Below are positions 1 to 38,174 of a stretch of 38,174 bases of DNA, one piece after another. Within the stretch, counting starts at the first letter, position 1; every line of letters begins with the position of its first letter. This DNA is from Chloroflexota bacterium (GTDB lineage: Bacteria > Chloroflexota > Dehalococcoidia > GIF9 > UBA5629). The stretch is taken from NCBI GenBank assembly GCA_016865895.1, contig VGNY01000008.1:1-38174 (forward strand), written 5' to 3'. The translations under genes and the position numbers were made by a program. Below the pieces are notes generated by a model that worked only from the letters and a program-made list of their open reading frames with translations, was not told where the DNA came from and did no database searches.

Positions 1-2
1 CG

Positions 3-221
3 ATATTCTGGGCACGGCGAGCACGGAAAGACATTGAGGTTGGAGTCTGCGGAGAGCAAGCTGGAGAACCAAGATCAATTCAGTTCTTCAATGCAATAAA
101 TGTTGACTACGTGAGCTGCAGCCCGTTCAGAGTGCCCATAGCTAAACTGGTAGCTGCCCAGGCAGCCATCCACCAGAAGGATGACGCTGAAACCGAATTC
201 ACCACCCCATTACCTTCATAG
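3..221 (+). CDS. ppdK: Pyruvate phosphate dikinase / PEP-utilising enzyme, C-terminal fragment (5' truncated by window edge; absent from ORF track)
   Basis: Frame 3 translates IFWARRARKDIEVGVCGEQAGEPRSIQFFNAINVDYVSCSPFRVPIAKLVAAQAAIHQKDDAETEFTTPLPS*, matching the PPDK C-terminal signature (CGE..G.P.S..F....G.dYVSCSPFRVPIARLAAAQA). Confidence 0.85.
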   Translation: MFWARRARKDIEVGVCGEQAGEPRSIQFFNAINVDYVSCSPFRVPIAKLVAAQAAIHQKDDAETEFTTPLPS

Positions 222-268
222 TAAGAGAATCTGGCAACACTTCACAACTTCATTAGCAATTCACAGCA

Positions 269-343
269 AGTGACGTGCACCAGTGGTAGCTCATCGGACT
301 CATAATCCGAATGTCGTTGGTTCAAATCCAATTTGGGCTACCA
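269..343 (+). tRNA. tRNA-Met-like (anticodon CAT), 3' two-thirds well formed, 5' acceptor/D-stem not matching; possible partial or pseudo tRNA
   Basis: Anticodon arm TCGGA-CTCATAA-TCCGA (294-310), T arm GTTGG-TTCAAAT-CCAAT, 3' TTGGGCT-A-CCA. The upstream sequence GTGACGT does not pair with TTGGGCT and the D stem is poor. Confidence 0.5.
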
Positions 344-538
344 ATGGATTCGAACTAGCCCAGCTCAAAAGGCTGTGCTTTTTGCTAATTGAGTTTAGCT
401 TACGTTAAAATGGACTGGAGGTGATCAATTCTTACACGATACAGCATAGTTTGTCAGGTTCCTGGTGCTAAGCCCTATACAATATGCCCGTACAATGGCA
501 CGGATTTATCCCAGGTTCTTGGTATTACCCAAGCCAAC

Positions 539-1150
539 TTGCCTGAGGGTCATTATGGGTGGATACAGGAATGCGGCGAGGCACTAGTTAATGTCAGCGG
601 ACAAACGCAACCCGCCTATGCTGACTTTAGACCCAATGCAGCCAAGCGCCAGCTGAGAGAAGAATTTTCAAAGGGCTCACAGGAGCAAGTCACGGAGCTG
701 TCCTTGAGCACACTGGGCGAACCCGCTCACGAAAGATTAGAGAGACTCTCACAACTGCCGCCTCTACTAATGGAGGACGGCCCCTACTGCAGACTAATCA
801 GGGAGGCTAGGGATGTGTTTGTCGATGGGCACTTCTATGCTTGCGTCGCAATGTGTGGTATCTCGTTTGAGAGGTTCCAGCGGGACAAGGCCGCTCCCTA
901 CGGAGCCACGCGGAAACACAAGTTGTGGCAAGTAAGAAACATGCTGCAAAAGAATAAAGCTCTTTTACCAGATACCCTCAGTCTATGCGAGAAAATGGCA
1001 GACTTACGGAATGATTATGCACATGGACAAGGGTTAAATCCCAAAGAAGACGCCCTCAAGTCGCTTGCTTGGATGCAATCCTTCATAGAAAACGAAACCA
1101 ATTTGATGAAGGATTACGTAATTGCAGATGGGACTTTATATAGGAAGTAG
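539..1150 (+). CDS. HEPN/DUF4145-like domain protein (frame stays open upstream to 425; 5' end uncertain)
   Basis: C-terminal alpha-helical region with REARDVFVDGHFYACVAMCGISFE...ADLRNDYAHGQG; RNDYAH fits the HEPN RX4-6H motif. Coding-like sequence SILTRYSIVCQVPGAKPYTICPYNGTDLSQVLGITQAN precedes the TTG used in the track. Confidence 0.6.
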   Translation: MPEGHYGWIQECGEALVNVSGQTQPAYADFRPNAAKRQLREEFSKGSQEQVTELSLSTLGEPAHERLERLSQLPPLLMEDGPYCRLIREARDVFVDGHFYACVAMCGISFERFQRDKAAPYGATRKHKLWQVRNMLQKNKALLPDTLSLCEKMADLRNDYAHGQGLNPKEDALKSLAWMQSFIENETNLMKDYVIADGTLYRK

Positions 1151-1466
1151 GAAGGTAAAACGCTAGGCAAAGAGTCCTGTCTATCGTACAACTTGCTCCG
1201 TGAGCAAGCGCTGCAAATCAGGTATCAGTTATTTTTTCTCAAGCAAGAGTTCGGTATCCTTCCAATGCGGGCGACCGAACTTAATGCTCGGACCTCTCCG
1301 ATAATTCTCCACGCTACGTAGAATGAGTTTATAGGCCACGTTATAGATTGCTCTTCAAGCCCGAAATAAAAATGAACACAGCCTAAAGTCTGGCTTGATA
1401 ACCGTAATAGACCTGCGATACACTTCTTGGCAGCAGTAATCGAAGCCGAAACGATGGAGGTGAAAC

Positions 1467-2660
1467 ATGGCAGGACCGTTGGCGGGGATTAGAATCCTTG
1501 ATTTGTCGCAGGTACTGTTCGGGCCTTTCGCCACCATGCTGCTCAGCAATCTGGGCGCAGAGGTGATTAAAGTTGAGCGGCCAGGAATAGGCGATATCGC
1601 TAGAGGAAATGGCCCTGTGGTAAATGGAGTGAGCACCTACTTTCTCAGCCTCAATCGCGATAAGAAGAGCATCACGTTAGACCTAACCACCGAGGAAGGA
1701 ACAAAAGTATTATTAAGACTTACCGAGGTCGCCGATGTGCTGGTAGCATGCTTCGTGCCCGGAACGATGGAGAAACTGGGCCTTTCTTATGAGACGGTAA
1801 AGGAGCATAATCCCAGAATAATTTATGTTGCTGGTTCAGGCTTTGGTCAATACGGGCCTTATGCCCAAAAGCCTGCTTTTGACGTTATCATCCAAGCCAT
1901 GGGCGGAATTATGAGCATTACCGGCGAGCCGGGAGGTCCACCAATCAGACCAGGCGCGTCTTACGGCGATATTGCTGCCGGTCTGTTTTTATGCATTGCC
2001 ACCCTTGCCGCTCTGCAAGAACGCCATATAAGCGGGCAAGGACAGATGATAGACATCAGCATGCTGGACTGCCAGATAACTGTCCAAGAGAACGCCTTCG
2101 TCAGATATCTAAATACCGGCGAAATACCACGCGCTCTCGGCACAAGACACCCCATCTATACACCATTCCAGGCTTTTCCAACTAAAGACGGCTACATCGC
2201 AGTAGCCGTCAGTGGTGGGCTAAACGACCAATGGCCTCTCTTCTGCGCTGTTATTAACCGTGTCGACATAATAGATGACCCTCGTTTCGCCGATGGCTGG
2301 CTGCGCACCCAGCATTATGAAGTGCTGGAGCCAATCCTAACACAGGCACTGAAAGATAAGTCCACTCAGGAGTGGGTTAATGAATTCGAACAAGTAGGTA
2401 TACCCTGCGGACCGGTCAATACCATCCCACAGGTAGCCGCAGACCCACAGGTGGCTATTAGAGATATGTTTGTTAAAGTGAACCATCCAAGTGCAGGTAA
2501 ATTCAAGGTCGCAAATACACCTTTCAAATTCTCCAGGTCTAAGTGCCGGGTGGAACGAGCCTCCCCCGAACTAGGAGAGCACACAGAAGAGATTTTGACC
2601 AACTTATTGGGTATGAGCAAAGAAGAGATTAACAAGCTGAGAGAGTTGCGTGTGATTTGA
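1467..2660 (+). CDS. CaiB/BaiF family (family III) CoA-transferase
   Basis: MAGPLAGIRILDLSQVLFGPFATMLLSNLGAEVIKVERPGIGD...; RBS ggaggtg upstream of the ATG. Confidence 0.95.
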   Translation: MAGPLAGIRILDLSQVLFGPFATMLLSNLGAEVIKVERPGIGDIARGNGPVVNGVSTYFLSLNRDKKSITLDLTTEEGTKVLLRLTEVADVLVACFVPGTMEKLGLSYETVKEHNPRIIYVAGSGFGQYGPYAQKPAFDVIIQAMGGIMSITGEPGGPPIRPGASYGDIAAGLFLCIATLAALQERHISGQGQMIDISMLDCQITVQENAFVRYLNTGEIPRALGTRHPIYTPFQAFPTKDGYIAVAVSGGLNDQWPLFCAVINRVDIIDDPRFADGWLRTQHYEVLEPILTQALKDKSTQEWVNEFEQVGIPCGPVNTIPQVAADPQVAIRDMFVKVNHPSAGKFKVANTPFKFSRSKCRVERASPELGEHTEEILTNLLGMSKEEINKLRELRVI

Positions 2661-2816
2661 GATTTGCTGTGATTGTCAATCCAAGATGAGAGACCATAGC
2701 CTCAACTACATCAGCCCCACGCAAAATCTTTGCCTCCAGAATCATGCCTCTGGCAATGGCAAATAAACAGCCTCTTTTAGGGCCATTTGGTTTGTGGGCT
2801 TTAGTGGGGTTATGGA

Positions 2817-3146
2817 TTAACTATCCAGAATTCTGATGAGTTCCTGTTCCACAGCCGCTGGAATAGAGACTTCTTGAACAGCCTTCCCACCTAAAGACTC
2901 ACCAGCTACTACCAAGCTTCGCTCAGCCCTATCTCTGACCTCAGGCTTGTTACCACAGGCACGGGGGCAGCCGCAGAGAATAACCACCACACCAATGCCA
3001 TCTTCAGACAGGGACACAAGTTCAGCATCCCCCCTCGCTTCAACAACCTTAGCCAGATGACGAGCTATTCTCCCCGAATCCACATAGGGATTACAAGAGC
3101 CACAATATTTCAGTGCTACTTTAATTTTACGCTCATCCTGTGACAA
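2817..3146 (-). CDS. Small cysteine-rich protein with CGSCNP and CGCPRACG motifs (putative metal/Fe-S binding)
   Basis: KVALKYCGSCNPYVDSGRIARHLAKVV...VVILCGCPRACGNKPEVRDRA; TTG start immediately after the stop of the upstream dehydratase gene. Confidence 0.7.
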   Translation of the reverse strand: MSQDERKIKVALKYCGSCNPYVDSGRIARHLAKVVEARGDAELVSLSEDGIGVVVILCGCPRACGNKPEVRDRAERSLVVAGESLGGKAVQEVSIPAAVEQELIRILDS

Positions 3147-3151
3147 TTCTG

Positions 3152-4612
3152 TTAGGTAACAAAGAGGGGCTGCTCGCCGATTTTAGCCAGCTTTTCCGCC
3201 AGCCGCTTCTTGCGCTCGAGGTTAGCCCGCCGCTCAATCATAATCCTCTGCGCCTGAGGGGAACCGGCGCCATGCATTGATTCTACCAAGGCAGTGCCAC
3301 AGGTCATTGCCTCTATAAGCCGTATCAAGCGAATTCTAGTCTCGGCAGGTAAATCAGCAACACCCTTCATATACTTATCCACATATTTACCGACCCGTGC
3401 GTCCTTCCAGTCCATTTCCGCCGGTGAGGTCGCTAATATACCACCAGCAATATCCTGGGCTAGCCTGGCAATCTCATAAATATGTCGGGTAACATTCAAC
3501 TTAGTGACATTAGCCAGAAGAGGGTCAGCCATATATGAGCCAGCGGGTAAGGCAAAACCCTGACAGGAACAGGCTATTGAGCAACAATAGAGTGTCTCCG
3601 TCAGGTGAACCATCTCTACCAGCTTATCCCTGATATGTGAAGCTCGGTCAGTTCCCTGGACTTGCGCTAGTGTATAGCTAGCACCAATGAGCGCATCAGC
3701 CAGCCCAGTCTTACAACCGCCGTAATTCTGGCGGTGGGCGGTGGCAAACCTTTCCACCAAATCATAAGCGAACTCATATTCCCCACACATAAAGACATGC
3801 TCCCAGGGGACGAAGGCCTTATCAAAGATAATCAGTGCCTCACCGCCAACGATGCCGTATTCCACATTGCCCTGGTCGAGAGAGCAATCGCACTTGCGCG
3901 TATCATTAGTCTGCCGACCAAAGATATGAACTACCCCCGGAGAATCAATTGGCACATAAAAACAGACAGCGTAGTCAGCGTCTTCTTTTTTCATGGCAGC
4001 CGTGGGCATCACCAGGTGACCATGGGAATTGACGGCACCCGTAATATGAGCTTTGGCGCCGCTGACTACAATGCCATCCTTCCTCTTTTCCACCACGTGC
4101 ACATAAAGGTCAGGGTCTTTCTGCTGACTCGGTGAAAGGCGACGGTCACCTTTGGGGTCGGTCATAGCCCCAGAAATCATAAGGTCTCGGGATTGCACTT
4201 TTTTGAGTAAATCAACCAACCTCTTGTGATAGTCGGTCCCCATCTTTTGGTCTATATCATAGGTGACTGAATAGACAGCATTGAGACCATCATGGCCAAC
4301 ACATCTTTGAAAACAACTGCCCGTCTGCTGACCGATGGCACGCAGCATCTTGACCTTCTTCACCAGGTCATCGTGGTTATGGTGTACATGAGTAAAGCGG
4401 TTGATTTTTTCTCCTGTGAGGTGTGAGGTGGCCGTCACTAACTCCTCGAATTCCGGTGCCAGTGCCATCTCATAGGTTAGCGCTGCTGCATTCACATGGG
4501 GCACAAATGCAGGGTGGTCAACCAAGCTCGCAATTTTCTCACCCATGTAGTAAATTTCAGGCTTAAGCCGCCTGAGGCTTTCCCTATATTGTTTACCTGT
4601 CATCATGCTCAT
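3152..4612 (-). CDS. 4-hydroxyphenylacetate 3-hydroxylase / 4-hydroxybutyryl-CoA dehydratase (vinylacetyl-CoA isomerase)-like flavoprotein
   Basis: MSMMTGKQYRESLRRLKPEIYYMGEKI...; C-x3-C (GSCFQRCVGHDG) and H-x6-C (HRQNYGGC) match the [4Fe-4S] ligand pattern of AbfD. Confidence 0.9.
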   Translation of the reverse strand: MSMMTGKQYRESLRRLKPEIYYMGEKIASLVDHPAFVPHVNAAALTYEMALAPEFEELVTATSHLTGEKINRFTHVHHNHDDLVKKVKMLRAIGQQTGSCFQRCVGHDGLNAVYSVTYDIDQKMGTDYHKRLVDLLKKVQSRDLMISGAMTDPKGDRRLSPSQQKDPDLYVHVVEKRKDGIVVSGAKAHITGAVNSHGHLVMPTAAMKKEDADYAVCFYVPIDSPGVVHIFGRQTNDTRKCDCSLDQGNVEYGIVGGEALIIFDKAFVPWEHVFMCGEYEFAYDLVERFATAHRQNYGGCKTGLADALIGASYTLAQVQGTDRASHIRDKLVEMVHLTETLYCCSIACSCQGFALPAGSYMADPLLANVTKLNVTRHIYEIARLAQDIAGGILATSPAEMDWKDARVGKYVDKYMKGVADLPAETRIRLIRLIEAMTCGTALVESMHGAGSPQAQRIMIERRANLERKKRLAEKLAKIGEQPLFVT

Positions 4613-4731
4613 TTGTCACACCTCCAGAATAGTATATAAAATAATCAACTGCTTTCTATAGCACTTCAGCAGTGAAAAGTCAATTTCAATAGGTAAAGAG
4701 TGTTTATTAACTCTACTTGTGTCACTGGGTA

Positions 4732-4753
4732 GATTGGAGCATCCGCTCCAATC
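4732..4753. repeat. Perfect 9-bp inverted repeat (GATTGGAGC-atcc-GCTCCAATC), possible terminator or REP-like hairpin
   Basis: Direct reading; 4-nt loop, followed by TTT. Confidence 0.6.
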
Positions 4754-4979
4754 TTTCGCCAGGCGAGAGCAGATGCTTTCGCCTACCCGACAGGCTACAA
4801 TGTTGCTAAACATTCTCACAGGTAGGATGGGCATATCAACCGACTCCCCTCAGTCACTGTGAGACCTTCGTTAGGTGTCATTCTTCTCCCGATTGCATCG
4901 GGACTTCGCCATAACAATAGAAACACTCCCATGAAAATTGCGGCTATCCTTGTAACATTGGGCTGAATGCAGATACAAT

Positions 4980-7298
4980 GTGGATATCAAGAGATTCAAG
5001 GACGGAGCAATGGAGATTTATAAAGATGCCTCACAGTCAATAGATGCTAGAACTAAAAACCTAATTTCCACAATGACCCTGGATGAAAAGCTGGCACAGC
5101 TCGGTGGCATCTGGTGCTTCGAGATAATGGAGGACAAAAGATTTTCCTTAAAAAGAGCGGGGAGGCTCATTAAAAATGGCATCGGACAGATATCCCGAGC
5201 AGGGGTGGGTACCACCCTGTCACCCCCGGAAATCGCAGCGTTGGTAAATGATATTCAAAGGTTCCTGGTAGATAACACCAGGCTGGGAATACCAGCAATA
5301 GTCCACGAAGAATGTCTAAACGGCTTTATGGCAAAAGAGGCAACCATCTTCCCACAGATAATCGGCATAGCCAGCACCTGGGAACCGGAGCTGCTCGAGA
5401 GGATTACCCAAGTGCTCAGAGCCCAAATGAGAGCCATTGGAGTGCATCAAGGGCTTAGTCCCGTTTTAGATGTCACCCGAGACCCGCGGTGGGGAAGAGT
5501 CGAAGAAACCTTTGGAGAAGACCCTTACCTCGTCGCCAAAATGGGAACAGCGTATGTAAAAGGATTGCAAGGCGATGATTTAAGGGAAGGTGTTGTCGCC
5601 ACATTGAAACATTTCGTCGGCTATGGAGCACCAGAAGGCGGATTAAATTGGGCACCAGCCCCTATACCACCAAGAATGCTCAGAGAAATCTTCTTGCTCC
5701 CGTTTAAAGAGGCAATAGAAGTGGCTGGGGCTCTATCCGTCATGAACGCCTATCACGAAATTGACGGCATTCCTTGTGGTGCCTCTGCAGAGCTTCTTAC
5801 AGACATCCTGCGTAGGGAATGGGGATTCGAGGGAATCGTCGTTTCAGACTACTTCGCTATTCAGAATTTGCAGAGTTACCACAGGATAGCCGCTGACAAG
5901 GCAGGTGCAGCAAGGCTTGCTCTCGAAGCAGGTATTGATGTCGAGCTTCCTAAATCTGACTGCTATGCTCAGCCATTGAAAGAACAAATCGTAAAGGGGG
6001 TGGTCTCAGAAGAACTGGTCGACCGGGCTGTTTCAAGAGTACTACGGCTGAAGTTTATGCTGGGACTTTTTGAAAATCTATATGTGAAACCAGAAAAGAC
6101 AGCACGGGTTTTCGATATGCCAGAGCATCGTAAACTTGCGCTCGAAGCGGCACGAAAATCGCTGATTCTTCTGAAAAATGAAGGTAATATCCTGCCACTG
6201 AACAAGAATATTGAAACTATCGCTGTAATAGGGCCAAATGCAGATAGCTCTAGAAACCTTCTGGGAGATTACACTTACGCCGCCCACATCGGGATAACGG
6301 CAATCATGGCCAACTCCATAGGCACTCCTCTGTCTGCTGCCGATGTGGAGGCCGACCAAATCACTGTTCCTGTAGTCACCATACTGGAAGGGATTAAGGC
6401 AAAAGTTGCTTCCAATACAAAAGTCTTATATGCAATGGGTTGTGAAGCAAACAACGATTCCAGAAGTGGTTTCGATGAAGCCATAAAAGCTGCGCAGTTA
6501 GCCGACGTGGCAGTTGTAGTAGTCGGAGGAAAATCAGGTTTGACTCCAGAATGTACCTGCGGGGAAATGAGAGATAGCGCTGAACTTCGCCTTCCAGATG
6601 TTCAGGAAGACCTCGTGAAGGCTATTTATGAAACAGGCACTCCCACCGTGGTTATTCTCGTAAACGGAAGACCGCTTGCCCTTGAGTGGATAGCTAAAAA
6701 GATACCAGCTATTATTGCAGCGTGGCTGCCAGGTGAAGAAGGTGGCCATGCTGTTGCCGATATCCTTTTTGGCGACTACAATCCGGGAGGTAAGCTCCCC
6801 ATAACCTTCCCTAAAAAAGTTGGACAGATACCAATTTACTACGGCCTCAAGCCGTCCGGCGGTAAGTCACAGTTCTGGGGAGATTATGTTGACTGTAGCA
6901 TCAAACCTGCATTCGAGTTCGGCTACGGCCTTAGCTATACCACCTTCGAATTCACCAACCTCAGGATAGAACCGAAGCAAGTCTCACCAAAAGGCAAAGT
7001 CTCAATAAAGGTTGATATCAAGAATACCGGAAGCAGAGCCGGTGATGAGGTAGTCCAGCTCTACATCAACGACGTGGTTGCCTGTATCACTAGGCCCATC
7101 AAAGAATTGAAGGGTTTCAAGCGAATCGCCCTTGACCCAGACAAAACCAAGACCGTTAAATTCGAGTTGCCGGTGGAGATGCTCGGCTTCTATGACAAAA
7201 ATATGCAGCTCATTGTTGAACCGGGCACTTTCAAAATAATGGTGGGGCGTTCTTCCAAGGATATACTTCTAAATGGAGAATTTGAAGTAGTAGTGTGA
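4980..7298 (+). CDS. Glycoside hydrolase family 3 beta-glucosidase/xylosidase with C-terminal fibronectin III-like domain
   Basis: GH3 motifs including GLSPVLDVTRDPRWGRVEETFGEDPYL, KHFVGYG, FEGIVVSDY, FEFGYGLSYTTFEF; GTG start. Confidence 0.95.
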   Translation: MDIKRFKDGAMEIYKDASQSIDARTKNLISTMTLDEKLAQLGGIWCFEIMEDKRFSLKRAGRLIKNGIGQISRAGVGTTLSPPEIAALVNDIQRFLVDNTRLGIPAIVHEECLNGFMAKEATIFPQIIGIASTWEPELLERITQVLRAQMRAIGVHQGLSPVLDVTRDPRWGRVEETFGEDPYLVAKMGTAYVKGLQGDDLREGVVATLKHFVGYGAPEGGLNWAPAPIPPRMLREIFLLPFKEAIEVAGALSVMNAYHEIDGIPCGASAELLTDILRREWGFEGIVVSDYFAIQNLQSYHRIAADKAGAARLALEAGIDVELPKSDCYAQPLKEQIVKGVVSEELVDRAVSRVLRLKFMLGLFENLYVKPEKTARVFDMPEHRKLALEAARKSLILLKNEGNILPLNKNIETIAVIGPNADSSRNLLGDYTYAAHIGITAIMANSIGTPLSAADVEADQITVPVVTILEGIKAKVASNTKVLYAMGCEANNDSRSGFDEAIKAAQLADVAVVVVGGKSGLTPECTCGEMRDSAELRLPDVQEDLVKAIYETGTPTVVILVNGRPLALEWIAKKIPAIIAAWLPGEEGGHAVADILFGDYNPGGKLPITFPKKVGQIPIYYGLKPSGGKSQFWGDYVDCSIKPAFEFGYGLSYTTFEFTNLRIEPKQVSPKGKVSIKVDIKNTGSRAGDEVVQLYINDVVACITRPIKELKGFKRIALDPDKTKTVKFELPVEMLGFYDKNMQLIVEPGTFKIMVGRSSKDILLNGEFEVVV

Positions 7299-7462
7299 CC
7301 GGAGCGTTCCTTTTCTATCCAACAGTCCTCATCTTAGCCTTTCCCTTCGAGGACAACAGATAACAGAGAAGCCCCAATACGATATCTTACGACCACAATA
7401 CTTGATTTGTAAAGCTAGTTGTCGTAGACTACTTCTGGTACACAAATCCTTTCAAGGACATC

Positions 7463-8395
7463 ATGAGAACCATAAGAAATCAGAAATTCAGCATATTTGC
7501 TGCCATCGGGAATACCCCACTGGTAGAATTGAAGAATCTGAATGGCAACCCGCGGATAAGAATCTTGGGGAAGCTCGAAGGAGCCAACCCCGGAGGTTCG
7601 GTAAAAGACCGCCCTGCCTACTATATGATAAGCAAGGCCGAGGAATCCGGTAAACTCACCACGGAGAAAACAATAGTTGAGCCGACTTCAGGCAATATGG
7701 GAATAGCCCTGGCTATGATAGGAGCAGCCAAAGGCTACCACGTCAAGCTATTTATGCCTGAATGCGTCAGCACAGAGAGACAGCGTACTCTTGCCGCACT
7801 CGGTGCCGAAGTTGTACTCACCCCGGCAGAAGAAGGCACAGATGGCGCTATCAGGAGAGCACAACAACTCGCAAGTGAAGAGCATGAGAAATGCTACATG
7901 CCCAATCAGTTCGATAACGACAGTAACGTCCTGGCCCACTATGAAACAACAGGCCCTGAGGTCTTTTCCCAGACTAAAGGTGAGATTGATATGTTCGTCG
8001 CTGGAATGGGAACGACGGGAACGCTAATGGGGGCTGGAAAATATCTGAAAGAGAAAAAACCGGGCGTAAGAATTGTAGCAGTCGAACCTACAGAAGGACA
8101 CACGATACAGGGCCTGAAAAATATGAACGAATCCATAGTCCCTAAAATCTATCGCCCACAGGCGTTCGATGAAAAGGTTGTCATTGAAGACGAAGAAGCA
8201 TTCGAGACAACCAGGCTGCTTGCCGTCAAAGAAGGGCTGTTTGTCGGCATGTCTAGCGGCGCAGCAGTAGCCGGGGCTTTACATATAACCAAGGGTCTAA
8301 ACTCGGGCACAATTGTGGTTATCTTGCCCGACAGGGGAGACCGTTATTTGAGCACCACACTGTTCAGGTCATTCTGCGCCAAATGCCCGCCATAA
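7463..8395 (+). CDS. cysM: Cysteine synthase (O-acetylserine sulfhydrylase family, CysM/CysK-like)
   Basis: IGNTPLVEL..., KLEGANPGGSVKDRPAYYMI, EPTSGNMGIALA, GTTGTLMGAGKYL, GMSSGAAVAGAL. Confidence 0.93.
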   Translation: MRTIRNQKFSIFAAIGNTPLVELKNLNGNPRIRILGKLEGANPGGSVKDRPAYYMISKAEESGKLTTEKTIVEPTSGNMGIALAMIGAAKGYHVKLFMPECVSTERQRTLAALGAEVVLTPAEEGTDGAIRRAQQLASEEHEKCYMPNQFDNDSNVLAHYETTGPEVFSQTKGEIDMFVAGMGTTGTLMGAGKYLKEKKPGVRIVAVEPTEGHTIQGLKNMNESIVPKIYRPQAFDEKVVIEDEEAFETTRLLAVKEGLFVGMSSGAAVAGALHITKGLNSGTIVVILPDRGDRYLSTTLFRSFCAKCPP

Positions 8396-8599
8396 GCCTA
8401 GGTATGTGCCAAACTGCTCTCCAAAACCAACAACCAGCACTCCACATATAAAAACAGAGACTAGAGAACTTTTCACCCTAAACACAAGAGCCACCGATAG
8501 TAACAATCCGACAAAAGTTCAACCAGTTATGTTCTCAGAGGTACGCTTATAATTAAGTGAAACAAATCCACGATTGAGATGACACGGGGAGAGTCTTGC

Positions 8600-11134
8600 T
8601 TAATCTAGGTCTGCCTCGAGCGCTGATACAAAATCCTGATACTTGCCATCTCTTAGCCTTTGGAAAAATAAGTCATAGCTCTCCGGGGAAAGGATTTTGA
8701 AATAATAGTGTTGCCCTGTTGGTAAGCTATTAACTCTATTAAAATGCTCTCTGGCATACTTTAGCTTCGCTTTATTTTCGTCGGAAACATCTCCGTCTGC
8801 TTTGATCTCAATGACTAGAATATCTTGACCTATTTTAATAAAGAAGTCGGGGTTAAAGCTTCCTTGCTTGGGGTGTTCGCCTTTTCGCCACGAGTAGTTG
8901 ATGCTATAAAATCCAATATCAGGAGATTTCACCCAAGCGTCTATATATTTGGCATTTTCTTCGCTGACCAGTCTCTTAATGAAGTCCCTCTCGGGTTTGT
9001 AAGAGGCAAAAACCATGTTGAGCGGAGTTTTGAAATTGAAGACGTTCTCCACCTGTTGCAACGAGCGGACCAACCGGTTTTCGTCCTCCAGTAGTTCTAT
9101 CAGCAGCTTTCTATTCTCTTCGTTTTCTTCCTTGAGGGAATAATCATCAAAAAATATGCTGCTGTCTCTCCTTAAAGCTCCTATGCCAAGGCTGCCTTTG
9201 TTGATATCTTTGTCATCTGTGTGGATAGAATAAAGGTTCTCTATATCTGCCTCAACTTCATATCTTAGGCTTTTGGCGCTCTTTCTTTGTATTACACCAA
9301 ATGCTTGGAGAAACCTTTGTTTATTTTCCTGACTGACTAAATCATCTTCTTCACCCTTTCTTGCTAGCGAATTTCGCACAATGGCTAGGATTTTATCAAA
9401 GGGGTACTTCTGGCTGTAGTTTGTTCCCAACTCCAAGTCGTAACTCTTTAGCTTGTTGAATACATCCTGAGCCACTTCTTCAGCAGGATACATCTTATAT
9501 TCAATAGCTGTTTTCTTTGGCTTCTGCTCCTCGGTCACAGCTCGCTCATAAATAGTCTGACTTTCACTTACCCTATCTTGAGTGCTGATAGTAATGAAGC
9601 CTTTGCTAAAAACATATTCCTTAACCTGAGGTGTCTCCACCACTTTTGGCGTTCTGTCGTAGTTGATGTTATGCAGTACAAAGTTGTAGTCTTTATCTTT
9701 CGGTATGGGATAACTATACAACCTCTTTTCAATTTCGAGGACTTCGTTGACCAGATGCCTGATGCTACTTGACCATTTATCATGATTGAAGACTGTAACT
9801 ACTGGCTGTTCGCCTTTATATTGCGATGGAATACGTAAGCCTCGTCCCAACACCTGTGCAATCAAAAGCTTTGAATTGAAAGCACGCTCTTCGTGGGGAA
9901 CAATCTGGCACACATTCTGCACATCCCAGCCCTCCGACAGCATGCTGACTGAGGTAATCCACTCAACAGGATTATTCTTGGCATCGACATCTTTCAGTTT
10001 TGGCATGTTGCCCTTGTGCTCGCTGGCTGAAGTGACAATCAAGACTTTGCTGGTTGCAGCTTCCTTGCTTATGTTTTCCTTATCAGCCAGGAAATCTATT
10101 AAGTCATCGGTCAACCTTTTACAAGCAGCGATATCCTTAGTAACCAATATAGTTAGAGGCTTTATCAGGCGATACTTTAAGGCTTTATTTTGAATTTGAT
10201 TGTCGTAAATCTTCTGGAATTTCTCCTCTTTGGTGTGTGAGACATCTTCAGCAACATAGTCAATCGTTTTGACAAACCTTTTCTCAATAGACTCTCGCAG
10301 GGAGAAGCGATAGACAACATCAGTAAAATACTCATTACCCACATAGCAGGTTCCTGAATCACCCACGATATACTTGAAGTTGTATTTAGGGTCTAATAAA
10401 AACTCCTTCCACTTTTTCAAAGCCCAATCCCGAGCTGGTGGATTAGCCATATGATGTACTTCATCATTCACAACCAGTGCCCGCTCTCCTTTCCCAGCCA
10501 AGCTATCCTCAATAGCAGACTTGGTTCTCTCGTATGTAGCATGTATATTCTCTATGCAAATATCTCCACTTTGGATTGTTTGAGAAGCGTTGATAATTCG
10601 TGGATTGGAGATTACTGGCGAATCCGGCAGTAAATCCTTTAACGTTCTATTGGCCGACAAGCTTTTGAATTTCTCAGTCAGCCCTGCTTCAATGGTATTT
10701 GAGGGGCAAAGAACAAGAACCTGGTCCACCGCTCCTTCAGCCAGCATTATTCGGGCAATGCCATATATCACAAAGCTCTTGCCAGTGGCTGTAGCCAAAT
10801 CGAGAGAACAGGAAAGCTTGTCTGAGAGCTGCAGGTGCTTGTGGAAGTCGTCAAATGATGAATATACTTGTTGTAGGATTGGGTTTTGCCGGTAATTTTC
10901 CTGTGCCAAGTCTGTTAGGTTGTTATACCGTCCTCCGAGAAAATAACGAAGAACCTCTCTTATAGCTTCTTTCTGATAGTCTCTATCTCCGCAGAGAGCA
11001 TCAAGGAAATCCTCGTATCTGTTTATATCAAATTTTGTTGGGTCAATATTTGCCGAGACCTTCAACACTAAATCCTGATTTTTGACCAGTTGCCTGTCTG
11101 TAATCATCTTATCCCGCTTGGTTAGCAGAGTCAC
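8600..11134 (-). CDS. res: Type III restriction-like R subunit: SF2 DEAD/DEAH helicase with C-terminal PD-(D/E)xK nuclease
   Basis: Walker A-like ATATGKSFVIYG, DEVHH box (VNDEVHHMANPPARDWA), helicase motif VI-like AQVLGRGLRIP, C-terminal NPDFFIKIGQDILVIEIKADGD. GTG start overlaps the hicA stop by 4 nt. Confidence 0.88.
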   Translation of the reverse strand: MTLLTKRDKMITDRQLVKNQDLVLKVSANIDPTKFDINRYEDFLDALCGDRDYQKEAIREVLRYFLGGRYNNLTDLAQENYRQNPILQQVYSSFDDFHKHLQLSDKLSCSLDLATATGKSFVIYGIARIMLAEGAVDQVLVLCPSNTIEAGLTEKFKSLSANRTLKDLLPDSPVISNPRIINASQTIQSGDICIENIHATYERTKSAIEDSLAGKGERALVVNDEVHHMANPPARDWALKKWKEFLLDPKYNFKYIVGDSGTCYVGNEYFTDVVYRFSLRESIEKRFVKTIDYVAEDVSHTKEEKFQKIYDNQIQNKALKYRLIKPLTILVTKDIAACKRLTDDLIDFLADKENISKEAATSKVLIVTSASEHKGNMPKLKDVDAKNNPVEWITSVSMLSEGWDVQNVCQIVPHEERAFNSKLLIAQVLGRGLRIPSQYKGEQPVVTVFNHDKWSSSIRHLVNEVLEIEKRLYSYPIPKDKDYNFVLHNINYDRTPKVVETPQVKEYVFSKGFITISTQDRVSESQTIYERAVTEEQKPKKTAIEYKMYPAEEVAQDVFNKLKSYDLELGTNYSQKYPFDKILAIVRNSLARKGEEDDLVSQENKQRFLQAFGVIQRKSAKSLRYEVEADIENLYSIHTDDKDINKGSLGIGALRRDSSIFFDDYSLKEENEENRKLLIELLEDENRLVRSLQQVENVFNFKTPLNMVFASYKPERDFIKRLVSEENAKYIDAWVKSPDIGFYSINYSWRKGEHPKQGSFNPDFFIKIGQDILVIEIKADGDVSDENKAKLKYAREHFNRVNSLPTGQHYYFKILSPESYDLFFQRLRDGKYQDFVSALEADLD

Positions 11135-11352
11135 AGCAACCTGTTAAATTCGGCTACTGACAATCCTGCCTGTCGAATAATCGCTCGCAGTGTTCCTCGG
11201 TCTAGCTCCTTATGCAAAGGCACAACTACCTGGCAAAATGGTTCATCTCGCCTCAGTGTCACATGACTGCCTTCTTGTCTCTTAAAACGAAATCCCACTT
11301 TTTCTAAAGCCTTTATGCAGTCTTTACCTGATAAGGCAGGAAGCTTGCTCAT
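11131..11352 (-). CDS. hicA: HicA family toxin (mRNA interferase); start trimmed from the track ORF
   Basis: MSKLPALSGKDCIKALEKVGFRFKRQEGSHVTLRRDEPFCQVVVPLHKELDRGTLRAIIRQAGLSVAEFNRLL; HicA GSH motif; ATGA overlap with hicB. Confidence 0.93.
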   Translation of the reverse strand: MSKLPALSGKDCIKALEKVGFRFKRQEGSHVTLRRDEPFCQVVVPLHKELDRGTLRAIIRQAGLSVAEFNRLL

Positions 11353-11555
11353 ACCACTACCACTGATACCTCGAACCTCTCTTCGGGTACAGGAAGGTTG
11401 TCCTCTTCGAGGGCGTGGACGTAGCAATTTATAGCTTCCTTGATATTTTTAATTGCTTCCTCTTTTGTCTTCCCTTGGCTGATGCAGCCGGGCAAACTTG
11501 GACATTCCACTACCCAATAAACATCCTCACCTGGATATATAATGACTTCTCTCAT
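11349..11555 (-). CDS. hicB: HicB family antitoxin
   Basis: MREVIIYPGEDVYWVVECPSLPGCISQGKTKEEAIKNIKEAINCYVHAL...; typical HicB partial RNase H fold; RBS ggaggg upstream. Confidence 0.93.
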   Translation of the reverse strand: MREVIIYPGEDVYWVVECPSLPGCISQGKTKEEAIKNIKEAINCYVHALEEDNLPVPEERFEVSVVVV

Positions 11556-11639
11556 TTTGCCCTCCTATCTAATTTTGCCAACATTTAGAACTATATGCCT
11601 TACCACTGAAAACAAAGGCTCTTATTCTTCCTTTGACGG

Positions 11640-13589
11640 TCAATCGTTTCTAAGATCGATAATATGAGTAATGATATTATTTAGTGTCTTGCTCACCCTG
11701 TTCTGCTTCTGTGCTTCCTTAATAATCTCTTCAATAACTGTTGGATTCTTGCAAGTATCATCCTTCTTTAAACCTAGCTGCCCACACAATGCTCCAAGAG
11801 CGTCATTATAGAAGTCCTCACCAATTTCGTCACAAAGCGTCGAGGTCATGTTTTTCTTAAAGCAAGCGAAATTCCCTGTTACCTTCTCCGGCCAATCCTC
11901 AATAGGCTCGTTATGGAGTCTTAATAGTCGATGATTATCTTCAGCTTTGGCATCTTTCTTCTCACAGTCGCTGTCCCATATAGTGTATACTTTGATCTGC
12001 AAGCTACTAAAAATGGCAGTCGCCTTATCAAGATTACCTTTTCCCATGCATGGGATAACTGAAATTCCCAGGCTCTCCAAATTATGCCCTGCAGCGTTGG
12101 CAATCCCAAGTATTATAGCCCGATCCTCTTCTCCTTCAACTAAGACAGCTACATCAGCAAAGAATCCTTCATTCATCCACGGGGTCATAAGCGTTTGAAG
12201 GCGTGGTGACAACGTCTTACCTGTATAAGTGTCTTCAGGCTTGCCGTCAGCCTTTTCAATGATTTTCGCTACATCATCACGAGTAGTATAAAATACCTTT
12301 GTCTGCTTCGGCTCACCTTGTGCTCTTGACATTTTGCGAAGTGCACGCACACAATCAAGCTTTTCAACATCCACAAACAAAGGGGAATGTGTGCTATAGA
12401 TGATTTGTGTTTGCTCTGCTACCCCCTTAACGCTCCCCATCGCCAGTTGCAGTAGAATCTTGGATAGATGCCGCTGTCGATTCGGATGCTGATACAGTTC
12501 TGGTTCCTCAATACCGAGAATAAGGTTTGGCATCTTGAGCATCAGTTTTCCTTCAATGTTCTGTGCTTCTGCTACACCCTCCGTTCTCGGAGCTTGGGCA
12601 TGAGCAAGGTGTTGCAGCATGGTAAGAATAAAGGCCCGTTGAACACCATGACCAGCGTGGCTTACCGATGAAGGATACTCATCCTCTACAAGCTTGGTAT
12701 CAGCCCTTGGCATTGGAATCTCGATGCCATCTCCCTTTAGCCAAGTTAACCTGACAGCTGCGTCTGGAACATACATTTGGAGAGTTTTGCTAAGATCGAG
12801 CTCAAGGCTTTGTAGCTCAACAAGCTTTTCGGGATCCATGATTTCGTCATACCGTTTTTGCATATCTTCCTGTAGCTCCCTCATATCTTGTCGTTGTGCC
12901 AAAGTGCTGCGCACAACCAAGTCCATGATATTGGATATGACTGTGCCCCTACCCTCGGCTGCGTCTTCAGAAGCATCCCGCACCGCCGGGATCAAAAGGA
13001 AACGCGTGTAGCGCTCAAGATGGGCTTCACCAACCTCTTTGAAGCCAAAAAACTGTCCCTCATCAGGTTGTCGCGAACACTGCTCAGGATGCGACTCTTC
13101 CCAATTCTTCAGCACCTCGTTGGCCTCGTTCTGATTTGTATAGGATGGCAACTCAGGATAGCCGCCACGTAGTTTATTATATTCCACCCTGAGGTTACCT
13201 CCAGTTGCTCTTCGGAAGGAATCGAATTCTGGGTTTTGAAGTCTCATTCCGTGATATTTCTGACTACTTTTTCCCGGAGGCCATTCCATCATTTTCTTAA
13301 CAGCCAGTTCCCCACCCTCAACATATTTCTGGAAGAGCTTCTTTTCTTCCTCAATCAAATTGGTAAATGTCATGGTAATTGAGATGGGTTGTGAAGTCTG
13401 CCGTGCATAAAAGTCCTCGTCAGTATACTTAGCACTCACCTCATAGAATGCGTCTAGGGCGTGTAGAAACGAAGATTTCCCGGAACCGTTTGGCCCGACG
13501 AGAACTGTCAACAGCTTGCAAGGTAGAGTCTCATCTCGGATTGAACGGAAGTTTTGTACGCGCACCGATTTGACGATCACGGTTGCCAC
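11640..13589 (-). CDS. OLD family ATP-dependent nuclease (AAA ATPase + TOPRIM)
   Basis: Walker A VGPNGSGKSSFLHALDAFYE; ABC-like GIEEPELYQHPNRQR; YSTHSPLFVDVEKLD; TOPRIM VLVEGEEDRAIILG...IWDSD. GTG start. Confidence 0.92.
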   Translation of the reverse strand: MATVIVKSVRVQNFRSIRDETLPCKLLTVLVGPNGSGKSSFLHALDAFYEVSAKYTDEDFYARQTSQPISITMTFTNLIEEEKKLFQKYVEGGELAVKKMMEWPPGKSSQKYHGMRLQNPEFDSFRRATGGNLRVEYNKLRGGYPELPSYTNQNEANEVLKNWEESHPEQCSRQPDEGQFFGFKEVGEAHLERYTRFLLIPAVRDASEDAAEGRGTVISNIMDLVVRSTLAQRQDMRELQEDMQKRYDEIMDPEKLVELQSLELDLSKTLQMYVPDAAVRLTWLKGDGIEIPMPRADTKLVEDEYPSSVSHAGHGVQRAFILTMLQHLAHAQAPRTEGVAEAQNIEGKLMLKMPNLILGIEEPELYQHPNRQRHLSKILLQLAMGSVKGVAEQTQIIYSTHSPLFVDVEKLDCVRALRKMSRAQGEPKQTKVFYTTRDDVAKIIEKADGKPEDTYTGKTLSPRLQTLMTPWMNEGFFADVAVLVEGEEDRAIILGIANAAGHNLESLGISVIPCMGKGNLDKATAIFSSLQIKVYTIWDSDCEKKDAKAEDNHRLLRLHNEPIEDWPEKVTGNFACFKKNMTSTLCDEIGEDFYNDALGALCGQLGLKKDDTCKNPTVIEEIIKEAQKQNRVSKTLNNIITHIIDLRND

Positions 13590-13590
13590 C

Positions 13591-13806
13591 TCATCGAATT
13601 TTCGCCCACCGGTATCGATCCTTTACATAGCGGTGAAAGTAAGAGCCGTGAGAAGATGCGTGCATCAGTTCGTCATATATAGATTGAGGGACATCAAAGT
13701 ATTGGTATACACCACCACTATGGAACTCAATTTCCAAAGTGCGTGACTCAGAATCATAGCCGATAGAACTTATATTGCTTGAACTGACAGATTCACGTTT
13801 CATCAT
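13591..13806 (-). CDS. KTSC domain small protein
   Basis: VSSSNISSIGYDSESRTLEIEFHSGGVYQYFDVPQSIYDELMHASSHGSYFHRYVKDRYRWAKIR fits the KTSC domain pattern; 1 nt separates its stop from the OLD start. Confidence 0.85.
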   Translation of the reverse strand: MMKRESVSSSNISSIGYDSESRTLEIEFHSGGVYQYFDVPQSIYDELMHASSHGSYFHRYVKDRYRWAKIR

Positions 13807-13827
13807 TTAACCCCCAAGTGTAGCATC

Positions 13828-15984
13828 CTATATTGATTCGCGCTTCCTTCTATTAAAATCTTTTTGGATCTTAACCTCTCGCTTCTCGTTGCCGAAGATG
13901 TCTATGTAGATGAGCATCATCTGCCCATTAAGCTTAGACGAGTCAAAGTGTATTTCATAGCCTTGTTTTTTTAGGTCTTCGGCATAGAAAACATCGTCAA
14001 AGTTGAAGACCTCCCCATCGTAGTTGTAGTCCACCATCACCATAGACAGAGTCTCGAAGTTTTGGAAATGGAGTGGCTTTTTGGAGATGATGTTGCTTTC
14101 AAATCTAGTGATTTTGATTACAGCATCCTTGCTACTATGTCCTAAACTTGCCTGTCCTCTGGGTTTATCCAGATAGTACTCACAGTCAACCTCTGGAATC
14201 TGAATGAAATCGAAGCCTACAGCATCAACAGTGTCATTGACATCCATCTCGCTAACAGGCTGCTTGATGTGGGTAAAGCCTTTACGATGCAGCTCGTCAA
14301 TTATGGAATAGGGAATCCGCAATACAAAATATCTTGTGTTTCCCTTCTCGATGTAATCTTCTAGGAACATAACACTTGCTGCCGGAGCGATGACGAAAAA
14401 CCTTCTGCCTATTCTGTCACCCAAAATGGAGTGGAGATCATCAATAAAGCCCCTGTCTAGAACGGCATCTTTATGCTTTTTGTAATCAAAAACGAGGACA
14501 TCATCTGCTCCCAAGTAGCCATCCAGCTCTACTCCAGCAATTCGGTGCTTTTCATCCCGACACTGAAACAGCTTCAGGACAAAGCTACGATATTCCTCCC
14601 AGGGGAGTTTCTTAATCATCCGGTAGTCATAGAGTCCAGCATTGTATAGAGTAAATGGCTTAGGCTTCAGTGGCTTGCCCTTGTTTCCAATCTCCTCCTT
14701 TAGATTAAGGAGGCGCTTTTGCATGGTATAAACAGCTAGCTTCCCACAATCAATCATAATCCATCTTCTGCCAAGCTTCTCTGCTACAGCTCCAGTAGTT
14801 CCAGAGCCAGCGAAGGCGTCAAGGACAATATCTCCTTCGTCTGCTTTGTTAGAAGATAGCTCAATTATGCGTTCCAGTAACTCCTCAGAATTCTCAGTGG
14901 GGAAGCCTGTTGAACGTGAGTAAGATTCAATGTCTAGCCAAATATTGCTTATCTTCCTTTCAGAAGCACCGAGGTATTCCACTACGAAATTTCCATTTCT
15001 GCACGTTAAGCAATTCTCCAAATTCTCAACACCATGGACATAGGTTTCGGTTGTAACGTCGTAAAACTTGAACCGATGCTCCTTCTGCTTCATTCTTCGA
15101 AATAGGCCATGATTTGATTTCGCTTGGTAATATCGGGCGCCACAACTCCTGCACCTTAGTCTTAAATAAAATTCCCTAAGTAGCCTATCCACAGTAGACT
15201 GGATCAAAGCGAAATGCTGTCCTGCGGGTGGTGACAATGTTTTACCAAGAAATACACGCTCTCTCGGGTGTCTATCGCCAGCCATCAAGAAGGATGTCCA
15301 CTTTATTTCCGAGACTGGACGCCTAACCTTGACCTCACGGAAAACAAAATTTGATGACCTTGAATACCATAAGATAAGGTCATTATCTACTTCCATTTTC
15401 TCTCGAGCGCCAGCTATGTTTCTTCCTCTACTCACTACGATTTCGTTTCTAAAATTGTTCTTCCCAAAAACCTCATCCATTATCGCCTTAAGATAATGCC
15501 CAAAATGATAGTCTGTTCTGACATAGATGCTGCCGTCAGCAGCCAGAATTTCCCTTAAGAACACCAGCCTTTTCCTCAAGAACTCTATAAATTTAGCTCC
15601 TTGCAGTTTAGCTGAGTAGGCTGGAGCTTCGCCTCTGGCATTATAAACATCTCCGGTGCCAAAAGGCGGGTCAATATAAATGAGCCTAACCCTCCCCTTC
15701 ACTTCAGGGTCATTCATTAGAGTCTTAAGCACCTGAAGGTTATCGCCGAAGATGAGCTTGTTTGTCCAGCCGTCGCCGTTATTGCCAAAGGTCTTTACCG
15801 GTTGTAATGGCACACCCATTGTATCGGCGAGGATGTCCTCTTCGCGCTCCTTATCGGCATAGGTAAGCTCATATTCCTTCTTGGTCTCAAATGGAATTAT
15901 ATGACGATAGCTATCAGGAAGTTGTTTGCCTTCCTTAAGACAGCGAGTGATAAATTTAATTTCCTCTTCGCTCAGCCGAACCAT
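13828..15984 (-). CDS. mod: Type III-like adenine-N6 DNA methyltransferase (Mod), with a zinc-ribbon-like insertion
   Basis: LIFGDNLQVLKTL...LIYIDPPFGTGDVYNARGE (motif IV DPPF), VLDAFAGSGTTGAVAEKLGRRWIMIDCGKLA (motif I); CRSCGARYY...CLTCRNG insertion. Confidence 0.92.
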   Translation of the reverse strand: MVRLSEEEIKFITRCLKEGKQLPDSYRHIIPFETKKEYELTYADKEREEDILADTMGVPLQPVKTFGNNGDGWTNKLIFGDNLQVLKTLMNDPEVKGRVRLIYIDPPFGTGDVYNARGEAPAYSAKLQGAKFIEFLRKRLVFLREILAADGSIYVRTDYHFGHYLKAIMDEVFGKNNFRNEIVVSRGRNIAGAREKMEVDNDLILWYSRSSNFVFREVKVRRPVSEIKWTSFLMAGDRHPRERVFLGKTLSPPAGQHFALIQSTVDRLLREFYLRLRCRSCGARYYQAKSNHGLFRRMKQKEHRFKFYDVTTETYVHGVENLENCLTCRNGNFVVEYLGASERKISNIWLDIESYSRSTGFPTENSEELLERIIELSSNKADEGDIVLDAFAGSGTTGAVAEKLGRRWIMIDCGKLAVYTMQKRLLNLKEEIGNKGKPLKPKPFTLYNAGLYDYRMIKKLPWEEYRSFVLKLFQCRDEKHRIAGVELDGYLGADDVLVFDYKKHKDAVLDRGFIDDLHSILGDRIGRRFFVIAPAASVMFLEDYIEKGNTRYFVLRIPYSIIDELHRKGFTHIKQPVSEMDVNDTVDAVGFDFIQIPEVDCEYYLDKPRGQASLGHSSKDAVIKITRFESNIISKKPLHFQNFETLSMVMVDYNYDGEVFNFDDVFYAEDLKKQGYEIHFDSSKLNGQMMLIYIDIFGNEKREVKIQKDFNRRKRESI

Positions 15985-16269
15985 AACATCCTCTGTTTTG
16001 AGATAAGGTCATTTAAACATTCCAAATAATTCACACACCTAACCTTACAACTCTCGTTGCCATAGATTCATTATAGCTTGAGCATCCAATCAAAGACAAG
16101 AACGTATCTCTTAAGGTTTGCATCTTTTAGCGGATTGCGTAATCAGGGTAAGGATGTAAGTGTGCTTGGCTTACATCAAATACCCCTATATATCCATCTT
16201 TTACACTCTTATTTATTATTGGTGGGCACATTTCCATAAATTCCCGAGGACTTTACCCACAGGGATTTT

Positions 16270-17019
16270 TTAACCTAGCCCCTCCAGGAAGGCGACAACG
16301 TTCTTACCCAGGACACTGTGGTTATAGCCACCTTCCAGAACAGCAAATCTCCTTCCTTTGCAGTTCTTTTCAGCAGCTTCTTTAACCAATCTCCCGATCG
16401 TTCGGTAATCGTCAGTGGTAAGCTGTCCACCCCAGTCTTCGATATGACGGTCGAACCCGGCCGAAACTGCTAGAATGGAGTAGTCTTTTTCCTCCTGGAA
16501 TTTTTTTACTATCTCTTCCACGAACTCCTCTCGCCCCCGGGCTGCTGGTTGGAAGTATTTAATCCTGCTCCCAGCGAAAATATTGCTGGTGCCGTCTCCG
16601 AAATGCAGGTCAAAATCCAAAATCAAAGCTCCTTCAATCAGGTTTTCTTCCTGAAGCTTGGCTAAAGCCACGGCGATATTGTTAAAGAAGCAGAAACCCC
16701 AGCAATGGTCACGGCTGGCATGGTGTCCCGGCGGTCTAATCAGGCCAAAACTGACCTCACCTTCCATAGCCATCTGAGCCGCTTTAATAGCTCCGCCGGC
16801 AGCCAGGCAGGCAATATCATAAAGATGTCTATCTCTTCTGATTGACTCAATGTGGTACTGACTGTGGACTCGCTTTAAGTCATCTTCCGAGACCACATCA
16901 GGTTCAACGAAGTCATATTTTCCCTCAAGTTCCTTTAGAATCGCCTCCATTCTCCCACCGCTGGCAGCAGGGTCAGATGCATAAACTTCAGTATATCGAG
17001 GATGGTAGATTATTTTCAT
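16270..17019 (-). CDS. Histone deacetylase / acetoin utilisation (AcuC-like) family deacetylase
   Basis: RPPGHHASRDHCWGFCFFNNIAVALAKL...ALILDFDLHFGDGT...VSAGFDRH...LEGGYN. Confidence 0.9.
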   Translation of the reverse strand: MKIIYHPRYTEVYASDPAASGGRMEAILKELEGKYDFVEPDVVSEDDLKRVHSQYHIESIRRDRHLYDIACLAAGGAIKAAQMAMEGEVSFGLIRPPGHHASRDHCWGFCFFNNIAVALAKLQEENLIEGALILDFDLHFGDGTSNIFAGSRIKYFQPAARGREEFVEEIVKKFQEEKDYSILAVSAGFDRHIEDWGGQLTTDDYRTIGRLVKEAAEKNCKGRRFAVLEGGYNHSVLGKNVVAFLEGLG

Positions 17020-17049
17020 TCCATCTCACCTAACAGCGAAAACCCAGCA

Positions 17050-17682
17050 TTAAATCCACTTCAAAATGCCCACAAACAAAATCAGGCAACTGATATCAAA
17101 GGCGAATATCACACCCACCGTAATGACTTTCTTCTTGACGCTCTCCATGTCGAATACCCAGAATGAAACCAAGAAGAAGCAAAGGTATCCTACCAGGAAA
17201 ATCAGCCACGGTGCACCTCTGCTCCACCATGAATAGTCCCAGGTAAGCGCACCGACGGCATTCAACAGATACTCAACGAAGACACAAAATACAGCGCCGA
17301 CGATAGCAAAAAGCAGTCGGTTGGGAATGCCCAGCACCTTCATTTTCTTGTCTTTAGGCAACATCTTGCTGAAGCCGATGCCAGCAATAGCGAACATAAA
17401 GCAAATCTCGATGTTCAGGCCAGCCAAAATCAAGTAGGCTGTTTGTCCTGGGGCACCCCAAACCGGGGCATATTGGGTGAAATGTAAGACCAGCCCATTC
17501 CAAATCTCATTGAACCAGTCCATGCCCCAGAATGCCAAACCAGCGAACACCAGGCTCCAGTTTCTCTTTTCAATCTCATTGGCATACACTAACACGACAA
17601 GAGCAAAGAGCGGGATGACATATCATTGAAACAGGCTTCCATCACGCAATATGCTCAAGGCTTGCTGGGCTGACTCTGTCAT
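17050..17682 (-). pseudogene. Polytopic membrane protein interrupted by in-frame TGA at codon 20 (17623-17625); track shows only the downstream part (17050..17595)
   Basis: Full frame reads MTESAQQALSILRDGSLFQ*YVIPLFALVVLVYANEIEKRNWSLVFAGLAFWGMDWFNEI...; ATG at 17682 has a ggaggtg RBS. Confidence 0.65.
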
Positions 17683-17889
17683 GATGCACCTCCATCTGTA
17701 TGACTATGTATAAAAAATCGCAATTGCTTTAGTATGCAGCGAATGCCATTATACACCCAGGTTGAGGCGAAACGGAATACCTACAGCTTTGCATACTCTC
17801 AGATTGATTGACGCAAATCCTCACCCCTGATAGAATGGCAACCTGCTAAACAAGTTGAATTACAAAACCACGAATAAAAGACGCTTTAT

Positions 17890-18735
17890 ATGATTAGAGC
17901 AATCGCGTCCTGGAAAATAGTTGTTCTTCTAAAAAGGACAATTCAGGAGTTTACCACCGATAACTGTCCACTGCTTGCCGCAGCCATTTCCTATTATTTG
18001 CTTCTCTCACTGTTCCCTTTTTTACTGGCAATAGTATCCATAGCTAGCTTTTTCATAGATGCACCATCACTACAGGAACAAATATTTAGGGCCTTCAAAT
18101 ACTTGATTCCTGTATCACAGGATTTTATACAAAATATCATCAATAGCGTGATTGCTACGCGTGGAGCTGTAGGTATCATATCCATCATCCTGCTGCTTCT
18201 GGGCTGTTTTGGATTTTTCAATGCGCTAAGGAAATCAATAAACACAGCATGGGGAATTCACAAAACCAGTTCGATTATACGAAGTCAGCTAACCAATTTC
18301 GCTATGATTCTCGGAATTGTCTTGCTTCTATTCATTTCTCGTTTGATAACCGTAATTCTGAATATGAGCAGCACCATTCTAAACGCAATCATAGCTCAGC
18401 CAGTGACCTATTTAGTCCTGTTACATCTTTCAATCGTTACTATTGATATTGCTCTTGCCTTCTTGGTATTTCTTATCATCTACAAATTACTACCGGAACG
18501 CCGAATTAAATGGAGAGACGTCTGGGCCAGTGCTCTGGTAGGTGCAGTTTGCTTCGAGATAATAACAATTGTATTTATCTTATATTTGGATACATTTAAC
18601 CCTTATAATCTGATATATGGTTCAATCGGCGCTATCATAGCCTTCCTGATATGGACATATCTTGCTGCATTTATCCTTCTCTTTTTCGCTAAAATTTCAG
18701 CGGTTAACCTGAGTATTAAAGCTGAAAAACTATAG
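17890..18735 (+). CDS. YihY/virulence factor BrkB family membrane protein
   Basis: LLKRTIQEFTTDNCPLLAAAISYYLLLSLFPFLLAIVSIASFF...; multiple TM segments; IYGSIGAIIAFLIWTYLAAFILLF. Confidence 0.92.
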   Translation: MIRAIASWKIVVLLKRTIQEFTTDNCPLLAAAISYYLLLSLFPFLLAIVSIASFFIDAPSLQEQIFRAFKYLIPVSQDFIQNIINSVIATRGAVGIISIILLLLGCFGFFNALRKSINTAWGIHKTSSIIRSQLTNFAMILGIVLLLFISRLITVILNMSSTILNAIIAQPVTYLVLLHLSIVTIDIALAFLVFLIIYKLLPERRIKWRDVWASALVGAVCFEIITIVFILYLDTFNPYNLIYGSIGAIIAFLIWTYLAAFILLFFAKISAVNLSIKAEKL

Positions 18736-18772
18736 CGCCTGCTAGTCTGGCCAATTTGCGTAGGATTCCAGT

Positions 18773-19417
18773 TCATTTGCGGTCAGGATGGCCGGCAGAT
18801 TCATGCTGCCCCCTCATAGCAACCTCGACAGCACGGCGATATAGCTCTAGTGGAACTGCACCTTCCAAAGATGAACCACCGGAAAATATAGTTGTCGGGA
18901 CACCAATGACAGACCCATTCTGCCTGGCCTCCCTGTAATCATCAAGAACTAGCTTTTCTCCTACCCGGCAGTCGAGGTCATGTGTCAACTGCTCCACATC
19001 CAATCCTATATCTGCAGCTATCGAAATAAGCACTTCACGGCGAGAAATATCGCGGCATTGCTCAAAAACTGCCCGAAATATCGCCATATGATAAAGCGCA
19101 AACCTATCACGGTCTCGAAGTTCCACACACTTGGCTGCTTTTAGTGCAGGAAGGCTGGATGATGGAAGGTCTTCTAAATCAGGCCAGGGTCGAAAGATTA
19201 GCGATGGCTCTTCTTCACTGGCTCTTGCCCAAACTCCAGCAAGATAGCTATTAAAGCGGCGCCCAGGTACATCATCCACCACCAGTGGATAGGCTTTCCA
19301 GAATATCTCAATTCCCGGGGCAAACTCCTGTTTCAACCGCTCTAGCCGCAACGCGGCTACATAGCACCAAGGTCAGAGATAGTCTGAGTAAACGGTGACA
19401 ATTAGCCCCTCTCCCAT
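18773..19417 (-). CDS. DsbA/FrnE-like thioredoxin-fold oxidoreductase, candidate selenoprotein (UPWC; UGA at 19373-19375)
   Basis: Frame reads MGEGLIVTVYSDYL[TGA]PWCYVAALRLERLKQEFAPGIEIFWKAYPL...SVIGVPTTIFSGG: TGA replaces the first Cys of CPWC, cis-Pro GVPT is present, and reading continues in frame. Confidence 0.82.
19343..19359 (-). promoter_or_regulatory. Putative bacterial SECIS hairpin immediately 3' of the UGA
   Basis: Minus strand TAGCCGC-GTT-GCGGCTA: perfect 7-bp stem, 3-nt loop starting with G, loop 20 nt after the UGA. Confidence 0.7.
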
Positions 19418-19501
19418 AGCTGTATGCCCAATTGACAACCTCTACCCCCACCCATACCAAAAGAAAGACTCCAAGTTACGCAGACTTAAAGTAGTCGTCG
19501 G

Positions 19502-20698
19502 TCATTTAAGCTGGTCTCTGGAATAATCAAGTACTCGCCGCGCCACTATAAGCATGTTAATCTGGCCTGTGCCCTCAAAGAGGTCGTTTATCTTAGCATC
19601 GCGCATCCACTTTTCAAGGAGGTTTTTCCTGGAATAGCCCAGCGGCCCCATAATTTCAACCGCCTTCTGGGTAATCTTGGTGATTGCCAACCCTGCTTTT
19701 GCCTTGGCCATTGATGCCTCCAGGTTATTAGCTTGAAACTGGCTCATCATCCATAATGACCGCAATGTCAACAGTTTGGCTGCCTTGTAATTAGCCTCCA
19801 TATCCATTACATCCCGCTCAAGAGCGGTCAGCTTTTGACGCGGCAATCCATAGCGTATTTCAATACCTTCCTTCTCCAAAGTCTCTTTGACGAAATCTAA
19901 AGCGGCACGCCCCACACCCAGAGCCTGAGCTGCTACAATAGGTCGTGTGGCATCGAAAGTAGCCATTGCTCCTTTAAAGCCCTTGGTGCCAGCCTTATCT
20001 ACCTTCCTGACTTCGGGGCTACCCAGTATGTTTTCATAAGGGATTCGACAGTTATCGAAGACAATGGTGGCAGTGTCGCTGGCTCTTATCCCAAGCTTTT
20101 TCTCCAGCTTCTCTACCCTCATCCCCGGAGTTCCAGCTTCCACCACAAATGACTTCATGCCTGCTCGTCCTGCCGATTTGTCCACAGTTGCCCAGACCAC
20201 CACAAAACCATCGGAATCCTCCAAAGCCCTCTTCCCCCAAGTGACAAATATCTTCTCCCCGTTAAGCACCCATTCATCGCCACCGCGCACCGCAGTGGTG
20301 GTGATAGCAGAGGTATCAGAACCGCAACCAGCTTCAGTCATAGCCATAGCACCCCATTTCGGCTTGCCCTCGTTAAAGCGAGTCAGAAACCGCTCCATCT
20401 GCTCCTTAGTCCCACTGGCAAAAACAGCAGCACCACCAAGCCCGGGACCAGGAATGCACAAGTAAAGACCAGCATCGCCCCAGCAAAGCTCCTCGGTTCT
20501 GAGCGCTGCTGTTATGTCCAAGCCAACAGATAAAGCACCTTCACGCCTTCTCTCCCACAGCGTGTCAATGAGTTGCTGTGGGCTGTCATGTTCATGCTCA
20601 TCATAGTAACGGCTGACAGGCCGAAACATCTCCTCTGCGAACTTGTGAGCTGCCTCTATCGCCTCTTTCTGTTCCGGTGTCGGTTCAAAATCTATCAT
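19502..20698 (-). CDS. Acyl-CoA dehydrogenase (start trimmed to MIDFEPTPEQ)
   Basis: MAMTEAGCGSDTSAITTTAVRGGDEWVLNGEKIFVTWG...; KIYQ-like C-terminal region ITQKAVEIMGPLGYSRKNLLEKWMRDAKINDLFEGTGQINML. Confidence 0.93.
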   Translation of the reverse strand: MIDFEPTPEQKEAIEAAHKFAEEMFRPVSRYYDEHEHDSPQQLIDTLWERRREGALSVGLDITAALRTEELCWGDAGLYLCIPGPGLGGAAVFASGTKEQMERFLTRFNEGKPKWGAMAMTEAGCGSDTSAITTTAVRGGDEWVLNGEKIFVTWGKRALEDSDGFVVVWATVDKSAGRAGMKSFVVEAGTPGMRVEKLEKKLGIRASDTATIVFDNCRIPYENILGSPEVRKVDKAGTKGFKGAMATFDATRPIVAAQALGVGRAALDFVKETLEKEGIEIRYGLPRQKLTALERDVMDMEANYKAAKLLTLRSLWMMSQFQANNLEASMAKAKAGLAITKITQKAVEIMGPLGYSRKNLLEKWMRDAKINDLFEGTGQINMLIVARRVLDYSRDQLK

Positions 20699-20714
20699 TC
20701 TGTTATTCCTCCTT

Positions 20715-21809
20715 CTATACGATAGCCATGCCGTCAAAGGTGGCAAATCCACGACCATTCCTCAGCCATAGTTCGACCGGGTGCTCCCGAATGTAACCAT
20801 GTCCACCTAAAATCTGCACAGCTCTGTCGGTTACCATTACCACCATATCATCGGCATAGGTCTTCACCAAAGAAGTTTCCTTGGTTGCCTCCTCTTTACG
20901 GTCCAGTTTCCAGGCAGCCTCCCAGCTCATCAATCTTGTGGCATCAATCTCAATAGCCATCTCCGCCAACATGAAAGCGATTGCCTGGCGAGCAGCAATA
21001 GGCTCGCCGAAGGCGACACGTTCTTTGGCATAGTCTCTGGAATACTCAAAAGCCGCTTTGGCTACCCCCACAGCCATCGCCGAGAGTGCCACCTTTGAGC
21101 AGTTCAGAATCCGGTTAAAATCGCACCCTCCCCCACCACCAAGTCGATTTTCTTTAGGAACACGGCAGTTCTTAAGGGCAAGCTCATAAGTAGCTAGAGC
21201 TCTTATCCCCATATTACTTTCTCGCCCACCGACCTCCAACCCCTTGGTGCCCTTCTCGATGATGAAGCCCTGAGTGTTGCCATTTTCAGCGGCATAGACA
21301 AGGAGCAGGTTAGCATCAGCAGCCAACGGAACATAACATTTTTGCCCATTAATAACGTAGTTGCCGTCTTTGAGGCTGGCAGTGGTTGAAAGAGAGTAAG
21401 GGTCAAAACCAAATTTAGGCTCAATTAGAGCGGCGGTTGCTGCTTTATAATTATCGCCGCAAAAAGCAGGTAGGTATTTCTTCTTCTGCTCATCGGTGCC
21501 CATTTCCAGAATAGAATTAACTACCAGGGCAGGGCAGAGTATATGCATTGCTATAGAGAGGTCACCCCAGGCTAGCTCCTCAGCAATCAGCGAGCCTGTA
21601 ATAGCCGAATGTTCCCCACCACCCCCACCATACTCCTCGGGTATGCTGGTAGAAACAAGTCCCAGTTGCCAGGCAGTGTTGACAATACGGTCAGGTATCT
21701 CTCCGCTTTCATCGCACTCCCTGTAGTGTTTCCTCATTTCATCGTTAGCAAATTGTTGCACCATCTTAACTATCATCTGCTGTTCTTCAGTGGGACTAAA
21801 CGAAATCAT
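20715..21809 (-). CDS. Acyl-CoA dehydrogenase
   Basis: MISFSPTEEQQMIVKMVQQFANDEMRKHYRECDESGEIP...EEYGGGGGEHSAITGSLIAEELAWGD...DRAVQILGGHGYIREHPVELWLRNGR. Confidence 0.92.
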   Translation of the reverse strand: MISFSPTEEQQMIVKMVQQFANDEMRKHYRECDESGEIPDRIVNTAWQLGLVSTSIPEEYGGGGGEHSAITGSLIAEELAWGDLSIAMHILCPALVVNSILEMGTDEQKKKYLPAFCGDNYKAATAALIEPKFGFDPYSLSTTASLKDGNYVINGQKCYVPLAADANLLLVYAAENGNTQGFIIEKGTKGLEVGGRESNMGIRALATYELALKNCRVPKENRLGGGGGCDFNRILNCSKVALSAMAVGVAKAAFEYSRDYAKERVAFGEPIAARQAIAFMLAEMAIEIDATRLMSWEAAWKLDRKEEATKETSLVKTYADDMVVMVTDRAVQILGGHGYIREHPVELWLRNGRGFATFDGMAIV

Positions 21810-22090
21810 ATATTACTCCTTTCAAATTACCTGCCTAGTTCCAATACAACCCAACTTCAAATAGTAACACTCCCAGCGCTTTCCGTCAAAACAAAGACTC
21901 CACACCGCTTTACCCCAAACCACTCACCTCATACAAATTTGGTACTGCCATGAGTCTGACACAAGCGCATGGTATCGAAGGGCTTGTCTTTGTTCTAGTC
22001 ATATATGAAGGGGCAAATGTACCCTGAGGCTAAAAATCCTAAGTGCTCGTGAGCCGAAGGCTGCACAATGCAGAAACACCCAGACCTCAA

Positions 22091-22225
22091 CTACTTATAC
22101 CAGTCTTTTCCCGGATGATAACAACCCCAGCGTCTCGCAAGTTGCGCCTCACGCCACGCTCCCCAAGTACAAACGCCAATCAATAAAAGCGAGCACAACA
22201 GCGCGAATGCCGGCAACCACTCCAT
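22091..22225 (-). CDS. 44-aa single-pass membrane small protein
   Basis: MEWLPAFALLCSLLLIGVCTWGAWREAQLARRWGCYHPGKDWYK; consensus RBS (ggaggtaagacac-ATG). Confidence 0.45.
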   Translation of the reverse strand: MEWLPAFALLCSLLLIGVCTWGAWREAQLARRWGCYHPGKDWYK

Positions 22226-22470
22226 GTGTCTTACCTCCGTTTCCTGCTTTTCCACTACAAATGTAGCAGCTACCAAGGTATTCTTCATCGGTCTTTAGTC
22301 CAATCTTTGACAGTACCTTAGCCCATGTGCAATTCCTGTAGAGTCGGCCCCAACCATTCAATACGGAGACCCTGGGAATGTCGTAGCTAAGGCATTCAGC
22401 GTCGGCAAAGAACTCAAGGTAAGGCAACAAAAATCAAAAGCAGCAACCACCCCCGCAATTACACCCTACA

Positions 22471-22608
22471 TGTCATTGCGAGTCCCGATGCAATCGGGAC
22501 GTGGCAATCTCGGTGGTGGGGAGAGGGTGAAGTTCTTCTCTCAATAAATCGGGGGCAGAATGACAGACGGAGAAAGGGGATTGCCACATCGCCATCGCTT
22601 CTCACAAT
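22471..22608. repeat. MITE-like dispersed repeat copy A (TGTCATTGCGAG...GATTGCCACATCGC.ATCGCTTCTCAC)
   Basis: Shares modules tgtcattgcgagtcccgatgcaat / gacgtggcaatctcggtg / cagaatgacag / gattgccacatcgc with 32449-32576 and 29332-29546. Confidence 0.75.
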
Positions 22609-22698
22609 ACAATTAAAAACTCCCATGCAGGTGCTATTGATGTAGCTAAATGATTGTACTATAATGCTTGTCACAAATACGAAGAATGGAGGGAAAAG

Positions 22699-23091
22699 AT
22701 GGCAAAACTGACTGACGAAATGAAGGCATTAATTGCCAATCAGCAGGCATTCATCGCTACCGCTACCCCAAACGGCGTGCCCAACATCGTCACCAAGGGC
22801 AGTACCCGGGTTCTTGACGATGAGCACCTCGTGTTCTTTGAGCTTACCGGCGGGCGCACTTGGGAAAACCTGCAGAAAAATCCAAAGGTAGCTATCGCTG
22901 TAGCAGACCGAAGTAAAATGCAGGGCTACAGATTCATCGGCAATGCACAGTTAATCACAGAAGGGGAACTCTACGCAAAAGCTCAGAAGCTAGCAGACAT
23001 GCTGAAAATGCCTTTCCCAGCCAAAGCTGCGGTAAAGGTGAAAGTTGAGGAAATATATAACCTGGGCGGCGGTGGGCAAAAGGTGGCTTGA
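22699..23091 (+). CDS. Pyridoxamine 5'-phosphate oxidase family (FMN-binding) protein
   Basis: MAKLTDEMKALIANQQAFIATATPNGVPNIVTKGSTRVLDDEHLVFFELTGGRTWENLQKNPKVAIAVADR...; RBS upstream of ATG 22699. Confidence 0.88.
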   Translation: MAKLTDEMKALIANQQAFIATATPNGVPNIVTKGSTRVLDDEHLVFFELTGGRTWENLQKNPKVAIAVADRSKMQGYRFIGNAQLITEGELYAKAQKLADMLKMPFPAKAAVKVKVEEIYNLGGGGQKVA

Positions 23092-23187
23092 GACAAAAAA
23101 CTACCTGTAACCCAAGCCATTTAACACACCCGACTTAAATATGTAGGAACAGAGATTCAGGTTTTCCCAGGCCTTCAAACTCTGAGG

Positions 23188-23748
23188 ATGGGTAGGAAGG
23201 CTATGACTCTATTAGACCCGATAAAACGCAGAACAAGCGTCAGGGATTTTATAGACAAGCCAGTTGAACGAGAGAAGATAATGCTGTGCCTTGAGGCAGC
23301 AAGACTGGCCCCATCGGCATGTAATTCGCAACCCTGGAGATTTATAGTCGTTGATGATGGGCAACTGAGGGGTAAACTATGTGATGCTGCTTTCAGCGGT
23401 ATATATTCAGCAAACTCCTTCTGCAAAACGGCGCCGGTTATCGTTGCCGTTGTCTCCGAGAAGTCCAAATTCATGGCCAGAATTGGCGGCATGTTCCGCG
23501 GCACGGAATACCACCTCATAGACATAGGAATAGCTTGCGAACATTTTGTGCTTCAGGCTACAGACCTAGGCCTGGGAACCTGCTGGATAGGCTGGTTCGA
23601 CGAAGGGGCGGTAAAGGCAATACTAAATGTCCCGCAGCAGAAGAAAATAGATATTTTAATAGCCTTAGGTTACTACAATCCAGCAAGGGTAAGTTCCGAG
23701 CACAACAGGGAACCAATAGACAAAATCGCGTCCTTTAACTCCTATTGA
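23188..23748 (+). CDS. Nitroreductase family protein
   Basis: LLDPIKRRTSVRDFIDKPVEREKIMLCLEAARLAPSACNSQPWRFIVV...DIGIACEHFVLQATDLGLGTCWIGWF...ILIALGYYN. Confidence 0.93.
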   Translation: MGRKAMTLLDPIKRRTSVRDFIDKPVEREKIMLCLEAARLAPSACNSQPWRFIVVDDGQLRGKLCDAAFSGIYSANSFCKTAPVIVAVVSEKSKFMARIGGMFRGTEYHLIDIGIACEHFVLQATDLGLGTCWIGWFDEGAVKAILNVPQQKKIDILIALGYYNPARVSSEHNREPIDKIASFNSY

Positions 23749-23816
23749 GCCACCCAAATTCCTTGTTACTCATTATGCTAACTTTAAGCGGCAGCGGCTT
23801 AGTCTTGTATTAGGAA

Positions 23817-24830
23817 TTACCTTTCCAACAGCTTGAGGGCTGCTGCCATGATGCGGTTTGTATTTGGAAGAACCTGGTCCTCAAGTTCCCGATAATAGGG
23901 TATTGTCTCCTCTGTGCAAACGCGATTGTATCGCAGCGGAATCCCGGCCTCAAGCACCACAGCGGCAAGCTCCCCAGAAAGGCCGAAGTCGCGGTAGTCC
24001 TCATCAACAACAAGTAACCGTCCACTTTTAGAGACAGCTTGGCACAGCGTTTCTTTGTCCAGTGGTGACACAGTTCTCAAATCCAGCACACCGGCAGAAA
24101 TACCTTTCTTTTCCAGCATCATTGCCGCCTCCAGACAGCGGTAGACTCCCACGGCCACGCTCACCAGCGTAATATCCTTGCCTTCGCGTTTTACAGCTGC
24201 CTTCCCCAGCGGCACGGGTATCCATTTTTCAGGAACGAGGCCACTGGTACCTTCCAAGGGTACGTCGTACTGCACAGTTTTGCGACCACCTGAGCCTAAA
24301 AAGTCCAACATGTTGCTGGCAAGAAGCTTGTGCTCCAGATAGACCACCGGCCCTTCATTTTCAATAGCCGAGAGCATTAATCCACCAGCATCGGCAGGGT
24401 TTGAAGGCACCACCACAGCCAGCCCGGGAATATGTGCCAGCCAGCCCCACAGGCTCTGCTCATGTTGTCCCCCATCACCATAGCCACCACCACACGGAAC
24501 CCTGACGACCATAGGAGCCTTCCATTTGCCACCGGAGAATGCCTCCAACTTGGCGGCATGGTTAAGCAATGCATCTATTGCAACCCCGATAAAGTCCACC
24601 ATCATCACTTCCACTACCGGTCGCAGGCCAGCCATGGCTGCTCCTACTGCAGCCCCGACAAATGCAGCCTCGCTTATGGGTGCAGGACGAATTCTCCGTT
24701 CCCCGAAACGTACAAAGAGGCCTGCTCGTAGCGCATGAACGTCTTCTCCAAAGACCACAATCCTGGAATCGCTTGCCATTGCTTGAGCTAAAGCATCGTC
24801 TATGGCATCGGCAAAACCCATCGTTTTCAT
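23817..24830 (-). CDS. 2-oxoacid (pyruvate/acetoin) dehydrogenase E1 component, beta subunit
   Basis: FADAIDDALAQAMASDSRIVVFGEDV...PISEAAFVGAAVGAAMAGLRPVVEVMMVDF...GGGYGDGGQHEQSLWGWLAHIPGLAVVVPSNPADA. Confidence 0.93.
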   Translation of the reverse strand: MKTMGFADAIDDALAQAMASDSRIVVFGEDVHALRAGLFVRFGERRIRPAPISEAAFVGAAVGAAMAGLRPVVEVMMVDFIGVAIDALLNHAAKLEAFSGGKWKAPMVVRVPCGGGYGDGGQHEQSLWGWLAHIPGLAVVVPSNPADAGGLMLSAIENEGPVVYLEHKLLASNMLDFLGSGGRKTVQYDVPLEGTSGLVPEKWIPVPLGKAAVKREGKDITLVSVAVGVYRCLEAAMMLEKKGISAGVLDLRTVSPLDKETLCQAVSKSGRLLVVDEDYRDFGLSGELAAVVLEAGIPLRYNRVCTEETIPYYRELEDQVLPNTNRIMAAALKLLER

Positions 24831-24851
24831 TGTCTTTTTCCCTTATTAGAG

Positions 24852-25856
24852 CTATGACAACGCAATGTCCACTGCCTGCTGGATTTCTTTCTCCACCTCT
24901 TTCTCAATCTTATCCAGGCGAGATTTCTCTCCCTTTAACCTTTGCCTAACACGGTAAATGGGGTCATGGCCTTTGCTGTACTTCTCACTCACTGTTCGAC
25001 CAATCAAAGACGTTATCATGCCCAGGCTGGCAACACGCTCACCTAGCGATGCCCCTTTCCTTGCCGGTAAGGAGCGCAGGATTGGTCCGACCATCTCCTT
25101 CATTGACTCCAGAGACTTGCGTAGCAGCGGGTAGCCCAGAAAATGCCCCTCAGGCCGAATGCAGTGAGCCAGCAGAAAGGTAGGGCCATTATTTTTACGT
25201 GCTCTTTCAACTCCCTGCCCCGCAGTATTCCACACCGCCTCTACATCTGTCCCATCCACCTCAAGCACTGGCATGCCGAAGCCCTTGGCACGGTCAAGCA
25301 AGTTTCCACCCGTGACATACTTGGAACGGGTGGTGATCGCCCATTCATTATCCTTACAGACAAAGAGAGCTGGTAGCTTCCAAGCAACAGCGAGATTAAA
25401 AGACTCCAGCAACATCCCCTGGTTCATTGCGCCATCCCCAAAGAAAGCTACGGCTATATTCCCAGGACGTAGATGCTGGGCAGCCAGGGCAAAACCTGCA
25501 GCCACGGGGCCGGCCGAACCTACAATCCCCGAAGACGCCACCAGATATTCAAGGGAAAACAAGTGCATATGTCCACCCATACCACCACAGAGGCCATCCC
25601 TGCTACCTAAAAACTCCTTGAGCAGAAGCACCAAGTCTACCCCACGTACCACCAGCGGCGGTGTGCCGCGGTGGTCAAGCGCTATGGCATCCCCATCTTC
25701 AAGGTGGTTCACCACACCGACAGCAACAGCCTCCTCCCCAATCCCCAGGTGCATCTCTCCGGAAATCTTCCCCCCCTCCCATAAGTCAATAACCACCTCT
25801 TCAAACCGTCGGCTCCGCAGCATCTGTCGGTAAAGTGACCACAGATCAATCCCCAT
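24852..25856 (-). CDS. 2-oxoacid (pyruvate/acetoin) dehydrogenase E1 component, alpha subunit (TPP-dependent)
   Basis: LYRQMLRSRRFEEVVIDLWEGGKISGEMHLGIGEEAVAVG...GDGAMNQGMLLESFNLAVAWKLPALFVCKDNEWAITTRS (TPP motif). Confidence 0.93.
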   Translation of the reverse strand: MGIDLWSLYRQMLRSRRFEEVVIDLWEGGKISGEMHLGIGEEAVAVGVVNHLEDGDAIALDHRGTPPLVVRGVDLVLLLKEFLGSRDGLCGGMGGHMHLFSLEYLVASSGIVGSAGPVAAGFALAAQHLRPGNIAVAFFGDGAMNQGMLLESFNLAVAWKLPALFVCKDNEWAITTRSKYVTGGNLLDRAKGFGMPVLEVDGTDVEAVWNTAGQGVERARKNNGPTFLLAHCIRPEGHFLGYPLLRKSLESMKEMVGPILRSLPARKGASLGERVASLGMITSLIGRTVSEKYSKGHDPIYRVRQRLKGEKSRLDKIEKEVEKEIQQAVDIALS

Positions 25857-25923
25857 AATATCTTCCCGAGTCTATCCTAATTGACTCCCCTAAAAAGCCT
25901 CCCCGCCTTCTGTCCCCGACACC

Positions 25924-26112
25924 CTAGCTCCCCATGAGCAACACAATTGCAGCATACATGCCAAAGGCTACAAAAGCTACCAGAACAAGAATTCCCATGG
26001 CAACTGCAAAACGCGCTCGCCCTACCCTGTTACCAAAAAAATCACCAATGACCATCGCCACAGCAGCAGCCACTACTATAATCACCACGTTTATAGCAGT
26101 TTTCAGTTCCAT
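25924..26112 (-). CDS. 62-aa small two-TM membrane protein
   Basis: MELKTAINVVIIVVAAAVAMVIGDFFGNRVGRARFAVAMGILVLVAFVAFGMYAAIVLLMGS; RBS taaggaggtagtct-ATG. Confidence 0.75.
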   Translation of the reverse strand: MELKTAINVVIIVVAAAVAMVIGDFFGNRVGRARFAVAMGILVLVAFVAFGMYAAIVLLMGS

Positions 26113-26232
26113 AGACTACCTCCTTAATAATCTAATTATAGCAGTAATTCTAACCATGACAAGACCCTTCGGCCACATTTCTGGACAAAACAACTTTACC
26201 TAATCCATCGCCTTTTGTTATTATCTCAAAAC

Positions 26233-27639
26233 ATGCACATCAAGCTGACTTTTCTCGGTGCTGCCCAGAACATCACCGGCTCGCGCTACCTTATTGAGTC
26301 CGGTGGCACCAAATTTCTGGTGGACTGTGGGCTCTACCAGGAAAGAAAATTTAAAGACCGGAACTGGGAGCCTTTCCCTATACTACCCCACAGCTTGGAT
26401 ACTGTCCTCCTGACCCACGCTCACCTCGACCATTGTGGCCTGTTGCCCCGACTAGTCCAAGACGGCTTCCATAGCCCGATTCACTGCACAGCTGCCACCG
26501 CTGAAATCGCACAAATTATGCTCCTCGACTCGGCAAGCCTACAGGAAGAGGATGCCGAATTCAAAAGACAGAGACACGAAAAAGAGAGGCGGAAGGGACC
26601 ATTCCCAGAAATTCCACTGTACACGGTAGATGATGCCAAGGCTTGTTCCCGGCTCTTCGCGCCCGCCACATATGGGAAACCTATCGAGATAAGTAAAGGC
26701 GTTGAAGCTACTTTCTATGATGCCGGTCATGTCCTAGGCTCATCTATGGTAAAGGTCAAGATAAGGCAAAACGGAGACGAGAGGACGCTCCTTTTTTCTG
26801 GAGACATTGGCAGATGGGATAAGCCTATCTTACGGGAGCCGACTTTATTTGAAGAAGCAGACTATGTCCTGGTGGAATCCACTTATGGCGATAAACTGCT
26901 CGAGTCACCGGAAGATTCAGCCAACAAACTCGCCGAGGTCATAAACACTACAGCAAAGGCTGGAGGAAACATAGTCATCCCCAGTTTTGCCCTGGAGAGG
27001 TCTCAGGAGATATTGTACTACCTCAACAAACTCCTTTTTGAAGACCGCATACCACACCTCATGGTCTTTTTCGACAGTCCTATGGCGGTGAGCATCAACA
27101 AGGTGTTTGAACACCATCCTGAGCTGTTCGATGAGGAAATGACCAGGCTTATGCGGCAGAAGGAATCACCTTTTGACTTCCGTGGTCTCAACTTGGTAAG
27201 AACAGCCGATGAGTCCAAGGCGATAAATCACATAAAGGGGACGGTCATAATAATTGCCGGCTCCGGGATGTGTACCGGTGGCAGGATAAAACACCATCTG
27301 GTGACCAACATCTTAAGGAAAGAAAGCACAATACTCTTTGTCGGCTACCAGGCGATAGGAACATTGGGAAGGCAAATCGTTGATGGTGCCAAAAAGGTGA
27401 GAATACTGGGAAAACATTATCCTGTAAGGGCAAGGGTAGAGCAGCTCAACGGTTTTTCAGCACATGCCGACAAAAACGAGCTTCTAAGATGGTTATCAAG
27501 CCTACGCAAACCTCCCAGACGCCTATTCATAACTCACGGTGAGCCAGAATCGTCCCACCACCTTGCCGCTCTGGTAAGAGACAAAATGCGATGGGAAGTG
27601 ACAGTGCCAGAGTACAAGGATGAGGTTATCCTAGACTAG
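26233..27639 (+). CDS. MBL-fold beta-CASP RNA-processing exonuclease family protein
   Basis: MHIKLTFLGAAQNITGSRYLIESGGTKFLVDCGLYQ...LLTHAHLDHCGLLPRLV...SGDIGRWDKPI...GSGMCTGGRIKHHL...GFSAHADKNELLRWL. Confidence 0.95.
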   Translation: MHIKLTFLGAAQNITGSRYLIESGGTKFLVDCGLYQERKFKDRNWEPFPILPHSLDTVLLTHAHLDHCGLLPRLVQDGFHSPIHCTAATAEIAQIMLLDSASLQEEDAEFKRQRHEKERRKGPFPEIPLYTVDDAKACSRLFAPATYGKPIEISKGVEATFYDAGHVLGSSMVKVKIRQNGDERTLLFSGDIGRWDKPILREPTLFEEADYVLVESTYGDKLLESPEDSANKLAEVINTTAKAGGNIVIPSFALERSQEILYYLNKLLFEDRIPHLMVFFDSPMAVSINKVFEHHPELFDEEMTRLMRQKESPFDFRGLNLVRTADESKAINHIKGTVIIIAGSGMCTGGRIKHHLVTNILRKESTILFVGYQAIGTLGRQIVDGAKKVRILGKHYPVRARVEQLNGFSAHADKNELLRWLSSLRKPPRRLFITHGEPESSHHLAALVRDKMRWEVTVPEYKDEVILD

Positions 27640-27702
27640 AAGAACTATCGCTGTCGCCTATTCACCAGTGTAGCTGCGAGGCTTTAGCCTCGCTCAATGA
27701 CG

Positions 27703-27820
27703 AAATACCAAATTTCAATTACCAAATCTCAAACAATTTCTAAATCCAAAATTCAAATTTGGAATTTGGTCATTTATGCTTTGTACTTGTTTGGGATTTG
27801 TAGCTTGGGGTTTGAATTTT
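27703..27820. repeat. AT-rich dispersed inverted repeat (AAATACCAAATTTCAATTACCAAATC...TTTGGGATTTG), copy 1
   Basis: Shared text with 28653-28770 (tttggtcattt.t.ctttg.a.ttgtttgggattt); left and right arms are partly inverted copies. Confidence 0.75.
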
Positions 27821-27896
27821 CGAGGAGCTGTAGAGGTAGGTCTAAAAACTCTGCTCAAAACTTCCCTCTCCCTCAACGGGATATGGTGAAAATGAA

Positions 27897-28580
27897 CTAT
27901 CTAACCACAGCTTTTCTACCCACAACCTTATGCTTTTCATACCACTGCTGGACTGTGTCAACTACCTCTTCGGGCGTATCGCAAAGCCTGAGCAAATCGA
28001 AGTCCTCTTCGGAGACAAATCCTCGGGCCAGGGTACAAATTCGCAACCATTCCAGAAAACCTCCCCAAAACCTGCTATCGAATAGCACCACAGGGAATGG
28101 TTTTATCTTTTGTGTTTGCATCAGCGTCAGCACCTCGGTCAACTCGTCAAGCGTCCCTAATCCACCAGGTATTATAATGAAGGCGGTGGCATATTTCACC
28201 AGCATGACCTTGCGAACGAAGAAATGGTGAAAGGTTATAGATTTGGTAGTATAAGGATTTAATGCCTGCTCCTCCGGCAGCTCGATATTCAGACCGATTG
28301 ACTTAACCCCAGCCTCACAAGCACCCTTGTTTGCTGCCTCCATGACGCCAGGTCCACCACCAGTTATTATGTTAAAGCCCAATCTCCCAAGACAGCGGGC
28401 TATGTTTTCTGTCTGAGTGTAAAGCTCATCATCCACCTTGAGCCGAGCCGAGCCGTATATAGTTACCGCCGGCTCTACACCCGCAAGCTCGTCAAATCCC
28501 TCCACCAGCTCCCCGATTATGCGGAACATTCGCCATGATTCTTCTTTAGCCAGTTCGTTTATCTCATATTCGCGTGCCAT
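27897..28580 (-). CDS. LOG / TIGR00730 family Rossmann-fold nucleotide-processing protein
   Basis: VTIYGSARLKVDDELY...ITGGGPGVMEAANKGACEAG...IIIPGGLGTLDELTEVLTLMQTQKI (PGGxGTxxE). Confidence 0.95.
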   Translation of the reverse strand: MAREYEINELAKEESWRMFRIIGELVEGFDELAGVEPAVTIYGSARLKVDDELYTQTENIARCLGRLGFNIITGGGPGVMEAANKGACEAGVKSIGLNIELPEEQALNPYTTKSITFHHFFVRKVMLVKYATAFIIIPGGLGTLDELTEVLTLMQTQKIKPFPVVLFDSRFWGGFLEWLRICTLARGFVSEEDFDLLRLCDTPEEVVDTVQQWYEKHKVVGRKAVVR

Positions 28581-28652
28581 ATTGCCCTCCACTTAAGCAG
28601 ATATTATCACACCAGATGCTAATACCGCCAATAGACGGAAACATCCCTACAG

Positions 28653-28770
28653 CCAAATCTTAAACTCTAATTTCTAAATCTCGAACAATCTCGAAATCCA
28701 AAAATCAATCAATTGAAATTTTGGTCATTTGTATTTTGCATTTGTTTAGGGTTTGGGATTTGGGATTTAG
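28653..28770. repeat. AT-rich dispersed inverted repeat, copy 2
   Basis: aatttctaaatctcgaacaatctcgaaatccaaa...ttttggtcatttgtattttgcatttgtttagggtttgggatttgggattt; same family as 27703-27820. Confidence 0.75.
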
Positions 28771-28847
28771 AGCTTTCAGAATATGCCTTGACACAACCCG
28801 ATGCGGACACTACACTATTGTGCAATCCATTTGGAGGCCGAGCTAAG

Positions 28848-29264
28848 GTGATATGTCCCGCCTGCAAGAATGATATGATAGTCGTTGAATACAACAGCAT
28901 TGAGCTTGACTATTGCAACGACTGCTACGGGGTATGGTTTGATTCCGGGGAGCTTGAACTTTTATTAAAATCCATCAGCCTCGACACCTCAGACCTACTC
29001 AAAAATATCCTCGACACCAGAGAGGCCAAATTGTCAGAGACAAGGCGGAGGTGCCCGATGTGCCGCCAGAAAATGAGAGAAACAACCCTAGGTCAAAAAC
29101 CTAGAATACTTGTTGATGCCTGCAGGCAAGGACACGGGCTGTGGTTTGATGGCGGTGAAGTTCAAGAATTGCTGAAGCAGCTCGCGGAGAAACCGTCGGC
29201 AAAGCAGGACTCCCAGCAGAAAGTAGTCGGTTTTCTGGGAGAAGTATTTAAGGCACAGAGATAA
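28848..29264 (+). CDS. zf-TFIIB (zinc ribbon) domain protein; N-terminus of the track ORF is repeat-derived
   Basis: VICPACKNDMIVVEYNSIELDYCNDCYGVWFDSGELELLL...RRCPMCRQKMRE...ILVDACRQGHGLWFDGGEVQELL; GTG 28848 with upstream ggagg. Confidence 0.85.
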   Translation: MICPACKNDMIVVEYNSIELDYCNDCYGVWFDSGELELLLKSISLDTSDLLKNILDTREAKLSETRRRCPMCRQKMRETTLGQKPRILVDACRQGHGLWFDGGEVQELLKQLAEKPSAKQDSQQKVVGFLGEVFKAQR

Positions 29265-29331
29265 ACTCTGCAATGAGCATACAACTAGGCGACATACTCT
29301 AAAAAATTAAAATACATGGCAATTCCCAAAC

Positions 29332-29546
29332 TGTCATTGCGAGCGAAGCGGGGCAATCTCGGTGGTGGAGAGTACATGAGATTCTTTGGTCACGGAGTTT
29401 TATCCTGAGCCGTGTGAGATTCTTCTCCCGATAAATCAGGATCAGAATGACAAAGGCGAAGGACTCTCTCAGAATGACAGGCGAAGGGCTCAGAATGACA
29501 GAACGAAGAACGGGATTGCCAGGGTACTTTGTGCCTTGCAATGACA
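29332..29546. repeat. MITE-like dispersed repeat copy B with TIR TGTCATTGC...GCAATGACA
   Basis: tgtcattgcgagcgaagcggggcaatctcggtggtgg ... gggattgccaggg...ccttgcaatgaca; inverted ends read directly. Confidence 0.75.
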
Positions 29547-29587
29547 ATAAACACTAAAGCAAGTTTAAAATCTAATGGAGGTGTTAT

Positions 29588-30151
29588 ATGATAGCGGTTT
29601 ACATCATTATCGGCATCGTCGTAATTCTCCTCATCATATTCATTGCCACCTATAACAGTCTGGTCAGGTCGCGCAATCAGGTGAAGAATGCCTGGGCACA
29701 GATAGATGTCCAGCTAAAAAGGCGGTATGACCTTATTCCCAACCTTGTGGAGACAGTTAGAGGCTACATGAAACATGAGCGGGAGACAATGGAGGCAGTA
29801 ACTAAAGCCCGTACGCTCGCCCAGCAAGTAGCCTCCGCAGGGGCGGGCGAGCGAGCTAAGGCGGAAGGAGAACTTAGTGCAGCTTTAACCCGCCTGTTAG
29901 CCGTGGCTGAAAGATACCCCGACCTTAAAGCTAATCAGAATTTCCTGGCACTCCAGGAGGAGTTGACCTCAACCGAGAATAAGATAAGCTTCTCCCGCCA
30001 GTTCTATAACGACTCGGTTCTAAAATACAACAACCAGACACAGATGTTCCCTTCCAACATCATAGCCAGCATGACCGGTTTCAAGCCCGGCGAGTTCTTT
30101 GAGGTCACCGTAGCTGAAGAGAGAGAGGCACCAAAGGTTAGTTTCAGTTAG
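29588..30151 (+). CDS. lemA: LemA family protein
   Basis: SLVRSRNQVKNAWAQIDVQLKRRYDLIPNLVETVRGYMKHERETMEAVTKAR...FSRQFYNDSVLKYNNQTQMFPSNIIA. Confidence 0.97.
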   Translation: MIAVYIIIGIVVILLIIFIATYNSLVRSRNQVKNAWAQIDVQLKRRYDLIPNLVETVRGYMKHERETMEAVTKARTLAQQVASAGAGERAKAEGELSAALTRLLAVAERYPDLKANQNFLALQEELTSTENKISFSRQFYNDSVLKYNNQTQMFPSNIIASMTGFKPGEFFEVTVAEEREAPKVSFS

Positions 30152-30190
30152 TGGAAAAGGAGAAATCCTAAATTCAAAATCCTAAACATG

Positions 30191-30301
30191 AGAGTGTTTA
30201 TTAATGAATGTAGTGCGTCCCGCTTTGCGGGATAGCCTCGCTTGAGAAAGGCGACCCCTGAAGGGTCGCACTACGTTAGGGAATAAATCGTTCATAAACA
30301 G
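30191..30301. repeat. Nested palindromic element (outer IR GTAGTGCG/CGCACTAC with two internal hairpins, flanked by TGTTTA..TGAA / TTCATAAACA)
   Basis: gtagtgcgtcccgctttgcgggat...gcgacccctgaagggtcgcactac; outer arms at 30210-30217 and 30267-30274. Confidence 0.7.
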
Positions 30302-30354
30302 CCTTTAAACATTATTGTTTGGGATTTGGTGTTTGAGGTTTTGTGCTTATTTAG

Positions 30355-31557
30355 ATGTGGGAACAGATAAGGTCTAACCAAACCAGGTCGGCAATACTCA
30401 CCGTCGGAATGGGGGCGCTGCTGGCCCTCCTCGGTTATTTCCTCGGTCTGTACTTCTTCTATAATGGTATAGGCGGCGCAATCCTCGCGTTGATACTGTG
30501 GATAATCATGAGTTTGGTCGCCTACTTCCAGGGAGATAACATCCTGCTCGGGATGTCACAGGCCAGAAAAATCAACCACGATGACCACCCTCGTCTATTT
30601 AACATTGTCGAGGAGATGAAGATTGCCTCAGGGCTGGAAGCGATGCCCTCCATCTACATCATTGATGACCCAGCATTGAATGCCTTCGCCACAGGGCGAG
30701 ACCCCGAGAAGGCATCTGTAGCTATCACCTCCGGCCTGATGCAGAAGCTCAGCCGAGATGAGCTACAGGGAGTCATCGGGCATGAAATAGCACACATTAA
30801 GAATCGAGACGTGCTGCTGATGGCTATGTGCAGCGTGATGCTCGGCACCATTGTCATCTTAGCCTGGTATGCATCACGTCTGATGCTCTTCGGCGGAATA
30901 GGCAGGACCAGAAGAAGCTCCTCATCAGGACGTGGCGGCTCAGGCCAGATTATAATTCTGATTGTGGCCATCCTACTGATGATACTGGCACCGATTATGG
31001 CCCAACTCATTTATTTCGCCATTTCCAGACGCCGAGAGTATCTGGCTGATGCCTCCTCGGCCCTATACACCAGATATCCTGAGGGATTAGCCTCAGCCCT
31101 GGAGAAAATAGCCGCCTCGCCAGACCAGCTTAAATCAGCTAACAAAGCCACAGCGCCTATGTACATCATCAACCCGTTCCGCAAGCAGGGCATGGCAGCC
31201 AGCGACCTCACCAGCACCCATCCACCCATATCAGAGCGGGTACGCATACTGCGCTCAATGGCCGGGGCCTCGTTTGCTGATTACGCACTGGCTTATCGGC
31301 AAGTTCGAAGCGGCGCTAAAGCAGTGCTCCCTGCTACCGCTGTTACTGCCGCTGGGGTAATTCCCTTGCGAGCAGCCCAGCCAGATGCAAAGGAAACAGA
31401 AGAGATTCAACGTGCCCGGGAGACCTCATGCCTGCTGTGGCAACTCAACAACTACAGGACCGTAAACTGCCTCTGCGGCACCACACTTAGAGTACCACCC
31501 TCTTTCAAAGAACCTTCCATTAGGTGCCCACATTGTGGCAGAATCAATCCAGTTTAA
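30355..31557 (+). CDS. htpX: M48 family (HtpX-like) zinc metalloprotease with C-terminal zinc ribbon
   Basis: VIGHEIAHIKNRDVLLMAM (HExxH), SRRREYLADASSALYTRYPEGLASALEKIA; terminal CLCGTTLRVP...RCPHCGRINPV. Confidence 0.95.
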   Translation: MWEQIRSNQTRSAILTVGMGALLALLGYFLGLYFFYNGIGGAILALILWIIMSLVAYFQGDNILLGMSQARKINHDDHPRLFNIVEEMKIASGLEAMPSIYIIDDPALNAFATGRDPEKASVAITSGLMQKLSRDELQGVIGHEIAHIKNRDVLLMAMCSVMLGTIVILAWYASRLMLFGGIGRTRRSSSSGRGGSGQIIILIVAILLMILAPIMAQLIYFAISRRREYLADASSALYTRYPEGLASALEKIAASPDQLKSANKATAPMYIINPFRKQGMAASDLTSTHPPISERVRILRSMAGASFADYALAYRQVRSGAKAVLPATAVTAAGVIPLRAAQPDAKETEEIQRARETSCLLWQLNNYRTVNCLCGTTLRVPPSFKEPSIRCPHCGRINPV

Positions 31558-31570
31558 AAGGGGGAAAGCG

Positions 31571-32404
31571 ATGAAATTCAAAGACCTGCTCTATACCGAA
31601 AAAGACCAGGCGGCCTGGATTACGCTGAACCGGCCCAAAGCCTACAATGCGCTGAGTATGCACCTCTCAGATGAGCTGGTAGCAGCCATAGAGATGGTAC
31701 GCAAATCCACAACGCTGAAATTTCTGGTGATAAAGGGCGCTGGCGGCAACTTCTGTGTCGGCGATGACATCACAGAAATGCCGCAGTGGGGCAATGCTAA
31801 TGAAGTTATGCGACGTGTACGATACTACCAGAATATGGCCAACCAGCTTGAGGAACTAGATAAAATAACCATTTCCGGCGTAGATGGTTACGCCGTCGGC
31901 GGTGGACTAGAGATCACCATGGCCTGCGACTTTGTCATCGCCACAGAACGCGCCAGGTGGGGAATGCCAGAAGTAGATGTGGGCATTACACCCGGCTGGG
32001 GTGGAACTACACGCCTGGCTCGTCTCATCGGTAGGCGCATGACCAAGGAGGTCAATATGCTGGGTGCCATCCACCATGCTCGCCGTGCCGTGGAACTGGG
32101 GTTATGGAATCGTGTGGTGCCCAATGACCAACTTGATGCTGAAGTTAACAGATTGCTGGAATTATTACGTACCAAACACCAGCAGGGGCTGCGACAATTA
32201 AAGTTCATAATCAACCGTGGCGTGGAATGCGACCTCTACACAGCGCAGGGTTTCGAAGCACTATCTGGCGCGCTAATCGGTGCTATCAGCGGTTGGCGGG
32301 AAATAGAGGATGCAGACAAAGGCACGGGGGTAGATGCCTTCATACGCAAAAGCGAGCTCTGGGACAAACGTCGTAGCTTGGCGACGAACTTTTGGGTGGA
32401 TTAG
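31571..32404 (+). CDS. Enoyl-CoA hydratase/isomerase family protein
   Basis: MKFKDLLYTEKDQAAWITLNRPKAYNALSMHLSDELVAAIEMV...KGAGGNFCVGDDITEM...GYAVGGGLEITMACDFVIATERARWGMPEVDVGITPGWGGTTRL. Confidence 0.95.
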   Translation: MKFKDLLYTEKDQAAWITLNRPKAYNALSMHLSDELVAAIEMVRKSTTLKFLVIKGAGGNFCVGDDITEMPQWGNANEVMRRVRYYQNMANQLEELDKITISGVDGYAVGGGLEITMACDFVIATERARWGMPEVDVGITPGWGGTTRLARLIGRRMTKEVNMLGAIHHARRAVELGLWNRVVPNDQLDAEVNRLLELLRTKHQQGLRQLKFIINRGVECDLYTAQGFEALSGALIGAISGWREIEDADKGTGVDAFIRKSELWDKRRSLATNFWVD

Positions 32405-32413
32405 AAGTTACGG

Positions 32414-32431
32414 GCGAGGCTAAAGCCTCGC
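32414..32431. repeat. GCGAGGCT-AAAGCCTCGC palindrome; inverted counterpart at 27676-27693
   Basis: gcgaggctaaagcctcgcggctaca here is the reverse complement of tgtagctgcgaggctttagcctcgc (27670-27693), with one difference. Confidence 0.7.
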
Positions 32432-32448
32432 GGCTACATTCCACTGGC

Positions 32449-32576
32449 TGTCATTGCGAGTCCCGATGCAATGAGGACGTGGCAATCTCGGTGACGGGAA
32501 TACCGTGAGATTCTTCGCTGCGCTCAGAATGACAGAACGTAGAATGAGATTGCCACATCGCTATCGCTCCTCACAC
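32449..32576. repeat. MITE-like dispersed repeat copy C
   Basis: tgtcattgcgagtcccgatgcaatgaggacgtggcaatctcggtgacggg...cagaatgacag...gattgccacatcgctatcgctcctcaca. Confidence 0.75.
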
Positions 32577-32665
32577 CACACATTGTCAGATGGACTTGCC
32601 ACCCCCACTACAATTATAATGAATAACTGCATTAACAAGATATATCCCGAAACAAACACGGAGGA

Positions 32666-33187
32666 ATGATGCGACTGGAAAACCGTAGAAAGAGGAAAAT
32701 CGAAGCAACCATCCGCCAGATGGAGATAGATGACATCAGCGCAGTCTATCACCTGGGTGAGCAGCTTTTCACCAGCGAGGAGTTCCCCATTCTATATCGC
32801 ACCTGGGACCAATATGAGGTAACAGATTATTTTACCTCCGACCCTGATTATTGCCTGGTCGCTGAGGCAGAAGAAAAAATCGTTGGCTTCATCATCGGCA
32901 CCACCATCGAGAAAGAAGGCACCGCTTGGAAGAAATATGGATACCTGAGCTGGATAGGGGTGGACGAGGTTTTCCAAAGGACTAACCTAGGCTACCGTCT
33001 GTACCGGAATCTGGAACAGAGGCTACGTAAACACGGAGTCAGAATGATTATAGCCGATACCGATGCTGAAAATGAGGCGGCCATCGCCTTCTTCAAGGCA
33101 ATAGGTTTCTCCATTAGTAGCCAGCACGTCTGGTTAGCTAAGACTCTCCAGCGACCAAACAAAAAGAACAACAAGACAGAGGACTAA
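32666..33187 (+). CDS. GNAT family N-acetyltransferase
   Basis: ATIRQMEIDDISAVYHLGEQLFTSEEFP...KYGYLSWIGVDEVFQRTNLGYRLYRNLEQRLRKHGVRMIIADTDAENEAAIAFFKAIGF. Confidence 0.93.
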   Translation: MMRLENRRKRKIEATIRQMEIDDISAVYHLGEQLFTSEEFPILYRTWDQYEVTDYFTSDPDYCLVAEAEEKIVGFIIGTTIEKEGTAWKKYGYLSWIGVDEVFQRTNLGYRLYRNLEQRLRKHGVRMIIADTDAENEAAIAFFKAIGFSISSQHVWLAKTLQRPNKKNNKTED

Positions 33188-33189
33188 CA

Positions 33190-34311
33190 GTGAAACGAAC
33201 TCAACAAGAAAGCAGGACTGTCGGAGTACAACCGGCAAGGCTGAAAGGTCTTCTCAAAGACCTGATAGACATATACAGCCCGTCAGGCAAGGAAGGAGAG
33301 ATTACCGAGTATGTGGAAGGATACCTGAAAAAACACGGTCTGCGGGTAACCAAACAAGAAGTCGATGAGAACCGTTGTAACCTGGTAGCCTTCCCGGAAG
33401 AAAGAAATGACGTCGAGCTTTGCTTCGTCGGGCATCTGGATACTGTTACCGCCCACGACCTTGAGGACTTCGGCTTCAGTGAAGAAGATGATACCGTCTT
33501 CGGGCTGGGAAGCGCAGATATGAAAGCAGGCTGCGCCGCTATGATAGAAGCCTTTACCGTCCTGGCTCACAGAGGAAATGCTTTCCCGCCGGTAGGTCTG
33601 GCTCTGGTGGTGGGCGAAGAAGAGGATAGCAGCGGTGCCAAGGCACTGATTCGAGAATACGGCTTCCACTGGGCAATAATCGGCGAGCCTACCAACTTGG
33701 CACCCTGTCTGGGACATTACGGTTATCTCGAAGTGCTGTTACGCACTGAAGGGAAAAGAGCTCACTCCTCTATGCCTGAGCTAGGACAAAATGCTATTGA
33801 GACCATGCTTAAGCTCCTGCTGCAGATCACCGAATATGCCGATTCAACACCACACGGGTTGGTTTACAACATCAGAGAGCTCTCCGGCTTCCCCGGTGGA
33901 TTTGTCGTGCCCGATGCCTGTGAAGCCTGGCTGGACCTTCACCTACCGCCTAACTCTAGGATTGACGCCCTCAAGACAGAGCTAGAGCAATTAGTGGCAG
34001 TAGCCAGCAATGGCATACCTGGCTTAAATGCTCACCTAAAATTTGAAGAGACCTACTCCGGCTATCAGATTTCCTTGGAGCGGCCGTTAATAAATAAATT
34101 GAGAGAGACATACAAAAAGATGTCCCTGTCATGGGAGCCTCAGGATTTCAGGAGCCACTCTGATGGTAGCGCTCTCTGGGCTGCCGGGGTGGACCCAATC
34201 ATCTTAGGGCCCGGCCGGTTAGAAGCGGCACACACACCAGAAGAATCAGTTTCCTTCCCACAAGTGGTACAGGCAGCCAAATTATATCTGAATTTCGCAC
34301 TGTCTCTATAA
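33190..34311 (+). CDS. M20 family metallopeptidase (ArgE/DapE/CPG2-like)
   Basis: DIYSPSGKEGEITEYV...LCFVGHLDTV...GLGSADMKAGCAAMIEA...VVGEEEDSSGAKALI...IGEPTNLAPCLGHYG...HSDGSALWAAGVDPIILGPG. Confidence 0.95.
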   Translation: MKRTQQESRTVGVQPARLKGLLKDLIDIYSPSGKEGEITEYVEGYLKKHGLRVTKQEVDENRCNLVAFPEERNDVELCFVGHLDTVTAHDLEDFGFSEEDDTVFGLGSADMKAGCAAMIEAFTVLAHRGNAFPPVGLALVVGEEEDSSGAKALIREYGFHWAIIGEPTNLAPCLGHYGYLEVLLRTEGKRAHSSMPELGQNAIETMLKLLLQITEYADSTPHGLVYNIRELSGFPGGFVVPDACEAWLDLHLPPNSRIDALKTELEQLVAVASNGIPGLNAHLKFEETYSGYQISLERPLINKLRETYKKMSLSWEPQDFRSHSDGSALWAAGVDPIILGPGRLEAAHTPEESVSFPQVVQAAKLYLNFALSL

Positions 34312-34329
34312 GCTTGGGTATTCGTTGCC

Positions 34330-34364
34330 TGCCACGTCCTTCAGCGGAAGGACTCGCAATGACA
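34330..34364 (-). repeat. Solo half of the TGTCATTGCGAG repeat in reverse orientation
   Basis: Reverse complement reads tgtcattgcgagtccttccgctgaaggacgtggca, matching the left end of copies A and C. Confidence 0.65.
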
Positions 34365-34452
34365 AAAAACATCAAGCATCTCCTGATGTACTAAACGGAC
34401 GCACACGAACACATTGACGCTAGACATAAGTGGAGAGTAAAATGCTAGCATC

Positions 34453-35715
34453 ATGCACCAAAAAATCACCCTTGATAATGGATTACGCCTTCTTACCTGT
34501 AATATGCCTCATACTCGCTCGGTCTCCGTGGTCTTTTACTTAGGTGTCGGCCCTCGTTACGAGACTGACTCTGAAGCTGGCATTTCTCATTTCATTGAGC
34601 ACCTTTGCTTCAAGGGGACAGAAAAGCGACGAAGCTCTAAGGAAATCAGCGAAGCGATTGAAAGCGTCGGAGGCATGATCAATGGCGGCACCGACAAAGA
34701 GTTGACCACCTTTTGGTGCCGGGTAACCAGCCAGCATTTTTTTCTAGCTTTGGATGTGCTCGTCGACCTGTTACGAAATTCTCGCTTTGACGCCAATGAC
34801 ATCGACCGAGAACGTCAGATAATCATTGAAGAGATAAACATGAGTCTCGATTCTCCACGCCAGCGAGTAGCTATGCTGTTCGACGAGCTTTTATGGCCGG
34901 GACAACCACTGGGACGCGATATCGCCGGCAGCAAAGAAACCGTAACCTCTATAACACAACAGCAAATGCTAGACTTTCTTTCCCACCATTATCTGCCCAA
35001 CAACACTGTTGTTAGCGTCGCCGGCGATATTGAACAGGAGCAAGTGCAAGAGGTTATCAGCCAAGCTCTCAGCGACTGGACATCTAACAAATTATCGACA
35101 GGCTTCCCTAACAGTAGTAGCCAAGAGGCAGCCAGGATGCATATCGAGTTCCGAGATACCGAACAGGCCCATCTTTGCCTAGGTGTCCCCGGATTGTCAT
35201 TTTTCCATCCTGACCGCTATGCCGTTGACCTGCTGAGCATAATACTGGGCGAGGGAATGAGCAGCCGCCTGTTTATTACCGTCAGAGAGCAACAGGGACT
35301 TGCCTACGACATCCACAGCTACGCTGACCATTTTGCTGATTCGGGAGCCGTCATCATCCATGCTGGAGTTGACCCCGGCCGAACCGAAGATGCGCTAAGG
35401 GCAATCATTGACCAGGTTGCTAAACTCAAGGAGTATATCTCCGAAGCTGAGATTGATAAGGCTAAAGAGATGGCTAAGGGACGACTGTTGTTGAGCCTGG
35501 AGAACAGCCGAAATGTCGCTGCCTGGCTAGGCGCACAAGAACTACTCACCAACCGTATCCTTACCGCAGACGAGGTCATTTCACTGGTAGAAGCTGTTAC
35601 CACTGAAGACCTGAAGCGGATAGCTCAGCAACTTCTGACCGGCGAGAAGCTGAACCTGGCCATCGTCGGCCCAGTCAAGGAAGAAGAATCATTAGCCCAG
35701 CTGCTAAAACTTTGA
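34453..35715 (+). CDS. M16 family zinc peptidase (processing peptidase-like)
   Basis: ITLDNGLRLLTCNMPHTRSVSVVFYLGVGPRYETDSEAGISHFIEHLCFKGTEKRRSSKEISEAIESVGG (HxxEH), E in ERQIIIEEI. Confidence 0.96.
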   Translation: MHQKITLDNGLRLLTCNMPHTRSVSVVFYLGVGPRYETDSEAGISHFIEHLCFKGTEKRRSSKEISEAIESVGGMINGGTDKELTTFWCRVTSQHFFLALDVLVDLLRNSRFDANDIDRERQIIIEEINMSLDSPRQRVAMLFDELLWPGQPLGRDIAGSKETVTSITQQQMLDFLSHHYLPNNTVVSVAGDIEQEQVQEVISQALSDWTSNKLSTGFPNSSSQEAARMHIEFRDTEQAHLCLGVPGLSFFHPDRYAVDLLSIILGEGMSSRLFITVREQQGLAYDIHSYADHFADSGAVIIHAGVDPGRTEDALRAIIDQVAKLKEYISEAEIDKAKEMAKGRLLLSLENSRNVAAWLGAQELLTNRILTADEVISLVEAVTTEDLKRIAQQLLTGEKLNLAIVGPVKEEESLAQLLKL

Positions 35716-35762
35716 GCTTGCTTGGGGCTTACACCCCGCGCAATGACAGATAAAAATAAGAA

Positions 35763-35788
35763 AGAGCCGCCCCAGTTGGGACGGCTCT
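35763..35788 (-). terminator. Rho-independent terminator downstream of groEL
   Basis: Minus strand AGAGCCGTCCCA-AC-TGGGGCGGCTCT followed by TTCTTATTTTT, 23 nt after the groEL stop. Confidence 0.8.
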
Positions 35789-35811
35789 CATTTACAGCTT
35801 TCTATACCCTT

Positions 35812-37437
<1,626 letters not shown>

Positions 37438-37461
37438 TCATTTATATCTTATGAACTCTTT

Positions 37462-37764
37462 CTACTTATTAGAAGTCTTTTTGGCCAAAATATCGCTTTC
37501 CCTAAGGATAATCAGCTCCTCATCATCTTCCTTAATCTCACTACCACCGTACTTGGCATAAATCACCACATCGCCAACCTTCACATCCATAGCCAGCCGT
37601 TTACCATCATCGGTCATCCTACCAGGACCGACAGCAATGACCTTGCCCTCCTGAGGCTTCTCCTTAGCTGTATCCGGCAAGACGATACCTCCCTTGGTAA
37701 CCTCCTCCTTTGGCATCGGTTTTACCACTACCCTGTCTCCTAAAGGTTCAAGTTTAACCGCCAT
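37462..37764 (-). CDS. groES: Co-chaperonin GroES
   Basis: [48 protein letters not shown]...[12 protein letters not shown]. Confidence 0.99.
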
Positions 37765-37789
37765 CTTTACCTCCTTCTTTAACTAGATT

Positions 37790-37816
37790 TTAGCACTCTC
37801 GACCATAGACTGCTAA
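37790..37816. promoter_or_regulatory. CIRCE-like operator (HrcA binding) upstream of groESL
   Basis: TTAGCACTC-N9-GACTGCTAA; one mismatch to the consensus TTAGCACTC-N9-GAGTGCTAA. Confidence 0.85.
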
Positions 37817-37853
37817 ATATATTAGCATAAGAAATTCCGTTTGTAAAGTGGGG

Positions 37854-38162
37854 CTACATGTCATATCCAGCCTTTTTGTAATCTTCCTTCGCCCTATCTT
37901 CTAGCCCGGCTTTGTCGGCAAGTTCTGCAGCATGACTCCACCTCCCTTCTTTCTCAAATTCGCCTATCCTCGTTTCTGTCAATGTCGCCTCGCTAGATGT
38001 TTCAACTACACAGGCACGAAATCGTGACACCAGTCTCTTAACCGGTGTCTGGCACTTAGGACACTTGCTTAGAGGTTTAGCACTTATGCTTTGCCTGACT
38101 TCAAATCCATCCCGACAATGCTCACAGCCCTCTCCATCTGCTTTATATTCATAGATTGGCAT
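37854..38162 (-). CDS. FmdB-like zinc ribbon protein
   Basis: MPIYEYKADGEGCEHCRDGFEVRQSISAKPLSKCPKCQTPVKRLVSRF...: FmdB N-terminal pattern (MPIYEY.C..C...CP.C). Confidence 0.9.
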   Translation of the reverse strand: MPIYEYKADGEGCEHCRDGFEVRQSISAKPLSKCPKCQTPVKRLVSRFRACVVETSSEATLTETRIGEFEKEGRWSHAAELADKAGLEDRAKEDYKKAGYDM

Positions 38163-38174
38163 TCTATCTTTCCC

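Follow-up and report, generated by a model that had tools for sequence, protein, structure and literature searches.

DsbA-like selenoproteins with a UxxC active site were described in 2005 from the Sargasso Sea, where nine sequences were assigned to COG2761 (PMC1088965). The family reappears, with counts of 41 and 45 (probably organisms and proteins, respectively), in a table of a survey covering more than 5200 genomes (PMC5029168) and is listed as “DsbA-like protein form 1, PF01323, UxxC” in a review of 2026 (PMC13188914). The same review gives the limits within which a bacterial SECIS element (bSECIS) is expected: an upper stem of 4–16 bp, a loop of 3–9 nt, a distance of 16–37 nt and, in the loop, a G in first or second position, often followed by G or U (PMC13188914). 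No report on the substrate of any UPWC DsbA-like protein was found in the literature searched.

The stretch of DNA analyzed here in its entirety, hereafter called the window, consists of 38,174 nucleotides of a draft Chloroflexota genome and contains a gene in which a TGA codon takes the place of the first redox Cys of a CPWC motif. That this gene belongs to the known DsbA-like UxxC selenoprotein family, a phenomenon on record since 2005, is strongly supported; the first-pass annotation, which did not count UPWC among the widely described members of its family, has to be corrected on this point, as UxxC members are both described (COG2761/PF01323; PMC1088965, PMC5029168, PMC13188914) and common. 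The lines of evidence presented below, drawn from sequence comparison and modeling, give us high confidence that the product is a cytoplasmic DsbA-fold thiol-disulfide oxidoreductase and a genuine selenoprotein, in which UGA would be translated as selenocysteine (Sec) by way of a SECIS element, giving rise to a Se–S redox pair.

The recoded gene and its domain

With TGA translated as Sec, the minus strand encodes MGEGLIVTVYSDYL-U-PWCYVAALRLERL..., a protein of 214 residues that extends to a terminal TGA and whose N-terminus is MGEGLIVTVYSDYLUPWC; the ATG from which it starts (Table 1) agrees with the starts of the homologues in the alignment. The standard-code ORF begins instead at an internal TTG, whereby the active site is dropped. 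The first-pass annotation had noticed this internal start, had located the TGA, with an open frame on both sides, exactly at the first redox Cys and had pointed to a cis-Pro motif GVPT further downstream, and in all three respects it proved correct.

Table 1. Position of the gene, its active site and the associated signals in the window
Feature	Position	Strand	Remarks
Selenoprotein gene, DsbA/FrnE-like oxidoreductase, 214 aa	18773..19417	(-)	ATG 19417, stop TGA 18775-18773
In-frame TGA, predicted selenocysteine, U15 of UPWC	19373..19375	(-)	Translation; Sec/Cys exchange at the column
UPWC redox motif Sec15-Pro-Trp-Cys18	19364..19375	(-)	Translation, 31-row alignment
Predicted bacterial SECIS UAGCCGC-GUU-GCGGCUA	19343..19359	(-)	7-bp perfect stem, 3-nt loop
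Internal TTG, called start	19349..19351	(-)	In SECIS loop and 3′ arm; annotation artefact
cis-Pro loop G172-V173-P174-T175	18893..18904	(-)	P174 invariant in 31 rows

The recoded protein matches the Pfam domain DSBA (PF01323) over residues 7–197 (79.6 bits, cut-off 25.6, E 3.5e-22), so that the domain includes the stretch encoded upstream of the TGA. The columns found to be invariant in the 31-row alignment are D12, U/C15, P16, C18, the cis-Pro P174 and G186. The second Cys of the UxxC motif is kept in the UPWC protein, and in a DsbA fold the cis-Pro loop should lie opposite the active site. Inspection of the recoded protein revealed that Cys is absent from the last ~60 residues, and with it a C-terminal CxxxxC pair. 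An extra Cys lies outside UPWC in an AAKC motif (~residue 97) that is present in most of the Sec and Cys members of the clade to which the window protein belongs.

Alignment of the window's other genes with those of a syntenic sister genome disclosed a single further in-frame stop in 4762 aligned residues, a TGA at a Trp codon; since such stops are so rare, and since the homologues carry either TGA or TGC at the position in question, the presence of TGA at the catalytic Cys is more than chance. The other stop is found in a gene for a membrane protein of ~210 aa (17050-17682, minus strand), in which codon 20 is TGA (17625-17623) and its counterpart in the sister (L203:3984-4616) is TGG (Trp), the remainder being 89% identical with changes mostly in third position. 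This TGA is attributed either to a nonsense mutation of recent date or to faulty assembly and, because it replaces Trp and not Cys, the membrane protein is not a Sec candidate.

Exchange of selenocysteine and cysteine among the homologues

A homologue is present in 140 of the 393 genomes of the class. Nine of the best 13 class-level matches with a readable motif have UPWC (TGA) and four have CPWC (TGC) at the same column, which is occupied by UGA or Cys in 31 of 31 aligned rows; the alternation of Sec and Cys that the first-pass annotation had proposed to look for is therefore found. A degenerate DNA pattern for D-Y-x-U-P-W-C-Y, run on the GTDB genomes, retrieved at least 118 stretches and, among the matches listed, in at least 109 stretches from about ten phyla the frame stays open for 120 codons or more 3′ of the TGA, the leading phyla among these UPWC stretches being Pseudomonadota, Thermodesulfobacteriota, Chloroflexota and Myxococcota. 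UPWC DsbA-like genes are thus common across phyla.

Matches to UPWC also turned up on two viral contigs. On the first (L179, IMG/VR, ~547-570) a UPWC DsbA-like gene located near the contig edge groups with a Geobacter gene and probably represents the host flank of a prophage; the match on the second (L180) was rejected as a chance occurrence, being out of frame within another open frame.

The breadth of this distribution bears on the reading in which the TGA is a true stop, so that the locus would be either a pseudogene or a gene starting at the internal TTG and encoding a 192-residue protein devoid of the active site. Standard gene calling does yield the TTG ORF, the membrane protein gene nearby has suffered what looks like a nonsense change at a Trp codon and the sister genome appears to have lost the gene by deletion (see below). 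However, the same UGA is common to divergent homologues of many phyla, the frame upstream of it is conserved among them (VTVYSDYL), both C18 and the cis-Pro are retained, the TTG falls within the SECIS hairpin and the genome is endowed with a Sec machinery, all of which leaves a true stop highly improbable.

The SECIS hairpin

Immediately 3′ of the UGA the sequence is CCUUGGUGCUAUG, after which comes a hairpin whose stem begins 13 nt and whose loop begins 20 nt past the UGA, the loop opening with G and then U. With its 7 bp, its GUU loop and its distance of 20 nt, this element falls within all the bSECIS limits quoted above (PMC13188914). The region is modestly stable in comparison with shuffles of 50 nt (z -1.4), and z is about -2.2 in a codon-preserving test; an Rfam search of the SECIS region gave nothing significant. 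Since the called TTG start sits inside this hairpin, it is to be considered an annotation artefact, and the recoding corrects a gene call that both loses the active site and sets the start codon inside the SECIS.

The behavior of the hairpin in the family was analyzed by synonymous codon re-sampling of 123 Sec genes and 33 Cys genes. The signal exceeding the codon constraint has a mean z of 1.28 in the former (n=123) versus -0.02 in the latter (n=33; Mann-Whitney p=5e-8). The position of the hairpin is fixed in the Sec genes, with the loop starting at nt 23-24 in 91 of the 115 scored hairpins, and the paired fraction of their stem is 0.90 as opposed to the 0.72 expected from the columns, the corresponding values for the Cys genes being 0.63 and 0.62. 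The stem pairs of the Sec genes are compensatory, with A-U, C-G, G-C and U-A all represented and changes on both sides, and base 24 is a G in 121 of 123 Sec genes versus 15 of 33 Cys genes; of the two Sec genes that have a T at base 24 one is that of the window, the G of its loop being at base 23. On these counts the Cys genes would mostly be without the hairpin of the Sec genes, a contrast that is in part phylogenetic, given that the counts follow descent and that the independent Sec/Cys pairs on well-supported branches number only four, too few for the comparison restricted to them to reach significance.

The hairpin is also relevant to the premise that a sequencing or assembly error conceals a real TGC or TGT codon and hence an ordinary CPWC protein. 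This premise could draw on the state of the draft, fragmented into 306 contigs and with 8.9% contamination, and on the fact that the three homologues closest to the window protein by tree path are Cys forms. Yet Sec forms are found in the same clade, the stems of the closest Cys forms score 3, 3 and 0 against 19 in the window, being in no way comparable, and an error arising by chance would not be accompanied by a SECIS hairpin placed at just the canonical spacing. An assembly error at the TGA is judged very unlikely, because this codon is common to the homologues and is followed at once by the hairpin, so that an ordinary CPWC protein deserves hardly any credence.

The selenocysteine machinery and the native state of the contig

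The draft genome (2.6 Mb, 306 contigs, 96% complete, 8.9% contamination), of which the window constitutes contig C8, contains all the genes for which the first-pass annotation had suggested a search. A tRNA-Sec with anticodon UCA, identified with Rfam RF01852 (72.7 bits), lies on a contig of 8.7 kb (C92) at ~1 kb from a full-length selB (349 bits), which is adjoined at the contig end by the C-terminal part of selA; the match of the latter (262 bits) is slightly under the cut-off of 268 because the gene is truncated by the end of the contig. The fourth gene, selD (397 bits), is located on contig C73 and has itself an in-frame TGA (L025 1531-1533) in the context MNKKTSPRLTQSVSGAG-U-ASKLGPGDL, the motif being GAGUASKLGPGDL, so that SelD of this organism is predicted to be a selenoprotein in its own right; the UGA is found at the position usually occupied by Sec or Cys in this protein.

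The GC content of the window contig is 0.477, compared with 0.474-0.531 in the contigs bearing the sel genes, and its E1-alpha gene displays 87% identity to that of two genomes of the same family. In light of this sel-like composition, of the E1-alpha identity and of the synteny with a same-family genome, the contig is regarded as native and not as a stray.

UGA has been reassigned elsewhere among bacteria and a second window gene has a TGA where the sister has Trp, but a reading of UGA as some other residue (Trp, Gly or Cys, through a code change or near-cognate reading) has next to no plausibility here, since the DsbA-like gene itself terminates in TGA, a fact that argues against global reassignment, only one other aligned window gene has an internal TGA, a dedicated tRNA-Sec(UCA), SelB and SelD are at hand and the critical column holds UGA or Cys in every aligned row. 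The Sec insertion proposed by the first-pass annotation is supported by the machinery, by the Sec/Cys exchange at the column and by the SECIS hairpin, and the case for a UGA read as Sec is, as far as sequence can tell, very strong.

Fold, location and proposed mechanism

An AlphaFold2 model built with 31 sequences (the window and related loci) displays a DsbA fold (mean pLDDT 95.7, pTM 0.91), and the nearest structures retrieved by Foldseek are 2in3 (a putative disulfide isomerase), FrnE of Deinococcus radiodurans, SCO1869, YjbH, the kappa GST and the cytosolic reductase DsbM. No signal peptide for export is seen in either the model or the sequence, the first strand, formed by residues 5-11, leaving no space for it; in this respect the protein differs from periplasmic DsbA, the oxidase partner of DsbB. 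The earlier designation as DsbA/FrnE-like stands as far as the DsbA fold is concerned and is refined in the sense that, within this fold, the modeled protein resembles the cytoplasmic FrnE/DsbM/kappa-GST branch more closely than it does periplasmic DsbA. A cytoplasmic reductase or isomerase seems likelier than a DsbB-coupled oxidase, given that a signal peptide is missing and that FrnE and DsbM are among the neighbors in fold.

Since a Pfam search detected no second DSBA-domain protein above the cut-off elsewhere in the genome, this cell seems to possess no member of the family other than the Sec protein. The neighboring genes, consisting of acyl-CoA dehydrogenases upstream and a convergent BrkB/YihY membrane protein, do not point to a substrate.

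We infer the incorporation of Sec in vivo, the redox direction and the substrate, while the roles attributed to Sec15 and Cys18 are modeled on DsbA/thioredoxin chemistry. SelB and the Sec-tRNA(UCA) would decode UGA codon 15 as Sec, guided by the SECIS hairpin; in the folded protein Sec15 would act as the attacking nucleophile on a disulfide or another oxidized group of the substrate, yielding a selenenyl-sulfide mixed intermediate that Cys18 would resolve with formation of an intramolecular Se–S bond. The groove for the substrate would be shaped by cis-Pro174, and re-reduction of the Se–S enzyme would fall to a cellular thiol system.

Evolution of the gene

A quick tree inferred from 156 rows places the window protein in a distinct clade with full support, made up of 15 Sec and 4 Cys rows that come mainly from Chloroflexota of its own class; a large Sec clade, comprising 92 Sec rows of mainly proteobacterial/desulfobacterial origin, stands apart from it. 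The best tree entails nine changes between Sec and Cys, at least four of which are on well-supported branches. It is rather doubtful, albeit conceivable, that the window clade represents a separate undescribed UPWC subfamily in which Sec would have been gained or kept independently of the large Sec clade, with a SECIS register of its own (in the window gene and in a few of its relatives the loop is centered earlier by one base) and with the Cys of AAKC (~97) maybe taking part in catalysis; a published description of this clade was not found in the literature searched.

A full-length copy of the gene was found in none of 60 relatives of the same family and order (E 1e-5), 18 of which have a selB match. 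The sister genome G003, belonging to the same family but to another genus and possessing selB, is syntenic on both sides of the locus, with ~77-81% nucleotide identity over most shared blocks; its junction is without the gene, apart from a 3′ remnant of ~75 bp that aligns to the last codons (L203 ~5710-5784, contig C4). Because G003 is syntenic and holds this piece of the 3′ end, the gene would predate the split of the two genera; it was probably present in their common ancestor, and G003 would have lost it through an internal deletion but retained SelB. The possibility of a recent horizontal arrival or of a contaminant contig, raised by the absence of the gene from the 60 order-level relatives, was discarded as the simplest reading in view of the same synteny and remnant. 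The locus thus adds a machinery-backed selenoprotein to a lineage in which the Sec trait is patchy, and the sister, with its SelB and the 3′ remnant alone, offers an instance of gene loss caught in the act.

A further difference between the two genomes concerns the stretch 8396-16267, which is absent from the otherwise syntenic G003. Within it, a ResIII-type helicase, an OLD-family AAA/TOPRIM ATPase and a DNA methylase are encoded side by side (8600-15984, minus strand), apparently constituting a restriction/defence island.

Comparison with known systems

The Rcas_1661 family (seleno)lipoprotein (DsbG-like, NF041057) is, like the window protein, a thioredoxin-like selenoprotein family and gives a partial match; membership was rejected at 44.7 bits, far under the curated cut-off of 190, and unlike this named lipoprotein the window protein is without a signal sequence. 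Closest in fold are 2in3, DsbM (5hfg), YjbH and the kappa-class GST (E 3.5e-11 to about 1e-8), whose identity to the window protein is nevertheless only 17-22% and whose entries describe Cys or Ser enzymes, not selenoproteins.

FrnE, represented by D. radiodurans DR_0659 (5cnw/5co3) and Streptomyces SCO1869 (3gl5), shares with the window protein the fold (TM 0.74-0.81 by query length), the position of CP(W/F)C, the cis-Pro loop and the predicted cytoplasmic location. The traits of the FrnE subfamily (cd03024) are accordingly seen in the window protein, that is a DsbA fold, a CPWC/CPFC-type site, with Sec for the first Cys, and a predicted cytoplasmic location. It differs from FrnE in having this Sec, in its length (214 residues vs ~240-260) and in the lack of the C-terminal CxxxxC, a pair that is also absent from some FrnE (PMC8945050).

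The DsbA-like form 1 family matches in all the traits compared, namely a DsbA-fold domain, a Sec-UGA in first position of UxxC, a predicted SECIS right after the UGA and widespread Cys homologues. What sets the window protein apart is its placement in a clade distinct from the large proteobacterial/desulfobacterial Sec clade, and it is this separate clade that might represent a new element in an otherwise known family.

Follow-up and report, generated by a model that had tools for sequence, protein, structure and literature searches.

We propose that a 7-bp hairpin lying 3' of an in-frame UGA on the minus strand of the DNA analysed here (a stretch of 38,174 nucleotides, referred to in the following as the window) is a bacterial SECIS, which directs selenocysteine (Sec) insertion at this UGA into a DsbA-type oxidoreductase, and we consider this explanation as a whole very probable. 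The family to which the gene belongs contains either Sec or Cys at the same codon, and the hairpin tracks the UGA, which makes the family a clean natural experiment on a SECIS.

An in-frame UGA at the active site of a DsbA-family protein

The gene and its active-site features, all positions being those of the window, are as follows.

18773–19417, minus strand: predicted DsbA-family (thioredoxin-fold) selenoprotein gene, 214 residues, ATG at 19417, stop TGA at 18775–18773
19373–19375, minus strand: predicted Sec codon UGA, residue 15, first position of UPWC (from the alignment of homologues)
19364–19375, minus strand: UPWC redox motif, at the CxxC position of DsbA/FrnE proteins (from the alignment)
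18896–18898, minus strand: codon of Pro174, the proline of GVP, invariant in alignments A1 and A2

Translated with the UGA as Sec, the protein reads MGEGLIVTVYSDYL-U-PWCY... The UGA at 19375–19373 shares its frame with an ORF called from 19351, and this frame is undisrupted both before and after the UGA. Upstream of the UGA there are 22 open codons, including the ATG at 19417 that was picked as the start from the alignment (the alternative start in this frame is TTG at 19438); past the UGA, no further lesion interrupts the frame before its end. Homology runs across the UGA, whose codon falls into the invariant active-site Cys column of both A1 and A2. In the 24-row alignment A1, Asp8, Tyr9, Cys/Sec11, Pro12, and Pro170 of GVP are invariant (numbering of the first row of A1); the corresponding residue of the window protein, Pro174, is presumably the one that occupies the cis-proline place of thioredoxin folds. 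A gene caller that takes the UGA as a stop misses this active site, and the listed ORF begins within the hairpin.

The protein is positive for Pfam DSBA (PF01323; E 3.2e-22; 79.7 bits, cut-off 25.6), and an AlphaFold model computed from 30 aligned rows, comprising the window protein and its relatives, has a mean pLDDT of 94.6. Solved structures with the most similar folds are, among others, a putative disulfide isomerase (2in3), SCO1869, FrnE, YjbH, DsbM, and GST kappa, and SCO1869 and FrnE are also the nearest solved sequences. Since no leader precedes the first strand, the protein is apparently cytosolic. The in-frame UGA almost certainly encodes selenocysteine at a DsbA-type active site.

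Geometry and stability of the hairpin

The structure under consideration is the following.

19343–19359, minus strand: putative SECIS hairpin, 3' of the UGA, 7-bp stem, loop GUU, −10.0 kcal/mol

A preliminary description of this DNA had claimed a UGA followed by a 7-bp perfect stem with a GTT loop at a spacing of 20 nt, and its coordinates proved exact. Read along the minus strand from 19375, the TGA is followed by 13 nt, the first arm (19359–19353), the loop GTT (19352–19350), and the second arm (19349–19343); all seven pairs are Watson–Crick, and the distance from the UGA to the first base of the loop is 20 nt. It had also claimed a fit to the bacterial SECIS (bSECIS) consensus, and this was confirmed with the model limits given in a part of PMC13188914: an apical loop of 3–9 nt with an upper stem of 4–16 bp, a G among the first two loop positions, a UGA-to-loop distance of 16–37 nt, and a folding energy of −7.5 kcal/mol or lower. 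The window hairpin passes all four (3-nt loop and 7 bp; G first; 20 nt; −10.0 kcal/mol), and the sequence of its loop, GUU, is also compatible with G[G/U]N.

The folding check and the assertion that such a hairpin is not expected beside a random nonsense mutation each held in part. RNA folding of a 61-nt stretch placed the hairpin in both the MFE and the centroid structure, but the overall stability of this stretch is ordinary (z −0.86, 39 of 200 shuffles being equally good). The stability of the hairpin alone was reached just once in 500 synonymous, codon-preserving shuffles (p 0.002). Counting both strands, however, the window contains 1368 TGA triplets, and bSECIS-like hairpins of −7.5 kcal/mol or lower accompany 30 of them, those of −10.0 kcal/mol or lower 11. 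Taken alone, the hairpin could arise by coincidence at about one TGA in 100 and is no proof, so that its weight rests on its position in the gene and on the comparison between species.

The 11 equally stable cases lend something to a different reading, in which a nonsense mutation in a decaying gene gave rise to the UGA and the hairpin simply results from the codons for Ala-Ala-Leu-Arg-Leu in the helix that follows the active site. The result of the synonymous shuffles argues against this, as does a frame that is otherwise free of lesions, and the comparison of homologues described below weighs on it from both sides.

A search of the whole window with Rfam at gathering cut-offs produced no SECIS match. 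Its sole match was a tRNA at 277–340 (33.1 bits), which is absent from the ARAGORN output.

The hairpin accompanies UGA but not Cys codons

In a survey of 393 genomes of the class, the source genome included, we found a homologue in 188; among the matches listed, the TGA version is present in 98 of the 130 genomes with a homologue (again including the source genome). A part of the listed TGA matches was fetched and pooled with Cys loci from a contig scan. Excluding one tblastn piece and exact duplicates resulted in a set of 130 distinct sequences, which at the aligned codon have TGA in 59 (the window included), TGC in 51, and TGT in 20. Besides the window, the codon is thus TGA in 58 and TGC or TGT in 71 distinct homologues. 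In the contig pattern scan itself, all 61 loci had Cys at this codon, but as one of its patterns spelled the Cys as TGY, this count is not used as evidence on Sec.

The nearest relatives by E-value among the matches listed (L072–L074) have Cys and lack the hairpin, and no TGA relative among the matches listed exceeds about 46% identity to the window protein. As these nearest relatives have TGC, and as the window comes from a single metagenome-assembled genome (MAG), one might suspect that a true TGC or TGT was turned into TGA by an error of sequencing or assembly. However, an aligned TGA in 58 other distinct sequences, together with a hairpin of the kind seen in TGA and not in Cys sequences, leaves an error of this kind a next to negligible probability.

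To be counted in our MFE-loop test, a sequence had to form, within nt 10–46 from the UGA, an apical loop of 3–9 nt with a G in its first two bases and at least 4 bp, the loop being located 18–24 nt past the codon. Hairpin comparisons used 70 of the 71 Cys rows, one being too short. The test was passed by 56 of the 59 TGA sequences, leaving three without a fitting MFE loop, as compared with 15 of the 70 Cys sequences (Fisher p 1e-18). At control offsets of at least 30 nt in the same genes, the mean was 23% in both groups, and single offsets reached at most 53% (TGA) and 43% (Cys); the rate seen in the Cys group is therefore background.

Measures of stability gave a similar contrast. The best unbulged bSECIS hairpin had a median of −8.9 kcal/mol in the 59 TGA sequences and −3.05 kcal/mol in the 70 Cys sequences (Mann–Whitney p 1e-11), and it reached −7.5 kcal/mol or lower in 44 and 12 of them, respectively. 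The synonymous-shuffle test was passed singly at 0.05 by 27 of 59 TGA but only 8 of 70 Cys sequences. Since related rows are not independent, these p-values overstate the certainty, and we rest the argument on the size of the contrast and on the control offsets.

A few GC-rich Cys relatives (L017 and L018) are an exception, as they form a 5-bp version of the hairpin simply from coding Ala-Ala-Val-Arg. The hairpin sequence is consequently not diagnostic, whereas the statistical contrast between TGA and Cys sequences is. For a decaying gene with a hairpin that merely follows from its coding sequence, one can cite these relatives and a genome of the same family that has lost the gene except for a short relic (see below); nevertheless, with a loop in place in nearly all TGA sequences but in the Cys sequences at background rate, and with TGA at the same codon in all those other distinct sequences, we regard it as very improbable. 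The preliminary description had named conservation among UGA orthologues, and absence from Cys orthologues, as the points on which its interpretation would turn, and apart from the 5-bp exception both were borne out. Reading the hairpin as the SECIS of a selenoprotein is supported by these results.

The hairpin persists through considerable variation in sequence. Loops among the TGA genes include GUU, GGU, GUG, GUC, GAG, GGA, and CGUGC, as well as others, and the G-loop hairpin is retained over peptides as different as VAALRL, VAAVRL, IGLVRV, IGKGLV, IAARRV, MAVSGL, and NAAVWL. Compensatory changes, suggested earlier as a further check, are evident in one group of sequences. In four TGA sequences in which IGKGLV replaces IGLVRV (L124, L130, L159, and L160), the stem is preserved by changes on both sides that encode different amino acids. 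IGL-type sequences as a whole kept 255 of 288 pair cells with TGA (36 rows) and 92 of 160 with Cys. In the register test, whose slightly different rules admit 37 TGA rows, sliding the register lowered the count from 261 to 83–171 of 296, and the correct register was unmatched in 500 shuffles; the Cys group of this type also beats its own shuffles (0 of 500), though by little. In the AAVR-type group, to which the window belongs, the exact window pairing is found in only 51 of 77 TGA cells (Cys: 122 of 238), because several members have bulged or shifted stems.

Selenocysteine machinery in the source genome and in the class

The MAG from which the window derives is 96% complete, with an estimated contamination of 8.9%, and encodes its sel genes on contigs other than that of the window.

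C92:4936–5028: tRNA-Sec, 72.7 bits; ARAGORN tRNA-SeC, anticodon UCA
C92:6050–7888: SelB, full, 349 bits
C92:7978–8694: SelA, C-terminal half, 262.1 bits
G000:C73:2831–3757: SelD (L169), 397 bits, one in-frame TGA

The tRNA-Sec, the full SelB, and the partial SelA share one contig. SelA, which falls 5.8 bits short of its curated cut-off (267.9 bits), is apparently cut off by the contig end. The genome thereby contains what is required of a bSECIS host, namely SelB, tRNA-Sec, SelA (in part), and SelD. The SelD of the source genome is itself predicted to be a selenoprotein; its in-frame UGA, which as read by eye lies within SGAG-U-ASKLGPGDL, has a 7-bp hairpin of its own with a G-bearing loop.

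If a suppressor tRNA or near-cognate read-through decoded the UGA as Cys or as some other amino acid and not as Sec, this would agree with the Cys found at this position in 71 homologues, and non-standard UGA-reading tRNAs exist in nature. Such decoding nonetheless seems extremely improbable to us, given that a tRNA-Sec with anticodon UCA, SelA, SelB, and SelD are all present in the genome, that the hairpin contrast between TGA and Cys sequences requires a SelB-like reader, that SelD has its own UGA and hairpin, and that two other tRNA loci checked with ARAGORN are Leu (TAA) and Ser (TGA anticodon).

Within the class, tRNA-Sec was detected in 257 of 393 genomes. Among the matches listed, it was found in 89 of the 98 genomes with the TGA version but in only 10 of the 32 with Cys alone (p 1e-10); nine TGA genomes gave no tRNA-Sec match in this search, which used strict filters, and several of them are incomplete MAGs. 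Some genomes (G207, G212, G150, and others) have two tRNA-Sec matches each, in part with equal scores, which are perhaps assembly duplicates.

Neighbourhood, descent, and switching between Sec and Cys

The gene is flanked in the window by the following two genes.

19502–20758, minus strand: acyl-CoA dehydrogenase, upstream neighbour (Pfam); not conserved beside the examined relatives of the class
17890–18735, plus strand: YihY/BrkB membrane protein, convergent neighbour (Pfam BrkB)

The neighbourhood of the examined loci gave no functional lead, as the neighbours differ, comprising acyl-CoA dehydrogenase, DprA with topoisomerase, a metallo-beta-lactamase fold, a Cdc48-like AAA protein, UbiA, and a short-chain dehydrogenase. 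In a test for contamination, two neighbours in the window had their best matches, at 82–87% identity, in genomes of the same family.

A search of 59 near-relative genomes left 58 without a match and produced one weak partial match. In one genome of the same family (G003; L174, G003:C4), the order of the flanking genes is retained, with a nucleotide identity of about 79%, but the stretch corresponding to 18848–19503 is missing, and by eye about 20 codons resembling the 3' end of the gene remain. Given the kept flanks and the 3' relic, the gene seems native to the lineage and lost in this genome, where it was most likely ancestral and then deleted. The same genome retains its tRNA-Sec despite the missing gene.

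In a tree of 117 of the 130 rows (root arbitrary), 10 changes between Sec and Cys are needed, eight of which are forced by well-supported branches. We tentatively suggest, as a possibility that falls somewhat short of being probable, that there is a large class-wide group of cytosolic DsbA/FrnE-type selenoproteins, whose tested members reach the cut-off of no NCBIfam model, in which Sec and Cys have been switched several times and in which the SECIS has helped to shape the protein. The comparison shows a wide spread of a DsbA-type selenoprotein in a group known mainly through metagenomes.

Proposed mechanism

In the mechanism that we propose for the bacterial SECIS, the short, G-bearing loop of the hairpin would be bound by SelB carrying GTP and Sec-tRNA(Sec) as the UGA, 20 nt before the loop, enters the ribosomal A site. 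SelB would deliver selenocysteine at this UGA, and translation would continue to the stop UGA at 18775–18773. The product would be a thioredoxin-fold oxidoreductase of about 24 kDa whose active site is UPWC and which lacks an evident signal peptide; Sec would act as its attacking residue. Most likely, this is a thiol-disulfide or glutathione-linked cytosolic oxidoreductase of the DsbM/FrnE/GST-kappa kind, a role and compartment that we infer.

Comparison with known DsbA-like proteins

FrnE of Deinococcus radiodurans and SCO1869 of Streptomyces have SDIACPWCY at the active site, at the place that matches that of the window protein. These two proteins, DsbM of Pseudomonas, and GST kappa have folds like that of the window model (TMq 0.69–0.82), but are just 14–24% identical to the window protein in structural alignments and contain Cys or Ser in place of Sec, GST kappa being a Ser enzyme. 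Membership in FrnE was rejected on the basis of length and identity.

No NCBIfam model at its curated cut-off covers the window protein or any of five tested relatives. The nearest model is NF041057, the Rcas_1661 family thioredoxin-like (seleno)lipoprotein, to which residues 70–194 of the window protein are related (E 1.4e-11); the five relatives from the class score 23.6–48.9 bits. Membership was rejected because the score of the window protein, 44.5 bits, is well below the cut-off of 190, and the lipoprotein-type leader of that family is not seen in it.

A literature search limited to titles and the starts of abstracts found no report of this group in Chloroflexi or Dehalococcoidia, which is weak evidence; in the parts seen, PMC4959059 covers formate dehydrogenases and other dehydrogenases, and PMC5424206 concerns an unrelated cysteine pathway.

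Nine sequences of DsbA-like UxxC selenoproteins (COG2761), with a predicted SECIS, were described from the Sargasso Sea selenoproteome in 2005 (PMC1088965, in part), and DsbA-like selenoproteins of Anaeromyxobacter, Desulfovibrio desulfuricans, and Desulfotomaculum are included in a 2006 survey (PMC1794560, in part). A 2026 review, in the part available, distinguishes DsbA-like protein forms 1 (PF01323) and 2 (DxxUP) (PMC13188914). The window protein shares D-x-x-U-P with form 2, but as its second Cys is kept (UPWC), it fits form 1. Three TGA relatives (L116, L123, and L158) have U-P-x-V or U-P-x-A without a second Cys, like the DxxUP form as given in that part of the review.

The window protein agrees with the DsbA-like UxxC proteins, or form 1, as described in the available parts of PMC1088965 and PMC13188914, in belonging to PF01323, in having Sec first in UxxC, and in having a bacterial SECIS 3' of the UGA; its Sec codon stands at the first Cys of a CxxC motif that has Cys in 71 homologues, as expected of a UxxC selenoprotein. 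It differs from the known UxxC proteins in coming from an uncultured lineage, its named relatives being Dehalococcoidia and Chloroflexi. DsbA-like UxxC selenoproteins are thus already known, and the protein described here is a sound fresh example that would use the same mechanism.
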